Assembly: GCA_016188785.1 (NCBI GenBank)
Contig: JACPHD010000034.1
Location: forward strand, 1 to 54,009
Length of the DNA: 54,009 nucleotides
From: Parcubacteria group bacterium
GTDB lineage: Bacteria > Patescibacteriota > Patescibacteriia > Patescibacteriales > GWC2-42-12
Reading direction: 5' to 3'
Part shown: in pieces, positions 1-54,009 of the stretch
Layout of the letters: each line of letters opens with the position of its first letter
How positions within the stretch are numbered: position 1 is the first letter of the stretch
The notes under the pieces: model-generated
The model's input: the letters and a program-made list of their open reading frames with translations, nothing else
Told to the model about the DNA's origin: nothing
Databases searched by the model: none
Position numbers and translations under genes: made by a program

Positions 1-153
1 GGAGATATTTGCTGAAAATGCATATTGCTGAATACACCATCAAAAGAATTACTAACAAATTAAGAAAAATAATCATAAGCCCGAGCGGACTACGCTCCAG
101 AATGACAAAAAGCGAGTTCTCGGACAGTCTGGAGCGAGGCGGCCAATCGTCTT

Positions 154-228
154 TGGTGGACCCAGGCAGAATCGAACTGCCATCATCGCATTGCAAATGC
201 GATATTCTAGCCTTTAAACTATGGGCCC
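154..228 (-). tRNA. tRNA-Ala(TGC), CCA encoded
   Basis: Reverse complement GGGCCCA...TCGCA-TTTGCAA-TGCGA...GTTCGATTC...TGGGTCCACCA folds as a cloverleaf; anticodon TGC. Confidence 0.93.
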
Positions 229-299
229 CGAAAAACATTTCAGATTTATGATTTTCGATTTAAGATTTCTGATTTATAAATTTTATCAAAAATCTAAAA

Positions 300-557
300 T
301 TACTGCTCTACTTTATTATACTTTAAAATCGGCCACAAGACCCATTCTAAAAATCCGCCAATCATGTTAGTCATAATCAGCATGCCAATAAAAATAGCCA
401 ATAAGCCTAATAATTTATAACCCAGTCTGGAACCGCCTTCACCGCCAAGCTGGCGCTCAAAAAATTCAATCCGGCCAAAAGCGTTAAGCATAGCCTCTGA
501 TTTTATTACTATAAATGCGCCGATAACCAAAATAATTAAACCAATTAAAATATGCAT
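300..557 (-). CDS. small membrane protein, hypothetical
   Basis: 85 aa ORF with two hydrophobic segments. Confidence 0.6.
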   Translation of the reverse strand: MHILIGLIILVIGAFIVIKSEAMLNAFGRIEFFERQLGGEGGSRLGYKLLGLLAIFIGMLIMTNMIGGFLEWVLWPILKYNKVEQ

Positions 558-737
558 AAATAATTTCTAATTTTCAATTTCTAATTTCTAAACAATGATT
601 TAATATCTTAATTTTCAATGAAATTATTTTCAAATTGAAAATTAATTCATTGAAAATTGTTTGAAAATTGAAAATTGAAAATTGGAAATTATTATAATAA
701 ATTTTTAATTACGGCTAATCCTGAATATTAAATAAAA

Positions 738-2039
738 CTACTTTAAATAATTAAGAGGATTATACTTTACGCCATTGATAATATATTCAAAATGCACATG
801 CGGGCCGGTTGAATGGCCGGTTGAACCCATGGCCGCGATAGTTTCGCTTTTTTCCACCGCCTCGCCTCTGCCAACATAAAATTTAGACAGATGGGCGTAG
901 CGCGATTTTCTGCCGCCGCCATGATCAATCACAACCTGGTTGCCATAACCCCGACCCCAGCCGGCTACCTCAACTACGCCAGCGTCAGTGGCATAAACCG
1001 GCGTGCCGGTGTGATTGGCAATATCAATCGCGTAATGGCGCCAGGAAAAATATTGGGTAATGCGGGCACCAACCGTGGGCCAGGCTAATTTATTGCTGGC
1101 CGTCGGCCTAGGACTTTGCGGCTTAAACAAATTTTTAATAATAGCCACCGCGGAAATATTATTAGACGGCTGGCTGGAAATTGGAGCGTAATAAGTTTTT
1201 TTACCGCCAGGAATAACTAATTTTTGCCCCGCCGACAGCATCTCGGCGCTGGCTAATTTGTTAGTTTCTAAAATAATGTTGGTGTCTATGCCATATTTAG
1301 AGGCAATAGCGGTCAAAGTATCGCCGCGCGCGACTTTATATGACACCCCGCTGGCCGGCAAAATCGCTAATTTATTACCCGGCCTGATTAAACTATAGGC
1401 ATTAAGGTCGTTTTCCCATAAGATAGTGTTGACGCTAATACCGAAATTAGCCGCGATTGTGCTAACCGTATCGCCGTCTTGCACTAAATAATCAATTATA
1501 CCCTCTCTGGGGCGCCGGGTTTTGCTGGTAGCGGCCAAATTCGGCTTTCTGATAGCATCACCGCCTTGCGCCTGCGCCAAATCTTCCGCATCAAAAGCGG
1601 CGTCGTCTTCCGGCGCTGTCATTCCGGCCGTAGGCTGGGGCTTGAAAGCGGTTAAATTATCCAAATAAGTTTGCTGCACTGGCGTAATCGCCGCCTGTTC
1701 GTCAAAATATTCCTCTATCAGCTGGTCGTTTTCGCCTAATTCATCTGATATTATTTCGGCTAAAAAAGTTTTTCCGGCAATTTCTTCCGGCGCCACGGCT
1801 TGGGTTTTTTGCGTTAAATTAAAAATAACAAAAAATACAGTTAAAACTACCACTGCCAGATGAACTAATTTCTGATTAACGAAAAAGGCGGCTGATTTAT
1901 TTTTAATTTTATCAACTAAGCCAAGCCGTTTTATGGCCGAAAGATAAAATAAATAAAGTCTGATGAAAATTTTATAAAAGACAAATTTTAAAATAGCTAA
2001 AATCGGCTTTAATATCAGATTAACAAAAAAAACGGCCAA
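738..2039 (-). CDS. M23 family metallopeptidase with two LysM domains
   Basis: Two LysM motifs (YLVQDGDTVSTIAANFGIS, YKVARGDTLTAIASKYGID) and C-terminal M23 signatures (HYAIDIANHTGTPVYA, GHSTGPHVHFEY). Confidence 0.93.
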   Translation of the reverse strand: MAVFFVNLILKPILAILKFVFYKIFIRLYLFYLSAIKRLGLVDKIKNKSAAFFVNQKLVHLAVVVLTVFFVIFNLTQKTQAVAPEEIAGKTFLAEIISDELGENDQLIEEYFDEQAAITPVQQTYLDNLTAFKPQPTAGMTAPEDDAAFDAEDLAQAQGGDAIRKPNLAATSKTRRPREGIIDYLVQDGDTVSTIAANFGISVNTILWENDLNAYSLIRPGNKLAILPASGVSYKVARGDTLTAIASKYGIDTNIILETNKLASAEMLSAGQKLVIPGGKKTYYAPISSQPSNNISAVAIIKNLFKPQSPRPTASNKLAWPTVGARITQYFSWRHYAIDIANHTGTPVYATDAGVVEVAGWGRGYGNQVVIDHGGGRKSRYAHLSKFYVGRGEAVEKSETIAAMGSTGHSTGPHVHFEYIINGVKYNPLNYLK

Positions 2040-2244
2040 TAATCTCTTGAAAAATATTAAAAAATTTATTAAAAATATCAGTAAATTTACCGATATTTTT
2101 TTAAAATTTCTGCTAATATAATTAGGCTTAAAATAAATTAAACATTATTATACTATCATTTTAACCGGCTTAAGTCAATCTTTAAAATATAAAAAAAGAA
2201 GCTGTTTAAATGCTTCTTTTTATCTTGGCAATTTGCGGGTTAAC

Positions 2245-4014
2245 TTACACCTTTATCACCACCGGCAAGACCATGGGCCGGCGCTTAGTCTGACTGAACA
2301 AAAATTGGCCCACATCATTCCTGATTTTATTTTTAACATAATCATCATCGGCCGGCGTGCGCGGGTTATGATCTTTAACGATTTTTTTAACTTTCATTCT
2401 AGTCTTTTGAATTAGCTCTTTATTTTCTTTCATATAGACGAAACCGCGCGAGATAATATCCGGGTTGCCGATGGTATCGCCGGTTTTAGCGTCAATCGTG
2501 GCGATCACCACAATCATGCCGTCTTCGGCCATAACCCGGCGATCGCGCAGGACGATATTGGAAACATCGCCCACGCCCAAGCCGTCAACCATAACATAAT
2601 CGGTTATAACTTTTTCTTTCGTCAGCTTGCCGGAAATCTCGCCATTAGCCGCTTTATGAAATTCAATAATCTGGCCATTGTCAGCCACGAAGATTTTATT
2701 TTTTTGAATACCAACTTGCTCGGCTAAATCAGCGTGCGCCTGCAGCATATAATGGTTAGCTTCAATCGGCATAAAATACTCGGGCTTTAAAAGGCGCATC
2801 ATTAGCTTTAAATCTTCCTGCTTGGCATGGCCGCCGGCATGCACGTCCATCATCTCGTAATGGATGACTCGGGCGCCTTGCCTGACCACCATATCTTTTA
2901 ACCCCTGAATCGTGCGCTCATTGCCTGGAATGACCGAGGAAGAAAATATAACCGTATCGCCCTTTTTTAAATTAATCGCGCGATGCTCGTTATTAACCAC
3001 GCGCATTAAAAAAGCATTGCTTTCGCCCTGCGCGCCCGTGCCGATAATAATAATTTTATTATCCGGCAAACGGCTTAATTCATGATCTTCCACTAAAATT
3101 TTCGGATTAAATTTAAGATAACCGATTTGGCGGGCAATCTCTACGTTATCATTCATGCTCCGGCCCTGCAGGCTGATGCGCCGGCCGAATTTTTCCGCCA
3201 AATCAAAAAGTTTTTGCACGCGGCTTAATTGCGAAGCGAAGGTGCCGATAATAATCCGGCCATCTAACTTCTCAAAAATTTTTCCCATTTCATCGCCGAT
3301 GGAAGATTCGGAAATCTGGTAGCCGGTATGCGTGGCATCGGTTGAGTCTGACATCAAAAGTAGAACCCCGGCGCCGCCGATTTGCGCGATCCGGTTTAAA
3401 TCCGCCGGCTTATCATTAACCGGCGAATAATCTATCTTAAAATCTCCGGAATGAATAACCGTGCCTAAGGGCGTATGGATAATAATGGCGAAGCAATCCG
3501 GAATGGAATGATTGACTCTTAAAATTTCCACGCGAAAATTTTTGCCTAATTGCAGTTTTGAATCTTCATTTATTTCCTGAATATTCAATTTAGGGCACTT
3601 ACTGAACTCTTCGGCTCTTTTTCTAACTAAGCCGGCGGTTAATTTGCCCATATACATATTCGGATTTGCGAGCCGGCCCATTAGATGAGGAATGCCGCCA
3701 ATATGGTCATAATGGCCATGGGTAATAATTACCCCCTTAATCCAGTCTTTTTTATTATCTAAATAATCAACATTAGGAATAATGTAGTCAATCCCCGGCA
3801 TATCTTCTTCCGGAAACTGCAAGCCCATGTCAACGATAATAATTTCTTGGTCATACTCAAACACGGTCATGTTGCGGCCGACTTCTTCAAGTCCGCCCAG
3901 AACGATGACCTTTAATTTATTTTCCGCCGGAATTAAGCCGGCCCTAGAAACAACCATGGGCTGTCTTCTAGGTCTTGATTTATATTTTGTAATCATATGT
4001 TTGTCAGTTGTCAT
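2245..4014 (-). CDS. rnj: ribonuclease J
   Basis: Metallo-beta-lactamase HGHYDHIGG plus beta-CASP features (SDSTDATHTG, HAGGHAKQEDL). Confidence 0.93.
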   Translation of the reverse strand: MTTDKHMITKYKSRPRRQPMVVSRAGLIPAENKLKVIVLGGLEEVGRNMTVFEYDQEIIIVDMGLQFPEEDMPGIDYIIPNVDYLDNKKDWIKGVIITHGHYDHIGGIPHLMGRLANPNMYMGKLTAGLVRKRAEEFSKCPKLNIQEINEDSKLQLGKNFRVEILRVNHSIPDCFAIIIHTPLGTVIHSGDFKIDYSPVNDKPADLNRIAQIGGAGVLLLMSDSTDATHTGYQISESSIGDEMGKIFEKLDGRIIIGTFASQLSRVQKLFDLAEKFGRRISLQGRSMNDNVEIARQIGYLKFNPKILVEDHELSRLPDNKIIIIGTGAQGESNAFLMRVVNNEHRAINLKKGDTVIFSSSVIPGNERTIQGLKDMVVRQGARVIHYEMMDVHAGGHAKQEDLKLMMRLLKPEYFMPIEANHYMLQAHADLAEQVGIQKNKIFVADNGQIIEFHKAANGEISGKLTKEKVITDYVMVDGLGVGDVSNIVLRDRRVMAEDGMIVVIATIDAKTGDTIGNPDIISRGFVYMKENKELIQKTRMKVKKIVKDHNPRTPADDDYVKNKIRNDVGQFLFSQTKRRPMVLPVVIKV

Positions 4015-4176
4015 TGCGAGCCCCGACGCTTTGGTCGGGGCGAAGCAATCTCACGAACTATTAATTTAATGAGTCATTCGTTAAATTGATTGACTCTTTT
4101 GTTCGCTCGCGAGTGACAGAGTTGTTTAATTTTTATTTAATTTAGTGCTGTAATTATACGCTTTTTTCGACACCAA

Positions 4177-4845
4177 TTATCCCTTTTGAATTTTCACAAA
4201 ATAGCAAAGCCAGTTTGTTTTTCGTTCATCATCCTCTGCGTGCGTAGTCATTTTTAGCACAGAAAAGCCGTTTTGCTCAAGTAAAATTTTGAACTCGTCT
4301 TGAGTATAGAACGAAAAATAACGACTTAACCCACCATATTTATTTTCGTCTATCATGCCTTCGTCCATTCCGCTTTTCTCTTTTACCGATATAAAACCGA
4401 CACCGCCGTTTTTTGTTATCCTTTTTGCTTCTTGTAAAACACCTGCAATATCTTTTTTAGGAATATGCAAAAAACTAGCGGCTGCCCAAAAACCATCAAA
4501 GGCGCCGTTGGGAAAATTTATTTTGCTGAAATCAATTTGCTGAAATTTTCCTTTTGGCGTTCTTTTGCTGGCCACTTTTAACATTCCTTCTGAAGCATCT
4601 ATGCCAGTGTAATCAAAATCATTTTCAACAAAAATGGCAGCGTCGCGGCCTGCTCCACAACCAAGGTCAATAACCTTTTTGCCATTGATAATGCTTTTGT
4701 AAAAATCAAACTCTTCAATCCAAAAATGAGCAAAATGGCCTGCGCTATATCTAGAGGCAATCTTATTATAGGTTTCTGTTGTTTTTTGTTTAATGTCCAT
4801 ATTTTTCCTTGCCAGAAATAATTTTCTCAAAAATATTCTCGCCAA
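4177..4845 (-). CDS. class I SAM-dependent methyltransferase
   Basis: VIDLGCGAGRDAAIF motif I. Confidence 0.88.
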   Translation of the reverse strand: MARIFLRKLFLARKNMDIKQKTTETYNKIASRYSAGHFAHFWIEEFDFYKSIINGKKVIDLGCGAGRDAAIFVENDFDYTGIDASEGMLKVASKRTPKGKFQQIDFSKINFPNGAFDGFWAAASFLHIPKKDIAGVLQEAKRITKNGGVGFISVKEKSGMDEGMIDENKYGGLSRYFSFYTQDEFKILLEQNGFSVLKMTTHAEDDERKTNWLCYFVKIQKG

Positions 4846-5066
4846 ATTTTCTATGGATAATCACTATAAATTATTTCTGAACCCCCATTTTCGGCTGTCT
4901 AAAAAAGTACCGTCATTCCTGCGGCCTTTAGTCCTCGCGAAAGGGGGGAAGGAATCCAGAAAAAATATTTGGCTATCGAATTCTTTTGATCTTACTTCTT
5001 CGTTCATATATTTATTTCAATAATTCATCAGCCGACACGCCGAGCGCGTCAGCTAATTTTTTTATG

Positions 5067-5150
5067 TGCTGAGAGGGAGAATCGAACTCCCACGATATTT
5101 CTATCGCTAGCTCCTGAAGCTAGTGCGTCTACCAGTTCCGCCATCTCAGC
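5067..5150 (-). tRNA. tRNA-Leu(CAG)
   Basis: Class II cloverleaf on minus strand; anticodon loop TTCAGGA in CTAGC/GCTAG stem; CCA not encoded. Confidence 0.92.
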
Positions 5151-5182
5151 ATCGTGTTTTGCGAAAAATTGTTAAATAATTT

Positions 5183-5219
5183 TGGTGCGGGGTAAATCCA
5201 CCAGTTCCGCCACTTCGGC
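5183..5219 (-). pseudogene. tRNA-Leu-like fragment
   Basis: Minus strand GCCGAAGTGGCGGAACTGGTGGATTTACCCCGCACCA: Leu-type acceptor/D-arm joined directly to an ACCA end. Confidence 0.55.
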
Positions 5220-5289
5220 AAAATTTATGCTTTTTAAACTGGTCAAATTCGACCAGTTTAAAAAAATGATAAGTTATGAGTTATAAATT

Positions 5290-7218
5290 CTACCAAACAA
5301 TTTTTTTGCCAGTATTTATATACCATTGGCTGATATCGCCAAAACGATCGCTGGGCAAAATAATACTTTTAACATTAAAACCTTTAATTTTTTTAGCTTG
5401 AACATAAGTATAATTAGGGCTATAGAGAAATATGGCCGATTCATCTTCGGCAATGATTTCTTGAAATTTTTTGTATTTATCCCGGCGCACTTCTGGTTTA
5501 GAATTTAAACGGCCGTCTTCCAATAATTTATCAACTTCCTTATTGGCATAATCGGCGATATTTAAGCCGGCCAGCCCCGCCTGCGAAGAATGCCAAAAAG
5601 CATAAGGATCAGGATCAGCGCCGGTTATTTCTCCGTAAATTAAAGCCGTAAAATTTCTGGATTTAATAATATCGGTTTGAATCTGGTTGGCCGGCGCCAA
5701 ATTGATTTCAGTTTTTATGTTAAGATCATGCCAAAACTTAGCGATCAATTCAGCCGCCCGGCCATACTCCTGATTGTCCACCGTAGTCAGGGTGATGGTC
5801 AGATAATTATTATTATTTACGAGCCATTTGCCCGGCCCCATCTTTATTTTAGCTTCAGCTTGTTTTTTTACGGCTTCATCTTTGGCCTTTAAATCCGCTT
5901 TAGCCCGAGTAATATCTGCGGCGGTCAAATCCGCGATTTTCCAGCCGGCTTCGGCTAATAAACGGCTTGAGCTGGCCGCGTTATAATCATATTTCTTAAT
6001 CTCGTTATTGTAAGCAAAACTGTCGGGTAAGATCGGCCCATCAATAAGGCGGGCGTTTCCGGCCATAATTTCAGCCACCATTTTATTCTTATCAATAGCC
6101 AAAGCCAGGGCTTGGCGCACTTTTTTATCGGCCAGGGCCGGATTAGACTTAACATTAAAAAACACGGCTGAAATTTTTGGCAAATTAAGATTATAAAAAT
6201 TCAGAGAATCTTGCGCGACCACTTGGTTTTTGTCCGACTCGGGCAAATAACTGATGCCGTCAATTAAATTGTTATTTAAAGCCGAGATAGTTTCCGGTAA
6301 ATTGCCGAAAAGTTTAAAGCTGATAGTATTGATACGGGCTTTTTGCCCATAATAGTTTTCATTGCGGGCTAAAATATAAGTTCTAATATTGCCTGATTTA
6401 TCTTTTACCAATGACTTAAATTTATATCGGCCCGAACCGACCGGCTTTAAATTCAATTCAGCCAAACTGGCCGCGGCCGGTTCAATCTGCTGCCATAATT
6501 CTTGGGGCAAAATGCCAAAATTCAACAGGTCCAAAAAGGCCGCGTATGGTTCGGCTAAATTAAAAGCCATGGTTTTGTCGTCAACTTTAGTAATCTCCAC
6601 GCCGCTAAAAGCCTCTCGCCAAGTAGATTTATACTTGATATTTTTTATGGCCTCAAAAGTAAAAACCACATCATCAACGGTCACCGGACTGCCATTATGC
6701 CAAACCGCGTCTGATCTGACTTTTATTAGGTAAGTTCTGCCGTCCGGGCTTACTTCATACTTTTCCGCCAGGTCATTGACTAATTCAGCCCGGGCATTTC
6801 TTTTAAACAGCGACGAATAAACTAATTCGGCCAGATCGCTGTCAAGATCGCTAACGCTTGCATACAAAGGATTGATGTACTTTATGGAGCCGACCGCGCC
6901 TTCAGTATAGTCGCCGCCCGCGATCGGAATAACTCGCAAATGCGTTTTATAAAATCTGGCGGCTAAAAATATTGAGCTAAAGAGAATAATCGCTAAACAG
7001 ACGCCGACAGCTAGTCGCTCAGCCGGATTTAAATATTTTTTTACATACTTAAGCTGCTTAAAACTCGGCCACCTTGATTTAGCCAGAGAAAAAACTAATT
7101 TTTTATCCAACTCCAGCTGTGTTTGGCCGCGCCAAAAAATATTCTTTAACCAGGTAATTAAAAAACTAAAATTAATCCGGCTAAACCAACGGCTTATTTT
7201 ACCTTTTAATGAATTCAC
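5290..7218 (-). CDS. ABC transporter substrate-binding protein, SBP_bac_5 (peptide/nickel type)
   Basis: 642 aa; AVWHNGSPVTVDDVVFTFE, VRQALALAIDKNKMV; N-terminal TM anchor. Confidence 0.9.
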   Translation of the reverse strand: MNSLKGKISRWFSRINFSFLITWLKNIFWRGQTQLELDKKLVFSLAKSRWPSFKQLKYVKKYLNPAERLAVGVCLAIILFSSIFLAARFYKTHLRVIPIAGGDYTEGAVGSIKYINPLYASVSDLDSDLAELVYSSLFKRNARAELVNDLAEKYEVSPDGRTYLIKVRSDAVWHNGSPVTVDDVVFTFEAIKNIKYKSTWREAFSGVEITKVDDKTMAFNLAEPYAAFLDLLNFGILPQELWQQIEPAAASLAELNLKPVGSGRYKFKSLVKDKSGNIRTYILARNENYYGQKARINTISFKLFGNLPETISALNNNLIDGISYLPESDKNQVVAQDSLNFYNLNLPKISAVFFNVKSNPALADKKVRQALALAIDKNKMVAEIMAGNARLIDGPILPDSFAYNNEIKKYDYNAASSSRLLAEAGWKIADLTAADITRAKADLKAKDEAVKKQAEAKIKMGPGKWLVNNNNYLTITLTTVDNQEYGRAAELIAKFWHDLNIKTEINLAPANQIQTDIIKSRNFTALIYGEITGADPDPYAFWHSSQAGLAGLNIADYANKEVDKLLEDGRLNSKPEVRRDKYKKFQEIIAEDESAIFLYSPNYTYVQAKKIKGFNVKSIILPSDRFGDISQWYINTGKKIVW

Positions 7219-7255
7219 TTTTATAAATTAATTAAAAAACCTCCTGGAGTGATGT

Positions 7256-7477
7256 TTAGCGCTTATATAATAAAACAACGGCTAACGAGATCGAAAAGAA
7301 TAAAACGGCTAAAATAATAGTGGCGATAAATAATTTTTTTTCCAAGCCTCTTTTAGTGCGATAAATATTTCCGGCTCCGCCAAAAACTCCGGACAGCCCG
7401 ACACCGCGATTCTGCAATAGGATCGCCAGCATCAATAAAGCCGCGATAATAATTTGTATTATTTGTAAATTTTTCAT
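7256..7477 (-). CDS. secG: preprotein translocase subunit SecG
   Basis: Two TM segments around ILLQNRGVGLSGVFGGAGNIYRTKRGLEK. Confidence 0.87.
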   Translation of the reverse strand: MKNLQIIQIIIAALLMLAILLQNRGVGLSGVFGGAGNIYRTKRGLEKKLFIATIILAVLFFSISLAVVLLYKR

Positions 7478-7827
7478 GAAATCTTCCGAATCTGCTGTAA
7501 AATTTTAACTAAAGCAGTTTTATGATTAACCGCCAAATCGGCTAAAATTTTCCGGTCTAACTCAATCTGATTGATTTTAAAAAGATGGATTAATTTTGAA
7601 TAAGACAAACCCTGCTCTTGGGCAAAAGCGCTGATTTTTATCTGCCATAAGGCCCGATTATCCCGCTTTTTTAAACGGCGATCAATATAAGCGCGAACTC
7701 CGGCCTTAACTACGGCCGTACTGGCCGCGCGCATTAAATTTTTTCTGCCCCATTTATAGCCCTTGGCTTTTTTAAGTAAGTTTCTTCTTTTTTTAAGATG
7801 AATTTTCGCCCGCTTAACTCTTGGCAT
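7474..7827 (-). CDS. rplT: 50S ribosomal protein L20
   Basis: Sequence typical of L20 (RRNLLKKAKGYKWGRKNLMRAA); next to L35 and IF-3. Confidence 0.96.
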   Translation of the reverse strand: MPRVKRAKIHLKKRRNLLKKAKGYKWGRKNLMRAASTAVVKAGVRAYIDRRLKKRDNRALWQIKISAFAQEQGLSYSKLIHLFKINQIELDRKILADLAVNHKTALVKILQQIRKIS

Positions 7828-7931
7828 AACTTTAATAAATTACAAATTCCAAATCACAAACAAATTCTAATGTTCTAAATTACAAAAAAATAAAATAAAT
7901 TAAAAAAGTTTGTAATTTGTTATTTGTAATT

Positions 7932-8132
7932 TTACTTATTATACGGCATTAGTTGTTTAATCACTCTGGCCTCGGTCTGGGAAATACTGATATCGCGGCG
8001 CTTATTTCTGGTAATTTTGCCTGATTCGCGCGAATTAAAATGATCCTGGCCGGCTTTTCTTTTTAAAATTTTTTCGTTTTTAGTTACCTTAAAACGTTTA
8101 GCTGTGGCTTTATGGGTCTTAATCTTGGACAT
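7932..8132 (-). CDS. rpmI: 50S ribosomal protein L35
   Basis: MSKIKTHKATAKRFKVTKNEKILKRKAGQDHFNS; start chosen at the internal Met of the longer ORF. Confidence 0.93.
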   Translation of the reverse strand: MSKIKTHKATAKRFKVTKNEKILKRKAGQDHFNSRESGKITRNKRRDISISQTEARVIKQLMPYNK

Positions 8133-8186
8133 ACGGCGCGCTTTAAACAAAAAACAGGCTAAATACCTGGTTTTTAGTATTCTTGA

Positions 8187-8744
8187 TTATTGCTTATTTA
8201 TCAATAATATATTAAACCTTCCTCCTTGTTTTGTCAAGCCCTGCTCTATTTCCATATTTAAACCGGGCGTGGCTTTTAACTTTTGGTAAAATTTTTTCAT
8301 AATCTCTTCGGCTTTTTCCGGGTGCTGCCGTTCCCGCCCTTTTAAGATTAAATCCAGCTTTAGCTTATCGCCCCGAGCCAAAAATTTTTTGGCCTGCTCA
8401 AAGCGGAAATCAAAATCATGCTGACTGATTCTAACTGACAATCTAATGCCTTTTACTTCCACCTTTTTCTGTTTAACTTTTTGCTTTTGCGCTTCTTTCT
8501 CTTTTTTATACTTAAATTGCCCGTAGTCAATTATTTTAACCACCGGCGGCTGTATTTTAGGATTAACTTCAACTATATCCAAGCCAACTTCTTCGGCCCG
8601 GGCTAGGGCCTGGCTGATTGGCATTTCACCTAGGCTAACGCCGTTTTCATCAATTAAAAAAACTACCGGCACGCGGATCTGCTGGTTAACGCGAAATCTT
8701 TTTTCCTCAAAATCCGGCTTGGGCCGGCGATAAACTCGACGCAT
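8187..8744 (-). CDS. infC: translation initiation factor IF-3
   Basis: VNQQIRVPVVFLIDENGVSLGEMPISQALARAEEVGLDIVEVNP; infC-rpmI-rplT order. Confidence 0.96.
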   Translation of the reverse strand: MRRVYRRPKPDFEEKRFRVNQQIRVPVVFLIDENGVSLGEMPISQALARAEEVGLDIVEVNPKIQPPVVKIIDYGQFKYKKEKEAQKQKVKQKKVEVKGIRLSVRISQHDFDFRFEQAKKFLARGDKLKLDLILKGRERQHPEKAEEIMKKFYQKLKATPGLNMEIEQGLTKQGGRFNILLINKQ

Positions 8745-8762
8745 AATTTTAATACTGTCATT

Positions 8763-9245
8763 TTAGCCTAAAAATTTAAGTTTGGCAAACGGCCGCCTTT
8801 TTATTTTAGCGGAAAAATTTCGTAATGCCTGGCGCTGAACTTCTCCCAGATGCACTGGCGCTCGTTTAGACCTAATAAAGGCCTCGGCCTGTTCTGGAGT
8901 TTTGCCTTTTTTCACTAAATAAGCCGCCATCAGAGTAGGCGCGCGGCCATGCCCTTCTTTACAATGCACATAAACTTTTTTACCCATGGAAACAATCTTT
9001 TCCAGTACCAATACGCCAAACTCCAGCTGATCAGGCGCGGGCGGGGTAAAATCCGGCACCGGCAGCCAAACATAAAAATCAACCCCGAACGGCGCATCTA
9101 GACGTTCTTTTTCCAAAGAAATATCCGCAGTTATGCCTTTTTTCTTCAATCTTTCGTCAAAGTGCGTTTGGCAGCATTGGTTAGTGCCGATATAGATACC
9201 ATCGGTAATATAATCAAAATCCAATATACTTTGCGGATGTGTCAT
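8763..9245 (-). CDS. dual-specificity protein phosphatase family
   Basis: VYVHCKEGHGRAPTLMAAYLV matches the HCxxGxxR catalytic loop. Confidence 0.9.
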   Translation of the reverse strand: MTHPQSILDFDYITDGIYIGTNQCCQTHFDERLKKKGITADISLEKERLDAPFGVDFYVWLPVPDFTPPAPDQLEFGVLVLEKIVSMGKKVYVHCKEGHGRAPTLMAAYLVKKGKTPEQAEAFIRSKRAPVHLGEVQRQALRNFSAKIKRRPFAKLKFLG

Positions 9246-11083
9246 ATTAAAATTTCTTTTACTTTTTTTATTATATAATCTTTAGAAATTTCTTCATAAG
9301 CCAAAAGCTCGGCTGACTGGCCGCTTTTAGGAATTTTCCGCACAGCCAAAGAATAGATTTCAGCTCTTTTATCCGCCAAGGCGCTCTTAACCGCTTCGCC
9401 CAAGCCGCCTTGGGCAAAATGATCTTCAACCGTAATTATGGCTTTAGTTTCAGCCGCCGCTTTTAATAAGGTTGTCTCATCCACCGGCTTAATGCTGTAA
9501 AGATCAATCACTCTAATTAAGATATTTTCTTTTTTTAGCTCTTCATAAGCTCCGAGCGCCTCATACAGAGTAATGCCGGCGGCTATAACCGCGATTTTAT
9601 CTTGAGAACTGCTTTTTAAAATCTTGCTCTGGCCGATGGGGAATGCTTCGTTTTCCTGATAAATTATGGCCGTATCTTTTCTGGTAGTTCTTAAATAAAC
9701 ATTGCCTTGATAGCTGGCCGCTTCCTGCACCAGCTTTTCGCAAGCAAGCGCATCCGCCGGATAAAGAACGGCCGCGCCAATCAACGTGCGAAACATGGCT
9801 AGATCTTCTAAACCCATTTGCGAAGCGCCGTCTTCGCCGATAGAAACTCCGGCGTGCGAGCCGACAAATTTTATATTGCCTTGAGAATACTGGCTCATCC
9901 TGATTTGATCAAAGGCTCTGGTCCAGAAAGCGGCAAAAGTTGACACAAAAGGAATTTTTCCCCGCCGGGAAAACCCTAAAGCCGCGCCAACCATATTCTG
10001 CTCGGCAATATACATTTCAAAAAATCTCTCCGGGTATTTTTCTTTAAAAAGTTCCGCGTAGGTTGAGTTAGAGACTTCCGCGTCCAGTACTACCATATTA
10101 GGAAATTTGGGAAAAATTTTCACTAGCGCTTGGCCGTAGGCTTTTCTGGTTGATTGCGGTTTTATTTTATCTTCTCTAGCCGTTTTAAATTTTAAATTTA
10201 GCTTAACGGTTTTTAGGACGGCTACCGGTTGGGCCGGTTGGGCTCTGATTGATTTATTGATCTGGCCAAGGCCGCTTAAGGCTTTTTTAAAATCTTCCCC
10301 GGCCAGGGCTTTGCCATGCCAGCCATTTTTATTTTCTAAAAATTTTATGCCTTGGCCTTTAACGGTTTTGGCGATTATCATTACCGGGCCTTTTTTAGTT
10401 TTCAGCGCCAGGCGGTAAGCCTTAATAATTTCCGGTAAATTATGCCCGTTTTTTATTAAAATGGTTTTCCAGCCAAAAGCCGCTAGTTGCTTTTTATAAT
10501 TTAATAAATTATGCCCGTTCATGGTTTCTCCTCTTTGCCCCAGCCGATTTACGTCAATAATGCCCACTAAATTATTAAGCTTATAGTGAGCGGCCAGCTG
10601 AATTGCTTCCCATTGCGAGCCTTCGGACATTTCTGAATCACCCAAAAGAACAAAAGTGGTATAAGGAAGTTTGTCTAGATATTTACCGTTAAGCGCCAGA
10701 CCAACGCCCACGGCCAGCCCTTGTCCTAAAGAACCGGTAGCGGCTTCGGCATAAGGAAAATTTAAGGTGGGGTGGCCTTCTAATCTTGAACCAAACTTGC
10801 GCAAGCTTAAAAGTTCGGTTTGGCTTATTTTACCGGCCGCCGCGTATAATGAATATAAAAGCGGCGCAGCCTGGCCTTTAGAAAAAATTAACCGGTCATT
10901 ATTAAAGTACTCCGGCTTAGCTAAATTAAATTTAAAAAAACCGCCGAAAAAAAGAACCGTCATAAGCTCAACCGCTGAAAGAGATGAGGTTAAATGTCCC
11001 GAACCGGCCTCGGTGGTAGCCAATAAAATATAATAACGGATAAGTTTAGCTAAATTTTGCAATTTTAAAATACGATTATTCAT
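9242..11083 (-). CDS. tkt: transketolase
   Basis: GSLGQGLAVGVGLALNGK, LLGDSEMSEGSQWEA, SHAGVSIGEDGASQMGLEDLAMFR. Track ORF runs to 11218; start moved to internal Met because the upstream part lies in a palindromic repeat. Confidence 0.94.
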   Translation of the reverse strand: MNNRILKLQNLAKLIRYYILLATTEAGSGHLTSSLSAVELMTVLFFGGFFKFNLAKPEYFNNDRLIFSKGQAAPLLYSLYAAAGKISQTELLSLRKFGSRLEGHPTLNFPYAEAATGSLGQGLAVGVGLALNGKYLDKLPYTTFVLLGDSEMSEGSQWEAIQLAAHYKLNNLVGIIDVNRLGQRGETMNGHNLLNYKKQLAAFGWKTILIKNGHNLPEIIKAYRLALKTKKGPVMIIAKTVKGQGIKFLENKNGWHGKALAGEDFKKALSGLGQINKSIRAQPAQPVAVLKTVKLNLKFKTAREDKIKPQSTRKAYGQALVKIFPKFPNMVVLDAEVSNSTYAELFKEKYPERFFEMYIAEQNMVGAALGFSRRGKIPFVSTFAAFWTRAFDQIRMSQYSQGNIKFVGSHAGVSIGEDGASQMGLEDLAMFRTLIGAAVLYPADALACEKLVQEAASYQGNVYLRTTRKDTAIIYQENEAFPIGQSKILKSSSQDKIAVIAAGITLYEALGAYEELKKENILIRVIDLYSIKPVDETTLLKAAAETKAIITVEDHFAQGGLGEAVKSALADKRAEIYSLAVRKIPKSGQSAELLAYEEISKDYIIKKVKEILI

Positions 11084-11098
11084 ATTCATAATAGTTTC

Positions 11099-11199
11099 AG
11101 TTTGGGCTAAGTTTATTAAATTTTCGAACGAGGACTGTTTGAGGCCGCCACAGGCGGGCGAGTTCCGCAGGAGAAAATTTAATAAACTTAGCCCAAACT
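11099..11199. repeat. palindromic element A1 (27-bp perfect arms, core CGAGGACTGTTTGAG...CGAGTTCCGCAG)
   Basis: 11099-11125 is the exact reverse complement of 11173-11199; core shared with 52099-52203. Confidence 0.9.
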
Positions 11200-11226
11200 T
11201 TGCGACCACAACTAGCACAATTTATA

Positions 11227-11862
11227 TTATTCATTGATTGCGTCCTTTAAATTTTTAAAAGTTGCTGCCAGATCGCCAGACTGAAAAAGATAACTGCCAA
11301 TTACCAGACTGTCGGCTCCGGCTTTAATTATTTGTTTGGCATTAGAAAGCTTTATGCCGCCGTCAACAGCGATATTAATTTTCTTAGAAGTTTTTTTCAG
11401 GTCTTTGATTTTTTTAAGAACAATTTTATTAAAGGCCTGACCCTGAAAACCCGGCCTGACGCCGAGCAATAGGACTGAATCTAAATATTTCATATAGGGC
11501 TTAACCTTTTTTACCGGGGTTTCCGGATTTAAAGCCAGGCCTTTGGCAAAAGCATATTGTTTTAGTTTCTTTAAAATTTTTAAAGGATTTTTTACCGCCT
11601 CTAAATGAAAAAACAGCCTTTTTATATTTAACTCTTGACAGGTCTTTAAATACTTGGCCGGTTTTTTAACCATTAGGTGAATTTCCAAATTAACCGGAAT
11701 TTTAATTTTTTTTAAATCAGCTAAAGCGATTGAATTATTTTTGACAAACTGTCCGTCCATTATGTCAACTTGCACTAAATCAGTTACAGAGGCAAGTTTT
11801 TTTATTTTAATTTTAAAATCCGTTAAATTATCAGTTAAAATGGCCGGAACAATTTTTTTCAT
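11227..11862 (-). CDS. rpe: ribulose-phosphate 3-epimerase
   Basis: LVQVDIMDGQFV, LLLGVRPGFQGQAF, IAVDGGIKLSNA. Confidence 0.95.
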   Translation of the reverse strand: MKKIVPAILTDNLTDFKIKIKKLASVTDLVQVDIMDGQFVKNNSIALADLKKIKIPVNLEIHLMVKKPAKYLKTCQELNIKRLFFHLEAVKNPLKILKKLKQYAFAKGLALNPETPVKKVKPYMKYLDSVLLLGVRPGFQGQAFNKIVLKKIKDLKKTSKKINIAVDGGIKLSNAKQIIKAGADSLVIGSYLFQSGDLAATFKNLKDAINE

Positions 11863-12350
11863 AAACCTGCTTGTTCAATTTTTTTAATTTTATCTATTCG
11901 GCCGGCGTAATGGCTGTGGCCGCTGAATTTTACCGCTAAAAATTCTTTAACAATTTTTTGCGCCGCGGCTTTTTTTAAGTAATCAGCGGCCAAACATAAG
12001 ATATTGATATCATTTTTTTCTCTTAAATTTTTAACTTGTCGGGTATTAAAAGCCGTGGCCGCTCTGATTTTTTTAACTTTATTGGCGGCCAGGGCCATAC
12101 CCTCCCCGGAACCGCAAACTAAAATACCCAAATTTGCCTTAGACGCCACTTTTTTAGCGACTTTAAAGGCAAAATCAGGATAATCGTCTTTTGGCTCAAA
12201 AACCAAATTGCCCAAATCTTCATATTTATAGCCTGATTTACGCAAATAATTTTTTAACTCTTCTTTTAACTTAAAACCTCGGTGGTCGGCTCCTAAAAGA
12301 ATAATCACCCTGTTAGAAGTTTGCTCCCCGTTAGAAATTTGATTTGCCAT
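11859..12350 (-). CDS. rpiB: ribose-5-phosphate isomerase B
   Basis: GADHRGFKLKEELKNYL, GILVCGSGEGMALAANKVKKIRAA; overlaps rpe start. Confidence 0.94.
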   Translation of the reverse strand: MANQISNGEQTSNRVIILLGADHRGFKLKEELKNYLRKSGYKYEDLGNLVFEPKDDYPDFAFKVAKKVASKANLGILVCGSGEGMALAANKVKKIRAATAFNTRQVKNLREKNDINILCLAADYLKKAAAQKIVKEFLAVKFSGHSHYAGRIDKIKKIEQAGL

Positions 12351-12467
12351 AGTATTCTTTTATTATGAGCTCCGCTTTAATTTGACTAATTTCTAACGGG
12401 GTGCATAATAATTTATAATAAAATATTAATTTTCTCTTTCCCGCTAAAATCGTAACTTCTAACAGGG
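12308..12467. repeat. nested double inverted repeat spanning the rpiB start
   Basis: Outer CCCTGTTAGAAGT (12308) / ACTTCTAACAGGG (12455); inner CCCCGTTAGAAATT (12326) / AATTTCTAACGGGG (12388). Confidence 0.85.
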
Positions 12468-12468
12468 T

Positions 12469-14844
12469 TCATATTTTATGCTTATTTATAATCTCATGGC
12501 CGCCGAATTGCCCGCGCAAAGCCGATAAAATTTTTCCGGTATAACTTGGTTTTTTTAAGGATTGCTTTCTAAACTTTAAAGCCTCGGCAATAATTTTAAC
12601 CTTGAGTTTCATTTCTTTAGCCGTGGTTACGGTCCATTCGCCTTCACCGGTCTGGCCGACCGAACCGGATATTTTTTTTAAATCATGGCCATAAATTTCC
12701 AAAGCGTTTTTCAGCCAGCCGACCAGGCGCGACTCAATGACGCTGCCATGATTATACACATCAGCCACTCGCGCGAGATCAATCTTGTATTTTGATTTTT
12801 TCAAAATGGTAAAACCTTCGGCCAGGGCCTGCATCATGCCATATTCAATGCCATTATGGACCATTTTTACAAAATGCCCGGCGCCGGCTCCGGGGAAAAA
12901 CTGATAACTGGCTGGGGCGGCCAGATCATAAAAAAGCGGCTCTAATTTTTCAAATATTTTTAACTCTCCGCCAATCATCAGACAGGCTCCGGTGCTGGCG
13001 CCTTGGGGCCCGCCGGATACGCCAACATCAATAAAGTAAATGCCTAATTTTTTTAGTTTTTTAAATCTGGCTATTGAATCTTTATAGAATGAATTTCCGC
13101 CGTCAATTATGATGTCGCCCGGCATTAGCAGCCGCGCCAGGCCGTCTTTGCCAAATATCACCTGATCCACCGGTTGGCCGGCCGGGACCATCAGCCAAAT
13201 CAGGCGCGGAGCGGAAAGTTTTTTCACCAGTTCTTCAGAAGAATAAGCGCCGATAATTCCGTCTTTTTCCAGTTTTTTCGTGGTCAGGGAAAAATGATCC
13301 AGGCCGATAACGCGCCAGCCATTGGTTAAAAGCCGCGTCGCCAGGTTGGCGCCCATTTTTCCTAAACCGACCAAACCGATTTCTCGGGTATTAGCCTGGG
13401 TTTTTTTGTCCTTATTATCCGGCGCTACTAGTGTGAAAGATGGACCAGGAGTGGCGCCAGGTTCATATTCGGCCAAAGGAACTAAGTTGCCTTGCCAGCC
13501 CTTAACCACTGGATCAATAAATTTCCATAAATTTTTAACTTCCTCGGGCGAGACGAAAAACGTTTGCTTGCCGGCCATGGCCGCGTAAAGAATTTTCCCG
13601 TATTCTTCAACATACTGCGCCTTGGTTTGCTTTTCGTATAAAAAGAAGGAAAAGGCTCTTTCTTCAATGGCATTCTCAAAACCGGGTTTTTTCGCCCAGA
13701 AATTAATGATGATTTCATTATTCGGCTCAAGGCGAAAAACTATTTTATTCGGCTCATGCGGTCCGATTTCGCACAAATGGCAGACTAGGGGATGCTTAAG
13801 GGTAAGCACGATTTCTTTGCGCGCTTCAGCCAGGCGCTTGCCTGCTTCCATAAATAGCGGCACGCCTTGCCACCGCTGATGCGCTAGCTCGGTTTTAAGC
13901 GCAAAATATGTTTCCGTATTGGAATCAAGACTAACTCCTTTAATTTGCTTATAGCCGCGATACTGCGCGCGATAAGTATTATGGCGGATTGTTTCTTTTG
14001 TCCAGGGCAAAAGAGTTTCTAAAATTATTGCCCGATTTTGCCGGGTAGAACCGGCTGCTTCATTCTTGGCGTATTCCATGGTAAGGGCGGCCAGCATCAT
14101 CAAGAGATGATTTTGCCCGACATCGCGCAAGGCGCCGACAGTATCGTAAAAACTGCCGCGTTCGGCCACGCCGATGGCTTCATGCAGGCGAAGGTCAATC
14201 CGTTCAATCGTGGTATTATCCCAGGTATTTTCAAAAAGATTGTTGGAAAATCTAAAACTTTCTATGCCCTGCACGATCTCTTTAAATAAATAATGGTCAA
14301 TGCGGTAAATCTGCTCCTCGGTAAAATATAAAGCCAAAAGCGACTGAAGTTCTTGCGCGCTTTTTAAATCTCGGCCAAACGGCTTTTCAATCAGCAGCCG
14401 GCTCCAGCCAAGCTTTCCGCCGCAGGCCAGATTTAATTTAACCGCGGCCAGATTCTTTAGAATTGCCTCATAGCTAGACGGCGGGGCGGCCAGATAAAAA
14501 AGTTTATTAGCGCACAGGCCCCATGATGATTCAATCTCGTTTATTTTTTTAAACAGCTGTTTAAAGTCGTTTTGCTTGGTAAAAGTTCCGGCCTGGTAGG
14601 AAAAATTTTCAAAAAAGCGTAAAAAATCATTCTCAATTATTTCTGAATCGCTGTGCTTCAACAGCGCCTGGCGCGCTAATTTTTTAAATTCTTCACGGGA
14701 AAGATTGTCGCGCGAAAAACCGATTACTGCCAGGCGAGCCGGCAAACGGCCTTGGCGGAAAAGATGCCATAACGAAGGAATAATTTTTTTCGCCGCCAGA
14801 TTTCCGGTCGCGCCAAAAATAACAAAAATTGATGGATTATTCAT
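12469..14844 (-). CDS. glucose-6-phosphate dehydrogenase / 6-phosphogluconate dehydrogenase fusion
   Basis: One ORF. N-terminal half is Zwf (FGATGNLAAKKIIPSL, RIDHYLFKEIVQ); C-terminal half is Gnd-type (IGLVGLGKMGANLATRL, DGGNSFYKDS, GVSGGPQGAS, KMVHNGIEYGMMQ). Start placed at MNNPSIFV. Confidence 0.93.
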   Translation of the reverse strand: MNNPSIFVIFGATGNLAAKKIIPSLWHLFRQGRLPARLAVIGFSRDNLSREEFKKLARQALLKHSDSEIIENDFLRFFENFSYQAGTFTKQNDFKQLFKKINEIESSWGLCANKLFYLAAPPSSYEAILKNLAAVKLNLACGGKLGWSRLLIEKPFGRDLKSAQELQSLLALYFTEEQIYRIDHYLFKEIVQGIESFRFSNNLFENTWDNTTIERIDLRLHEAIGVAERGSFYDTVGALRDVGQNHLLMMLAALTMEYAKNEAAGSTRQNRAIILETLLPWTKETIRHNTYRAQYRGYKQIKGVSLDSNTETYFALKTELAHQRWQGVPLFMEAGKRLAEARKEIVLTLKHPLVCHLCEIGPHEPNKIVFRLEPNNEIIINFWAKKPGFENAIEERAFSFFLYEKQTKAQYVEEYGKILYAAMAGKQTFFVSPEEVKNLWKFIDPVVKGWQGNLVPLAEYEPGATPGPSFTLVAPDNKDKKTQANTREIGLVGLGKMGANLATRLLTNGWRVIGLDHFSLTTKKLEKDGIIGAYSSEELVKKLSAPRLIWLMVPAGQPVDQVIFGKDGLARLLMPGDIIIDGGNSFYKDSIARFKKLKKLGIYFIDVGVSGGPQGASTGACLMIGGELKIFEKLEPLFYDLAAPASYQFFPGAGAGHFVKMVHNGIEYGMMQALAEGFTILKKSKYKIDLARVADVYNHGSVIESRLVGWLKNALEIYGHDLKKISGSVGQTGEGEWTVTTAKEMKLKVKIIAEALKFRKQSLKKPSYTGKILSALRGQFGGHEIINKHKI

Positions 14845-15003
14845 AAACGATGTCCCGTTAATATTTAACCCTTGCCCGAGTAGCTTAGTTAAATGATTAC
14901 ACAACTACTTAAAAGATACCTTGACTTAAATTCTTTGTCAACGACAAAAGTTAAATTTTAATTCTTGCGTAATATTTTAATCTTTGTTATCATTTGAATA
15001 TAT

Positions 15004-15318
15004 ATGCAAACGAAAGATATTCAGAGAATTAAAAAGGAGATGAAAGATAGAAAAGCAATTCTCCAATGTGCCGCTGAATTCAATATGGTAGGCGACCTGA
15101 CACGGCTTAAGATTTGCTATCTTTTGTGTCGGCACAAAGAATTATCGGTAAGCGAGATTACGGAAATTATCGGGGTTTCTATTTCGGCTGTTTCTCATAC
15201 GCTCAAAAAGTTGCAAAAAGCGGGTATGGTTGAAAATCGCCGTGAATTCCGAACGGTCTATTACAAACTTAAACAAACGCCCCTCGCTAATATGCTAAAG
15301 GAGCGTCTTACAACCTAA
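15004..15318 (+). CDS. ArsR/SmtB-family transcriptional regulator
   Basis: Winged-HTH LSVSEITEIIGVSISAVSHTLKKLQKAGMVENRREFRTVYYKL; directly upstream of merA-like gene. Confidence 0.88.
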   Translation: MQTKDIQRIKKEMKDRKAILQCAAEFNMVGDLTRLKICYLLCRHKELSVSEITEIIGVSISAVSHTLKKLQKAGMVENRREFRTVYYKLKQTPLANMLKERLTT

Positions 15319-15322
15319 CTTT

Positions 15323-16801
15323 ATGCAAAAATTTGACCTTATCATTATCGGCGGCGGAGCAGGCGCGTTTGCGGCCGCCATCCGCGCCAACGAACTGAAA
15401 GCAAAAACTGCGCTCGTGAACACTGGGCTTCCGCTTGGCGGCACTTGCGTCAATGTTGGTTGCGTGCCGTCAAAGACGCTTTTGTATGCTGGCGAAATTT
15501 TGCACCACGTCAAACATCACGGCGTTCCCGGCATTGAGCTTGAAGTGAAAAATTTTGATTTTCAAAAAGTCGTTCAAGACGAACTTTTGCTGGTGGAAAA
15601 ATTGCGCCAAGAAAAATACGAGAAAGTGCTAAAAAATTTAGAATATGTAACAGCCATTGAAGGGAAGGCAAAATTTGTTTCTCAAAACGAGGTAGAGGTG
15701 GACCAGGAAAGATTAAACGTAGAAAAGTTTATTATCGCCACCGGCTCTACCGCCAATGTGCCACCGATTGAGGGTATCCACGAAGTTGGATTTGTTACGC
15801 ATATTGAGGCGTTGCGCCTTGAACATCAGCCGAAAGAATTGGTTGTCATCGGCGCTGGCCCGCTTGGCTTAGAGTTTGCCCAAATGTTTTCGCGCTTCGG
15901 TACGAAGGTAACCATTTTAGAGCGTGGCGATTCAATTTTTCCGCACTCTGAAAAAACGCTCACCGATCGGCTCGCCGAAATTTTGTTAAAAGAAGGCATT
16001 ACTATCAAGACCAATATTGAAGTGAAAAGCGCCCGCCTTCGCCAAGGCTTCGGCGGGCAAGCGCGCAAGGTTATCACATACAAACAAGCGGACTTGTCCG
16101 CCGAAACTTCAGTGGAGGCGGACGAAATACTTTTGGCGGCAGGCAAAACACCCAATACGCAAGGATTGGGACTTGATTTGGCCGGTGTTGAAATAGATAA
16201 GCGGCAAGCGGTTATCGTTAATCAGTATTTTCAAACTTTCAACAAAAATATTTTTGCGGTCGGCGATGTTACCAACGCTCCCGTACGGCTGGAAACAACC
16301 GCCGGACGCGAGGGCACGCTGGCTGCTGAAAATGCGCTCAAAAGCACGCAATTATTTATTGATTACAATGTTGTGCCTTACGCTATCTTTACCGACCCAC
16401 AGCTCGCTGGTGTCGGTTTTATCGAAGACGAGCAGATGAACCCCGTTAGAGGCCGCGAGGGCTCGCAGCGACCCTTTGCCTCTAACGGGGTGAAGCAACT
16501 GGGCGTTTGCGCCTGCCGCACGGTTTCGTTTGCCGATGTGCCTAAAGCGATTATTATGCGCCGCACCGAAGGGCTTATCAAGATGGCGATTCATCCGCAA
16601 ACAGGCCAAATTCTTGGCGTGCATATTCTCGCGCCGAACGCGAGCGAGCTGATCGCCGAAGCGATGATGCTGGTCAAGAACAAAAACACGATTGATGATG
16701 TGGTTAATTCTCTGCCCATGTTTCCTACGCTGTCCGAGGCGATAAAAATCGTTGCGCTTTCATTTACCAAAGACATTAGTAAATTAAGCTGTTGTATATG
16801 A
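15323..16801 (+). CDS. merA: mercury(II) reductase-like flavoprotein
   Basis: GGTCVNVGCVPSK redox motif, FAD/NAD motifs, C-terminal vicinal Cys pair (LSCCI) as in MerA; no N-terminal HMA domain. Confidence 0.85.
   Translation: MQKFDLIIIGGGAGAFAAAIRANELKAKTALVNTGLPLGGTCVNVGCVPSKTLLYAGEILHHVKHHGVPGIELEVKNFDFQKVVQDELLLVEKLRQEKYEKVLKNLEYVTAIEGKAKFVSQNEVEVDQERLNVEKFIIATGSTANVPPIEGIHEVGFVTHIEALRLEHQPKELVVIGAGPLGLEFAQMFSRFGTKVTILERGDSIFPHSEKTLTDRLAEILLKEGITIKTNIEVKSARLRQGFGGQARKVITYKQADLSAETSVEADEILLAAGKTPNTQGLGLDLAGVEIDKRQAVIVNQYFQTFNKNIFAVGDVTNAPVRLETTAGREGTLAAENALKSTQLFIDYNVVPYAIFTDPQLAGVGFIEDEQMNPVRGREGSQRPFASNGVKQLGVCACRTVSFADVPKAIIMRRTEGLIKMAIHPQTGQILGVHILAPNASELIAEAMMLVKNKNTIDDVVNSLPMFPTLSEAIKIVALSFTKDISKLSCCI
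16031..16058. repeat. in-frame palindromic insertion in merA (GCCCGCCTTCGCCAAGGCTTCGGCGGGC)
   Basis: Self-complementary GC-rich hairpin coding ARLRQGFGGQA inside a conserved flavoprotein region. Confidence 0.8.
16441..16490. repeat. second in-frame palindromic insertion in merA (CCCCGTTAGAGGC...GCCTCTAACGGGG)
   Basis: 13-bp perfect arms coding NPVRGREGSQRPFASNGV. Confidence 0.85.
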
Positions 16802-17190
16802 ATACCACACAAACATTCGGTAAAAAATTACTCACAAGATTAGCGCCGGTTCTGGGCGCTGGAGCTATCGGCGTTTGCCCGCTTTGCTGGATTGGCTCTG
16901 CTTCACTCCTTACTTATTTTGGATTAGGCGCTTTAATACCAGTGTGGCGGTGGATTGCATTCTGGTTTATCGCTCTTGGCGCAGTAGGTTTTATTTTTGA
17001 TTGCCGAGCACACAAAAATCCCAAACCGCTTATACTTCTTATCATTGGCGCAGTTCTTCTTTATGTGGGACGTTATGTGTTTTTGAGCACTTGGGGCGCG
17101 TGGCAGATTTGGGGGACTGGGGCGATTCTTATTATTGCCGCCATTATCTATAATAAAAAACTTTTTAAAAAACAGAATTTAAAATTTTGA
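16798..17190 (+). CDS. MerC/MerT-like mercuric transport membrane protein
   Basis: Multi-TM protein with GVCPLCWIGSASLLTYFGLG; directly follows merA. Confidence 0.6.
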   Translation: MNTTQTFGKKLLTRLAPVLGAGAIGVCPLCWIGSASLLTYFGLGALIPVWRWIAFWFIALGAVGFIFDCRAHKNPKPLILLIIGAVLLYVGRYVFLSTWGAWQIWGTGAILIIAAIIYNKKLFKKQNLKF

Positions 17191-17229
17191 CCTTTTGCTA
17201 AAAATTTTATACAATATACATAATTTTTA

Positions 17230-17500
17230 TGCAATTTAAACTAACAGTAATTGTAATATTTTTTATAGTCCTTACCGTTGGTTTTTTTGCAGGAAGTAAT
17301 TTTTTCGCAATAACGTTGCCCAGCCGCCCGGCGGTGAGACTATAAAAAAAAACGACAATCACAAACGGCGTAAAACACAACGTGCCGCTTGGCCAAATTT
17401 TAAGCGGCGGACCGCCGAAAGACGGCATCCCGTCCATTGATCGGTATCACCGGAATTATTTTTATGTTGTTCGGTTATATTATACATATCTCAATATAAG
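17230..17500 (+). pseudogene. decayed DUF3179-type gene remnant
   Basis: 38-aa TM peptide, then frame-shifted NGVKHNVPLGQILSGGPPKDGIPSID, then a frame change into a TM-like tail (LIGITGIIFMLFGYII). Confidence 0.6.
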
Positions 17501-17527
17501 ATTAAAATAAACATAAAATTCTCCACT

Positions 17528-18394
17528 ATGACAAAACCAAAAAATCTGGCCGCAAAAATATTTCTTGACGGCGGCGATCCGAATGAAACGAGAAAAATTA
17601 TCAAACTCCTCGGATTTCTTGACGGGCAGACAACCAATCCGACGTTGATCGCAAAAAATCCCGACGCGCAAAAACGGCTAAAAGCAGGAGAAAAATTTAC
17701 CAGTAAAGAAATTTATGATTTTTACCGCCACGTCGTGAAAAACATATCAGCTCTTGTGCCTGACGGCTCGGTGTCGGTTGAAGTGTACGCGGATAAAAAC
17801 ACAGCCGCGGCTGAAATGTTCATGCAGGGAAAAGAAATATTTTCGTGGATTCCGAACGCGCATATTAAATATCCGATAACCGCAGCCGGGCTGCTAGCGG
17901 CCAAACGTTCTATAAAAGCCGGCCTACGGGTTAATCTGACACTTTGCTTTACTCAGGAGCAAGCCGCGGCCGTATACGCGGCAACCCGTGGCGCGAAAAA
18001 AGGCGATGTCTTCGTGTCCCCCTTTATCGGGCGGCTTGACGACAGAGGAGAGAATGGAATGGAACTTATTAAGAATATTATAAAGATGTATAAAGCCGGT
18101 GATGGGCACTCGGAAATTCTGACTGCAAGCGTTCGGAGCATGGAGCATTTTCTCTACGCGATACAACTTGGCTCCGATATTATTACCGCTCCCTACAAAA
18201 TACTAAAACAATGGGGAGAAAAAGGCTTGCCTTTGCCAGAAGATGATTTTACTTATAAAGTTCAAGGCTTAAAAAATATTCCGTATAAACAAATTGATCT
18301 TTCTCAAGACTGGAAAAAATATAATCTTGCCCACGAACTTACCGAGACGGGCCTTAACCATTTTGCCGCTGACTGGAAGGCGCTTATTAAATAA
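17528..18394 (+). CDS. tal: transaldolase
   Basis: KIFLDGGDPNETRKI, DGQTTNPTLIAKN, GLRVNLTLCFTQEQA, FVSPFIGRLDD. Confidence 0.9.
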   Translation: MTKPKNLAAKIFLDGGDPNETRKIIKLLGFLDGQTTNPTLIAKNPDAQKRLKAGEKFTSKEIYDFYRHVVKNISALVPDGSVSVEVYADKNTAAAEMFMQGKEIFSWIPNAHIKYPITAAGLLAAKRSIKAGLRVNLTLCFTQEQAAAVYAATRGAKKGDVFVSPFIGRLDDRGENGMELIKNIIKMYKAGDGHSEILTASVRSMEHFLYAIQLGSDIITAPYKILKQWGEKGLPLPEDDFTYKVQGLKNIPYKQIDLSQDWKKYNLAHELTETGLNHFAADWKALIK

Positions 18395-18452
18395 GACAAC
18401 TGCCGCGGATTGAAATTAACTTGGTCCCATTATGGAATAATCGCAGAAAAAT

Positions 18453-19403
<951 letters not shown>

Positions 19404-19507
19404 GGATAGCGCTAAAGGCATTGATTAGATTAGGTATTTAAGGACTTGACAACGGCTGGCGCCGGCGCTATACTATTAAATAGTTGTATAATTACTTAAA
19501 TACTTCA

Positions 19508-19819
19508 ATGTTAACTAAACAGCAAATAACTAAAATTAAATCAGAATTAAACGGCGATACGGCCGGCTTTACTTTAGTCTTTAAGGCCCTGGGAGATATT
19601 AGCCGCTTTAATGTCTTTAAGCTGCTAATGAAGCATCATGATATCTGCGTTACTGATGTGGCTAACGTCTTTGATATTACCGTCTCGGCCGCTTCCCAGC
19701 AGTTAAGAGTGCTGGAACGGCTGGGGCTGATTCTTAAAATCAGAATGGGGCAAATGGTCTGCTACGAAATTAACCTCGGCAATCTTGCCGTAAAACAATT
19801 AGTAAAACTTATTACTTAA
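19508..19819 (+). CDS. ArsR-family transcriptional regulator
   Basis: HDICVTDVANVFDITVSAASQQLRVLERLGLILKIRMGQMVCYEI; start at MLTKQQ. Confidence 0.88.
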   Translation: MLTKQQITKIKSELNGDTAGFTLVFKALGDISRFNVFKLLMKHHDICVTDVANVFDITVSAASQQLRVLERLGLILKIRMGQMVCYEINLGNLAVKQLVKLIT

Positions 19820-19830
19820 CCATAAATATT

Positions 19831-20067
19831 ATGCCTAAAATTATTATCTACACTACCCCGACCTGCGTCTATTGCAAAATGGCTAAAGCTTTTTTTAAGG
19901 AATATAATATCGCTTATGAAGAGCGGGATGTGGCGGCCGATGCCACGGCGCGCGATGAAATGATTAAAAAATCAAATCAAATGGGCGTGCCAGTCATTGA
20001 TATTGAGGGCCAGATTATCACCGGCTTTGACAAAAACCGTCTGGCCGATCTTTTATCTGTAAAATAA
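19831..20067 (+). CDS. glutaredoxin-family protein
   Basis: TTPTCVYCKMAK redox motif, MGVPVIDIEGQIITGFD. Confidence 0.92.
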   Translation: MPKIIIYTTPTCVYCKMAKAFFKEYNIAYEERDVAADATARDEMIKKSNQMGVPVIDIEGQIITGFDKNRLADLLSVK

Positions 20068-20087
20068 TTTATTTAAAAAATAAATAT

Positions 20088-20681
20088 ATGAGCCAAAAAG
20101 AAAAAATCAATCTTAAAATCATTGTCGGCAGCACCCGGCAGAACAGATTCAGCGAACAGCCGGCCCGTTGGCTTTACGAGGAAGCGAAAAAACTGCCTGA
20201 TGCCGAAGTTGAGCTCTTGGATTTACGCGATTATGCTCTGCCGTTTTTTAACGAACCAATCTCCCCGGCCATGGGCCAGGGCGATTATACGGACGAAACT
20301 GTGGCGCGTTGGGCCAAAAAGATCGCCGCAGCGGACGCATATATTGCCGTAACTCCGGAGTATAACCATGGCTATTCGGCAGTTCTTAAAAACGCTTTTG
20401 ACCACCTCTATCATGAATGGAATAATAAACCGATCGGCTTCTTAAGCTACGGCAGCGTGGGCGGAGCGCGTTCGGTTGAACAACTGCGCCAAATCGCCAT
20501 TGAACTGCAAATGGCGCCAATCAGGAATGCCATTTACATTGCCAATTTCTGGTCGCTGCTTGATACTAATGGCCAGGCAAAGCCAGGCTCTTTTACTTCG
20601 CTCGCGGAAAACGCGGAGAAATTATTTAGTCAGCTTAATTGGTGGGCCAAGGCGCTAAAAACGGCGCGCGAAAAAAAATAA
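20088..20681 (+). CDS. NADPH-dependent FMN reductase
   Basis: VGSTRQNRFSEQPARW, TPEYNHGYSAVLKNAFDHL, SYGSVGGARSVEQLR. Confidence 0.92.
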   Translation: MSQKEKINLKIIVGSTRQNRFSEQPARWLYEEAKKLPDAEVELLDLRDYALPFFNEPISPAMGQGDYTDETVARWAKKIAAADAYIAVTPEYNHGYSAVLKNAFDHLYHEWNNKPIGFLSYGSVGGARSVEQLRQIAIELQMAPIRNAIYIANFWSLLDTNGQAKPGSFTSLAENAEKLFSQLNWWAKALKTAREKK

Positions 20682-20682
20682 T

Positions 20683-21645
20683 ATGCCATACGATCTTATT
20701 ATTATCGGCTCGGGCGCGGCTGGCCTGGGTGCGGCTATTTACAGCGGCCGCTACCGCCTGCGCACTTTAATAATCGGGCAGGACTTCGGCGGCGAAGCGG
20801 CTAAAGCCGGCGCAATTGAAAATTATCCGGGCTTTAAATCAATTGACGGCTATGAACTTATGAATTTAATGAAACAGCAAGCCGCCAGTCTAAAAATTGA
20901 ATTGCTGGAGGCCGAAGTTACTAAGATTGTGCGGCAAGAACATTGTTTTATGGTCGCGGCCGGCAAAAAAATTTATCAAGCCATAACTATTATCTTGGCC
21001 GTGGGCGCCAAACATCGCCGTCTTAACTTGCCGAACGAAAAAGAACTTACCGGTAAAGGCGTGCATTATTGCGTTACCTGCGACGGCCCGGTCTACACCG
21101 GCAAAACCATCGCCATGGTCGGCGGTGGCGATACGGCCGTAAAAGGAGCGGTGATGGCCGCAGACTACGCGAAAAAAATATTCCTGATTGTGCGCGAAAA
21201 AAAACTTAGGGCCGAGCCGGTTAATCTGGAACGTCTAAAAAAATTAGGCAATAAACTAGAAATTATCCAGGAAACCGAAATAAAGGAAATTGTCGGCCGG
21301 GACAAATTGGAAAAAATTATTTTGTCGCGGCCATACCAAGAATCTGCCGAGCTTAAAATTGACGGACTTTTCGTGGAAATCGGTTCCATACCTAATGTCG
21401 GTTTGGCCAAAGCGCTGGGCGCAATCCTTGATGAGCAAGGTTATATAAAAGTAGATAATCTCATGCGGACTAATCTTGATGGTGTTTTTGCCGCCGGCGA
21501 CGCGGTTAATCATTTTGGGCCATTCAAACAGGCTATTACCTCGGCGGCGATGGGAGCGGTAGCGGCTACTTCGGCTTATAATGATTTTAAACTCCATGGC
21601 GAGCTTTGCCGCTGGCACGCACGGCCGGCCAAATTAAAAAATTAA
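20683..21645 (+). CDS. trxB: thioredoxin reductase
   Basis: IIIGSGAAGLGAAIYSGR, CVTCDGPVYTGKTIAMVGGGDTA. The expected CAxCDG first Cys context reads HYCVTCDG. Confidence 0.92.
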   Translation: MPYDLIIIGSGAAGLGAAIYSGRYRLRTLIIGQDFGGEAAKAGAIENYPGFKSIDGYELMNLMKQQAASLKIELLEAEVTKIVRQEHCFMVAAGKKIYQAITIILAVGAKHRRLNLPNEKELTGKGVHYCVTCDGPVYTGKTIAMVGGGDTAVKGAVMAADYAKKIFLIVREKKLRAEPVNLERLKKLGNKLEIIQETEIKEIVGRDKLEKIILSRPYQESAELKIDGLFVEIGSIPNVGLAKALGAILDEQGYIKVDNLMRTNLDGVFAAGDAVNHFGPFKQAITSAAMGAVAATSAYNDFKLHGELCRWHARPAKLKN

Positions 21646-21707
21646 GCCAGGCAATTAGGTCGAATTGCCCTAAATAAAAAATTATAACTAAATAACTAAA
21701 TAAAAAT

Positions 21708-21863
21708 ATGACACACGGAACACATTGCCACTGTCTAATGTGCACAGTAGGCAAAAAAATGGGCATGATTTCTAAAGAACATGACCAAGAACACAAAAAT
21801 AATGAAGAGAAAAAAACCGACCAGACTGAAGGCGGCGGCTCTTGCGGTTGCGGTTGCAATTAA
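21708..21863 (+). CDS. 51-aa Cys/His-rich mini-protein
   Basis: MTHGTHCHCLMCTVGKKMGMISKEHDQEHKNNEEKKTDQTEGGGSCGCGCN; below the ORF-track length cutoff; in the redox cassette. Confidence 0.7.
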   Translation: MTHGTHCHCLMCTVGKKMGMISKEHDQEHKNNEEKKTDQTEGGGSCGCGCN

Positions 21864-21941
21864 CCTTATATGGAGTTGCCGCCGAATTTAACCCGCCTGA
21901 ACGGAACGGGCCGGTATTTGGCGGCAACTCCGGGATAATTT

Positions 21942-22079
21942 ATGGTAAAAATTATTTACCAATGTCAGGAGTGCGGCTTAAAATATCAAGAAAAAGAAAT
22001 CGCGGAAAAATGCTATAACTGGTGTAAAAAATACCAGAGTTGTAACCTTGATATTATTAAACATGCAATAAAAAAATAA
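21942..22079 (+). CDS. 45-aa zinc-ribbon-like Cys mini-protein
   Basis: MVKIIYQCQECGLKYQEKEIAEKCYNWCKKYQSCNLDIIKHAIKK; ends 7 nt before ccdA start. Confidence 0.72.
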   Translation: MVKIIYQCQECGLKYQEKEIAEKCYNWCKKYQSCNLDIIKHAIKK

Positions 22080-22086
22080 AATAACT

Positions 22087-22842
22087 ATGGAATTTTCCCT
22101 TATCATTCCCGCGTTTATAGCCGGCCTGCTCACGTTTTTAGCGCCCTGCACTTTGCCTTTAGTGCCGGGTTATTTAGGATTTATCAGCGGCGTTTCTTTA
22201 AATGATTTAAAAGATCCGGATAAAGTAAAATTGGCGCGACAAAAAATTTTTTTAAACGGCCTCTTGTACGTCATGGGCTTTAGTCTAGTTTTTATAATCT
22301 TAGGCAGCCTGTTCGGCCTAGGTGGCGGCGCGTTGATTAAATACCGGCTTTGGCTTTCCCGGCTGGGCGGCCTGTTCATAATATTTTTTGGCCTGTTTAT
22401 GCTGGGAATTTTAAAACTGCCATTTTTAAATACTGAAAAACATTTAAGCCGCATCAAATTTTTAAAACCTGGCAATCCGGCCAGCTCGTTGCTTTTCGGC
22501 GCCACTTTCGCCTTTGGCTGGACGCCCTGCGTCGGACCTATTCTCGGCTCAATTCTCTTGCTGGCCGCCGCTCGGGCCACTATCGGCCAGGGCGCTTTTC
22601 TTTTAGCCGTCTTCTCTCTCGGGCTGGCCACGCCTTTCTTACTTATCGCGGCCAGTATCGGCTCGGCTTCGGCTTATCTGGCGAAATTAAACAAATATCT
22701 TAATCTCGTATCAATTGTCGGCGGCGTATTTTTAATCTTTCTCGGCGTCTTACTCTTAACGAATAACTTAAACATCTGGACCTCCTATTTTTATCGCGCT
22801 TTTAGCTTTATCAACTATAATAAATTGCTGGATTATTTATAA
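22087..22842 (+). CDS. ccdA: cytochrome c biogenesis protein CcdA/DsbD transmembrane domain
   Basis: FLAPCTLPLVPGYLGFISG, FGWTPCVGPILGSIL. Confidence 0.93.
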   Translation: MEFSLIIPAFIAGLLTFLAPCTLPLVPGYLGFISGVSLNDLKDPDKVKLARQKIFLNGLLYVMGFSLVFIILGSLFGLGGGALIKYRLWLSRLGGLFIIFFGLFMLGILKLPFLNTEKHLSRIKFLKPGNPASSLLFGATFAFGWTPCVGPILGSILLLAAARATIGQGAFLLAVFSLGLATPFLLIAASIGSASAYLAKLNKYLNLVSIVGGVFLIFLGVLLLTNNLNIWTSYFYRAFSFINYNKLLDYL

Positions 22843-23118
22843 TCCGGCTCTTTTTTTCGTAACGCTTCCAGATCGTCCAGCGCGGTATCCACTAAAGAAG
22901 TATATTGCTCTGGATGAAGATAAAGCTGGTTGTTCCCAACCGCGAAGCCAAAAAACCGGCACTTCTGTTTTCAATTTTTCCGGCTTAACGTCAACAACAT
23001 CCATCGTACCACCCTCGTATAAATCAATTTTATCCGGATGTTTTAATTGAAGTTTAATCTTTTCTCTTGTAGACTCTGACGTTTCTGGCGCCAGAGATTT
23101 TTCAGTGTTGTTTGGCAT
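22837..23118 (-). pseudogene. alpha/beta hydrolase-like gene with internal deletion
   Basis: N-terminal stub (KIDLYEGGTMDVVDVKPEKLKTEVPVF) joined to a C-terminal stub in another frame (GNNQLYLHPEQYTSLVDTALDDLEALRKKEPDYKS). Confidence 0.6.
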
Positions 23119-23136
23119 ACTCGAATAATTTTATTC

Positions 23137-23211
23137 TGGAGCGGGTAACGGGAATCGAACCCGTATATTCAGATTGGCAACCTGACGTACTAACCATTGT
23201 ACTATACCCGC
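23137..23211 (-). tRNA. tRNA-Gly(GCC)
   Basis: Cloverleaf on minus strand, loop TTGCCAA in TCAGG/TCTGA; TCCA 3' end encoded. Confidence 0.92.
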
Positions 23212-23289
23212 GTAGTAATTTAAGATTTTAGATTTTCGATTTAAAATTTAAATCTTAAATCACAAATCTCAAATCAGAAATATCTTCGG

Positions 23290-23373
23290 TGCCCAGGGCG
23301 GGAATCGAACCCGCACAGAGTTGCCTCCGAGAGATTTTAAGTCTCTTGTGTATACCAGTTTCACCACCTGGGC
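23290..23373 (-). tRNA. tRNA-Leu(TAA)
   Basis: Class II cloverleaf, loop CTTAAAA in AGAGA/TCTCT stem. Confidence 0.92.
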
Positions 23374-23383
23374 CAAAAAACAT

Positions 23384-23761
23384 TTACAATTTTTGATTTT
23401 CAATTTTAAATTTATTATTTCTTGACGTCTTTTTAGAGGAAACCATAATCGCTACAATCTCGTTTGCTTCTTTTAATAACGATTCGACTAACTCTTTTTT
23501 TATCAAATTACATTCAATTATAATTTTCAGCCAAAAACCACTTTCATCCGCTTCTTCTTCAACTACTGATAGCTTAGAAATAAAATCTAACATTGACCTG
23601 CTTCGGCAAACGGCTCGATAGTTTGAGGCGACAGAAGTGCCGCATCTAAGCAACTGATTCTTAACGATTCTGCCAAGTTCGGTGTTGGGTAAGACATTGG
23701 CTAACTTTATCACTCTCAAAGCAAAACTTTTTATCCTCTGCTTTAATTCCTCCTTGGTCAT
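23384..23761 (-). CDS. four-helix bundle protein (S23/IVS-type)
   Basis: QLLRCGTSVASNYRAVCRSRSMLDFISKLSVVEEEADESGFWL. Confidence 0.88.
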   Translation of the reverse strand: MTKEELKQRIKSFALRVIKLANVLPNTELGRIVKNQLLRCGTSVASNYRAVCRSRSMLDFISKLSVVEEEADESGFWLKIIIECNLIKKELVESLLKEANEIVAIMVSSKKTSRNNKFKIENQKL

Positions 23762-23805
23762 ATAAAAATCTTAAATCGAAAATCTTAAATTTTAAATATC
23801 CCCGG

Positions 23806-24191
23806 TGGAGATGAGGGGAATTGAACCCCTGTCTAATAAATTTCTTAAAGCCGGTCTACAGATTAGAACGGTTTGTTTATTCATTAACACCGTAAAAACC
23901 GGACAAAATCGGCGTTAACTAGCTTTAATTTTTTAAAACAACCGGCTAAAGCAACCGATTATTCTAGCCTAAAATATGACACCCGTAGCCGGCGCTTAGG
24001 CGGCGCTCGGGCGGATGGTTGCGGCGATTAAGCGGCAACAGTCGCCAAAGCCGGCATTCTCCAAGAGAAGGTCGCTTGGCTGAATAAGTTTTTGACGCTT
24101 ATTTATTTTCAAGCGCGGTTTAAAGTGGCGCCCTTGATGAGCACTTCTGCAGGCTGTTAAGAAAATTTTATTATCGATGCCTAACATCCCC
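23806..24191 (-). ncRNA. ssrA: transfer-messenger RNA
   Basis: Minus strand GGGGATG...CATCTCCA ends pair; T-arm GGGGTTCAATTCCCC; tag reading frame probably ends ...PALATVAA-TAA; adjacent to smpB. Confidence 0.92.
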
Positions 24192-24289
24192 ATAATAAAA
24201 ATTTCCAATAACCAATTTCCAATTTCCAAACAATTTTCAATTCCTCAATTCCTCAATTTTCAAACTGATTATTGTATCTTGATTATTGG

Positions 24290-24760
24290 TTATTTAAAAC
24301 TCTGTTTTGTTAAAGTTCTAAGGCTTCTGTCCAGCTCGCGCTGCTTAATCACTTCCCGTTTATCATGCTTTTTTCGGCCTTTGCCCACGCCGAATTCCAG
24401 CTTTATAAAACTATGTTTAGTATATATTTTAACCGGCACTAGTGTCAAGCCTTGTTCATCCTTTTTCCCCAATAAATAGGCGATTTCTTTCTTAGTTAAA
24501 AGCAGTTTGCGCGACCGGGTCGGGTCATAATCCGGCCGTTCGCCCGCGAACTTATACAGAGGAATATGGGCGTTAATTAAATAGGCTTCCGACAAGTTTT
24601 TATTTCTTGTTTTTTTAAAACTAACATAACTGCCTTTTAAGCTTACGTGGCCGGTTTTAATGGATTTAACTTCATGGCCTAATAAGACCAGACCGGCTTC
24701 ATAAGTTTCCTGGATGTCATAATCAAACTTAGCTCGTTTATTAAATGCCAGTACGGACAT
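24290..24760 (-). CDS. smpB: SsrA-binding protein
   Basis: NKRAKFDYDIQETYEAGLVLLGHEVKSIKTGHVSLKGSYV, GKGRKKHDKREVIKQRE. Confidence 0.96.
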   Translation of the reverse strand: MSVLAFNKRAKFDYDIQETYEAGLVLLGHEVKSIKTGHVSLKGSYVSFKKTRNKNLSEAYLINAHIPLYKFAGERPDYDPTRSRKLLLTKKEIAYLLGKKDEQGLTLVPVKIYTKHSFIKLEFGVGKGRKKHDKREVIKQRELDRSLRTLTKQSFK

Positions 24761-24867
24761 ATATTACTTTATACAAGTTACAAATCTTACGCAAATTTAC
24801 GAATTATAAATTAATTAAATTTGCATTTGCATTTATTTGTAAATTCGTAACTAATTTGTAATTCGTA

Positions 24868-26151
24868 TTACTTTATATTCCACTCTCTTAATTTTTCCAT
24901 AACTTTTTTACCGGTTAAATTATTTTCCACATAATCATGATACGCCTGCCCTTTAATCCTCTCTAGCACAGTCTCGTTGCCTTTATGTTGTTTTAAAATA
25001 TCGTCAATCGCCTGATGAACTTCTTCGTGGCTAACGGAAATTTTCTCTAAATTAGCCACTTCTCTAATAATTAAAGACACTTTAACTCTCTTAACCGCGT
25101 CCGGCATTAGTTCCAGCATAATCTGCTCGCGCGTTTTTTTAAGATGTGTTAAATAGTCATTAAAATTAGCGCCCTGATTTTTAACATTGTATTCCAGCTC
25201 GCTCATCATAACCTCGGCTTCATGTTTTATCAGCGCTTCCGGAATATCGCCGAACTTTGCCGCGCTGATAATTTTATCTAGCATAGCCGCTTGGCTGGCC
25301 TGCGCTTCGGTTTGTTGTTTTTCCGCGAGCAAACTTTTTTTAATGTTGTTTCTTAATTCCTCGCTGGATTTCAGACCAAAACTTTTAACAAACTCTTCAT
25401 TAACTTCCGGCAGAACGCGATTATAGATCTCTTTGATCTCCACCTTAAACTCGGCCATCTTGCCGGCTAAATTTTTATCATGATAATCGGCCGGATAAGG
25501 CAGGTTGAATTCCCGCGTCTCATTTTTTTTCGCGCCGATTATTTTTTTATCAAAACCGGGAATAACATAATTTTTACCAATAATCAAACCGGCGCCTTTG
25601 CCCTGGCCGCCTTCTAGCGGCACCTTATCTAGAAAGATCTGAATATCCGTAATCACTCTATTCCCGTCTTTAACCGCTGAATCAGATATAGTTTCGTTGG
25701 CGCGCATTTCGCGCAATTCTAAAATCAGCTTTTCCGCTTCTTCATCTTTAACTTCAGGCTTATGCTCTTTTATTTTTAAATCTTTATAATTTCCCAGCTT
25801 AACTTCAGGCAAAAGCGTAATTATTATTTTGTATTCCAGCGGGTTGTCAGGCGCTAATTTAGTAATATTAACCTGCGGCTGGCCCACAATTTGGCCGGTT
25901 ATATTTTCTTTAATCGCTTTATCTAAAGTTTTATCAATGGCCATGCGCGCGCCGGCTTCTAAAATCGTCATTTCGCCGATAGTATTTTTTAATATTTCAT
26001 AAGGCGCTTTGCCCGGGCGAAAACCGGTAATATTAACTTCCAAAGAAACTTTTTCCGCGCCGCGCAAAATATACGGCCTGAATTCTTCAGCCGTAAGTTC
26101 CACGGTTAATTCAATCTGCGATTTGCCTAAATCTTTTTTGGTTATGGTCAT
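24868..26151 (-). CDS. tig: trigger factor
   Basis: N-terminal ribosome-binding domain (NITGFRPGKAPYEIL), FKBP-like domain, C-terminal domain. Confidence 0.93.
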   Translation of the reverse strand: MTITKKDLGKSQIELTVELTAEEFRPYILRGAEKVSLEVNITGFRPGKAPYEILKNTIGEMTILEAGARMAIDKTLDKAIKENITGQIVGQPQVNITKLAPDNPLEYKIIITLLPEVKLGNYKDLKIKEHKPEVKDEEAEKLILELREMRANETISDSAVKDGNRVITDIQIFLDKVPLEGGQGKGAGLIIGKNYVIPGFDKKIIGAKKNETREFNLPYPADYHDKNLAGKMAEFKVEIKEIYNRVLPEVNEEFVKSFGLKSSEELRNNIKKSLLAEKQQTEAQASQAAMLDKIISAAKFGDIPEALIKHEAEVMMSELEYNVKNQGANFNDYLTHLKKTREQIMLELMPDAVKRVKVSLIIREVANLEKISVSHEEVHQAIDDILKQHKGNETVLERIKGQAYHDYVENNLTGKKVMEKLREWNIK

Positions 26152-26207
26152 AAAATCGTCTATTTTTACCTTAAATTAGCTATTTTTTAATTTTTTAAAT
26201 TTTCAAC

Positions 26208-26235
26208 TTGACATTAGGAGTAAATATGCTATATT
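26208..26235 (+). promoter_or_regulatory. sigma70-type promoter of the allo-tRNA unit
   Basis: TTGACA - 16 bp - TATATT with extended -10 TG (TGCTATATT). Confidence 0.75.
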
Positions 26236-26241
26236 GATGAT

Positions 26242-26322
26242 AAGGTATCAGGCTGTGGAAACCTCATCAAAGGTGAACCATTGAAAACATCTTCTTCTTC
26301 GGGAGAGGGTGTTTTTGTTTTC
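26242..26322 (+). ncRNA. leader RNA complementary to the downstream tRNA, ending in a terminator-like hairpin
   Basis: 26246-26258 is the exact reverse complement of 26382-26394; 26260-26280 pairs with 26401-26424; hairpin AAAACATCTTCT/AGAGGGTGTTTT then T-rich run. Confidence 0.65.
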
Positions 26323-26357
26323 AATTTTCTTATGTTATTATAAATTTGCGGCGGACC

Positions 26358-26442
26358 GGAGGGTAAAGCGCCTCGGAGGCGCCACAGCCTGATAATCTGT
26401 TGGTTCGCTTTTGCGAATGAGGTTCGACTCCTCTGCTCTCCG
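26358..26442 (+). tRNA. class II, 8/4-type allo-tRNA-like gene, anticodon GAT
   Basis: Acceptor GGAGGGTA/TGCTCTCC (8 bp), selC-like D-arm GCGCCT-CGG-AGGCGC, anticodon loop CTGATAA, variable arm TTCGC-TTTT-GCGAA, T-stem GAGG/CCTC (4 bp) with loop TTCGACT, G73 then CC. Confidence 0.78.
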
Positions 26443-26454
26443 CCGCGCTAAAGG

Positions 26455-26479
26455 CCATCTCAACTAAGAGGTGGTTTTT
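26455..26479 (+). terminator. intrinsic terminator of the allo-tRNA unit
   Basis: CCATCTC-AACTAA-GAGGTGG-TTTTT. Confidence 0.8.
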
Positions 26480-26531
26480 AGTTGCTTTGCAATTTGCCTA
26501 AATCTTTTTTGGCGATGGTCATAATTTTTAA

Positions 26532-27554
26532 TTTGTCATTGCGGGCTTGACCCGCAATCCAGGGGGTAAGCCGTACAACATCAATTCTTTTTTAAAAATC
26601 CTGCTCTCTCTATCTGCGCCGCCTCTTGTCGCGACTCTTGAAATTCTTTTCTTTGGGATAATTCTTTAAACCAATCACTTTGATAAAAATCATTTAAAAT
26701 ATTTTTAGCATTGGAAATATACTCAACTATTTCTGGATTATCTTTATGCTCTGGGTAATAGTCAAACTCGGGAACCGCTCCTTGATATTTTTCAGCTTCA
26801 GGAATAGAAGAGATAATATCAGCCTCTATTAAATCTTCATGAATTCTCCCTGTTCTTAAACATTTTTCAAAATCAATAATTGCTTGATCTGGATACCCAA
26901 AAATAATTCCTTCAAATAAAATTTCAAGATCAACCGCTTTTGGAATTTTTCCTGTTTTTTGTGCTTCTTTTAAGGAGCTATCAAACTCTTTGCGCCATCT
27001 TATCAATCCGTCCTTTCCTAATTTACTATCATATTGAGGAACGCCGGGTATTCTGGTAATTTTTGACTTTCTTTCAACTCCTTTAAAATTTACAACTGTG
27101 ATGCCTGATATTATAGAATCTCCTTCCAATTTTTTTGGACAAATTATTTCGAGGCCAAAGTTTTCAAGTTGTGAATTTGCGTGCTCTAATTTTTCCATTT
27201 TTTCTTTATCTAATTTAATCCAAGGCATATCGGCATAACCTTTCATGCCGGACATTAACAAAATTATATTAGATTCAGCTAAGCGACAGCCAAGCTCTGG
27301 CCCTAAAATTTCATAAAATTTTGCAGCTAATTTTGTTGTTTCAATTCCTGATAACGGTTCCAGTTTTAACCTTTCATATTCTTCTGCGGCTTTTTTCGAA
27401 ATATCTATTAATTCATAATCAGATTGTGAATAGAATTTTTCTTCTTCCATATTTTAGTTACAATAAAGATAAAAATTTATTTCACTTAACTATCATTATA
27501 TAACACATTCCTACTGCTCCCTCCTGGATTGCGGGTCAAGCCCGCAATGACAAA
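26532..27554. repeat. 32-bp perfect inverted repeats bracketing one ORF
   Basis: 26532-26563 TTTGTCATTGCGGGCTTGACCCGCAATCCAGG is the exact reverse complement of 27523-27554. Confidence 0.9.
26581..27450 (-). CDS. hypothetical protein, 289 aa
   Basis: Long ORF, soluble, no family recognised. Confidence 0.7.
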   Translation of the reverse strand: MEEEKFYSQSDYELIDISKKAAEEYERLKLEPLSGIETTKLAAKFYEILGPELGCRLAESNIILLMSGMKGYADMPWIKLDKEKMEKLEHANSQLENFGLEIICPKKLEGDSIISGITVVNFKGVERKSKITRIPGVPQYDSKLGKDGLIRWRKEFDSSLKEAQKTGKIPKAVDLEILFEGIIFGYPDQAIIDFEKCLRTGRIHEDLIEADIISSIPEAEKYQGAVPEFDYYPEHKDNPEIVEYISNAKNILNDFYQSDWFKELSQRKEFQESRQEAAQIERAGFLKKN

Positions 27555-27610
27555 AAGTAAACAGCCGTCTTTTCTTAAAAAATTCTATAATCTTTCAAAA
27601 TCACCCGGGG

Positions 27611-27687
27611 TTTGGGGTGCCGAACTAAGCGCCATTGCTTACAGCACGAAGCTAAATCAATGTGATAGCACATTGAGGCACCCCAAA
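27611..27687. repeat. palindromic structured repeat
   Basis: TTTGGGGTGCC / GGCACCCCAAA ends with internal CAATGTG/CACATTG hairpin. Confidence 0.7.
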
Positions 27688-27973
27688 ACTTTTTGCTTAC
27701 TTTTTGCTTACAAAAAGTAAGGCCCGCGGCAGCGAAAAACTGTCGTAATTAACAAACAAGAATAAAAAATTACTTAATATTTATCTTGCAAAAACAATTA
27801 GTAAATATTGTATCTATTTCTAATATTCTTATTCGTGAGATTGCTTCGCTCTATCCGGTCGCTCGCAATGACAGACCAAATCTGATTTCTCGCAATGACA
27901 AATAATTTTTATACAAGCAACCCCACTATCAGCCCTTCGGCTCGCTACGCTCGCTCAGGGCAGGCAATCAACG

Positions 27974-30001
27974 TTAAATTAACAGTCCAACTATTAACAA
28001 AGCAACTATATTAAGAATTTTGATCATCGGATTTATCGCCGGGCCGGCCGTATCTTTATAAGGATCACCGACCGTGTCGCCGGTGACGGCCGCTTTATGC
28101 GCCTCCGAACCTTTGCCGCCAAAATTACCATCTTCAATATATTTTTTAGCATTATCCCAGGCGCCGCCGCCCGAAGTCATGGCAATGGCCATAAAAATTC
28201 CGGTAATAATTGAACCCACTAATAAGCCGCCTAACGCTTCCACGCCTAAAATAAACCCCACTAAAATCGGCGCCGCCACTGGAATCAACGCTGGCACAAC
28301 CATCTCGCCGATGGCCGCTTTAGTCACTATGTCCACAGTCCGACCGTAATCAGGTTTTTCCGCGCCGGACATAATACCGGGCTTGGCTTTAAACTGCGCG
28401 CGTACTTCTTCCACTACCGCGCCGGCCGCCCGGCCCACGGCCTGCATGGCCAAAGCGCCGAAATAATAGGGCAATAAGCCGCCCAAAAATAAACCGGCTA
28501 AAACTTTCGGGTCATTGATTAAAAATTGATAAGTCTCCGGCAGGCTATGAGTATAATCAGCGAACAGCACCAAAGCGGCTAAAGCGGCCGAGCCGATGGC
28601 ATAGCCTTTGGTTACGGCTTTAGTCGTATTGCCCACCGCGTCTAGCGGGTCGGTTACGGCGCGCGCCTCTGGCCCCATTTCCGCCATTTCAGCGATACCG
28701 CCGGCATTATCCGTAATCGGGCCGTAAGAATCAATAGTGACGATGATACCGGCCATGGATAACATGGCCATGACCGCGATAGCTACGCCATAAAGTCCGG
28801 CCAAACTGTAAGCGCTTAAAATAGCCGCCACAATTACGAGCATGGGCCAAACCGTGGCTTTCATGGAAACGGCCAGACCGGCAATAATGTTAGTGCCATG
28901 CCCGGTTCGCGACGCTTCGGCGATTGATTTTACCGGCGCGTAATTTTTAGCCGTGTAATATTCAGTAATTACCACCATGGCCGCGGTAACGGCCAGGCCA
29001 ATGAGCGAGGCTAAATATAAATTCATCACGCTGTAAGTCCCGTTGTCGGCCATCAGCCAATTGGTTATGGGATAAAAGGCCAGGCCGGCTAAAACTCCGG
29101 CCACGATTAAACCCTTATATAAAGCACCCATGATATTTACCCCGTCAGCAACTTTAGTAGCTGACTCGGGGTTTTGGCTCTTGCCTAATTTTATAAAAAA
29201 ACTGCCGATGATGGAAGTAATAATGGAAACCGCGCCGATAACTAAAGGATAAAGCACGGCATTATCAAAACCGGCGAAAAGCAGTGAGCCCAGAATCATG
29301 GTAGCAATGCAAGTCACTACATAAGTTTCAAATAAATCAGCGGCCATGCCGGCGCAGTCGCCCACATTATCGCCCACATTATCCGCGATCACGGCTGGAT
29401 TGCGCGGATCATCTTCCGGAATGCCGGCTTCAACTTTACCCACTAAATCAGCGCCCACGTCCGCGGCTTTAGTAAAGATGCCGCCGCCCAAACGGGCAAA
29501 AATGGAAATTAAAGAGCCGCCAAAACCCAGACCGATTAAAGCATGGATATTACCAGTCGCGAAATAAAAACCGGCCGTGCCCAATAGAGCCAGACCGACC
29601 ACTAACATACCAGTAACATTGCCCCCTTGAACCGCCACGGCCAAAGCTTTGGCCAAGCCATTTTTAGCCGCTTCAGCCGTTCTAACGTTGGCGCGCACGG
29701 AAATATTCATGCCAATATAACCGGTTAAAGCCGAAAGAAAAGCGCCTAATAAAAAGGCTAAAGCCATGGTCCAGCCTAATTTAGGGATAAAACCGATAAG
29801 CAAAAAAATAACCGTGGCCGCCATCGCGATGGTCTTATACTGACGGTTTAAATAAGCTTTAGCGCCTTCCTGAATGGCTTTGGCAATAAACTGCATTTTT
29901 TCATTGCCGGCCGGCCGGCGCAAGACCAGCTTAATTAAAATGGCGCCATAAACGATAGCGAGCAGAGGACTGCCGAGGATGAAAAGAGTTGTTGGGGTCA
30001 T
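27974..30001 (-). CDS. hppA: membrane-bound ion-translocating pyrophosphatase
   Basis: [68 protein letters not shown]. Confidence 0.97.
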
Positions 30002-30192
30002 ACTTTTTAATTTAGTTATTATTTTTACCCGGCTTTAGCCGGTGTTATTTTATTTTAGCTAAATACAAACGATAAATTTTCAAATCCCAATTTTCAATTT
30101 TCAAACAATTTTCAATGTTATAATTTTCAATTGAAAATTTAATAATTGGTCATTCATTGAAAATTGGTCATTGAAAATTGAAAATTATATTA

Positions 30193-31458
30193 TTATGCTT
30201 TCTTTTCTTCCTGTTTTTCAACTTCAGTTTCTAATTTAGTTTCTTCTTCAACTTTTTTCACTTCCGCCTTTTCGCCCACAATATCTAACTTATAGCCGGT
30301 AAGTTTGGCGGCCAGCCGGACATTTTGCCCTTCGCGGCCGATCGCTAAAGACAGCTGATCTTCAGTCACTTTAACTATCGCCTTTTTCTCTTCCCGGTTA
30401 ACTTCCGCGGTTAAAATTTTAGCCGGCGCTAAAGATTGGCCGATAAATTTAACTATATCTTCATCATATTCAATAATATCAATTTTCTCCCCGCCTAATT
30501 CGCTGATAATAGTCTGGATTCTGGAACCGCGCTGGCCCACGCAAGAGCCGATTGGATCAACATTTTCGCTAGCGGTAAAAACCGCCACTTTAGAGCGGCT
30601 GCCGGCTTCACGCGCCACGGCTTTTATCTCAACCAGCCCGTTGGAAATTTCCGGAATTTCCAAATAAAACACTTTTTTTAAAATTTCATCTGAGGTGCGG
30701 GATAAAATAATTTCCGGCCCCTTGGCCGTAATGGCGACTTGCTTAACGTAGACTTTAAGCCGATCGCCGGTGCGGTATTTTTCATTCATAATTTGCTCCT
30801 CGGCCGGCAAAATGCCCACCGCCTTATCTAAATCCACTAAAACAATCCGGCCTTCGCGCCGCTGAACTACTCCAGCCACGACTTCATGTTCTTTATTTTT
30901 AAATTCGCTAAAAATCATTTCGCGCTCGGCCTCTCTTAATTTTTGAATAATTACCTGCTTGGCGGTTTGCGCGGCCATGCGGCCGTAATCAGCCGGAATT
31001 TCTAATTTAGTTTTTATGATCTCGCCGACTTTAGCCGTTTTTTTTATTAATTTGGCGTCTTTAAGCTGCAGTTCGGTTCTGGGGTTGAATTTTCTAACTT
31101 CTTCTTCAGACGCTTCTTGGCCAGCCTCAGTTTCAGCCGCCGCAGTCTCTGCTTTTTTCTCTGTATTTTTTTCTTTTTTATCTCCGCTGCTTTCAACTTT
31201 TAACTTCCCGCCCGCCTGAAGCGTTCGGGTGGGTTCACTTTCAACTTCCTCCGGCAGGTCTTCCACTACGGTTTTAACGTCATAAACTTTAGATTGGCCG
31301 GTTTCCGGATCAAATTCCACTTTAATATTTTGATTTTTTTCGCCAAAATCCTTGCGATAAGCCGCGGCCAAAGCCGACTCAATCGTCTCAACGACGGCTT
31401 CATAACTTAAATTTTTTTCTTCGCAAATTTGTTTCATGGCATTAGTTATGTCTGACAT
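30193..31458 (-). CDS. nusA: transcription termination/antitermination factor NusA
   Basis: NusA N-terminal domain, S1, and KH (DPIGSCVGQRGSRIQTIISELGGEKIDIIEY, LAIGREGQNVRLAAKLTGYKLDI). Confidence 0.95.
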   Translation of the reverse strand: MSDITNAMKQICEEKNLSYEAVVETIESALAAAYRKDFGEKNQNIKVEFDPETGQSKVYDVKTVVEDLPEEVESEPTRTLQAGGKLKVESSGDKKEKNTEKKAETAAAETEAGQEASEEEVRKFNPRTELQLKDAKLIKKTAKVGEIIKTKLEIPADYGRMAAQTAKQVIIQKLREAEREMIFSEFKNKEHEVVAGVVQRREGRIVLVDLDKAVGILPAEEQIMNEKYRTGDRLKVYVKQVAITAKGPEIILSRTSDEILKKVFYLEIPEISNGLVEIKAVAREAGSRSKVAVFTASENVDPIGSCVGQRGSRIQTIISELGGEKIDIIEYDEDIVKFIGQSLAPAKILTAEVNREEKKAIVKVTEDQLSLAIGREGQNVRLAAKLTGYKLDIVGEKAEVKKVEEETKLETEVEKQEEKKA

Positions 31459-31648
31459 ATGTTTATAAGATTAATACAAATTACAAATCCAATACAAATT
31501 TACAAATAATACTTATTATATTTGCATTTTAATTCATTCGTAAATTCGTAACTGATTCGTAATTCGTATATTAATTAAAGAAAAAGGCTAGTTTGAATTT
31601 AATCAACTAGCCTTAGTGTCTATACACTAACATACATCCAAACCGATG

Positions 31649-33034
31649 TCAATTTTTAAATAACCAAACCGGTATAACAGAATACGTCGGGTTTATTTCA
31701 AACATATTTTTGGCAGCCACTAAAAAACGAGTATTATTTTTACCGGCGACTTTGGAAATAAAACGTAAGTCCCGAGAGGTGAAATTTTTTCCGTATTTTA
31801 CTTCAAAATACTGATAATGCGCTTTATCCAGCAAATCATCAGCGCCTAAAAAATTAAACTCATTTCTTCTAATCCTTTTAAAAGAAACATACTGATAGGC
31901 ATTTTTTAAAACCAGCATAAAATAATTTTCAGCCAGATGCCCGAGATATTGGCTTTTTAATTCAAGGTTAGAAAAATCATGAAAGACTGATAAAAAATTA
32001 GCGCTGCTTAAATATACCTTTTTTGACAATCTTCTGGATTTCCTGAATGATTTGCTAAAATTATATATAAAATAAACCAAAAAACTATTTTCCAAATATT
32101 CAAAATAAGCCTTGATGGTTTTTTTATCCAAACCGATTTCCCGGGCAAGATTGTCTATTTCTATGATAGAACCAACTTCATTCACCAGCACCTGAAAGAG
32201 AAATTTAAGCTCTTGAACTTTTTCCACGCCGAATATTCTTGGTATATCATATTCTATGGTTTTTTTATACACCGACTCTGATAAATATTTCATGACAATA
32301 TTCATGTCAGATTCATTGGCTATTTCAGGAAATTGGCCGTATAATAAATATTTTTCAAAGTATTTTACCATCGTCGCTCCAGACTGGTTCACAAAATTTT
32401 TTGCTGAATTCATGTCTTTAATTTCTTTTTGCCCCAAAGCAAGGCCAACTTTTTTATAATTGTTTAATAGTACCGAATCAACGTTGGTAAGCTCCAGATA
32501 CTCGGTAAAACTTAACACCGGCAGATAAAATTCAAAAATCCGGCCAGCCAAGCTTTCGGTAGTTTTTCTTTTTAAAAAAAGCGAGGAAGAGCCGCTGACG
32601 ATAAATTTTATATTCGGCTCAGTGTCATAATAGCGCTTAATAATATGCTGCCATTTTTCACTGTACTGTATCTCATCAAGAAAAATAAAATTCATTTTAT
32701 CCGTATCGGCTATTTCTTTTAAATAACTATTAAGATAATCAGCCAGAGTAAGTTTTTTAGTAAGCAAGGCTTCATCAAAACTCAATAACAAAATCTGTTT
32801 GGCATTCACGCCGGTTGAAATAAGGTGTTCAATAAGTTGTTTTAAGATGATGGTTTTACCAACCCGGCGCAAACCAACAATGGAAAGTACTTGCTTTTTA
32901 GGAAGATAAGGCAATAGCTCATAAAAAAGCTTTCTCTTAAAATTAATGTTTTTAATATCATTAAAAACAGGAGATTCCTGTCCCCAATGCTTATTTTGCC
33001 TATAAATTTCTTCAATTATAGTAGTTTTTTCCAT
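31649..33034 (-). CDS. AAA ATPase with DUF4143 domain
   Basis: GLRRVGKTIILKQLI Walker A, FIFLDEIQYSEKWQ Walker B, C-terminal nuclease-like FEVKYGK. Confidence 0.9.
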   Translation of the reverse strand: MEKTTIIEEIYRQNKHWGQESPVFNDIKNINFKRKLFYELLPYLPKKQVLSIVGLRRVGKTIILKQLIEHLISTGVNAKQILLLSFDEALLTKKLTLADYLNSYLKEIADTDKMNFIFLDEIQYSEKWQHIIKRYYDTEPNIKFIVSGSSSLFLKRKTTESLAGRIFEFYLPVLSFTEYLELTNVDSVLLNNYKKVGLALGQKEIKDMNSAKNFVNQSGATMVKYFEKYLLYGQFPEIANESDMNIVMKYLSESVYKKTIEYDIPRIFGVEKVQELKFLFQVLVNEVGSIIEIDNLAREIGLDKKTIKAYFEYLENSFLVYFIYNFSKSFRKSRRLSKKVYLSSANFLSVFHDFSNLELKSQYLGHLAENYFMLVLKNAYQYVSFKRIRRNEFNFLGADDLLDKAHYQYFEVKYGKNFTSRDLRFISKVAGKNNTRFLVAAKNMFEINPTYSVIPVWLFKN

Positions 33035-33127
33035 ATTTTTACATTTATGAGTATTATATTACTTATAAATGTAGCAATTATATGGGGAGTTGTCAAGATG
33101 AAAACATGAGGGATTATTAGCGCGTTG

Positions 33128-33277
33128 TTATTCTTCCGCCTGCACATCATAAGCCGGTTCAAGAAGAATTTTTTCTCCCTTATCATTTCCCCGCAAAATA
33201 TAAATTGAGACTGCTCCGTAGCCCCTATTTTCTTCTCCTGACTTTAATTTAATTTCATTTAAAAATAAAGCGAGCAT
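33128..33277 (-). CDS. short ORF downstream of a toxin remnant
   Basis: MLALFLNEIKLKSGEENRGYGAVSIYILRGNDKGEKILLEPAYDVQAEE; manual translation. Confidence 0.4.
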   Translation of the reverse strand: MLALFLNEIKLKSGEENRGYGAVSIYILRGNDKGEKILLEPAYDVQAEE

Positions 33278-33283
33278 CTCATT

Positions 33284-33452
33284 TTATCTTTCAGTCAATG
33301 CCACCTTTCGCAAAATGTAGCTGTCATCTTCTAGATGAAAAGTAAAACGATATGAATAGGTTATTCTGCCTTCCCAAATATCCCGGGGATCATTCATTTT
33401 CTTGACCTTCAGCGAAGGGTGACTGAAATTAGCTAAAAATACACTAATCAAT
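33284..33452 (-). pseudogene. RelE/HigB-like toxin remnant
   Basis: HPSLKVKKMNDPRDIWEGRITYSYRFTFHLEDDSYILRKVALTER; N-terminus missing. Confidence 0.65.
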
Positions 33453-33885
33453 ATTCATGAAATGGGGAGAGAAAAATAACCAACAGGCTAAACTTCAGTT
33501 TTAGCCGACAAAAAGACCGTCCGAGAAAAACCGGACGGTCTGCTTTATTTTTCCGGCCAACTGCCGGCAAGCGGCTTTAAGGTCCTGGCCAAAACCATAG
33601 TGCTCGGTTGCGTCAATTTTTGCCAAATTAGCGCCTAAAGATTTTAGAATTTTGTTTGTTCATATTTGATTTATTATATTTTATTTTTCAGTCAAAGCCA
33701 CCCTTATTCCGTTCTCTCGGCTCTAACCCCGAAATCAAGGACAAAACGCTTTCAATCAATTGGGGCGAACTCTGGGATTTTACGGCGAAAACAAAAGCGG
33801 ATTTTGCCCTGCGCCCGCCTGCCGGACGGGCAGGGAGCGCGGCGTACTCGCCGCGCGGAGCAGTCATTTCCGACAAAGTTAGTTT

Positions 33886-33960
33886 TGGTGCTCCCGGGGG
33901 GAATCGAACCCTCATCGCGGCCTTAGAAGGGCCTTGTTCTATCCATTGAACTACGGGAGC
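33886..33960 (-). tRNA. tRNA-Arg(TCT), CCA encoded
   Basis: GCTCCCG...CTTCTAA...GGTTCGATTCC...CGGGAGCACCA on minus strand. Confidence 0.92.
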
Positions 33961-34258
33961 CTGTATTGAGCTTGTTAAAATGCCTAAAATAAAATTGCCA
34001 AACTTGGACAATAAATCAATCTTAATAATAAAAAAGCAATTTGTCAAAATCATTAACGTATAGTGCAAATCAGTCGAATAAATATAGAAATTTTAAATAT
34101 CATTCGTTTTATTCGCATTCATTCTCATGTATTCGTATTTTCATTTTACGACACCTTGCAATTTTTTACAATTTATGTTAATCTTTTTACATAATTAATA
34201 ATCGCCCCTACTCGGTTAAAGCCTTGTCGCCTTTATCTTGGTTGGGGTCAAAGCCAGC

Positions 34259-34666
34259 ATGTTAGACAAAAAAGCCAAACAAAAAATCATTAACAAGTTT
34301 AAAATCCATGAAACCGATACTGGGTCATCTCAAGTGCAAATCGCTATTTTAACCGAAGAAATCAAGCAATTAACCGAACACTTAAAAAGGCATAAACATG
34401 ACCATTCTTCCCGGCGCGGCTTATTAAAAAAAGTCAGCGAACGCCGCCGCTTATTAAAGTATCTGCAAAAAGAAGATAAAACCGCCTTTGATGAACTGGC
34501 TAAAGCCTTAAAATTAAGGATTGCCAAAAAAATGATTGAAGATGAAGAGGCTAGGCAAAAAATTGAAAATGAAATTTTAGCTAAACAAGAACTAAAAGCC
34601 GAAGCGGCCGAAGAAGCGGAAAATGAACGGGCCGAAGACCGTAAAAATAAAGAAGACGAAGAGTAA
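34259..34666 (+). CDS. rpsO: 30S ribosomal protein S15 with acidic C-terminal extension
   Basis: HETDTGSSQVQIAILTEEIKQLTEHLKRHKHDHSSRRGLLKKVSERRRLLKYL. Confidence 0.96.
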   Translation: MLDKKAKQKIINKFKIHETDTGSSQVQIAILTEEIKQLTEHLKRHKHDHSSRRGLLKKVSERRRLLKYLQKEDKTAFDELAKALKLRIAKKMIEDEEARQKIENEILAKQELKAEAAEEAENERAEDRKNKEDEE

Positions 34667-34812
34667 TAAGTATACAAATTACAAATCGGTTACGAATTTA
34701 CAAATAAATATAATCTGAATACCCCAAATAATTTGTAAATTTGTAATTGATTCGTAATTCGTATTCCTTTTATTCGTAAATTCGTAAAAAATTCGTAATT
34801 CGTATACATTAT

Positions 34813-35310
34813 ATGATAAAACACAAAGATCAGCGAGTGGGCGTCTTAGTGGACGTTTCTAATATGTATCACAGCGCTAAAAATCTTTTTAAAAAAAGAG
34901 TTAATTTCAAAGAAATCTTAAAAGAAGCCGTTTCCGGCAGAAAACTAATCCGCGCCACCGCCTATGTTATAAAAACCGAAAATGAAGAAGGCAGTGCTTT
35001 TTTTGAAGCTTTAAGCCAGCAGGGCTTTGAAGTTAAAATGAAGGATTTGCAAATTTTCGCCGGCGGCGCCAAAAAAGCCGACTGGGATGTGGGTATTTCG
35101 GTTGACGCCATCAAGCTGGCGGAGAAGTTAGACGTGGTAGTTTTAGTTACCGGCGACGGCGACTATGTGCCTTTAGTAAATTATCTGCAGAATACCAAAG
35201 GCTGTTTAGTTGAAGCCATGGCTTTCCGTCAAACCGCTTCCAGTAAACTGATTGAAGAAGTTGACGACTTTATCAATTTAAGCGAAGATAAAAAATATTT
35301 ATTAAAATAA
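34813..35310 (+). CDS. NYN domain (LabA/DUF88-like) protein
   Basis: VGVLVDVSNMYHSAKN, WDVGISVDAIKLAEKLDVVVLVTGDGDYVPLVNYL. Confidence 0.9.
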   Translation: MIKHKDQRVGVLVDVSNMYHSAKNLFKKRVNFKEILKEAVSGRKLIRATAYVIKTENEEGSAFFEALSQQGFEVKMKDLQIFAGGAKKADWDVGISVDAIKLAEKLDVVVLVTGDGDYVPLVNYLQNTKGCLVEAMAFRQTASSKLIEEVDDFINLSEDKKYLLK

Positions 35311-35317
35311 CTAATTC

Positions 35318-35372
35318 ACCCCTGTTAAATAAATTTGCTTCGCAAATTTACGCGGAGCGTATTTAACGGGGT
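35318..35372. repeat. palindromic element, CCCCGTTA family
   Basis: CCCCTGTTAAATA ... TATTTAACGGGG with inner AAATTTGC-TTC-GCAAATTT hairpin. Confidence 0.75.
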
Positions 35373-35450
35373 TAACCGCTTGGCCGGCAGATATTTAGCA
35401 CTGTGAGCCTAACTCATAGTCTACAATTTACCGGCCAAGCAGAAGATTTT

Positions 35451-35570
35451 GTCATTGCGAGGAGTCCCCCACCAAAATTTGGTGGGGGACGACCGAAGCA
35501 ATCTCCGGTTAATATCCGAGTATGTGAGATTGCTTCGCTCCCCCGCAGATGCGGGGTCGCTCGCAATGAC
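35451..35570. repeat. palindromic GTCATTGCGAG...CTCGCAATGAC element
   Basis: GTCATTGCGAG...GAAGCAATCTC and its inverted partner GAGATTGCTTCG...CTCGCAATGAC. Confidence 0.85.
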
Positions 35571-35582
35571 AAGTAAAAAAGT

Positions 35583-37862
35583 ATGAACAATGAACAAGTA
35601 TTTTCTGCCGACTGGCTTGGCCGCACTCTCACTATTAAAACCGGCAAATTGGCCCGCCAGGCCGACGCGGCCGTAACCGTACAATACGGCGATACCTCGG
35701 TTTTAGCTACCGTGGTTGAAGCCAAAGTTGAACGAGAAGGCATTGATTTTTTCCCGCTGATGGTTGAATTTGAAGAAAAACTCTACGCCGCCGGCATAAT
35801 TAAAGGTTCGCGCTGGATTAAGCGCGAAGGCCGTCCGTCCGACGAAGCGGTTTTAACCGGACGCATGATTGATCGCTCTATCCGGCCGCTGTTTCAAGCC
35901 GGCTCTAAAAAAGACGTACAAGTAATTATTACTGTTTTATCGGCTGACATGCAGAATGATTATGACATCATTTCTTTAATCGCGGCTTCGGCCGTTCTGT
36001 CCATCGCCGGCTTAAACTGGCGCGGGCCGATTTCCGGCGTCCGGGTGGGCCGAGTTGAAGGCAAATATGTTTTTAATCCGACTTACGCGGAAAGGGAATT
36101 AAGCGACCTGGATTTAATCGTGGTTGGCACGGACAAAAAAACCATTATGATTGAAGCCGCTAGTAAGGAGATTAAAGAAGCTGACATGCTGGAGGCCATT
36201 AAGCAAGGGCAAAATCAACTGCAAGGCGCGCTAAAACTGATTAAACGGGTTGTAGACGGCGTTAAATTGGCTGAAAAAAAACCAGTAAAAAAATTAGTTG
36301 ATCAGGTCGAGCTTACAGCCGAGGCGGAAAAAGCCAAAGTTTTTGCCCTGGCCAAGGATTGGCTTAATAAAAACATCTCGGAAATATTATTTGATAAAAC
36401 CTACTATACTAAGGGCGAACGTAAAGCCGCGGTTGACGCCATTAAAGACAGCTTAAAGCAATATTTATTTGATCAAAGCATTGGTAAAGATCTGCGGCAA
36501 CAAGCCGTGAGCCAGTTAGTTGATGAAGCGGTTGATGCCGAAGTTACACGAGCGATTTTGCGTGATAAAAAAAGAGTTGACGGCCGCCAGCTGGATGAAA
36601 TCAGGCCGCTCCTGGCTGAAGCCGGCATTTTGCCGCGTATCCACGGCTCGGGTCTGTTTAATCGCGGCGAAACCCAGGTGCTGTCCATCGTAACTTTGGG
36701 CGCGCCCGGGCTGGAGCAATCTTTAGAAGGACTGGAAGGTGTTGGCACTAAACGTTATATGCATCATTATAATTTCCCGCCCTTTTCCGTGGGCGAGGCC
36801 AAACCGTTAAGAGGCGCGGGCCGGCGCGAAATCGGCCATGGCGCTTTAGCGGAAAAGGCCCTGGCGCCGGTATTGCCGACTAAAGAAGAATTTCCCTACA
36901 CTATCCGCGTAGTTTCGGAAACTTTAGGCTCTAACGGCTCCTCTTCCATGGCCGCTACCTGCGGTTCCAGTTTAGCTTTAATGGACGCGGGCGCGCCCAT
37001 TAAAAAAGCCGTAGCCGGTATTGCCATGGGACTGGCTTCTAATGAAGACTTGAGCCGCTGGGAAGTTTTAACCGACCTGCAGGACTTAGAAGACGGCCAG
37101 GGCGGCATGGATTTTAAAATAACCGGTACGGCCGATGGCATTACGGCCATTCAATTAGACACTAAAACCGACGGACTGACTGATGAAATAATTGCTAAAA
37201 CTTTAACTCAAGGCCAAAAGGCCAGACTGGAAATTTTACAAGTCATGAATAAAGCCATAGACAAGCCCAGACCGGATCTGTCGCCTTACGCCCCACGCAT
37301 CACCAGCTTTCATATTGAACCGGACCGCATCCGCGAAGTTATCGGCACCGGCGGCAAAGTCATTAACGAAATTATCGCCGCCACCGGCGTTAGTATTGAC
37401 ATTGACGATGACGGCCTGGTCATGGTCTGCGGCACGGACGCGGCCAAATGCGAAGAAGCGGTTAACTGGATAAAAAATATTGTGCGCGACTTTGAGCCCG
37501 GCGAAATTTTTACCGGTAAAGTCGTACGCCTAATGGACTTCGGCGTTTTTGTGCAATTAACGCCAAATAAAGACGGCATGGCGCATGTTTCGGAACTGGC
37601 GCCGTACCGCATTGGCCGGCCCAGCGACTTTATAAACATCGGCGACGAAGTTACGGTAAAAATTATTGAAATAGACGACCAAGGCCGAGTCAATTTAACC
37701 CTAAAAGACCTGCCGGAAAATGAGCATCTTTGGAAAGACGGCAAAGGCAAACAAGAGGCCAGCGGCCTGCCCGGCGGACGTCCGTCTTTCGGCCACAACG
37801 GCCGAGATCACGGCGATCGCGGCAACCACCGGCCTGAACGGCGCGGCGGATTTAGGAGATAG
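35583..37862 (+). CDS. pnp: polyribonucleotide nucleotidyltransferase
   Basis: RNase PH domains, KH (IREVIGTGGKVINEIIAATGVSIDIDDDG), S1 (GEIFTGKVVRLMDFGVFVQL). Confidence 0.97.
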   Translation: MNNEQVFSADWLGRTLTIKTGKLARQADAAVTVQYGDTSVLATVVEAKVEREGIDFFPLMVEFEEKLYAAGIIKGSRWIKREGRPSDEAVLTGRMIDRSIRPLFQAGSKKDVQVIITVLSADMQNDYDIISLIAASAVLSIAGLNWRGPISGVRVGRVEGKYVFNPTYAERELSDLDLIVVGTDKKTIMIEAASKEIKEADMLEAIKQGQNQLQGALKLIKRVVDGVKLAEKKPVKKLVDQVELTAEAEKAKVFALAKDWLNKNISEILFDKTYYTKGERKAAVDAIKDSLKQYLFDQSIGKDLRQQAVSQLVDEAVDAEVTRAILRDKKRVDGRQLDEIRPLLAEAGILPRIHGSGLFNRGETQVLSIVTLGAPGLEQSLEGLEGVGTKRYMHHYNFPPFSVGEAKPLRGAGRREIGHGALAEKALAPVLPTKEEFPYTIRVVSETLGSNGSSSMAATCGSSLALMDAGAPIKKAVAGIAMGLASNEDLSRWEVLTDLQDLEDGQGGMDFKITGTADGITAIQLDTKTDGLTDEIIAKTLTQGQKARLEILQVMNKAIDKPRPDLSPYAPRITSFHIEPDRIREVIGTGGKVINEIIAATGVSIDIDDDGLVMVCGTDAAKCEEAVNWIKNIVRDFEPGEIFTGKVVRLMDFGVFVQLTPNKDGMAHVSELAPYRIGRPSDFINIGDEVTVKIIEIDDQGRVNLTLKDLPENEHLWKDGKGKQEASGLPGGRPSFGHNGRDHGDRGNHRPERRGGFRR

Positions 37863-37966
37863 CTTCCCCCTTGTCAAAGGGGATTAGGGGGATTGTATTT
37901 GTCATTGCGACCTCCGAGCCGTAATCCATTTCCTTGATCTATCTTTTTGGTAATTACTTCATATCA

Positions 37967-37997
37967 AAACACCCCAGGAAAGGGGGTGTTTTTTTAT
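37967..37997 (+). terminator. intrinsic terminator downstream of pnp
   Basis: AAAACACCCC-AGGAAA-GGGGGTGTTTTTTT. Confidence 0.85.
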
Positions 37998-38012
37998 CCA
38001 CATGTCAACTCA

Positions 38013-38039
38013 TTGACATTCAATAATTTGTGATATAAT
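38013..38039 (+). promoter_or_regulatory. candidate sigma70 promoter for the 38.1-kb RNA
   Basis: TTGACA - 15 bp - TATAAT; spacer slightly short. Confidence 0.55.
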
Positions 38040-38097
38040 AGAATTGAAACCTACTATATGTAGTTTTTATTAATTCGGCAAAGATATATAATTTTAT

Positions 38098-38226
38098 AAA
38101 ACCGTCTTCTGACGGAAGCAAATTTCGGCTCGGTAGAACAATCGGATAGTTCAAGGATCTACTAAATCCTTAATCAGGGATCATGCCCCTGCCGGGCCTT
38201 ATTTGCTTCCGCCAATAGACGGTTTT
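38098..38226 (+). ncRNA. tRNA-fold RNA embedded in a long hairpin (outer stems plus terminator-like end)
   Basis: AAAACCGTCT/AGACGGTTTT and CGGAAGCAAA/TTTGCTTCCG helices flank a cloverleaf at 38127-38198. Confidence 0.75.
38127..38199 (+). tRNA. tRNA-like cloverleaf, anticodon ACT, identity unknown
   Basis: Acceptor GGCTCGG/CCGGGCC, TA, D-arm GAAC-AATCGGATA-GTTC, anticodon AGGAT-CTACTAA-ATCCT, variable TAAT, T-arm CAGGG-ATCATGC-CCCTG, U73. Confidence 0.65.
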
Positions 38227-38244
38227 GTTTAATGTAATCGTATA

Positions 38245-38700
38245 TTATTTATTTAATTCTTGAATAATCTTGGTTTTAAATCTTTTGAAATAAAAAATAT
38301 ATTGTTTGATCGCAGTTTTATCTATATTTAACGCATCATTAGGAAAATACCTATATTTTCTTGAAGCTTTATATAAAGTTATATAATCATATCCCACGTC
38401 TTTTCCGACTTTTTGCATAACCGCGGAATTCATACCTATTCTTACAATACTACCTCCATTATCATATTTATCTTGATGTGCTTGCGGTGTCTCCCAGCTA
38501 CGTATTTCGAATAATGTTTTAGCGAACATCAGTGCAGAATAAAATAGTATTATTACTACCCAATCGTAATGTTTTTCTGTCTCAAGAATATTAAGTGCAA
38601 ATTCATAATTTTTTGATGCTAGTAAAAAGCATTTATTACCTTCGTATTCCATTTTATAATAAATTACTTTTCCAAATAAGAACGTTAATCTACTGTACAA
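38245..38700 (-). CDS. HEPN-like protein
   Basis: Helical ORF with KASRKYRYFP and ILFYSALMFAKTLFE; likely start at MEYEGNK; paired with the next gene. Confidence 0.5.
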   Translation of the reverse strand: MYSRLTFLFGKVIYYKMEYEGNKCFLLASKNYEFALNILETEKHYDWVVIILFYSALMFAKTLFEIRSWETPQAHQDKYDNGGSIVRIGMNSAVMQKVGKDVGYDYITLYKASRKYRYFPNDALNIDKTAIKQYIFYFKRFKTKIIQELNK

Positions 38701-38959
38701 AGCATGATTCAGTATGGGTAAATAAATTTACTGATACATTGTATTTATTTTTAACCCTATCTTCAATTTCTACTATCTCCCTTTCTATTTTAGGGCTAAT
38801 TTTTTTTGTAACTACTAAAACCTCAAAAATATTTTCGTTTTTTTGTTCAACAAAAATTTTTTCTATTTCTTCGTATTCTCCTAATTTTCTATTTATATAT
38901 TCCAATATTTTTTTCTTATCAGAATCAGAAATATCTTTTTGTAATGTCTTTTTGATCAT
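38690..38959 (-). CDS. small protein upstream of HEPN-like gene (possible partner)
   Basis: 89 aa, overlaps the HEPN-like ORF start; no firm family. Confidence 0.45.
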   Translation of the reverse strand: MIKKTLQKDISDSDKKKILEYINRKLGEYEEIEKIFVEQKNENIFEVLVVTKKISPKIEREIVEIEDRVKNKYNVSVNLFTHTESCFVQ

Positions 38960-39186
38960 ATTTTTACTATCTCCCGCTAATAAGCGGTTTTGCTTTGAGC
39001 TTATTACTTTAGCACTATCTTTTTGATGATGTCAAGGTATAAGGACAACAAAAAAGCCAACCCTAAAAAGATTGTCTTTAATACAAAAAATAGAAATTTA
39101 TAAATTTTTGAGTAAGCATGGGGATACGAAGTTATTAACAGATATAATTATTATACCATCTTTAATAAAAACAAAAAAGCTATATT

Positions 39187-39646
39187 CTATAATAAACCCA
39201 GTATCTTATTCAAACAAATCGGTCTGGCATAAAAAGCCCGGCTTTTACTGCCGTGGCCGGCGCCCTTTGTTCTTGACTGAATATATATTCCCATCTCACT
39301 TTTAAGAGAAGCAAAGCCATTATTGTTGAGCGAATCACTAATCAATTCGTAATCGCTTTTCAGCTGTTTTAGCATTTCATGTTTATCAAGATCAAAATCG
39401 TCTACTCGGCATAATTTAGTTTCGACGCCCAAGGAGGTAAAAAACTCTTTCTGGAATAAACCAAATTTGAAATTCCGGATATTCTTCTTTGCTGTAAAAA
39501 TCTAAATATTTATCATCCTCCCAAACCAATTCTGTCAAATTTTCACAATCATCACTATATCCTCTGCACATCACCAAAAAAGTATTCTTAAATGGATTAA
39601 ATCTTAAAATTATTTTTGCTAAAAATGAACTTATGGTAATTTCCAT
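39187..39646 (-). pseudogene. frameshifted gene, possibly restriction-endonuclease-like
   Basis: Two ORFs join as ...WFIPERVF(TS)LGVETKLCRVDDFD...YIQSRTKGAGHGSKSRAFYARP if one frameshift in a T-run near 39437-39445 is corrected. Confidence 0.6.
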
Positions 39647-39665
39647 AATTTTTTATTTTAAAATT

Positions 39666-40406
39666 TTATATTTTTATATCAAAATTATTTTCCAAACTTA
39701 CTATTTCAAATGTTTTTGTGTGCCATTCGGACAACCTGTCATAATCCATAAATCGCACCCGTTGTTTTATCGGCACAAATGCGTTAAGTGCAAGCTTCCC
39801 GATATATTCCTGTTTTCTTACTTTATCCGCGACAATAAAAAAATTAGCGCTATAGTCCTGCAACTCAACAAACTTCACTAACGAGTCTTGAATGTTTGTT
39901 GAATACTCAACCTCAAAAAATACGCTTGGCATTTTTCTGGCGTTGAACCAAGACACATCAACGGTTTTTGCTTTCCGTATGATATGGTCGTAACCAAATT
40001 GGTAAAAATCTATCCGAGAACTTATCTCGCCAAGAGCTTTGCCTAAAAATTTTTTATTTTTGTCCTGACTAGGTACAAATGTCTCGTATTTTTTGAGATT
40101 GCCGATTTCTACCAGCAGTCCCTGATAATAACTGTGATTAAAAATTTCTTGCTCTGATTTTGAAATTATGCTTGTTGGAAAAATCTCTGGTGGCAGTTTA
40201 TCTTTGTACGAAAGCAATGCCCAAAGTCCTGGCTTTATTTTAAAGAAGAACCTATCGTCTTGAACTATGCGGCGAATACTCGCAAAAGGCGTTTTTGTTT
40301 TCCATTCTACACCGGAAATTTTCAAAACTTTCTGATTTAAATCACCAAGCGTTGCAAACCCGCCATTTTGTTCCATCGTTTTTATTACTGCTTCGTGTTG
40401 TTTCAT
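39666..40406 (-). CDS. HTH-N-terminal protein with nuclease-like C-terminal region
   Basis: HARE-HTH-like N-terminus (MKQHEAVIKTMEQNGGFATLGDLNQKVL); MPSVFFEVEYSTNIQDSLVKFVELQ. Confidence 0.55.
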   Translation of the reverse strand: MKQHEAVIKTMEQNGGFATLGDLNQKVLKISGVEWKTKTPFASIRRIVQDDRFFFKIKPGLWALLSYKDKLPPEIFPTSIISKSEQEIFNHSYYQGLLVEIGNLKKYETFVPSQDKNKKFLGKALGEISSRIDFYQFGYDHIIRKAKTVDVSWFNARKMPSVFFEVEYSTNIQDSLVKFVELQDYSANFFIVADKVRKQEYIGKLALNAFVPIKQRVRFMDYDRLSEWHTKTFEIVSLENNFDIKI

Positions 40407-40490
40407 ATAGGTTATTTTACCATTTTTTATCTATAAAGCAATTAAGATAAATAATTAAAATCACCCTGATTTCGGCTGGACTACTAAGCA

Positions 40491-41651
40491 TTATTCTATA
40501 AACAACGGATCACTGGAATCAATCAGCTGAACTTTTACTTTGTACTGGTTTTCAAACGCCCGCTTATTGATCTTTTGCTTTTTCCATTTAATCTCATAAG
40601 CGGAAATCTTTTCGCCTTCTTTTATAATTAAATCTACCTCGCTTTTGGCCCGCGAACGCCAGAAATATAAATTTTTCTTTTGACCGTAAAGCAGATTATG
40701 CTTCATGAATTCGGCCACTACCCAATTTTCCCAAAGCTGGCCGATGTCGCTTCTTAAAGGGTTTAAAGAAAACTCGTTTAAAATCGCGTTGCGGACGCCG
40801 GTATCGTAAAAATAAATTTTATGATTTTTGGAAATTTCTTTCCGGGGGTTGGTGCTAAAAGCCGGCAAACGAAAAATCACGAAAGTTTGTTCAAGCAGAT
40901 CAAGGTATTTATCGACCGTCGCCTTGCTCATGCTAAGTCCATTTGCCAGTTCATTAACCGAAACTTCCGCGCCGGCCTGATGCGCCAGCGTCATCAGCAG
41001 TTTTTTTATAAGATCCGGAGTTTTAATCAACCCGAGCTGAAGCACATCTTTTAATAAATAATCGGAGACTAAATTCAAAAGATATTGCTGCCGGTCGCCC
41101 GACACCGCCGTTTCCGGATAGTTGCCAAAGACTAAAGATTCAAGCAGTAGCGAATTTATCTGGTTAGAAAAATTATTAATTAAAATCTTTTTATCATAAT
41201 TATCCGAATACCATGGCTGTCCGGCAATTATCTCTTTAAATAAAAACGGCGATAAAAATAATTTCTCGTTCCGTCCGGTTAAACTTTCCGCCGATTGGTT
41301 GATCAGATCAAGGCTGGAAGAACCGAGCAGAATTATTTTCTGGCTGATCGGCGCGTCATACCAGCCCTTGACGATTTGACCGGTATTTTTCAATCTTTGC
41401 GCTTCGTCAATAATTAAATATTTAGGCTGATTTAGCGTTTTCATGGCCTGTGCCGGCGCCAGCGAAGCCAAGGCCAAAAATCTATTCTTATCTACCTCAA
41501 TATCCAGATTTAAAAATACCGTCTTTTTATTATCTAAAAAATGCTTAATCAGAGTCGTTTTACCGACTTGCCGCGCGCCTAAAACTATTAAAACCTTTTG
41601 ATTATTAACTATTTTGGCTAAAATTGCTTCTGCCTGTCTTTTGATATACAT
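40491..41651 (-). CDS. AAA ATPase with DUF4143 domain
   Basis: LGARQVGKTTLIKHFL, YLIIDEAQRLKNTGQ, FWRSRAKSEVDLII. Confidence 0.92.
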   Translation of the reverse strand: MYIKRQAEAILAKIVNNQKVLIVLGARQVGKTTLIKHFLDNKKTVFLNLDIEVDKNRFLALASLAPAQAMKTLNQPKYLIIDEAQRLKNTGQIVKGWYDAPISQKIILLGSSSLDLINQSAESLTGRNEKLFLSPFLFKEIIAGQPWYSDNYDKKILINNFSNQINSLLLESLVFGNYPETAVSGDRQQYLLNLVSDYLLKDVLQLGLIKTPDLIKKLLMTLAHQAGAEVSVNELANGLSMSKATVDKYLDLLEQTFVIFRLPAFSTNPRKEISKNHKIYFYDTGVRNAILNEFSLNPLRSDIGQLWENWVVAEFMKHNLLYGQKKNLYFWRSRAKSEVDLIIKEGEKISAYEIKWKKQKINKRAFENQYKVKVQLIDSSDPLFIE

Positions 41652-41801
41652 AAATTTATATTACATTTTATATATCTTAGTATATCAAATGATATGTCTT
41701 TTGTCAATATACAATCGTATATTCTTTAATACGATATTTATGCTATAATGAACTCATGCTAAAATCCGAAATTATACGACCATGGCCGAGTCAATCTAAC
41801 T

Positions 41802-42491
41802 ATGAAAAAACTTTCCATAATTATACCGGTTTACAATGAGCATGAAACAATATTAAATCTCTTGGAAACGGTTAAGGCCGTAAATCTTATTAACAATCTG
41901 GAAAAAGAAATAATTATTGTTGACGATTATTCTACTGATGGCACCAGATCTCTTTTAAAAAATATTGAAAGCGAACATAAAATTTTTTATCATTATAAAA
42001 ATCAAGGCAAGGGAGCATCTGTAAAAACCGCCCTAAAAAAAGTCTCCGGTGATATAATTATTATCCAGGACGCCGACCTTGAATATAATCCTCATGAATA
42101 TAACGACTTATTAAAACCGATATTAGCCGGAGAGGCGGCCGTTGTTTACGGTTCCAGATTTCTTAAAAAACATCAGCCGCGCTACCGCTTATTTTATCAG
42201 GGCAATCTATTTTTATCTTGGTTCTTAAGTTTATTGTATGGTCAGAAAATAACTGATATTGAAACCTGTTATAAAATGATTAAACGAGAGGCGCTAGACG
42301 GCATTGTTTTAAAATCTAACCGTTTTAATTTTGAGCCGGAAATAACCGCTAAACTTTTGCGTCTCGGCCATAAAATATTAGAACTGCCAATAAGCTATCA
42401 GAGTCGCAGCTTTAGTCAGGGAAAAAAAATAAAATGGCATGACGGAATACAGGCAATTATCAGCATTATTAAATATCGTTTTTTCGATTAA
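41802..42491 (+). CDS. glycosyltransferase family 2
   Basis: LSIIIPVYNEHETILNLL, IVDDYSTDGTRSLL, QDADLEYNP. Confidence 0.93.
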   Translation: MKKLSIIIPVYNEHETILNLLETVKAVNLINNLEKEIIIVDDYSTDGTRSLLKNIESEHKIFYHYKNQGKGASVKTALKKVSGDIIIIQDADLEYNPHEYNDLLKPILAGEAAVVYGSRFLKKHQPRYRLFYQGNLFLSWFLSLLYGQKITDIETCYKMIKREALDGIVLKSNRFNFEPEITAKLLRLGHKILELPISYQSRSFSQGKKIKWHDGIQAIISIIKYRFFD

Positions 42492-42497
42492 TACTAT

Positions 42498-42627
42498 CAG
42501 ACTGTCCGAAAACTCGGAAATTCGTCATTCCCCTGAAAAGGGGAATCCAGAAAGAATTTAATCTTAGCCAAATATTTTTTCTGGATTCCTGCCTGCGCAG
42601 GAATGACGATACTTTTCGGACAGTCTG
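42498..42627. repeat. 130-bp imperfect palindromic element
   Basis: 15-bp perfect ends CAGACTGTCCGAAAA / TTTTCGGACAGTCTG, internal CGTCATTCC...GGAATCCAGAAA arms. Confidence 0.88.
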
Positions 42628-42643
42628 TATCTCTCAAACAATT

Positions 42644-43294
42644 ATGTTTTTAAAACTGCTCTTTACCGACCTGCCGGAATTATTTTATACGATTAATCTA
42701 ACGCCGGGCATTTTGCTTAAGGTAATAAAATTCGGTCCCTTAACTCTATCTTTGACCTCAGGCATATTTTTAATATTTATCAGCCTGATATTTTTTTTAA
42801 TTTTTTATCTTAAAAAATTAGACGAAAAAAAATGCCAAACAATTTTACTTGGCTTAATTATTATGGCTTGGCTGCCGCTCTATATAAATTTTACTTATAA
42901 TAATCTTTATGATTTATCGGAAAATTTTAAAACATTAAAATTTAGCGATTCATCGAAGCGCGTCTTAAGATTATGCAATATGGACAGCCGGCAGAATGCC
43001 GGCGGCGTTTATTGTCATCTATTTTCTTTTTTTACTTTTATAAAAAACAACCTGCCGGCCGGAAACGAGGTTCAGCTTTTAACCTCGCCCGGGTTAGATG
43101 CTTATTTTAATTATTACTTATATCCGAATTATAAAATTGTTAAAAAAGCAGATTACGTTTTATTTTATTATCCGGGCGGCTATATTTATAAAAATAACAT
43201 TTTATATAAAAAACAAGATGGTAAAGATTTAATTATCGGCGAGTATAAAATGTTATTCATCAAAAATAATGCCGAATTTATTTTAAAAAAATAA
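42644..43294 (+). CDS. hypothetical membrane protein
   Basis: Two N-terminal TM segments and a soluble C-terminal region; between GT2 and a GT39-like gene. Confidence 0.65.
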   Translation: MFLKLLFTDLPELFYTINLTPGILLKVIKFGPLTLSLTSGIFLIFISLIFFLIFYLKKLDEKKCQTILLGLIIMAWLPLYINFTYNNLYDLSENFKTLKFSDSSKRVLRLCNMDSRQNAGGVYCHLFSFFTFIKNNLPAGNEVQLLTSPGLDAYFNYYLYPNYKIVKKADYVLFYYPGGYIYKNNILYKKQDGKDLIIGEYKMLFIKNNAEFILKK

Positions 43295-43298
43295 TAAC

Positions 43299-44651
43299 AT
43301 GGTAGTTTTAAAACTAACACTATTTTTTCTTTCCATATTTATACCCGGCTGGCTCGCGGAAAAACTTTGGCTTAAAAGCCGGGAATCTTTTTTATGCAAA
43401 CTGGCTTTGTCTTGGGGCATAGGCACAATTTTAATAACGCTTGAACTTTTTCTTTGGTTTTTTATTTTACGATTTAAATTTAACTTTTTTATATTCTATT
43501 TAATTTTAATAGCGCAAATCACTTTTTTATTTTATTTAATAATTAAAAATAAACTTAATTTTAAATTAAACCCGTTAAAATTAAGTTTGCCAAAAATTAA
43601 CCTCGGCCAGGCCATTGTTTTTATTCTCATTTTAATTCAAATAGCCTTTTTACTTCTTAACACCTTAATGCGTCCGCCAATCACTTACGATAATTTAGCC
43701 ATGTGGCAGTATAAGCCTAAGGTTTTGTTTTATGAAAATCAAATAAATTTTGACGAGCAAAAATATGCCTATCTGGGCGGCGGCGGACATATCAATTACC
43801 CTTGGCAAACGCCGCTTTTATCTTATTGGCTGTACGCTAATCTCGGCGAATTTAATGACCTGGCCGGCAATTTAATCAATCTGGTTTATTATCTGGCTAT
43901 TTTAATAATAATTTATTATTTTTTAAGAAACTATTTATCCAGCCTAATCAGCCTGATTTTTGTCTGGCTTTTTTCCACTCTGCCTCTGCCGTTTTATCAC
44001 GCTTACAACGGTTACGCCGATTTGATCTTAAGCTACTATCTTTTGCTGGCCTTTACATTTTTATTTTATTGGCTGGAAACGCGAGAAAAAAAGCAACTGC
44101 TGGCCTCCGGCGTATTTTTCGGCTGCGCTTTATTCGTTAAAAATGACGCTTTGATTTTCGCTATCGCCGGGTTGACGGTTATTTTAATAAAATCTTTAAT
44201 CATAGACAAAAAAATTACAACCGCCCTGAAAGCTGGCGGTTTTTATTCGCTGGCGATTATTTTGCCGCTCTGGCCCTGGCTATTTTTTAAAGCGAAGTAT
44301 CATCTGTCTTTTTCCAATGTTGGCCCCGGACTCGGTTATCATGCCGGCGTCTGGACAAATATCTACCAAGCCTTATTTTTAAATAACAGTTTTAATATTT
44401 GGTGGTTCGCGGTTATAGTAAGTTTGCTGGCGAACGTAATAAAAATTAAAAAACAAAATAGCCTGCTATTAGGTTGGTTGTTTTTAATTTTTTGCTTTCT
44501 CGGCCTAGCCGCGCTTTATCTGTTGACGGAAGAATACCGCTTTGCCATTGATAACACGGCGCTATCAAGAAACCTTTTGGCCTTAATTCCTGTTTCAGTA
44601 GTTTTGACGGCCGTATCTTTCGCGTCTAAGGCCGGACAGCCCGCTGAATGA
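43299..44651 (+). CDS. multi-TM glycosyltransferase-like protein
   Basis: About 10 TM segments, RPPITYDNLAMWQYKPKVLFYE near N-terminus, resembles GT39-type membrane enzymes. Confidence 0.65.
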   Translation: MVVLKLTLFFLSIFIPGWLAEKLWLKSRESFLCKLALSWGIGTILITLELFLWFFILRFKFNFFIFYLILIAQITFLFYLIIKNKLNFKLNPLKLSLPKINLGQAIVFILILIQIAFLLLNTLMRPPITYDNLAMWQYKPKVLFYENQINFDEQKYAYLGGGGHINYPWQTPLLSYWLYANLGEFNDLAGNLINLVYYLAILIIIYYFLRNYLSSLISLIFVWLFSTLPLPFYHAYNGYADLILSYYLLLAFTFLFYWLETREKKQLLASGVFFGCALFVKNDALIFAIAGLTVILIKSLIIDKKITTALKAGGFYSLAIILPLWPWLFFKAKYHLSFSNVGPGLGYHAGVWTNIYQALFLNNSFNIWWFAVIVSLLANVIKIKKQNSLLLGWLFLIFCFLGLAALYLLTEEYRFAIDNTALSRNLLALIPVSVVLTAVSFASKAGQPAE

Positions 44652-44738
44652 CAACTAAATCTGGCTTTGTTATAATAAAAGTATCCTCGCATTTCATTTG
44701 TAAATTTGTAACAGATTTGTAATTCTTATACAATACTC

Positions 44739-45656
44739 ATGCTAAAATCCGAAATTAGAAAAGACTATTTATTAAATAAATATGTCATCATTACGCCCGG
44801 GCGCGCCAAACGGCCGCGCGACATCAAGGAGCAGACGATTATCTCCCGCGTCACCAGCTGTCCGTTTTGCCAGGAAAAATTAAACCCTAAAAATATTTTA
44901 GACCGGCTGGACGCGCCTGAAAGCGAAATTTTAAGCATAAAAAACATTTTTCCGGCCGTCAGCTTAGACAATAAAAAAGCCTACGGCAGCCAGGAAGTGA
45001 TTATTGAAACTACTGATCATAAAAAAGAATTGCACAATATGTCCGAAGCGCAAATTGAGCAACTGCTCCGCATGTATGCTAAACGCACCCAGGCCATAAA
45101 TAAAATAAAAAACCTAGATTATATTTTATGCTTTAAAAACCAGGGTTCAAAAGCCGGAGCTTCCATCGTGCACGCCCATTCGCAAATTTTCGCCACTGAT
45201 ATTATGCCGCCGGAAATAAAACAAGAACTGGAACTGGCGCGACAATATAAACTAAAACATCAAGCCTGCGCCTATTGTGATATTATTAAGCGTGAAATAA
45301 AATCTCCGCGCAAAATTTACGCGGACAAATTCGTAGCCGCTTTCGCGCCTTACGCCAGCCAATATCATTACGAAGCCTGGATTTTCACTAAACGGCATTT
45401 AGATAATATCACTAAATTAAATGACCATGAATTTAAAGCTTTTGCCAAAACGTTGAAAAAAATTTTATTAAAACTAAGCCAGCTTAACCTGTCTTTTAAC
45501 TACTTTCTGCATCAAGCCGTTTCCGACCGCGACCAGCACTTTTATTTAAAAATTCAGCCGCGCGACAGCATCTGGGCCGGCGTGGAATTAGGCTCCGGTT
45601 TGGTTATCAATTCGATCCCGCCGGAAGAAGCGGCCGAATTCTATAAAACACGATAA
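44739..45656 (+). CDS. galT: galactose-1-phosphate uridylyltransferase family
   Basis: CPFCQEKL, GASIVHAHSQIFAT, CAYCDIIKRE. Confidence 0.88.
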   Translation: MLKSEIRKDYLLNKYVIITPGRAKRPRDIKEQTIISRVTSCPFCQEKLNPKNILDRLDAPESEILSIKNIFPAVSLDNKKAYGSQEVIIETTDHKKELHNMSEAQIEQLLRMYAKRTQAINKIKNLDYILCFKNQGSKAGASIVHAHSQIFATDIMPPEIKQELELARQYKLKHQACAYCDIIKREIKSPRKIYADKFVAAFAPYASQYHYEAWIFTKRHLDNITKLNDHEFKAFAKTLKKILLKLSQLNLSFNYFLHQAVSDRDQHFYLKIQPRDSIWAGVELGSGLVINSIPPEEAAEFYKTR

Positions 45657-45905
45657 AAATTTATTTACATGTATTTATAAAATTCTCAACTAGTTATTTT
45701 GATATCATAAATTTTCAATTATCAATTACCAATTTTCAATGAATTTTCAATGCCATAATTTTCAATTGAAAATTAAATAATTTAATCATTCATTGAAAAT
45801 TGAAAATTCGTAAATTGAGAAGTAACAAATCTAAGTTATAATACCGCTAATTTAAGCTAAAAAATTATAAATATTAAAAATAGTCTTAAAATTAACCTTT
45901 TGTTC

Positions 45906-45934
45906 TTGACATTTGTTAAAATTTTCTTTAATAT
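45906..45934 (+). promoter_or_regulatory. rRNA promoter
   Basis: TTGACA - 17 bp - TAATAT upstream of the 16S leader. Confidence 0.75.
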
Positions 45935-46008
45935 TATGTATACAAGTAAATTTATTCGTAAATTACGAAATCTATTGAATAAATAACCAGCACAACTTGA
46001 AAACACAT

Positions 46009-46060
46009 GAAGAAAAAAACAGTGATAGTTGCTCTGGCAAATATCTCTGTTTTTTTCTTT
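46009..46060 (+). promoter_or_regulatory. leader hairpin with U-tract (attenuator/antitermination candidate)
   Basis: AGAAAAAAACAGTGATA ... TATCTCTGTTTTTTTCT, about 70 nt after the promoter. Confidence 0.55.
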
Positions 46061-46385
46061 CTTAAAGATTGAAAACGCAACTTAACAATTTACGCTTTGT
46101 AAAATATACGCAGCAGCTTTTTACAAAGCATGTTTAGTGCTAACAGGCGCTAATTCAAAATTAGAAGAATTAATTTCTTCAAATACACCCAGTGAAATTC
46201 GCTTTGCGACTATTTCACGGGGTAAATTTTTGCGTGTTTTTTAAAATACGTAACATGGAGCTACCATGGAAAAAACTTATTGAGAGTTTGACCCCGCCTC
46301 GGCGGGGTGAACGCTGACTCAACTTCGTTGAGAGCGTTCCTAACTTTCGCTAGGATTCAAGTAAACCTAGTAAAATAAACTTATT

Positions 46386-46425
<40 letters not shown>

Positions 46426-47246
46426 TCTAAGGCATGCAAGTCGAACGCGCCTCCGCTCTTCACTGCGTGAAGAGCTTCGGACGCGCAAGCGCCCTATCAT
46501 AAAATAGGGAGCTTGCTCACCGTAGCTCATGCGTAGCGATGAGCGGAGGTGAGTGGCAAACGGGTGCGTAACACATTGGTAACTTACCCCGAAGTCATGA
46601 ATAAGCTTGCGAAAGCGGGTCTAATACATGATGGAAGCGAGGGGACTAAAGTCATTCTCGCTTAAAGCCTCGCCCCGCATCTGCGGGGCGGGGCGCTTCG
46701 GGAAAGGCCTATGGCCTATCAGCTAGTTGGCGAGGTAAAAGCTCACCAAGGCAACGACGGGTAGCGGGTGTGAGAGCATGGCCCGCCTCACTGGGACTGA
46801 GACACTGCCCAGACTCCTACGGGAGGCTGCAGTCAAGAATATTCCCCAATGGCCGAAAGGCTGAGGGAGCGACGCCGCGTGTATGAGGAAGCCCTTCGGG
46901 GTGTAAAATACTTTTAACCGGGACGAATCAATGACGGTACCGGTTGAATAAGGGGCTGCTAAACTCGTGCCAGCAGCAGCGGTAATACGAGTGCCCCAAG
47001 CGTTATCCGGATTTATTGGGCGTAAAGCGTACGTAGGCGGTTTATCGCATCTCCTGTTAAATCCCGAGGCTCAACCTCGGGGCCGCGGGAGAGATGGCTA
47101 AACTAGAGACCGGGAGAGGCAAGTGGAATTGCTGGTGTAGGGGTTAAATCCGTTAATATCAGCAAGAACACCTAATGTGAAGACAGCTTGCTAGAACGGT
47201 TCTGACGCTAAGGTACGAAAGCGTGGGGAGCGAATGGGATTAGATA

Positions 47247-48306
47247 ATCCATGCCCGCTCATAAAATATAGGTAAAAGGTGTCTCTTTTGACGGCGACGT
47301 CAAGATGAAAATTCAGCTATATCGGGGAAACTCCTGACAAAATGAGGTTTTACTGGCCTCGCCAGGACAATCCCGAGGGAAGTTCCATGGCCCGAAAAGC
47401 CATGATGAACCCCGTAGAGACTATGAAGTTGGTTTCGAGATAGAAGGCGCATTAATTAAAATATATGAATCATTATGTGCCTTTGTCGGATCGCGCCAAG
47501 GAAATTATTCTTGGCTCGCTTTTAGGGGATGGATCATTAAAGATCCATGATAAATACAAGAATGCCAGATTTTCTTTCAGGCATTCCGAGGCGCAAAAAG
47601 ATTATTTCTTCTGGAAAGTAAAAAATCTGAAAGAAATATCTTCAAAAAATTGCGTTTTTTGGCAGGAAAACAACGGCGGATTCAGTTCTAATAAAAAAAT
47701 CAGGTATCAAAGCTTGGCCTTGCCGTCGCTTACTGAAATTTATCAACTTACCCATAAGAAAAAAAAATTGCGTATCAGCCGGAGATGGCTGAACAAAATG
47801 ACAGCTCTGTCATTGGCTATTTGGTGGTTTGATGACGGTTCGCTGATTGCCAACGGCCGCAAAGGAGTATTTTGCACAGATGGTTTTGACGAAAAAAGCG
47901 TTAAAACTCTAGCGCAATACTTCTTGGTCGTTTGGAAAATCAAGACTAAAGTCGCGCCAATTACCAGAAAAAGGCGGGGGGAGCAGAAAAAATATTGGCG
48001 GCTCTGGCTGTATTCAACGGAAGAGCTGAAAAAATTTCTGCGGCTGATATTGCCGCAGACGCCGACGGCAAGCGCTTTGTCGAAAGTCGCGCTTCTCTAC
48101 AATGATCAACAACTTCAACAACGCTGGATATCTGAAATAGTTCAGTTAAGCCGTTTTTCTCTATCTGCCATTATGGCAGAATATGAGAAAAAACGCGCTA
48201 AATGGAGCCGTTACAGATAAAGATCTAGTCCGGACTTCATGGTAACATGAAGAATGGGACAGAAATGTTCCCATCAATTGCTAAAAGCAATTTGCAACAA
48301 ATTCAA
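47247..48306 (+). other. group I-like intron in 16S rRNA (E. coli about position 794), splice sites inferred
   Basis: Exons ATTAGATA | CCCCAGTAGTCC; P7-like GAGACTA (47416-47423) and AAGATCTAGTCC (48219-48231) flank the endonuclease ORF; P9-like CTTCATGGTAACATGAAG. Confidence 0.85.
47465..48220 (+). CDS. LAGLIDADG homing endonuclease
   Basis: IILGSLLGDGSLKI and LSLAIWWFDDGSLIANGRKG dodecapeptide-type motifs. Confidence 0.93.
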   Translation: MNHYVPLSDRAKEIILGSLLGDGSLKIHDKYKNARFSFRHSEAQKDYFFWKVKNLKEISSKNCVFWQENNGGFSSNKKIRYQSLALPSLTEIYQLTHKKKKLRISRRWLNKMTALSLAIWWFDDGSLIANGRKGVFCTDGFDEKSVKTLAQYFLVVWKIKTKVAPITRKRRGEQKKYWRLWLYSTEELKKFLRLILPQTPTASALSKVALLYNDQQLQQRWISEIVQLSRFSLSAIMAEYEKKRAKWSRYR

Positions 48307-48441
48307 CCCCAGTAGTCCACGCCGTAAACGATGGATGCTGAGCATTGGAAGTATCGACCCTTCCAGTGCTGTCTACCTAAGTTAACACCTTAAGCATCCC
48401 GCCTGGGGAGTACGAGCGCAAGCTTAAAACTCAAAGGAATA

Positions 48442-48485
<44 letters not shown>

Positions 48486-48567
48486 AGTAAGCGAGGAACC
48501 TCACCAAGGTTTGACATCCGGCTGCAGACCCCTGGAAACAGGGGAGCCTTCGAGGGTGCCGGACAGA

Positions 48568-48604
<37 letters not shown>

Positions 48605-49277
48605 ACCGTTAATTCGGGAAACGAGCGCAACCCCTATCCTATGTTTCATGTGTCATAGGAAACTGCCCGCTTTAAGTGGGAGGAAGGTGGGGATGACGTC
48701 AAATCAGCATGGTTCTTACACCTTGGGCGACACACGTGCTACAATGGGAAGCACAAAGGGACGCCAAAGCGTAAGCTGGAGCAAATCCTTTAAAACTTCT
48801 CTCAGTTCGGATTGAGGTCTGCAACTCGACCTCATGAAGCTGGAATCGCTAGTAAACGTGGATCAGCCACGCCACGGTAATGCCCGAAGGCCCCGCATTT
48901 GCGGGGACGAAGGTAGGATCGATGATAGGGACGAAGTCGTAACAAGGCATCCGTAGCGGAAGCTGTGGATGGATCACCTCCTTTCTAGGGAGAAAAAAGA
49001 ATTTTCGATTGCAGATTTTCGATTTACGATTTCTGCGCGGAAATTCATAGTCGAAATTTTAGAGGCGAATTTGATTTTAAATCTAAAATCTAAAATCTAA
49101 AATCTAAAATTACCAGAGTTAGCGCCTGTTAGTACTAAATATAGTTAAAAGTTATAAAGTCCATAAAGTCAAAATTCAATGACTTTAAAGACTTTAGATT
49201 TTCAGACTTTTGACTCAAACAAATAGTTTATGGGCCTATTTGTCCCCCCTTCGCTAAAGCTACGGAGGATAAATTAT

Positions 49278-49318
49278 AAAAAGACTGGTCCTAAATTATT
49301 TGGCAACAGTCTTTTTAT
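49278..49318 (+). terminator. intrinsic terminator after 16S, before tRNA-Ile
   Basis: AAAAAGACTG ... CAGTCTTTTTATTTTTT. Confidence 0.75.
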
Positions 49319-49327
49319 TTTTTACAA

Positions 49328-49401
<74 letters not shown>

Positions 49402-49482
49402 CCGAGTAAATTTTCGATTTATAATTTTCGATTTTAGATTTAAAATCTTCAATCGAAAATCTTAAATCTTAAATTTCTACAT

Positions 49483-49558
49483 CGCGGGGTAGAGCAGTTG
49501 GCAGCTCGCCAGGCCCATAACCTGGAGGCCGTGGGTTCGAATCCCACCCCCGCAACCA
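49483..49558 (+). tRNA. initiator tRNA-fMet(CAT), CCA encoded
   Basis: CGCGGGG...CCAGGCCCATAACCTGG...CCCCCGCAACCA with unpaired C1-A72. Confidence 0.96.
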
Positions 49559-49632
49559 AGATATTTGCGATTTATAATTTTCGATTTTAGATTTAATTCG
49601 CAAATCGAAAATCTGAAATCTGAAATTACCAC

Positions 49633-49707
49633 GCCTCGGTAGCTCAGTGGTAGAGCAAACGACTGAAAATCGTTGTGTCGTCAGTTCGATTCTGACCCGG
49701 GGCACCA
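49633..49707 (+). tRNA. tRNA-Phe(GAA), CCA encoded
   Basis: GCCTCGG...AACGA-CTGAAAA-TCGTT...CCGGGGCACCA. Confidence 0.95.
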
Positions 49708-49786
49708 AGTTATTCTCGATTTTTGATTTGCGATTTTTAATTTTGTTATAAATCGCAAATCAAAAATCTTAAATCTGAAATACCTT

Positions 49787-49860
49787 CGGGCTGTAGTATA
49801 ACGGTAGTACGTCTGCTTTGGGAGCAGATAGCCTGGGTTCAATTCCCAGCAGCCCGACCA
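49787..49860 (+). tRNA. tRNA-Pro(TGG), CCA encoded
   Basis: CGGGCTG...TCTGC-TTTGGGA-GCAGA...CAGCCCGACCA. Confidence 0.95.
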
Positions 49861-49869
49861 AGTTAGACA

Positions 49870-50395
49870 TTGAGGGTTTTCGGAAGAAGATACGCGCTCG
49901 CTTCGCTCGCGCGCTGGGGGGATTTTATTCTGATTTCCCGCCACAATCCGCCATTCGCCCGACCAATCCCAGCCGACTTTTTTGTCCAGCAGGCGGCGGT
50001 TCGTTCCAATTTTTTCCGCCAATGATTTTATTTCGTAAAAATCATTGGACAAAGCCAGTTTTTTAGCGTGGTGAGCGGTATTTATCCAATTCCGCAAAGG
50101 TTCAATCCAATTGTTTCCCCGCCTGCCTACGCCTATCCAGCTTTTGTTGAGATTAGACAAATTTTTATCGCTGACATTCTTATTCGCGTTATTCCACGGT
50201 AACGGCATTGGCGGGCAAGCCTTTCGCCCAAAATCACCCTGAGCCTGTCGAAGAGTTGTTTTTGTTTGTACTAATTCGTTCTTTTTAGCTAAATAAATAT
50301 CTTTCTCAACCGTGCCGTCTAAATAGCCGTTGACCAGTTTATCAAGTTTCGCTTCCGCTTGTTTTAACTTCTCTTCTAAAGACCGCGTCTTTTAT
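49870..50395 (-). pseudogene. serine-recombinase C-terminal remnant
   Basis: LEEKLKQAEAKLDKLVNGYLDGTVEKDIYLAKKNELVQTKT...WIEPLRNWINTAHHAKKLALSNDFYEIKSLAEKIGTNRRLLDKKVGWDW; no start or catalytic domain. Confidence 0.7.
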
Positions 50396-50474
50396 TTAAG
50401 TATAATCTATAAGCGTTTTTGAATCAATCCACATTTAGCTTGCCAAAATATTTAAAAATTTTTATACTAACCGC

Positions 50475-50972
50475 ATGCAACTGCCAATTAGAAAGCCGGG
50501 AAAATACACTCATCTAAAACCGGATCAGCATCTGACCCAGGCGAAATTTAATGAGCTTAAAAATAAGCTAGACCAGCTTAAATTTAACCGGCCGCGCGCG
50601 GCCGAAGAAGTTAAGCGGCTGGCCGAAATGGGAGATTTTTCGGAAAACGCGGCTTATCAAATCGCTAAAGGCCGCTTAAGAGGCCTGAACCAAAAAATTT
50701 TAGAAATAGCAGATCAGCTAAAACGTGCGGTTATCATTAAGCCGGTTAAAAATAGCCGGCTAGTTCAGTTAGGCAGTAGTGTAACCGTTATAACGGCTGG
50801 CCGAGAAAAAACTTACTTAATTTTGGGATCAGCAGAAACCGACCCTAAACGCGGCATTATTTCCAGCCACTCGCCCATCGGCTCGGCCCTAATCGGCAAA
50901 AAAATTAACGACCAGATAAAAATCAAGCTGGCCGACCAAGAAGTTGAATATAAAATTGTTAGAATAGAGTAG
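50475..50972 (+). CDS. greA: transcription elongation factor GreA/GreB
   Basis: EMGDFSENAAYQIAKGRLRGLNQKI, ISSHSPIGSALIGKK. Confidence 0.93.
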   Translation: MQLPIRKPGKYTHLKPDQHLTQAKFNELKNKLDQLKFNRPRAAEEVKRLAEMGDFSENAAYQIAKGRLRGLNQKILEIADQLKRAVIIKPVKNSRLVQLGSSVTVITAGREKTYLILGSAETDPKRGIISSHSPIGSALIGKKINDQIKIKLADQEVEYKIVRIE

Positions 50973-51028
50973 GGTTAATATAAATAAATGTTAACCCATA
51001 GCAGTTCTTTAAAAACCAGGGGTGCTTT

Positions 51029-51289
51029 GTGATTTTTGATCTGTGGAGCGCGGTAGGTATTTTTACGTCAGATTTCTTGTTTTGGTATTTGACAACGATT
51101 TATGTAAAACGTTGCAACGGAAATCTGATCATCCAGGTTATGATAGTAGCCGGAGCCATTAACGCCAGTGATTTTATGTCAAAATATTTGGCTCCCCGAT
51201 TTTTCAGCAATATCATAGTGGCCATTTTAGCCGCGGCCGCTGGTTCTGGTGTTGCTATGCTGTGGGACAAATGGAGGAAAAATAAATAA
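51029..51289 (+). CDS. small membrane protein, hypothetical
   Basis: 86 aa, TM segments, SD-like AGGGGTG upstream. Confidence 0.5.
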   Translation: MIFDLWSAVGIFTSDFLFWYLTTIYVKRCNGNLIIQVMIVAGAINASDFMSKYLAPRFFSNIIVAILAAAAGSGVAMLWDKWRKNK

Positions 51290-51436
51290 AAAATGAACTT
51301 CAAGCCGCCAACTCGCGAGTCAGGCGGCTTTTCTCTTTTTAAAATGCTCTTAATAAAAATAGCCCCCACCACATTGTGGTAGGGGGCTGGGTGGCCGAGA
51401 TTATCCGGAGATAATCTCGGAAAATTAGTAAAAATC

Positions 51437-51934
51437 CTACCAATTGCGCTTTTCATGACGCAAGGCAGCGATGCGAAGCTCCAGGCTGTCGCGCGGACGA
51501 ATAAATCGTGCGCCGTTACTAAAGGCGTAGTCAAGCCAACAAAAGCGGATTGTCCATTCTCCTCCGCGCCAGATTAAGCAAGCCACAACGCGGCTATGGC
51601 TACCGGTGATTAAAATAGTACGCGGCATAATATAATAATTATCGCGCGAATCAACCGGAAAAATTTTTTTCCATTCCTCTTCCCGCTTCTCCTTTAACTT
51701 TAATAACGCGGCGGCCAGTCCAAGACTGCCATAAGCTTTACATGCTCCCGCTCGCCTGAGCATAAAGTCACCGTCTATATACTCGTCGGATTGAATCGGG
51801 CAAAAAGAAAAATCCAGGTTAAAAAAACTAATTTCGCCTTCCGGGTCGTCGCTCTCTACCTCCCAACCCTCGGGAATGAGATCTGAATCAATGGCGCGAA
51901 CTGGCGTAATTATACTTCGCAGTTCCAGCTTCAT
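51437..51934 (-). CDS. hypothetical protein
   Basis: 165 aa soluble ORF with plausible upstream purine-rich site. Confidence 0.6.
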   Translation of the reverse strand: MKLELRSIITPVRAIDSDLIPEGWEVESDDPEGEISFFNLDFSFCPIQSDEYIDGDFMLRRAGACKAYGSLGLAAALLKLKEKREEEWKKIFPVDSRDNYYIMPRTILITGSHSRVVACLIWRGGEWTIRFCWLDYAFSNGARFIRPRDSLELRIAALRHEKRNW

Positions 51935-52098
51935 AATAATTTCCCCCTTTTTAAATTGAAAGGTTCGCTATAGGCGCCAGAATCGGCGTTATTAAAAACT
52001 TTACAACTGGACAAAAAAATAGTAAAATTAAAATATAAAAATATACGAAAATATTAAAAAATGTTATAAATGTATTAATTATTGTTTATGCTAATTGA

Positions 52099-52203
52099 CT
52101 TAGTAAATAATGGCAAATTTTCGTGCGAGGACTGTTTGAGCCCCCCACCAAAATTTGGTGGGGGGCGAGTTCCGCAGTAGAAAATTTGCCATTATTTACT
52201 AAG
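52099..52203. repeat. palindromic element A2 (24-bp perfect arms, core CGAGGACTGTTTGAG...CGAGTTCCGCAG)
   Basis: 52099-52122 is the exact reverse complement of 52180-52203; inner CCCCCCACCAAAATTTGGTGGGGGG hairpin. Confidence 0.9.
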
Positions 52204-52230
52204 CCGTAGATGTTTTATAACCATAAATAC

Positions 52231-52878
52231 ATGAAAAAAATATCTGACGCTTTAAAAGAAATTATTAGCAACAACCAATTTTTAGCCTACGGCCTGTCTA
52301 ATAAACTCTTAAACTTAACCCAACTGGCCAAATATCTAAAACCATTAATTGAAACGCGGACTAAAAAAAATTTAAAAAGCGCCAGCGCGCTTTTAATGAT
52401 GTTGTCCCGACTGCAAAAAGAGTATGGCAAAAAAATTAAAGCGATTAATAAATTCAAAATTAATAATATTACTGCCTATTCCGGCTTATCTATCTATACT
52501 TACTCAAAAAATTATTCTTTTTTAGCCCAGTTAAGCAAGCTCTACGCCGCGCTTGAGCATTATAACAGCTATATAACCCTGGGCCAGGGCACGGACGAAA
52601 TCACGCTAATCATTAACGAGGCCGGCTCTAATGAACTAAAAAAATATATTAAAGACCAACCTAAACATTTTAGTAAAAATATTTCGGCTTTAAGCGTTAA
52701 ATTTTCTGAAAAATATCATCATGAATCAGGCTTGCTTTATTATTTAATCCAGGAAGTGGCCTTGCAAGGCATAAATATAAAAGAAATCGCCTCAACTTAC
52801 ACCGAGATTATTTTTTATGTTGATGAAAAAGATTTTAAATTGCTTTTTGACACTGTTTACAACCGTTTTGCCGGTTAA
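52231..52878 (+). CDS. hypothetical protein with ACT-like C-terminal region
   Basis: GLLYYLIQEVALQGINIKEIASTYTEIIFYVDEKDFKLLFDTV resembles an ACT fold. Confidence 0.65.
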   Translation: MKKISDALKEIISNNQFLAYGLSNKLLNLTQLAKYLKPLIETRTKKNLKSASALLMMLSRLQKEYGKKIKAINKFKINNITAYSGLSIYTYSKNYSFLAQLSKLYAALEHYNSYITLGQGTDEITLIINEAGSNELKKYIKDQPKHFSKNISALSVKFSEKYHHESGLLYYLIQEVALQGINIKEIASTYTEIIFYVDEKDFKLLFDTVYNRFAG

Positions 52879-53594
52879 AATTTTGGAATCAGCTTGGCGC
52901 TGGGACGGCCGGCTTTTTTCCAGGCTGAAAAAGTATTAAATTTAGAGTAGTCAATGGTCATAATTTTTTCCTGTTCCACATTATTTTTATACTGGCGGGA
53001 ATAGAAAATTATAAATTCTGGTTTTTTTGACCAGGACAAAGCCGCGGCCAAGGCGAATAAGTCGGCGATAACTCTATCCGCGTTCTCTTCATAATCGGCA
53101 AAAGCGCCAACCTCAAAAATCAGGCGCACATTGCCCCGGCCGTCATTCACGATAATATCAGCTTCAATATAACGTTTGCTGTCTTCGCCGCCGACTTTTA
53201 CATATCGCCCGAACTCAATCAGCTGCAGCTGGTATTTATACTTTTCAATAAGATTGACGAATAATCGCGCTTTAATTAAACCTTCTTCTTTATATCTTGA
53301 ATTTTGACCATTGCCGGATAAATAGACCACCCTTGATTCATCGCGGATAATAAAAACTTTGGGTAAAATTTCGTTTCTTTGCGCCGCGTAGCTGTCATAA
53401 TTTTTATCAGCCAGAGTATAGCCATTATTTTTACTCGCTGACAGCGCTTCAAATTTTTCCGCCGAAACTATCACTACTGTCGGCTTGCCCCGTTCGGTTA
53501 AAGTGTAATAAATATTAAATTTTCGCACTTCTTCAGCAATGCTAAAAATTTTTTTTCTGGCCTCGGTAATCGGCAAAACATTTTTTATTGTCAT
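52875..53594 (-). CDS. Phd/YefM-type antitoxin domain fused to a PD-(D/E)XK-like domain
   Basis: N-term NVLPITEARKKIFSIAEEVRKFNIYYTLTERGKPTVVIVSAEKFEAL; C-term EADIIVNDGRGNVRLIFEVG. Confidence 0.7.
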   Translation of the reverse strand: MTIKNVLPITEARKKIFSIAEEVRKFNIYYTLTERGKPTVVIVSAEKFEALSASKNNGYTLADKNYDSYAAQRNEILPKVFIIRDESRVVYLSGNGQNSRYKEEGLIKARLFVNLIEKYKYQLQLIEFGRYVKVGGEDSKRYIEADIIVNDGRGNVRLIFEVGAFADYEENADRVIADLFALAAALSWSKKPEFIIFYSRQYKNNVEQEKIMTIDYSKFNTFSAWKKAGRPSAKLIPKF

Positions 53595-53608
53595 GTTTTT
53601 GCGAGTGT

Positions 53609-53704
53609 AGCACTAACTTGATTCTGACTGCTTCCATCAGATGGATTTGCTCTAAATAAGATTTAAAAATAGTAGTATTTAGTGGACAGAATCAAGTTAG
53701 TGCT
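53609..53704. repeat. inverted repeat element with 18-bp perfect arms
   Basis: AGCACTAACTTGATTCTG (53609) / CAGAATCAAGTTAGTGCT (53687). Confidence 0.85.
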
Positions 53705-53748
53705 GCATGAGTTAATAATTATATGTACATTATACCGTACATATAATT

Positions 53749-54009
53749 TTAGAGCAACCCCTCGCATTTAAGGCTTAAAAACGAGTTTTCCGACACGATT
53801 ACATGATCAATTATTTCAATGCCTAATATTTTACCGGCTTCCAAGAGCCGCTTAGTCACCGCCAAGTCGTCATCCGAGGGTTTAATATCGCCGGACGGAT
53901 GATTATGAGCGATAAGAATTTGCGCCGCGGTCTGGTAGATGGCCGGCTCAAAAACTTCGCGCGGATGCACTAAATTGGCATTAAGAGTTCCGACTGAAAT
54001 AACCTCCCG
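53749..54009 (-). CDS. radC: RadC family JAB-domain protein, truncated by window edge
   Basis: REVISVGTLNANLVHPREVFEPAIYQTAAQILIAHNHPSGDIKPSDDD; JAMM motif HNHPSG. Confidence 0.93.
   Translation of the reverse strand, partial: REVISVGTLNANLVHPREVFEPAIYQTAAQILIAHNHPSGDIKPSDDDLAVTKRLLEAGKILGIEIIDHVIVSENSFLSLKCEGLL

Follow-up and report, generated by a model that had tools for sequence, protein, structure and literature searches.

A dispersed palindromic repeat with a conserved asymmetric core and lineage-specific self-complementary arms in a Parcubacteria genome and in other phyla

The short palindromic repeats of bacterial chromosomes that come closest to the element described here are the GTAG- and CGTC-tagged REP and REPIN sequences (PMC3733652, PMC3116915), MITEs, and single-copy inverted repeats maintained by template switching, a process that homogenises arms and inverts spacers (PMC8604942, PMC8794818). 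REPs are located between unidirectional or convergent genes (PMC3733652), and the present element shares this placement; it is likewise short, intergenic, palindromic, multi-copy, patchy and near gene 3' ends. Unlike REPs, whose stems measure 5-13 bp, it has variable outer arms of ~26 bp (mean 26.6 bp over 97 copies from the order) around a core of ~50 nt, and this core is asymmetric, conserved and common to many phyla, with no RAYT gene in cis. No unpaired GTAG or CGTC, the REP end motif, was conserved in the flank profiles of both arm ends. With template-switch-maintained inverted repeats the element has in common arm homogenisation, spacer inversion and frequent transversions among compensated changes (PMC8604942, PMC8794818), but those are single-copy hairpins, whereas here a dispersed repeat family carries a conserved core. 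In behaviour the element is REP/MITE-like but lacks the features that define REPs.

Two copies lie on the forward strand of the window, the whole 54,009-nt stretch of DNA that was analysed. Copy 1 (11099-11199) has 27-nt arms of subfamily A at 11099-11125 and 11173-11199 that are exact reverse complements. Between them lie the core 5' half GAACGAGGACTGTTTGAG (11126-11143), a variable apical hairpin GCCGCCACAGGCGGG (11144-11158) and the core 3' half CGAGTTCCGCAGGA (11159-11172). Copy 2 (52099-52203) is built in the same way, with 24-nt arms at 52099-52122 and 52180-52203, again exact reverse complements and belonging to the TAATGGCAAATTTTC subfamily with relatives in other genomes, a 5' half GTGCGAGGACTGTTTGAG (52123-52140), an apical hairpin CCCCCCACCAAAATTTGGTGGGGGG (52141-52165) and a 3' half CGAGTTCCGCAGTA (52166-52179). 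Both therefore have the asymmetric layout CGAGGACTGTTTGAG-[variable hairpin]-CGAGTTCCGCAG; the GAGGACTGTTTGAG within the 5' half was mandatory in the search pattern that collected our 30-copy alignment (A1). An earlier note, made from the sequence of the window, had proposed a common core at these two loci and perfectly self-complementary outer arms of 27 and 24 bp, and both proposals are borne out. Its further statement that the arms are different sequences is true of copies 1 and 2 compared with each other, although both have arms that recur elsewhere in the family: copy 1 carries the common subfamily-A arm, and TAATGGCAAATTTTC, whole or for the most part, is common to copy 2 and four or more copies found in related genomes.

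Twenty shuffles of the window yielded no perfect inverted repeat of at least 24 bp with a 40-60 nt loop. A backward control pattern gave no match in every genome searched, so the core, with its 26 specified bases, is not a chance recurrence. Copy 1 is flanked by genes for ribulose-phosphate 3-epimerase and transketolase, both on the minus strand, and a 658-aa frame that crosses it from an upstream GTG start is probably an artefact. Elsewhere in the window, a further inverted repeat at 53606-53707 (21-nt arms 95% matched, 60-nt spacer lacking this core) adjoins a Phd/YefM antitoxin-like gene at 52875-53594, and the ~2.6-kb 16S rRNA gene at 46380-48984 contains an intron-like insertion whose ORF (47465-48220) encodes a LAGLIDADG endonuclease.

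The earlier note had suggested looking for further copies of the core in this and related genomes, and they are numerous. The window genome has 7 exact-core copies, a count that rises to 16 with a covariance model trained on 30 copies; copy numbers across four related genomes are 16, 27, 27 and 28. The distribution is patchy, with the element present, by the covariance model, in 20 of the 111 genomes from the order and the exact core in 3 of 379 genomes of a whole-phylum sample. Across bacterial and archaeal genomes, the exact core occurs in at least 119 stretches on more than 100 contigs from many phyla, a scan that required the exact core and so says nothing about core variability. Among the matches listed are Beta- and Gammaproteobacteria, Lachnospiraceae, Bacteroidota, Coriobacteriia, Myxococcota, Nitrospirae, Omnitrophota, Gastranaerophilales and several Patescibacteria, and isolates of Dechloromonas, Niveibacterium, Novimethylophilus, Barnesiella and Phascolarctobacterium are also among the matches listed. 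Thirty cross-phylum carriers have 1 to 41 exact copies per genome, and every lineage pairs the exact core with arms of its own. The covariance model also recovered copies in which one to several bases of the core have changed, and others whose interior differs. Four loci (L187, L247 at 1791-1892, L252 and L189) combine arms of this type and the GCGAGGAC...TCCGYAGC frame with a different interior (for example GACCGTTCGGCCGACCTTTTCTCCGTTTACA), as if the inner module of such palindromes were exchangeable. A long near-perfect palindrome of ~80 nt at L006 2825-2905 (TTAAACTTAAGTCCACAAGAATGTGGACTTAT...) is unrelated to this core.

Rfam gave no relevant family at gathering or permissive thresholds and no match above the gathering score, and no relevant paper in the library searched prints the sequence strings of the element. 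The repeat family, abundant and sharing one core across unrelated phyla, is thus undescribed in these two sources, and its arms evolve in concert. An exact-pattern search of viral contigs gave no core match; nor did plasmids, phages and E. coli collections match a 32-nt query, which by its shortness would overlook copies whose apical hairpin is long. That a cross-phylum core gave no match in the plasmid, phage and viral collections searched sits oddly with a selfish mobile element.

We interpret both window loci as members of a dispersed family of non-autonomous, mobile-type palindromic repeats, ~90-160 bp long, in which arms and core form one unit, shaped by template switching and by selection on the GAGGACTG strand, and we put the probability of this reading at about 0.62. 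Both arms would arrive or vanish with the core as a single unit; after insertion, the arms would diverge among copies while complementarity was kept within each copy. Subfamily B is enclosed at both ends by conserved terminal inverted repeats, CAGKACTTACGC, which are less clear in subfamily A, and for this reason the element resembles in its behaviour a MITE or a non-autonomous mobile palindrome of the REP type. The likeness to MITEs extends to small internally deleted derivatives and the lack of a gene; unlike a MITE, the element has no parent transposon that we could find, and the same core occurs in subfamilies with other outer sequences. The small derivatives (61-73 bp) keep the subfamily-B termini and what is left of the arms, a structure that deletion of the hairpin would produce. 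Between the same termini, the core is found in both orientations (L205, L206 and L241 versus L201, L237, L240, L245, L248 and L249). TA/TA flanks some copies and not others. No autonomous transposon was seen when we searched via the terminus in nine genomes and around the 119 core loci among the matches listed. A search for split or solo halves in genome G008, which might point to an autonomous copy with a gene in its apex, found none, and one of the 27 G008 copies has a mutated 3' half. Recurrent neighbours at the 119 cross-phylum loci among the matches listed and at 97 loci of the order were only housekeeping genes or spurious frames through the repeat.

The most evident candidate for the mobiliser is a Y1/RAYT transposase, and its association with the element is weak. 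Y1_Tnp genes were found in 17 of the 20 carriers in the order versus 40 of 91 non-carriers (Fisher p 0.001, uncorrected for phylogeny), genome G000 has a RAYT-like gene, and the position of the element between unidirectional or convergent genes is that of REPs (PMC3733652), all in line with a REP-like element mobilised by RAYT or another Y1 (HUH) transposase that acts on a folded single strand. We nevertheless regard such a scheme as unlikely: no Y1 gene was detected in G002 despite its 28 copies, only 17 of 30 carriers from other phyla have one, and the ends of the element are without GTAG or CGTC. Moreover, a RAYT gene flanked by the repeat is a trait of GTAG-type REPs, and the flanking stretches retrieved for 14 Y1 genes of the family gave no model match for the repeat or the core. 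Around the 119 core loci among the matches listed and the 97 loci of the order, there was no mobilising gene in cis.

We observed a consistent polarity between the two strands of the repeat. In the order, residual mismatches read on the GAGGACTG strand amounted to 55 G·T and 15 A·C when counted as distinct events (p 2e-6); the cross-phylum set, a few Falkowbacteria-type copies included, gave 100 versus 39 (p 2e-7). The same strand folds more stably in 95 of 97 copies, with GCG-A-GGACU paired with AGUUC-CGC. As the G·T excess recurs in two independent sets and falls on the more stable strand, selection probably acts on the folding of the GAGGACTG strand. Where the earlier note spoke of selection at the RNA level, selection on a folded strand holds up, and the folded molecule may be RNA or single-stranded DNA. 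A structured RNA on this strand, riboswitch-like or protein-binding and with arms kept by stepwise compensatory mutation, would suit the stability of the conserved asymmetric core, the equal wobble polarity in other phyla and the exactness of the core across many of them. We find it doubtful all the same, since both neighbours run antisense to the GAGGACTG strand in 70 of the 91 order copies with two flanking genes called, versus 8 sense (p 2e-13), no gene class is associated with the element, Rfam offers no match, and transversions are about as common as transitions among double changes in the arms.

Copies in the order lie ~27 nt behind one stop codon and ~28 nt ahead of the following start. 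Orientation varies in the other phyla, where many copies sit between convergent genes. The left flank profile of the order copies contains no -10/-35 signal, and a small RNA with its own promoter was rejected on this ground. A peptide from the reverse strand (MKxWxKFxKFSTAEL-like) was also rejected, as neither its frame nor its start is conserved. The antisense position of the folded strand, the lack of a promoter signal and the mixed orientation elsewhere disfavour a cis-regulatory RNA and, as far as sequence comparison goes, argue for a core that would be recognised as single-stranded DNA. Returning to the mobile repeat that we favour, the folded GAGGACTG-bearing strand would be both the target of the added selection and the form recognised by a putative trans-acting factor, and we infer that it is also the mobile form. 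What factor recognises and moves the core is the problem that the family raises. A bolder version, which we offer tentatively, is a new class of miniature elements in which the core, once folded as a single strand, would be the target of one conserved putative factor common to many phyla; the element would spread between chromosomes without the sampled plasmids or phages and without genes in cis, and its arms would drift freely as template switching re-copied one from the other.

How the two halves of a hairpin stay matched is an old question about the evolution of RNAs and palindromes, and with its dozens of copies in each genome group this family is a natural experiment that sets template switching against stepwise compensation. 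Arm pairs in the 97 order copies comprise 2404 Watson-Crick, 86 G·T, 26 A·C and 67 other pairs. When each copy was compared with its nearest relative, compensated double Watson-Crick changes outnumbered one-armed changes by 132 to 56; the double changes consist of 63 transversions and 69 transitions, the one-armed changes of 15 and 41, respectively. Stepwise compensation via G·U should strongly favour transitions. Template switching in a hairpin predicts frequent simultaneous changes, transversions included, as well as spacer inversion. The excess of double over one-armed changes, the frequent transversions and the inverted spacers would thus be well accounted for by snap-back homogenisation, and template switching inside the hairpin is probably the main process that would homogenise the arms and occasionally invert the core. 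Double changes do not cluster in the way that patch copying would predict (21 adjacent versus 19.2 expected), and because this multi-base signature is absent, we assign the homogenising role to template switching by inference. The snap-back synthesis suggested earlier accordingly survives in altered form, as upkeep of existing arms and not as insertion with inverted copying of the flank.

Lastly, we compared occupied and empty sites. The outer arms of 85% of the 97 order copies match another copy's arm above the null 95th percentile, and the copies form subfamilies that have similar arms at unrelated loci. Thirty-four gene pairs are still adjacent in G008, and 30 of them have no element there; at these 30 syntenic empty sites both arms are absent (own-site score 9.9 versus 9.7 at other sites), and the median excess length of occupied loci is 112 bp, against an element of ~100 bp (18 loci in the range used). 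The gain is that of the whole element, not of the element minus one arm. The flanking proteins of the empty-site species are mostly 55-94% identical, with spacers diverged to match and gain versus loss not polarised at single sites, yet the aggregate comparison is clear. Gain and loss are patchy, the arms travel with the element, and copies in place are short-lived. The earlier proposal that the core inserts with flanking DNA copied into a second, inverted arm, one arm being ancestral at each site, drew on the different yet perfect arms of copies 1 and 2 and could appeal to two G002 copies with a short 15-nt right arm (L248 and L249), but it is contradicted by arms common to unrelated loci, by their absence from the empty sites, where no ancestral arm was found, and by the whole-element gain, while L347 and L341 resemble hairpin deletions, and we consider it very improbable. 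Several of the G008 spacers empty of the element (L307, L314, L328 and L335) carry another dispersed repeat, GTCATTGCGAGCGA...GCAATCTCAC. One gene pair holds a subfamily-C copy in G007 (L012 1469-1561) and a subfamily-A copy in G012 (L254 1529-1633) and is empty in G008; the two copies are apparently independent insertions in one spacer.

Follow-up and report, generated by a model that had tools for sequence, protein, structure and literature searches.

Why should a tRNA gene be accompanied by a stretch of DNA that is complementary to two arms of the tRNA it encodes? The question is raised by a locus in a contig of 54,009 nucleotides (the window, i.e. the whole stretch of DNA analysed here), which is part of a 1.0-Mb Patescibacteria-like genome (G000). 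An earlier sequence-only reading of this DNA had described the complementary stretch as a leader RNA, and had proposed that it sequesters or gates a potentially mistranslating tRNA.

Organization of the locus

The locus is a two-gene, protein-free cassette, in which each gene possesses its own promoter and terminator (Table 1); the antisense unit and the tRNA unit are both short. The promoter and the terminator-like hairpin previously ascribed to the small RNA were both found, but the label "leader" is misleading, because the small RNA constitutes a separate transcription unit. The 5' part of the antisense RNA is single-stranded in the predicted fold.

The second gene encodes a tRNA with an 8-bp acceptor stem (GGAGGGTA/TGCTCTCC) and a 4-bp T stem (GAGG/CCTC), an 8/4 shape that is kept in 25 loci, together with a long 5-bp variable arm (TTCGC-TTTT-GCGAA) and a small, tRNA-Sec-like D loop (D stem GCGCC/GGCGC, 5-nt loop). 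G73, an acceptor similar to that of the host tRNA-Ser and the long variable arm point to serine identity, in contrast to the isoleucine anticodon GAU. Judged by its sequence, this allo-tRNA has the features of a decoding tRNA: U33, a normal T loop and GG in the D loop. Since the window also contains a normal tRNA-Ile(GAU), at position 49328, the allo-tRNA is not needed for decoding.

Two further observations concern the surrounding DNA. A dispersed palindromic repeat (GTCATTGCGGGCTTGACCCGCAATCCAGG), of which many copies exist in relatives, adjoins the cassette at window positions 26522-26573. The 16S rRNA gene at 46380-48984 covers 2.6 kb (Rfam) and must therefore hold about 1 kb of insertions; insertions into this gene are common in Patescibacteria.

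Table 1. Coordinates of the cassette and its parts in the window.
Feature	Position	Strand	Remarks
Direct repeat of 33 bp, imperfect (31/33 identical), left copy	26121..26153	.	contains the start codon of the trigger factor gene
Whole cassette (antisense RNA gene and allo-tRNA gene)	26154..26491	+	about 338 bp; homology with G003, G006 and G008 spans 26162-26486, at other genome locations there
Antisense RNA promoter, sigma-70-type, TTGACA-16-TATATT, extended -10	26208..26235	+	11/12 matches; TG ahead of second hexamer; same box in nearly all related loci
Antisense RNA, about 76 nt	26242..26317	+	start inferred from promoter
Segment A'	26246..26258	+	pairs with anticodon loop and 5' strand of anticodon stem; covariation in 33 loci
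Segments T' then V'	26260..26280	+	3' side of T arm/variable arm first, then 5' side of variable arm
Antisense RNA intrinsic terminator	26282..26317	+	
tRNA gene promoter, extended -10 (TGTTATTAT)	26333..26341	+	TGnTATnAT in relatives; by eye
8/4 class II allo-tRNA	26358..26444	+	anticodon GAU at 26391-26393; G73 at 26442; CCA not encoded
Target A, anticodon arm 5' strand and loop	26382..26394	+	
Target B, variable arm and T arm 5' side	26401..26424	+	
tRNA gene terminator, 7-bp stem with one G-U, then TTTTT	26455..26479	+	by eye; similar hairpins in relatives
Direct repeat of 33 bp, right copy	26492..26524	.	

Pairing between the two RNAs

Segment A' (TATCAGGCTGTGG) is perfectly complementary to target A (CCACAGCCTGATA) over 13 nt, and the helix can be prolonged, across one interruption, to about 16-17 pairs (RNAduplex, -26.5 kcal/mol); a second helix forms between the T'-V' segments and target B (-28.2 kcal/mol). 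Both helices had been noted before, as had the order of their segments, A' B' ... A B, and all were recovered as described. The two helices sum to -54.7 kcal/mol and, with the remaining structure, the complex is about 22 kcal/mol better than the separate folds, a figure that rests on rough energies and stands before topological cost. With both helices formed at once, the predicted geometry is a crossing, pseudoknot-like complex.

Read from its 5' end, the antisense RNA has the segment order A'-T'-V', whereas a plain antisense RNA would have the order T'-V'-A'. T' and V' follow the normal antisense order, so that the whole RNA corresponds to a plain antisense RNA that has been circularly permuted. 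The permutation may be either an escape from a long continuous, RNase III-sensitive duplex, or a way to establish both contacts without threading. Circularisation of the small RNA, which would reverse the permutation, was considered as well, and no support for it was found.

The complement at the allo-tRNA exceeds chance. When the best complement to the anticodon arm was sought within 350 nt of each tRNA, the score had a median of 35 and a minimum of 27.5 among 23 allo-tRNAs, against a median of 18 and a 95th percentile of 23.3 among 210 other tRNAs. One control among the latter reached 34.5 (locus L031, tRNA-Arg(gcg)); it was rejected as a real pair, its complement being a chance match inside a DEAD-box helicase gene.

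Covariation and partner specificity in relatives

A covariance model built from seven of these tRNAs retrieved 18 loci in 12 of the 111 genomes of the order; additional loci turned up in the class, in the phylum and in Chloroflexota. The cassette itself is spread through Patescibacteria and is present in a few Chloroflexota, and the named relatives found by pattern comprise Parcubacteria, Falkowbacteria, Magasanikbacteria, Uhrbacteria and Kuenenbacteria. All allo-tRNAs retrieved from the order and class of the window are adjoined by a promoter and a complementary RNA, with a clear terminator in nearly all cases.

The stems of these tRNAs vary widely between loci, and the small RNA changes along with them. 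In 33 loci, positions -8 to +5 of the anticodon arm are 88-100% paired (Watson-Crick or G-U), and most stem positions display three to four types of Watson-Crick pairs. The anticodon is kept while the stems drift (U33 in 33/33, GAU in 28/33): decoding has apparently been kept and the small RNA has followed the tRNA. Such conserved anticodons on drifting stems argue, at the sequence level, that decoding matters. The sequence-only reading had named tRNA arms that change without a matching change in the small RNA as the observation that would speak against it; across the relatives, both were found to covary.

Exchanging the partners between loci leads to the same picture. For the anticodon arm, own partners score 35.4 and permuted partners 18.1 +/- 1.2, the best of 10,000 permutations reaching 23.8; for the variable and T arms (25 loci), the corresponding energies are -29.0 and -17.1 +/- 1.0 kcal/mol. 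Likewise, the sets of genomes with two or three cassettes cross-pair poorly, and one genome can hold several poorly cross-pairing copies that share the anticodon GAU. The predicted pairing of antisense RNA and tRNA is thus supported by strong covariation, and covariation and swap test together favour the earlier suggestion of a dedicated antisense RNA directed against a potentially mistranslating tRNA.

Not every allo-tRNA has such a partner: an antisense RNA is missing within 350 nt of at least four Ser-type allo-tRNAs of Chloroflexota (L193, L195, L196 and L197), whose surroundings are HNH or phage-like. These four and L205, also from Chloroflexota, are 8/4-like, and their anticodons include those for Pro, Ile and Leu; L205 likewise lies in such surroundings and has no antisense RNA within that distance.

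Antisense RNAs without their tRNA are rare, with one candidate: an orphan unit at L011:1400-1560 (G006:C9) consists of promoter, small RNA, terminator and tRNA promoter, with the tRNA body missing, and its A' segment fits a GCG anticodon loop. A promoter-anchored pattern for orphans of the GAU type, applied to 109 genomes, matched ordinary promoters, and 0 of 16 promising places proved to be an antisense RNA. At L165, a second unit of promoter, small RNA and terminator lies about +100 to +210 downstream of the tRNA; its 5' part (GGTTATCAAGCGCGTGG) would be suited to a further tRNA with a GAU anticodon, which was not seen in the locus.

Amino-acid identity, anticodon and a second tRNA scaffold

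Ser-type features (long variable arm, G73) are found in most members with GAU, GAC and UAA anticodons, and two members with the anticodon GCG (L021, L023) carry the alanine signature G3:U70 and A73. The control scan of tRNAs additionally yielded a normal-shaped tRNA with alanine signature, Val anticodon and antisense RNA (L039). A search with this unit led to a second family with GAC, GAU, UAU and GCG anticodons (L039:1075-1148, minus strand, and L267-L304), whose normal-shaped tRNAs combine G3:U70 and A73 with non-Ala anticodons and have an antisense RNA of their own. The small RNAs of this family target the 5' strand of the anticodon arm, the 5' strand of acceptor and D arm, and the anticodon loop with the 3' strand, in this block order where three blocks could be resolved (L277, L278, L280, L284), which is again a circular permutation. 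Own partners score 32.9 and permuted ones 18.2 +/- 1.3. In L274, two Ala-identity units stand in tandem and do not cross-pair.

The L039 query had included the small RNA, and the search was therefore redone with a tRNA-only pattern. It retrieved 13 Ala-identity tRNAs. An antisense RNA accompanies 12 of them, and that of the remaining one appears decayed; the 12 include L295, which lies just below the score threshold used elsewhere, yet possesses promoter, complement and terminator. The decayed-looking antisense RNA lies upstream of a GAC tRNA (L294; CTGTTT--CAC versus CTGTTTGTCA). We regard this family as an independent case, in which a second, unrelated tRNA scaffold has the same kind of partner.

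No antisense RNA was found at true tRNA-Ala genes with the same acceptor, and the partner is likewise absent from phage 8/4 tRNA-Ser(GCU), tRNA-Sec and tRNA-Ser. Taking both types together, a strong complement to the anticodon arm lies near 34 of 39 mismatched but only 5 of 66 cognate tRNAs (p = 5e-17); for the Ser type, which was retrieved without using the small RNA, the numbers are 22 of 26 and 4 of 53 (p = 9e-12), both p-values treating loci as independent, an assumption that related genomes violate. Of the five "cognate" positives, at least two have a mis-called anticodon (L018, GAU; L279, probably GCC). The putative antisense RNA thus accompanies tRNAs whose predicted amino-acid identity and anticodon disagree.

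Mobility and genomic neighbourhood

In G000 the cassette is flanked on both sides by a 33-bp piece from the start of the trigger factor gene. In G001, G003, G006 and G008 this gene has no cassette at that place, and G003, G006 and G008 carry the cassette elsewhere in the genome; this comparison indicates that it has been translocated as a unit. Two relatives have the cassette bracketed by inverted repeats of 27-32 nt. Its presence is sporadic: 12 of 111 genomes of the order possess it, and two genomes of the same genus lack it. The neighbours are housekeeping genes (trigger factor, clpP, thyA/folA, glycosyltransferases), and neither a conserved partner protein nor a defence island was found among the neighbourhoods compared, which have no protein gene in common. 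At L010, L025 and possibly L017 and L074, cassettes appear beside genes with LamG-type, surface-protein-like ends, which are possible insertion hot spots.

Proposed mechanism and alternative explanations

In the mechanism that we propose, the antisense RNA would act in trans: its unstructured 5' end would seed on the 7-nt anticodon loop and then invade the anticodon stem, and its second part would open and cover the variable and T arms, which are needed by SerRS and EF-Tu. The duplex would block decoding, recognition of the variable arm by SerRS and binding of EF-Tu, so that the tRNA is silenced; were the antisense RNA lost or degraded, the missense tRNA would be set free. The freed tRNA, if charged, would place Ser at Ile codons, and the Ala-identity tRNAs would place Ala at Val, Ile or Arg codons. 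In E. coli, published allo-tRNAs with this shape do place Ser or Ala into proteins (PMC7609411). For the present tRNA, we infer silencing, charging, toxicity and neutralisation. That the antisense RNA silences a missense tRNA, its role being likeliest that of a toxin-antitoxin-like or abortive-defence pair, we consider probable. Several observations count against this explanation: orphan antisense RNAs would be expected for a toxin-antitoxin pair but are rare, at least four Ser-type allo-tRNAs of Chloroflexota lack the partner, the two helices together would have to form a crossing complex, and no defence-gene context was found.

The complementarity can be explained in several other ways. The sequence-only reading had allowed for a pseudoknot in cis or a duplex in trans, and in the former case both segments and the tRNA would belong to a single transcript and fold together, as a pseudoknot or by a T-box-like attenuation. 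In Patescibacteria the small RNA mostly lies just upstream on the same strand, where read-through is possible; however, a terminator and a separate tRNA promoter lie in between, and in six loci (L019, L020, L103, L149, L166, L194) the order is reversed, with the tRNA first and the small RNA after it. Downstream copies and separate units speak for action in trans; a leader or a pseudoknot in cis cannot account for the loci in general, and we regard a cis leader as very improbable. Inverted duplication of a tRNA gene can likewise create complementary segments nearby, and these might be a DNA-level relic with RNA function absent. The permuted order, the compensatory changes in every lineage, the conserved promoter and terminator and the lack of a complement at cognate tRNAs are all contrary to this, and the covariation already refutes such a relic, to which we attach a vanishingly small probability. 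The tRNA could also be the regulator, i.e. a tRNA-shaped sponge titrating a small RNA whose true targets are mRNAs. tRNA-derived sponges of small RNAs exist. According to a review (PMC7609411), some known soil allo-tRNAs were not active in translation. Yet the pairing segment varies freely together with the stem of the tRNA, a drift that a conserved mRNA target would forbid, and the anticodon loops have been retained as translation-competent, so that a sponge appears improbable to us.

The near alternative to a toxin-antitoxin-like role is a regulated mistranslation or suppressor switch: the host would use the missense tRNA conditionally, with the antisense RNA setting the timing, and no addiction or defence module would be involved. 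Conditional mistranslation can benefit bacteria, both RNAs have strong promoters of their own, and the anticodon is conserved. On the other hand, the sporadic presence of the cassette, even within one genus, its translocation, the fact that one genome may hold several copies that share the anticodon GAU yet do not cross-pair, and the lack of fixed neighbour genes speak against a switch, and we judge the switch possible but unlikely. The toxin-antitoxin-like role can be extended to a more general proposition, namely that mobile RNA-only toxin-antitoxin cassettes exist in Patescibacteria and some others, with a mismatched tRNA on at least two unrelated scaffolds as the toxin and a circularly permuted, tRNA-specific antisense RNA as the antitoxin; its chances of being right seem to us about even.

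Comparison with known systems

Allo-tRNAs were first described in Acidobacteria, and their purpose has been an open question since their discovery. With the same acceptor, a cognate anticodon comes without and a mismatched anticodon with an antisense RNA; this contrast would give allo-tRNAs a reason, and it is testable with two short RNAs. The general proposition given above, if true, would mean a class of antisense RNAs aimed at tRNA and a class of toxins acting by missense decoding. The contrast also suggests that missense decoding itself is perhaps used as a weapon or switch. The antisense RNAs would moreover offer orthogonal, naturally evolved off-switches for suppressor tRNAs.

The tRNA itself is a member of the known allo-tRNA kind: with the 8/4 and 9/3 allo-tRNAs (Mukai et al. 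2017, reviewed in PMC7609411) it shares the 12-bp acceptor branch (as 8/4), the long variable arm and a non-cognate anticodon on a tRNA of Ser identity, or, in other members, of Ala identity with G3:U70. In contrast to the present case, that review mentions neither an antisense partner nor members from Patescibacteria or Chloroflexota, and a full-text literature search for allo-tRNAs together with antisense RNA returned nothing relevant. The tRNA-Sec-like tRNAs and the phage 8/4 tRNA-Ser likewise have the 8/4 shape and a long variable arm, but their anticodon agrees with their identity and an antisense RNA is absent. T-box riboswitches also read a tRNA anticodon by means of RNA. However, T-boxes recognise three specifier bases together with the NCCA end, and what they control are mRNAs, whereas here 13-19 bp of the anticodon arm and the variable/T arm would be paired and the output is the tRNA itself. 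A T-box or other Rfam riboswitch was also rejected as a candidate, as no T-box was among the Rfam hits at gathering thresholds, and the pairing extends over 13 or more nt and misses the 3' end of the tRNA.

Type I antisense antitoxins (hok/Sok and others) resemble the antisense RNA in being strongly transcribed, trans-acting and adjacent to their target, which in their case is the mRNA of a toxic peptide. The cassette would work most like a type VIII toxin-antitoxin pair (CreTA, SdsR-RyeA), in that both partners are RNAs from two adjacent noncoding genes, one predicted to be harmful and one to neutralise it, although membership requires toxicity and neutralisation, which are here only predicted. 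CreT sequesters tRNAs and CreA acts via Cascade (PMC12737573, PMC8501985); by contrast, the predicted toxin is here a tRNA itself and the antitoxin a base-pairing antisense RNA. An antisense RNA gene with a tRNA as its dedicated target was not encountered in the open-access literature searched. To our knowledge, no such gene is known. As far as that literature shows, the antisense partner is thus undescribed and the tRNA a new target class for antisense RNA; on a stricter reading, the cassette may be a new variant of the type VIII toxin-antitoxin systems.

Follow-up and report, generated by a model that had tools for sequence, protein, structure and literature searches.

Two described bacterial RNAs come closest to the element considered in this report. 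The tRNA-Other of Bacillus cereus is a published pseudo-tRNA that lies at a genomic island and belongs to a longer RNA (PMC3399842), and YrlA, a bacterial Y RNA of 90 to 150 nt, consists of a basal stem and a tRNA-like domain that binds PNPase (PMC8394870). The ACU unit, so called for its anticodon, is a hairpin of 129 nt with an embedded tRNA-like cloverleaf, located at 38098-38226 of the window, i.e., the whole 54,009-nt stretch of Patescibacteria DNA that was analyzed. Like tRNA-Other, it has a tRNA fold, is surplus to the tRNA set, borders a genomic island, and is possibly part of a longer RNA; the likeness is one of fold, redundancy, and setting, and tRNA-Other differs in having a Trp anticodon and in lying within RNAs of several hundred nt, whereas the ACU unit is a compact hairpin. 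Its likeness to YrlA lies in the long end-to-end stem, the tRNA-like domain, and the adjacent gene for PNPase. YrlA lacks a full anticodon arm, which the ACU unit has. Three marks of an island pseudo-tRNA (a tRNA fold, redundancy, and a place at a genomic island) are found in the ACU unit, and our tentative preference, which we hold to be somewhat short of probable, is that it is an island-associated pseudo-tRNA whose fold has been kept. Few bacterial pseudo-tRNAs combine a kept fold with lost translation contacts, and streamlined one-megabase genomes should carry no useless ones.

The cloverleaf occupies 38127-38199 on the forward strand and measures 73 nt with U73. Its arms have 7, 4, 5, and 5 bp: the acceptor stem at 38127-38133/38192-38198, the D stem at 38136-38139/38149-38152, the anticodon stem at 38154-38158/38166-38170, and the T stem at 38175-38179/38187-38191. 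All 21 pairs are canonical, one of them G-U. The anticodon ACU (38161-38163) stands in the loop CUACUAA (38159-38165), the D-loop is conserved, and U8, A14, G18-G19, U33, A15-U48, U55-C56, A26, and A37 are all present. The earlier note on this DNA was thus right in its description of canonical arm lengths, of kept tertiary positions, and of a T54-A58 pair swapped for A54-U58, which falls in an aberrant T loop, AUCAUGC (38180-38186).

ARAGORN calls the cloverleaf, with a label, tRNA-Ser(ACT), that derives from the anticodon only, and made no tRNA call in 10.8 Mb of dinucleotide-shuffled window. A covariance model built from 59 Patescibacteria tRNAs (the CPR tRNA model), run with filters off, gave the cloverleaf 52.1 bits (E = 7e-13), compared with 68 to 78 bits for the genuine short-arm tRNAs of the window and at most 16 bits for non-tRNA sequence. 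The Rfam tRNA model (RF00005) did not report the unit at the gathering cut-off, in short stretches at E values as high as 5 or 10, or genome-wide, for which Infernal filters may be the cause.

Two helices extend the acceptor, as had been noted before, although only the outer one has the 10 bp claimed for both; the inner one has 11. On the forward strand the order is AAAACCGTCT-TCTGA-CGGAAGCAAAT-TTC-(73-nt cloverleaf)-T-ATTTGCTTCCG-CCAAT-AGACGGTTTT, followed by GTTTAAT. The outer strands lie at 38098-38107 and 38217-38226, the latter running into a T-rich tail, and the inner strands at 38113-38123 and 38201-38211. The 146 bases around the unit have a minimum free energy of -62.1 kcal/mol, compared with -31.9 +/- 3.6 kcal/mol in shuffles, none of which was as low (z = -8.4). 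For the 129-nt unit, the true cloverleaf is 1.0 kcal/mol above the minimum, with acceptor and anticodon helices that are near certain and D and T arms that face a competing fold (mean pair probabilities of 0.46 and 0.29).

Signals for transcription can be read on both sides of the unit. A possible promoter at 38013-38039 pairs TTGACA (38013-38018) with TATAAT (38034-38039). Both hexamers are perfect, but their spacer is 15 nt and the pair was not listed in a consensus scan with 16- to 18-nt spacing, and so the claim that the unit has its own promoter is weaker than had been stated. A second possible -10 box, TATAAT at 38087-38092, directly precedes the hairpin without a clear -35 box; similar boxes directly precede other tRNAs of the genome, e.g., L060 and L063. 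The outer helix and the T-rich tail (38217-38229) probably act as an intrinsic terminator for the RNA and may also terminate the genes of the opposite strand. We infer that the unit is transcribed.

The genome already carries complete arginine and serine sets, with five Arg tRNAs (CCG, CCT, GCG, TCG, and TCT) and four Ser tRNAs (CGA, GCT, GGA, and TGA), and therefore the ACU anticodon is surplus, as unexpected in a bacterial set as had been proposed. AGU is an ordinary codon, used 20 times in seven ORFs of the window. Since the codon is ordinary and the anticodon surplus to the isoacceptors, the suggestion of a recoding tRNA finds no support; U73, A54, and U58 also speak against an efficient translating tRNA. 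The companion suggestion of a tRNA mimic fared better: it fits if a pseudo-tRNA is meant, but the analysis found no partner.

The closest relatives of the cloverleaf are arginine tRNAs. Its best sequence match is L091, a tRNA-Arg(CCU) identical at 53 of 73 positions, in a sample pre-enriched in Arg(CCU/UCU) by the unit model, which makes the ranking supporting rather than independent evidence. Matches of that model in three partly overlapping searches (389, 111, and 389 genomes) were mostly tRNA-Arg(CCU) and tRNA-Arg(UCU). The ACU tRNA shares the D-loop style of these Patescibacteria tRNAs and differs from them in the anticodon loop at position 34 only. It also has A20, C35, and U36, which are arginine identity elements in bacteria. 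To judge from its sequence, then, the ACU unit is of arginine tRNA descent, in the tRNA-Arg(NCU) lineage. The acceptor is Cys-like: it matches that of the genome's tRNA-Cys in length, in U73, and in 5 of 7 pairs; the two differing pairs are U-G for C-G and C-G for U-A. The earlier note had called the acceptor and U73 Cys- or Gly-like, and the Cys likeness stands, but the resemblance of the body and anticodon loop to tRNA-Arg(CCU/UCU) had been missed.

Apart from the anticodon and the acceptor with U73, the ACU tRNA departs from tRNA-Arg(CCU/UCU) in its D stem, its T loop, and its 3' end, where CCA is not encoded. U54 and A58 are invariant across the 59 CPR tRNAs, and both are changed. In the D stem, GAAC/GUUC, the pairs A11-U24 and A12-U23 are reversed with respect to the usual elongator Y11-R24, an initiator-type feature. 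The conserved points reversed or lost are thus T54-A58, Y11-R24, and A/G73. Pairing was maintained nonetheless: compared with L091, 11 of the 21 pairs are the same and 10 differ, three on one side and seven on both, and none is broken, a comparison made against ordinary tRNAs only because no homologues were found. When 20 random substitutions are placed on such a cloverleaf, all 21 pairs survive in about 5 per million trials. Seven two-sided changes without a broken pair indicate that structure was maintained as the sequence diverged, and it would have been kept either at the ACU locus itself or in an unsampled functional ancestor. The odd features are known from one sequence; they could be very recent, and the paired changes could be inherited from an unsampled functional tRNA.

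The unit occurs in a single species. A blastn search of 61 relatives, phages, and plasmids gave short chance matches only, and degenerate DNA patterns of the unit matched nothing in viral and genome contigs. The covariance model of the whole unit, R1, found no homologue in 111 genomes of the order or in samples of 389 genomes each from the phylum and the class; the model scores the unit itself at 162 bits, and all other hits inspected were ordinary tRNAs that scored no more than about 61 bits, most of them Arg(CCU/UCU). The earlier note had looked to a search of CPR genomes with a locus-built model for homologues preserving the cloverleaf and would have read their absence against its own proposal; none of any kind was found, and in form the outcome goes against it. 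A repeated MITE is ruled out, since the unit is single copy in the genome.

The gene for PNPase, pnp (35583-37862), ends 235 nt upstream of the unit and carries a separate terminator at 37961-37997. Directly after pnp, the same-genus genome G001 has homologues of window genes from 42.7-44.2 kb and G008 has a homologue of the window gene at 44.7 kb, so that both lack everything between pnp and 42.7 kb, and in G002 different genes follow; the segment at about 38.0-42 kb, missing from these relatives, is therefore a species-specific insertion, with the ACU RNA at its left edge. The neighbors of the unit in the insertion are orphan or defence-like and lie on the opposite strand. The convergent neighbor is an orphan ORF of 151 aa (38245-38700), for which Pfam gave no family at 0.01 and searches of the order and of genome and viral contigs gave no homologue; its predicted fold is of low confidence. 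It is followed by a small orphan ORF of 89 aa (38690-38959), modeled as alpha-beta-beta-alpha-beta (pLDDT 80) and weakly resembling chains of ribosomal protein S3 (best Foldseek E, 2e-3), by an AAA_14/DUF4143 ATPase of the candidate defence family PDC-S01 (40491-41651), and, among the other downstream genes, by two more small ORFs and a HARE-HTH protein weakly similar to restriction enzymes. A second AAA_14/DUF4143 gene was observed at 31649-33034. The two ORFs at 38245-38959 were also considered as a HEPN-MNT toxin-antitoxin pair with the RNA as a decoy; this was rejected, with no Pfam or PADLOC support and no MNT active-site motif seen, and it is further disfavored by the poor model of the 151-aa ORF and the weakly S3-like 89-aa ORF. 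The one candidate for att sites of the island is an AT-rich repeat of 16 nt, at 38236 and 41713, and it is no better than chance repeats nearby.

Long hairpins around tRNAs are not confined to the ACU unit in this genome. The pairing of the 45-nt flanks of 41 genome tRNAs was compared with that of 100 shuffles each, and in 13 of the 41 no shuffle paired as strongly; by flank-duplex energy the ACU unit is the second lowest of the 41, and its z-score (-9.1) is the strongest. Pairing that strong is seen in only 3 of 67 tRNAs of two same-genus genomes. With so many ordinary tRNAs here in long hairpins, the hairpin alone is no argument for a non-translational role. These tRNAs resemble the ACU unit in leader and trailer pairing over 10 or more bp, but they are ordinary isoacceptors, several of them within an interrupted outer tRNA, and the ACU unit is neither.

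The interrupted cases (L052, L053, L057, L063, L077, and L084) are native tRNAs split by an insert in which palindromic arms enclose another tRNA, divergent and of the same isotype as its host. The interruption falls mostly in or beside the anticodon loop, with a wider one in the Pro locus L084 that starts at the D arm. The outer halves in L052, L053, L057, and L084 match intact orthologues of the sister genome G001. In L052, the inner Thr(TGT) tRNA is flanked by the native tRNA-Thr in two halves, which agree with the intact G001 gene at 35/35 and 40/40 positions, and its own flank shuffle test is below significance; the layout is likewise nested for Val(TAC), Val(CAC), Glu, Pro, and Gly. By eye, the same layout was seen at L121, L123, L125, and L024 of other Patescibacteria and at L182 of G001, where tRNA-Arg or tRNA-Trp stands between palindromic arms with the halves of another tRNA outside, split in the anticodon, T, or D loop. 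A search of the available literature found no paper on tRNA-in-tRNA genes. The nested tRNAs seem to be a larger discovery than the ACU unit, and in this genome and other Patescibacteria they bear on tRNA gene replacement in reduced genomes.

If the ACU unit is an island pseudo-tRNA, as we prefer, its RNA would be a self-terminating hairpin transcript of 129 nt, or slightly longer, from the island edge, with the long paired leader and trailer serving to protect and terminate it, and it may be kept whole or trimmed to the 73-nt tRNA body. Selection would keep the tRNA shape, while contacts with translation factors and modification enzymes would have been lost along with U54-A58, Y11-R24, a usable discriminator, and an encoded CCA. 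Loss of these contacts with retention of the shape makes a role outside decoding likely, perhaps as a tRNA-shaped structural element of a regulatory or decoy RNA, as in the proposal for tRNA-Other. If expressed, such an RNA would be a natural test of which tRNA contacts are dispensable for shape. A functionless plain pseudogene, i.e., a decaying or newly arrived tRNA-Arg gene carried by the island, would also account for the surplus anticodon, single-species distribution, aberrant T loop, missing CCA, and orphan island genes, but we consider it unlikely, for random decay would not have spared all 21 pairs of the cloverleaf and the roughly 21 pairs of its flanks, and a plausible promoter and terminator are present. 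Neither does a working tRNA seem likely, one that would read AGN codons and be charged with arginine (through A20, C35, and U36) or cysteine (through the acceptor and U73): its complete cloverleaf, canonical anticodon loop, conserved D-loop, and nearness to tRNA-Arg(CCU) fit such a function, but with either charge it would misread AGU, an ordinary serine codon. The genome also has full Ser and Arg sets, and the ACU tRNA has neither U54 nor A58 and carries a U73 that is not arginine-like. On sequence grounds, the ACU tRNA is probably no longer used in protein synthesis.

The nested loci offer two further readings. The layout of the ACU unit is shared with the inner tRNAs of all six, but that it is one of the genome's tRNA-carrying palindromic elements, landed outside a tRNA gene, is very doubtful, given that its arms lack the CCCCG...CGGGG sequence of the nested units and are single copy and that removal of the tRNA with 3 to 79 nt per flank joins no interrupted outer tRNA. 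It is quite unlikely, too, that the unit is a free-standing Patescibacteria tRNA-hairpin element, of a class that inserts into tRNA genes and supplies a replacement tRNA, that has drifted to a non-translational RNA. A Y RNA-like molecule, with a basal stem formed by both ends and a tRNA-like domain that tethers PNPase, would match YrlA in architecture and size and suit the proximity of pnp; we nevertheless judge it highly improbable, as the genome (94.8% complete) has no Ro60/Rsr (TROVE) match, the YrlA model (RF02553) has no match at the locus even at an E value of 10, and the unit is missing downstream of pnp in relatives. That only the hairpin matters, terminating transcription in both directions between pnp and the convergent orphan operon, with a loop that is tRNA-like by chance, agrees with the position between convergent genes and with a tail that is T-rich on one strand and A-rich on the other, but is scarcely credible beside the absence of chance tRNA calls in the shuffles and the presence of pnp's own terminator.

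Other RNA features of the window were noted in passing. Insertions in 16S rRNA are known in CPR bacteria, and the 16S rRNA match at 46380-48984 spans 2605 bases against a 1533-position model, so that about 1 kb is inserted, intron-like. A second tRNA-Ile(GAT) call at 26358-26444, of 87 nt, scores 25.4 bits, below the Rfam cut-off, and 11.4 bits with the CPR tRNA model; it is possibly a tRNA relic. At 49328-49860 there is an Ile-Met-Phe-Pro tRNA array in which AT-rich intergenic repeats (..cgaaaatctgaaatct..) pair across the Met and Phe tRNAs.
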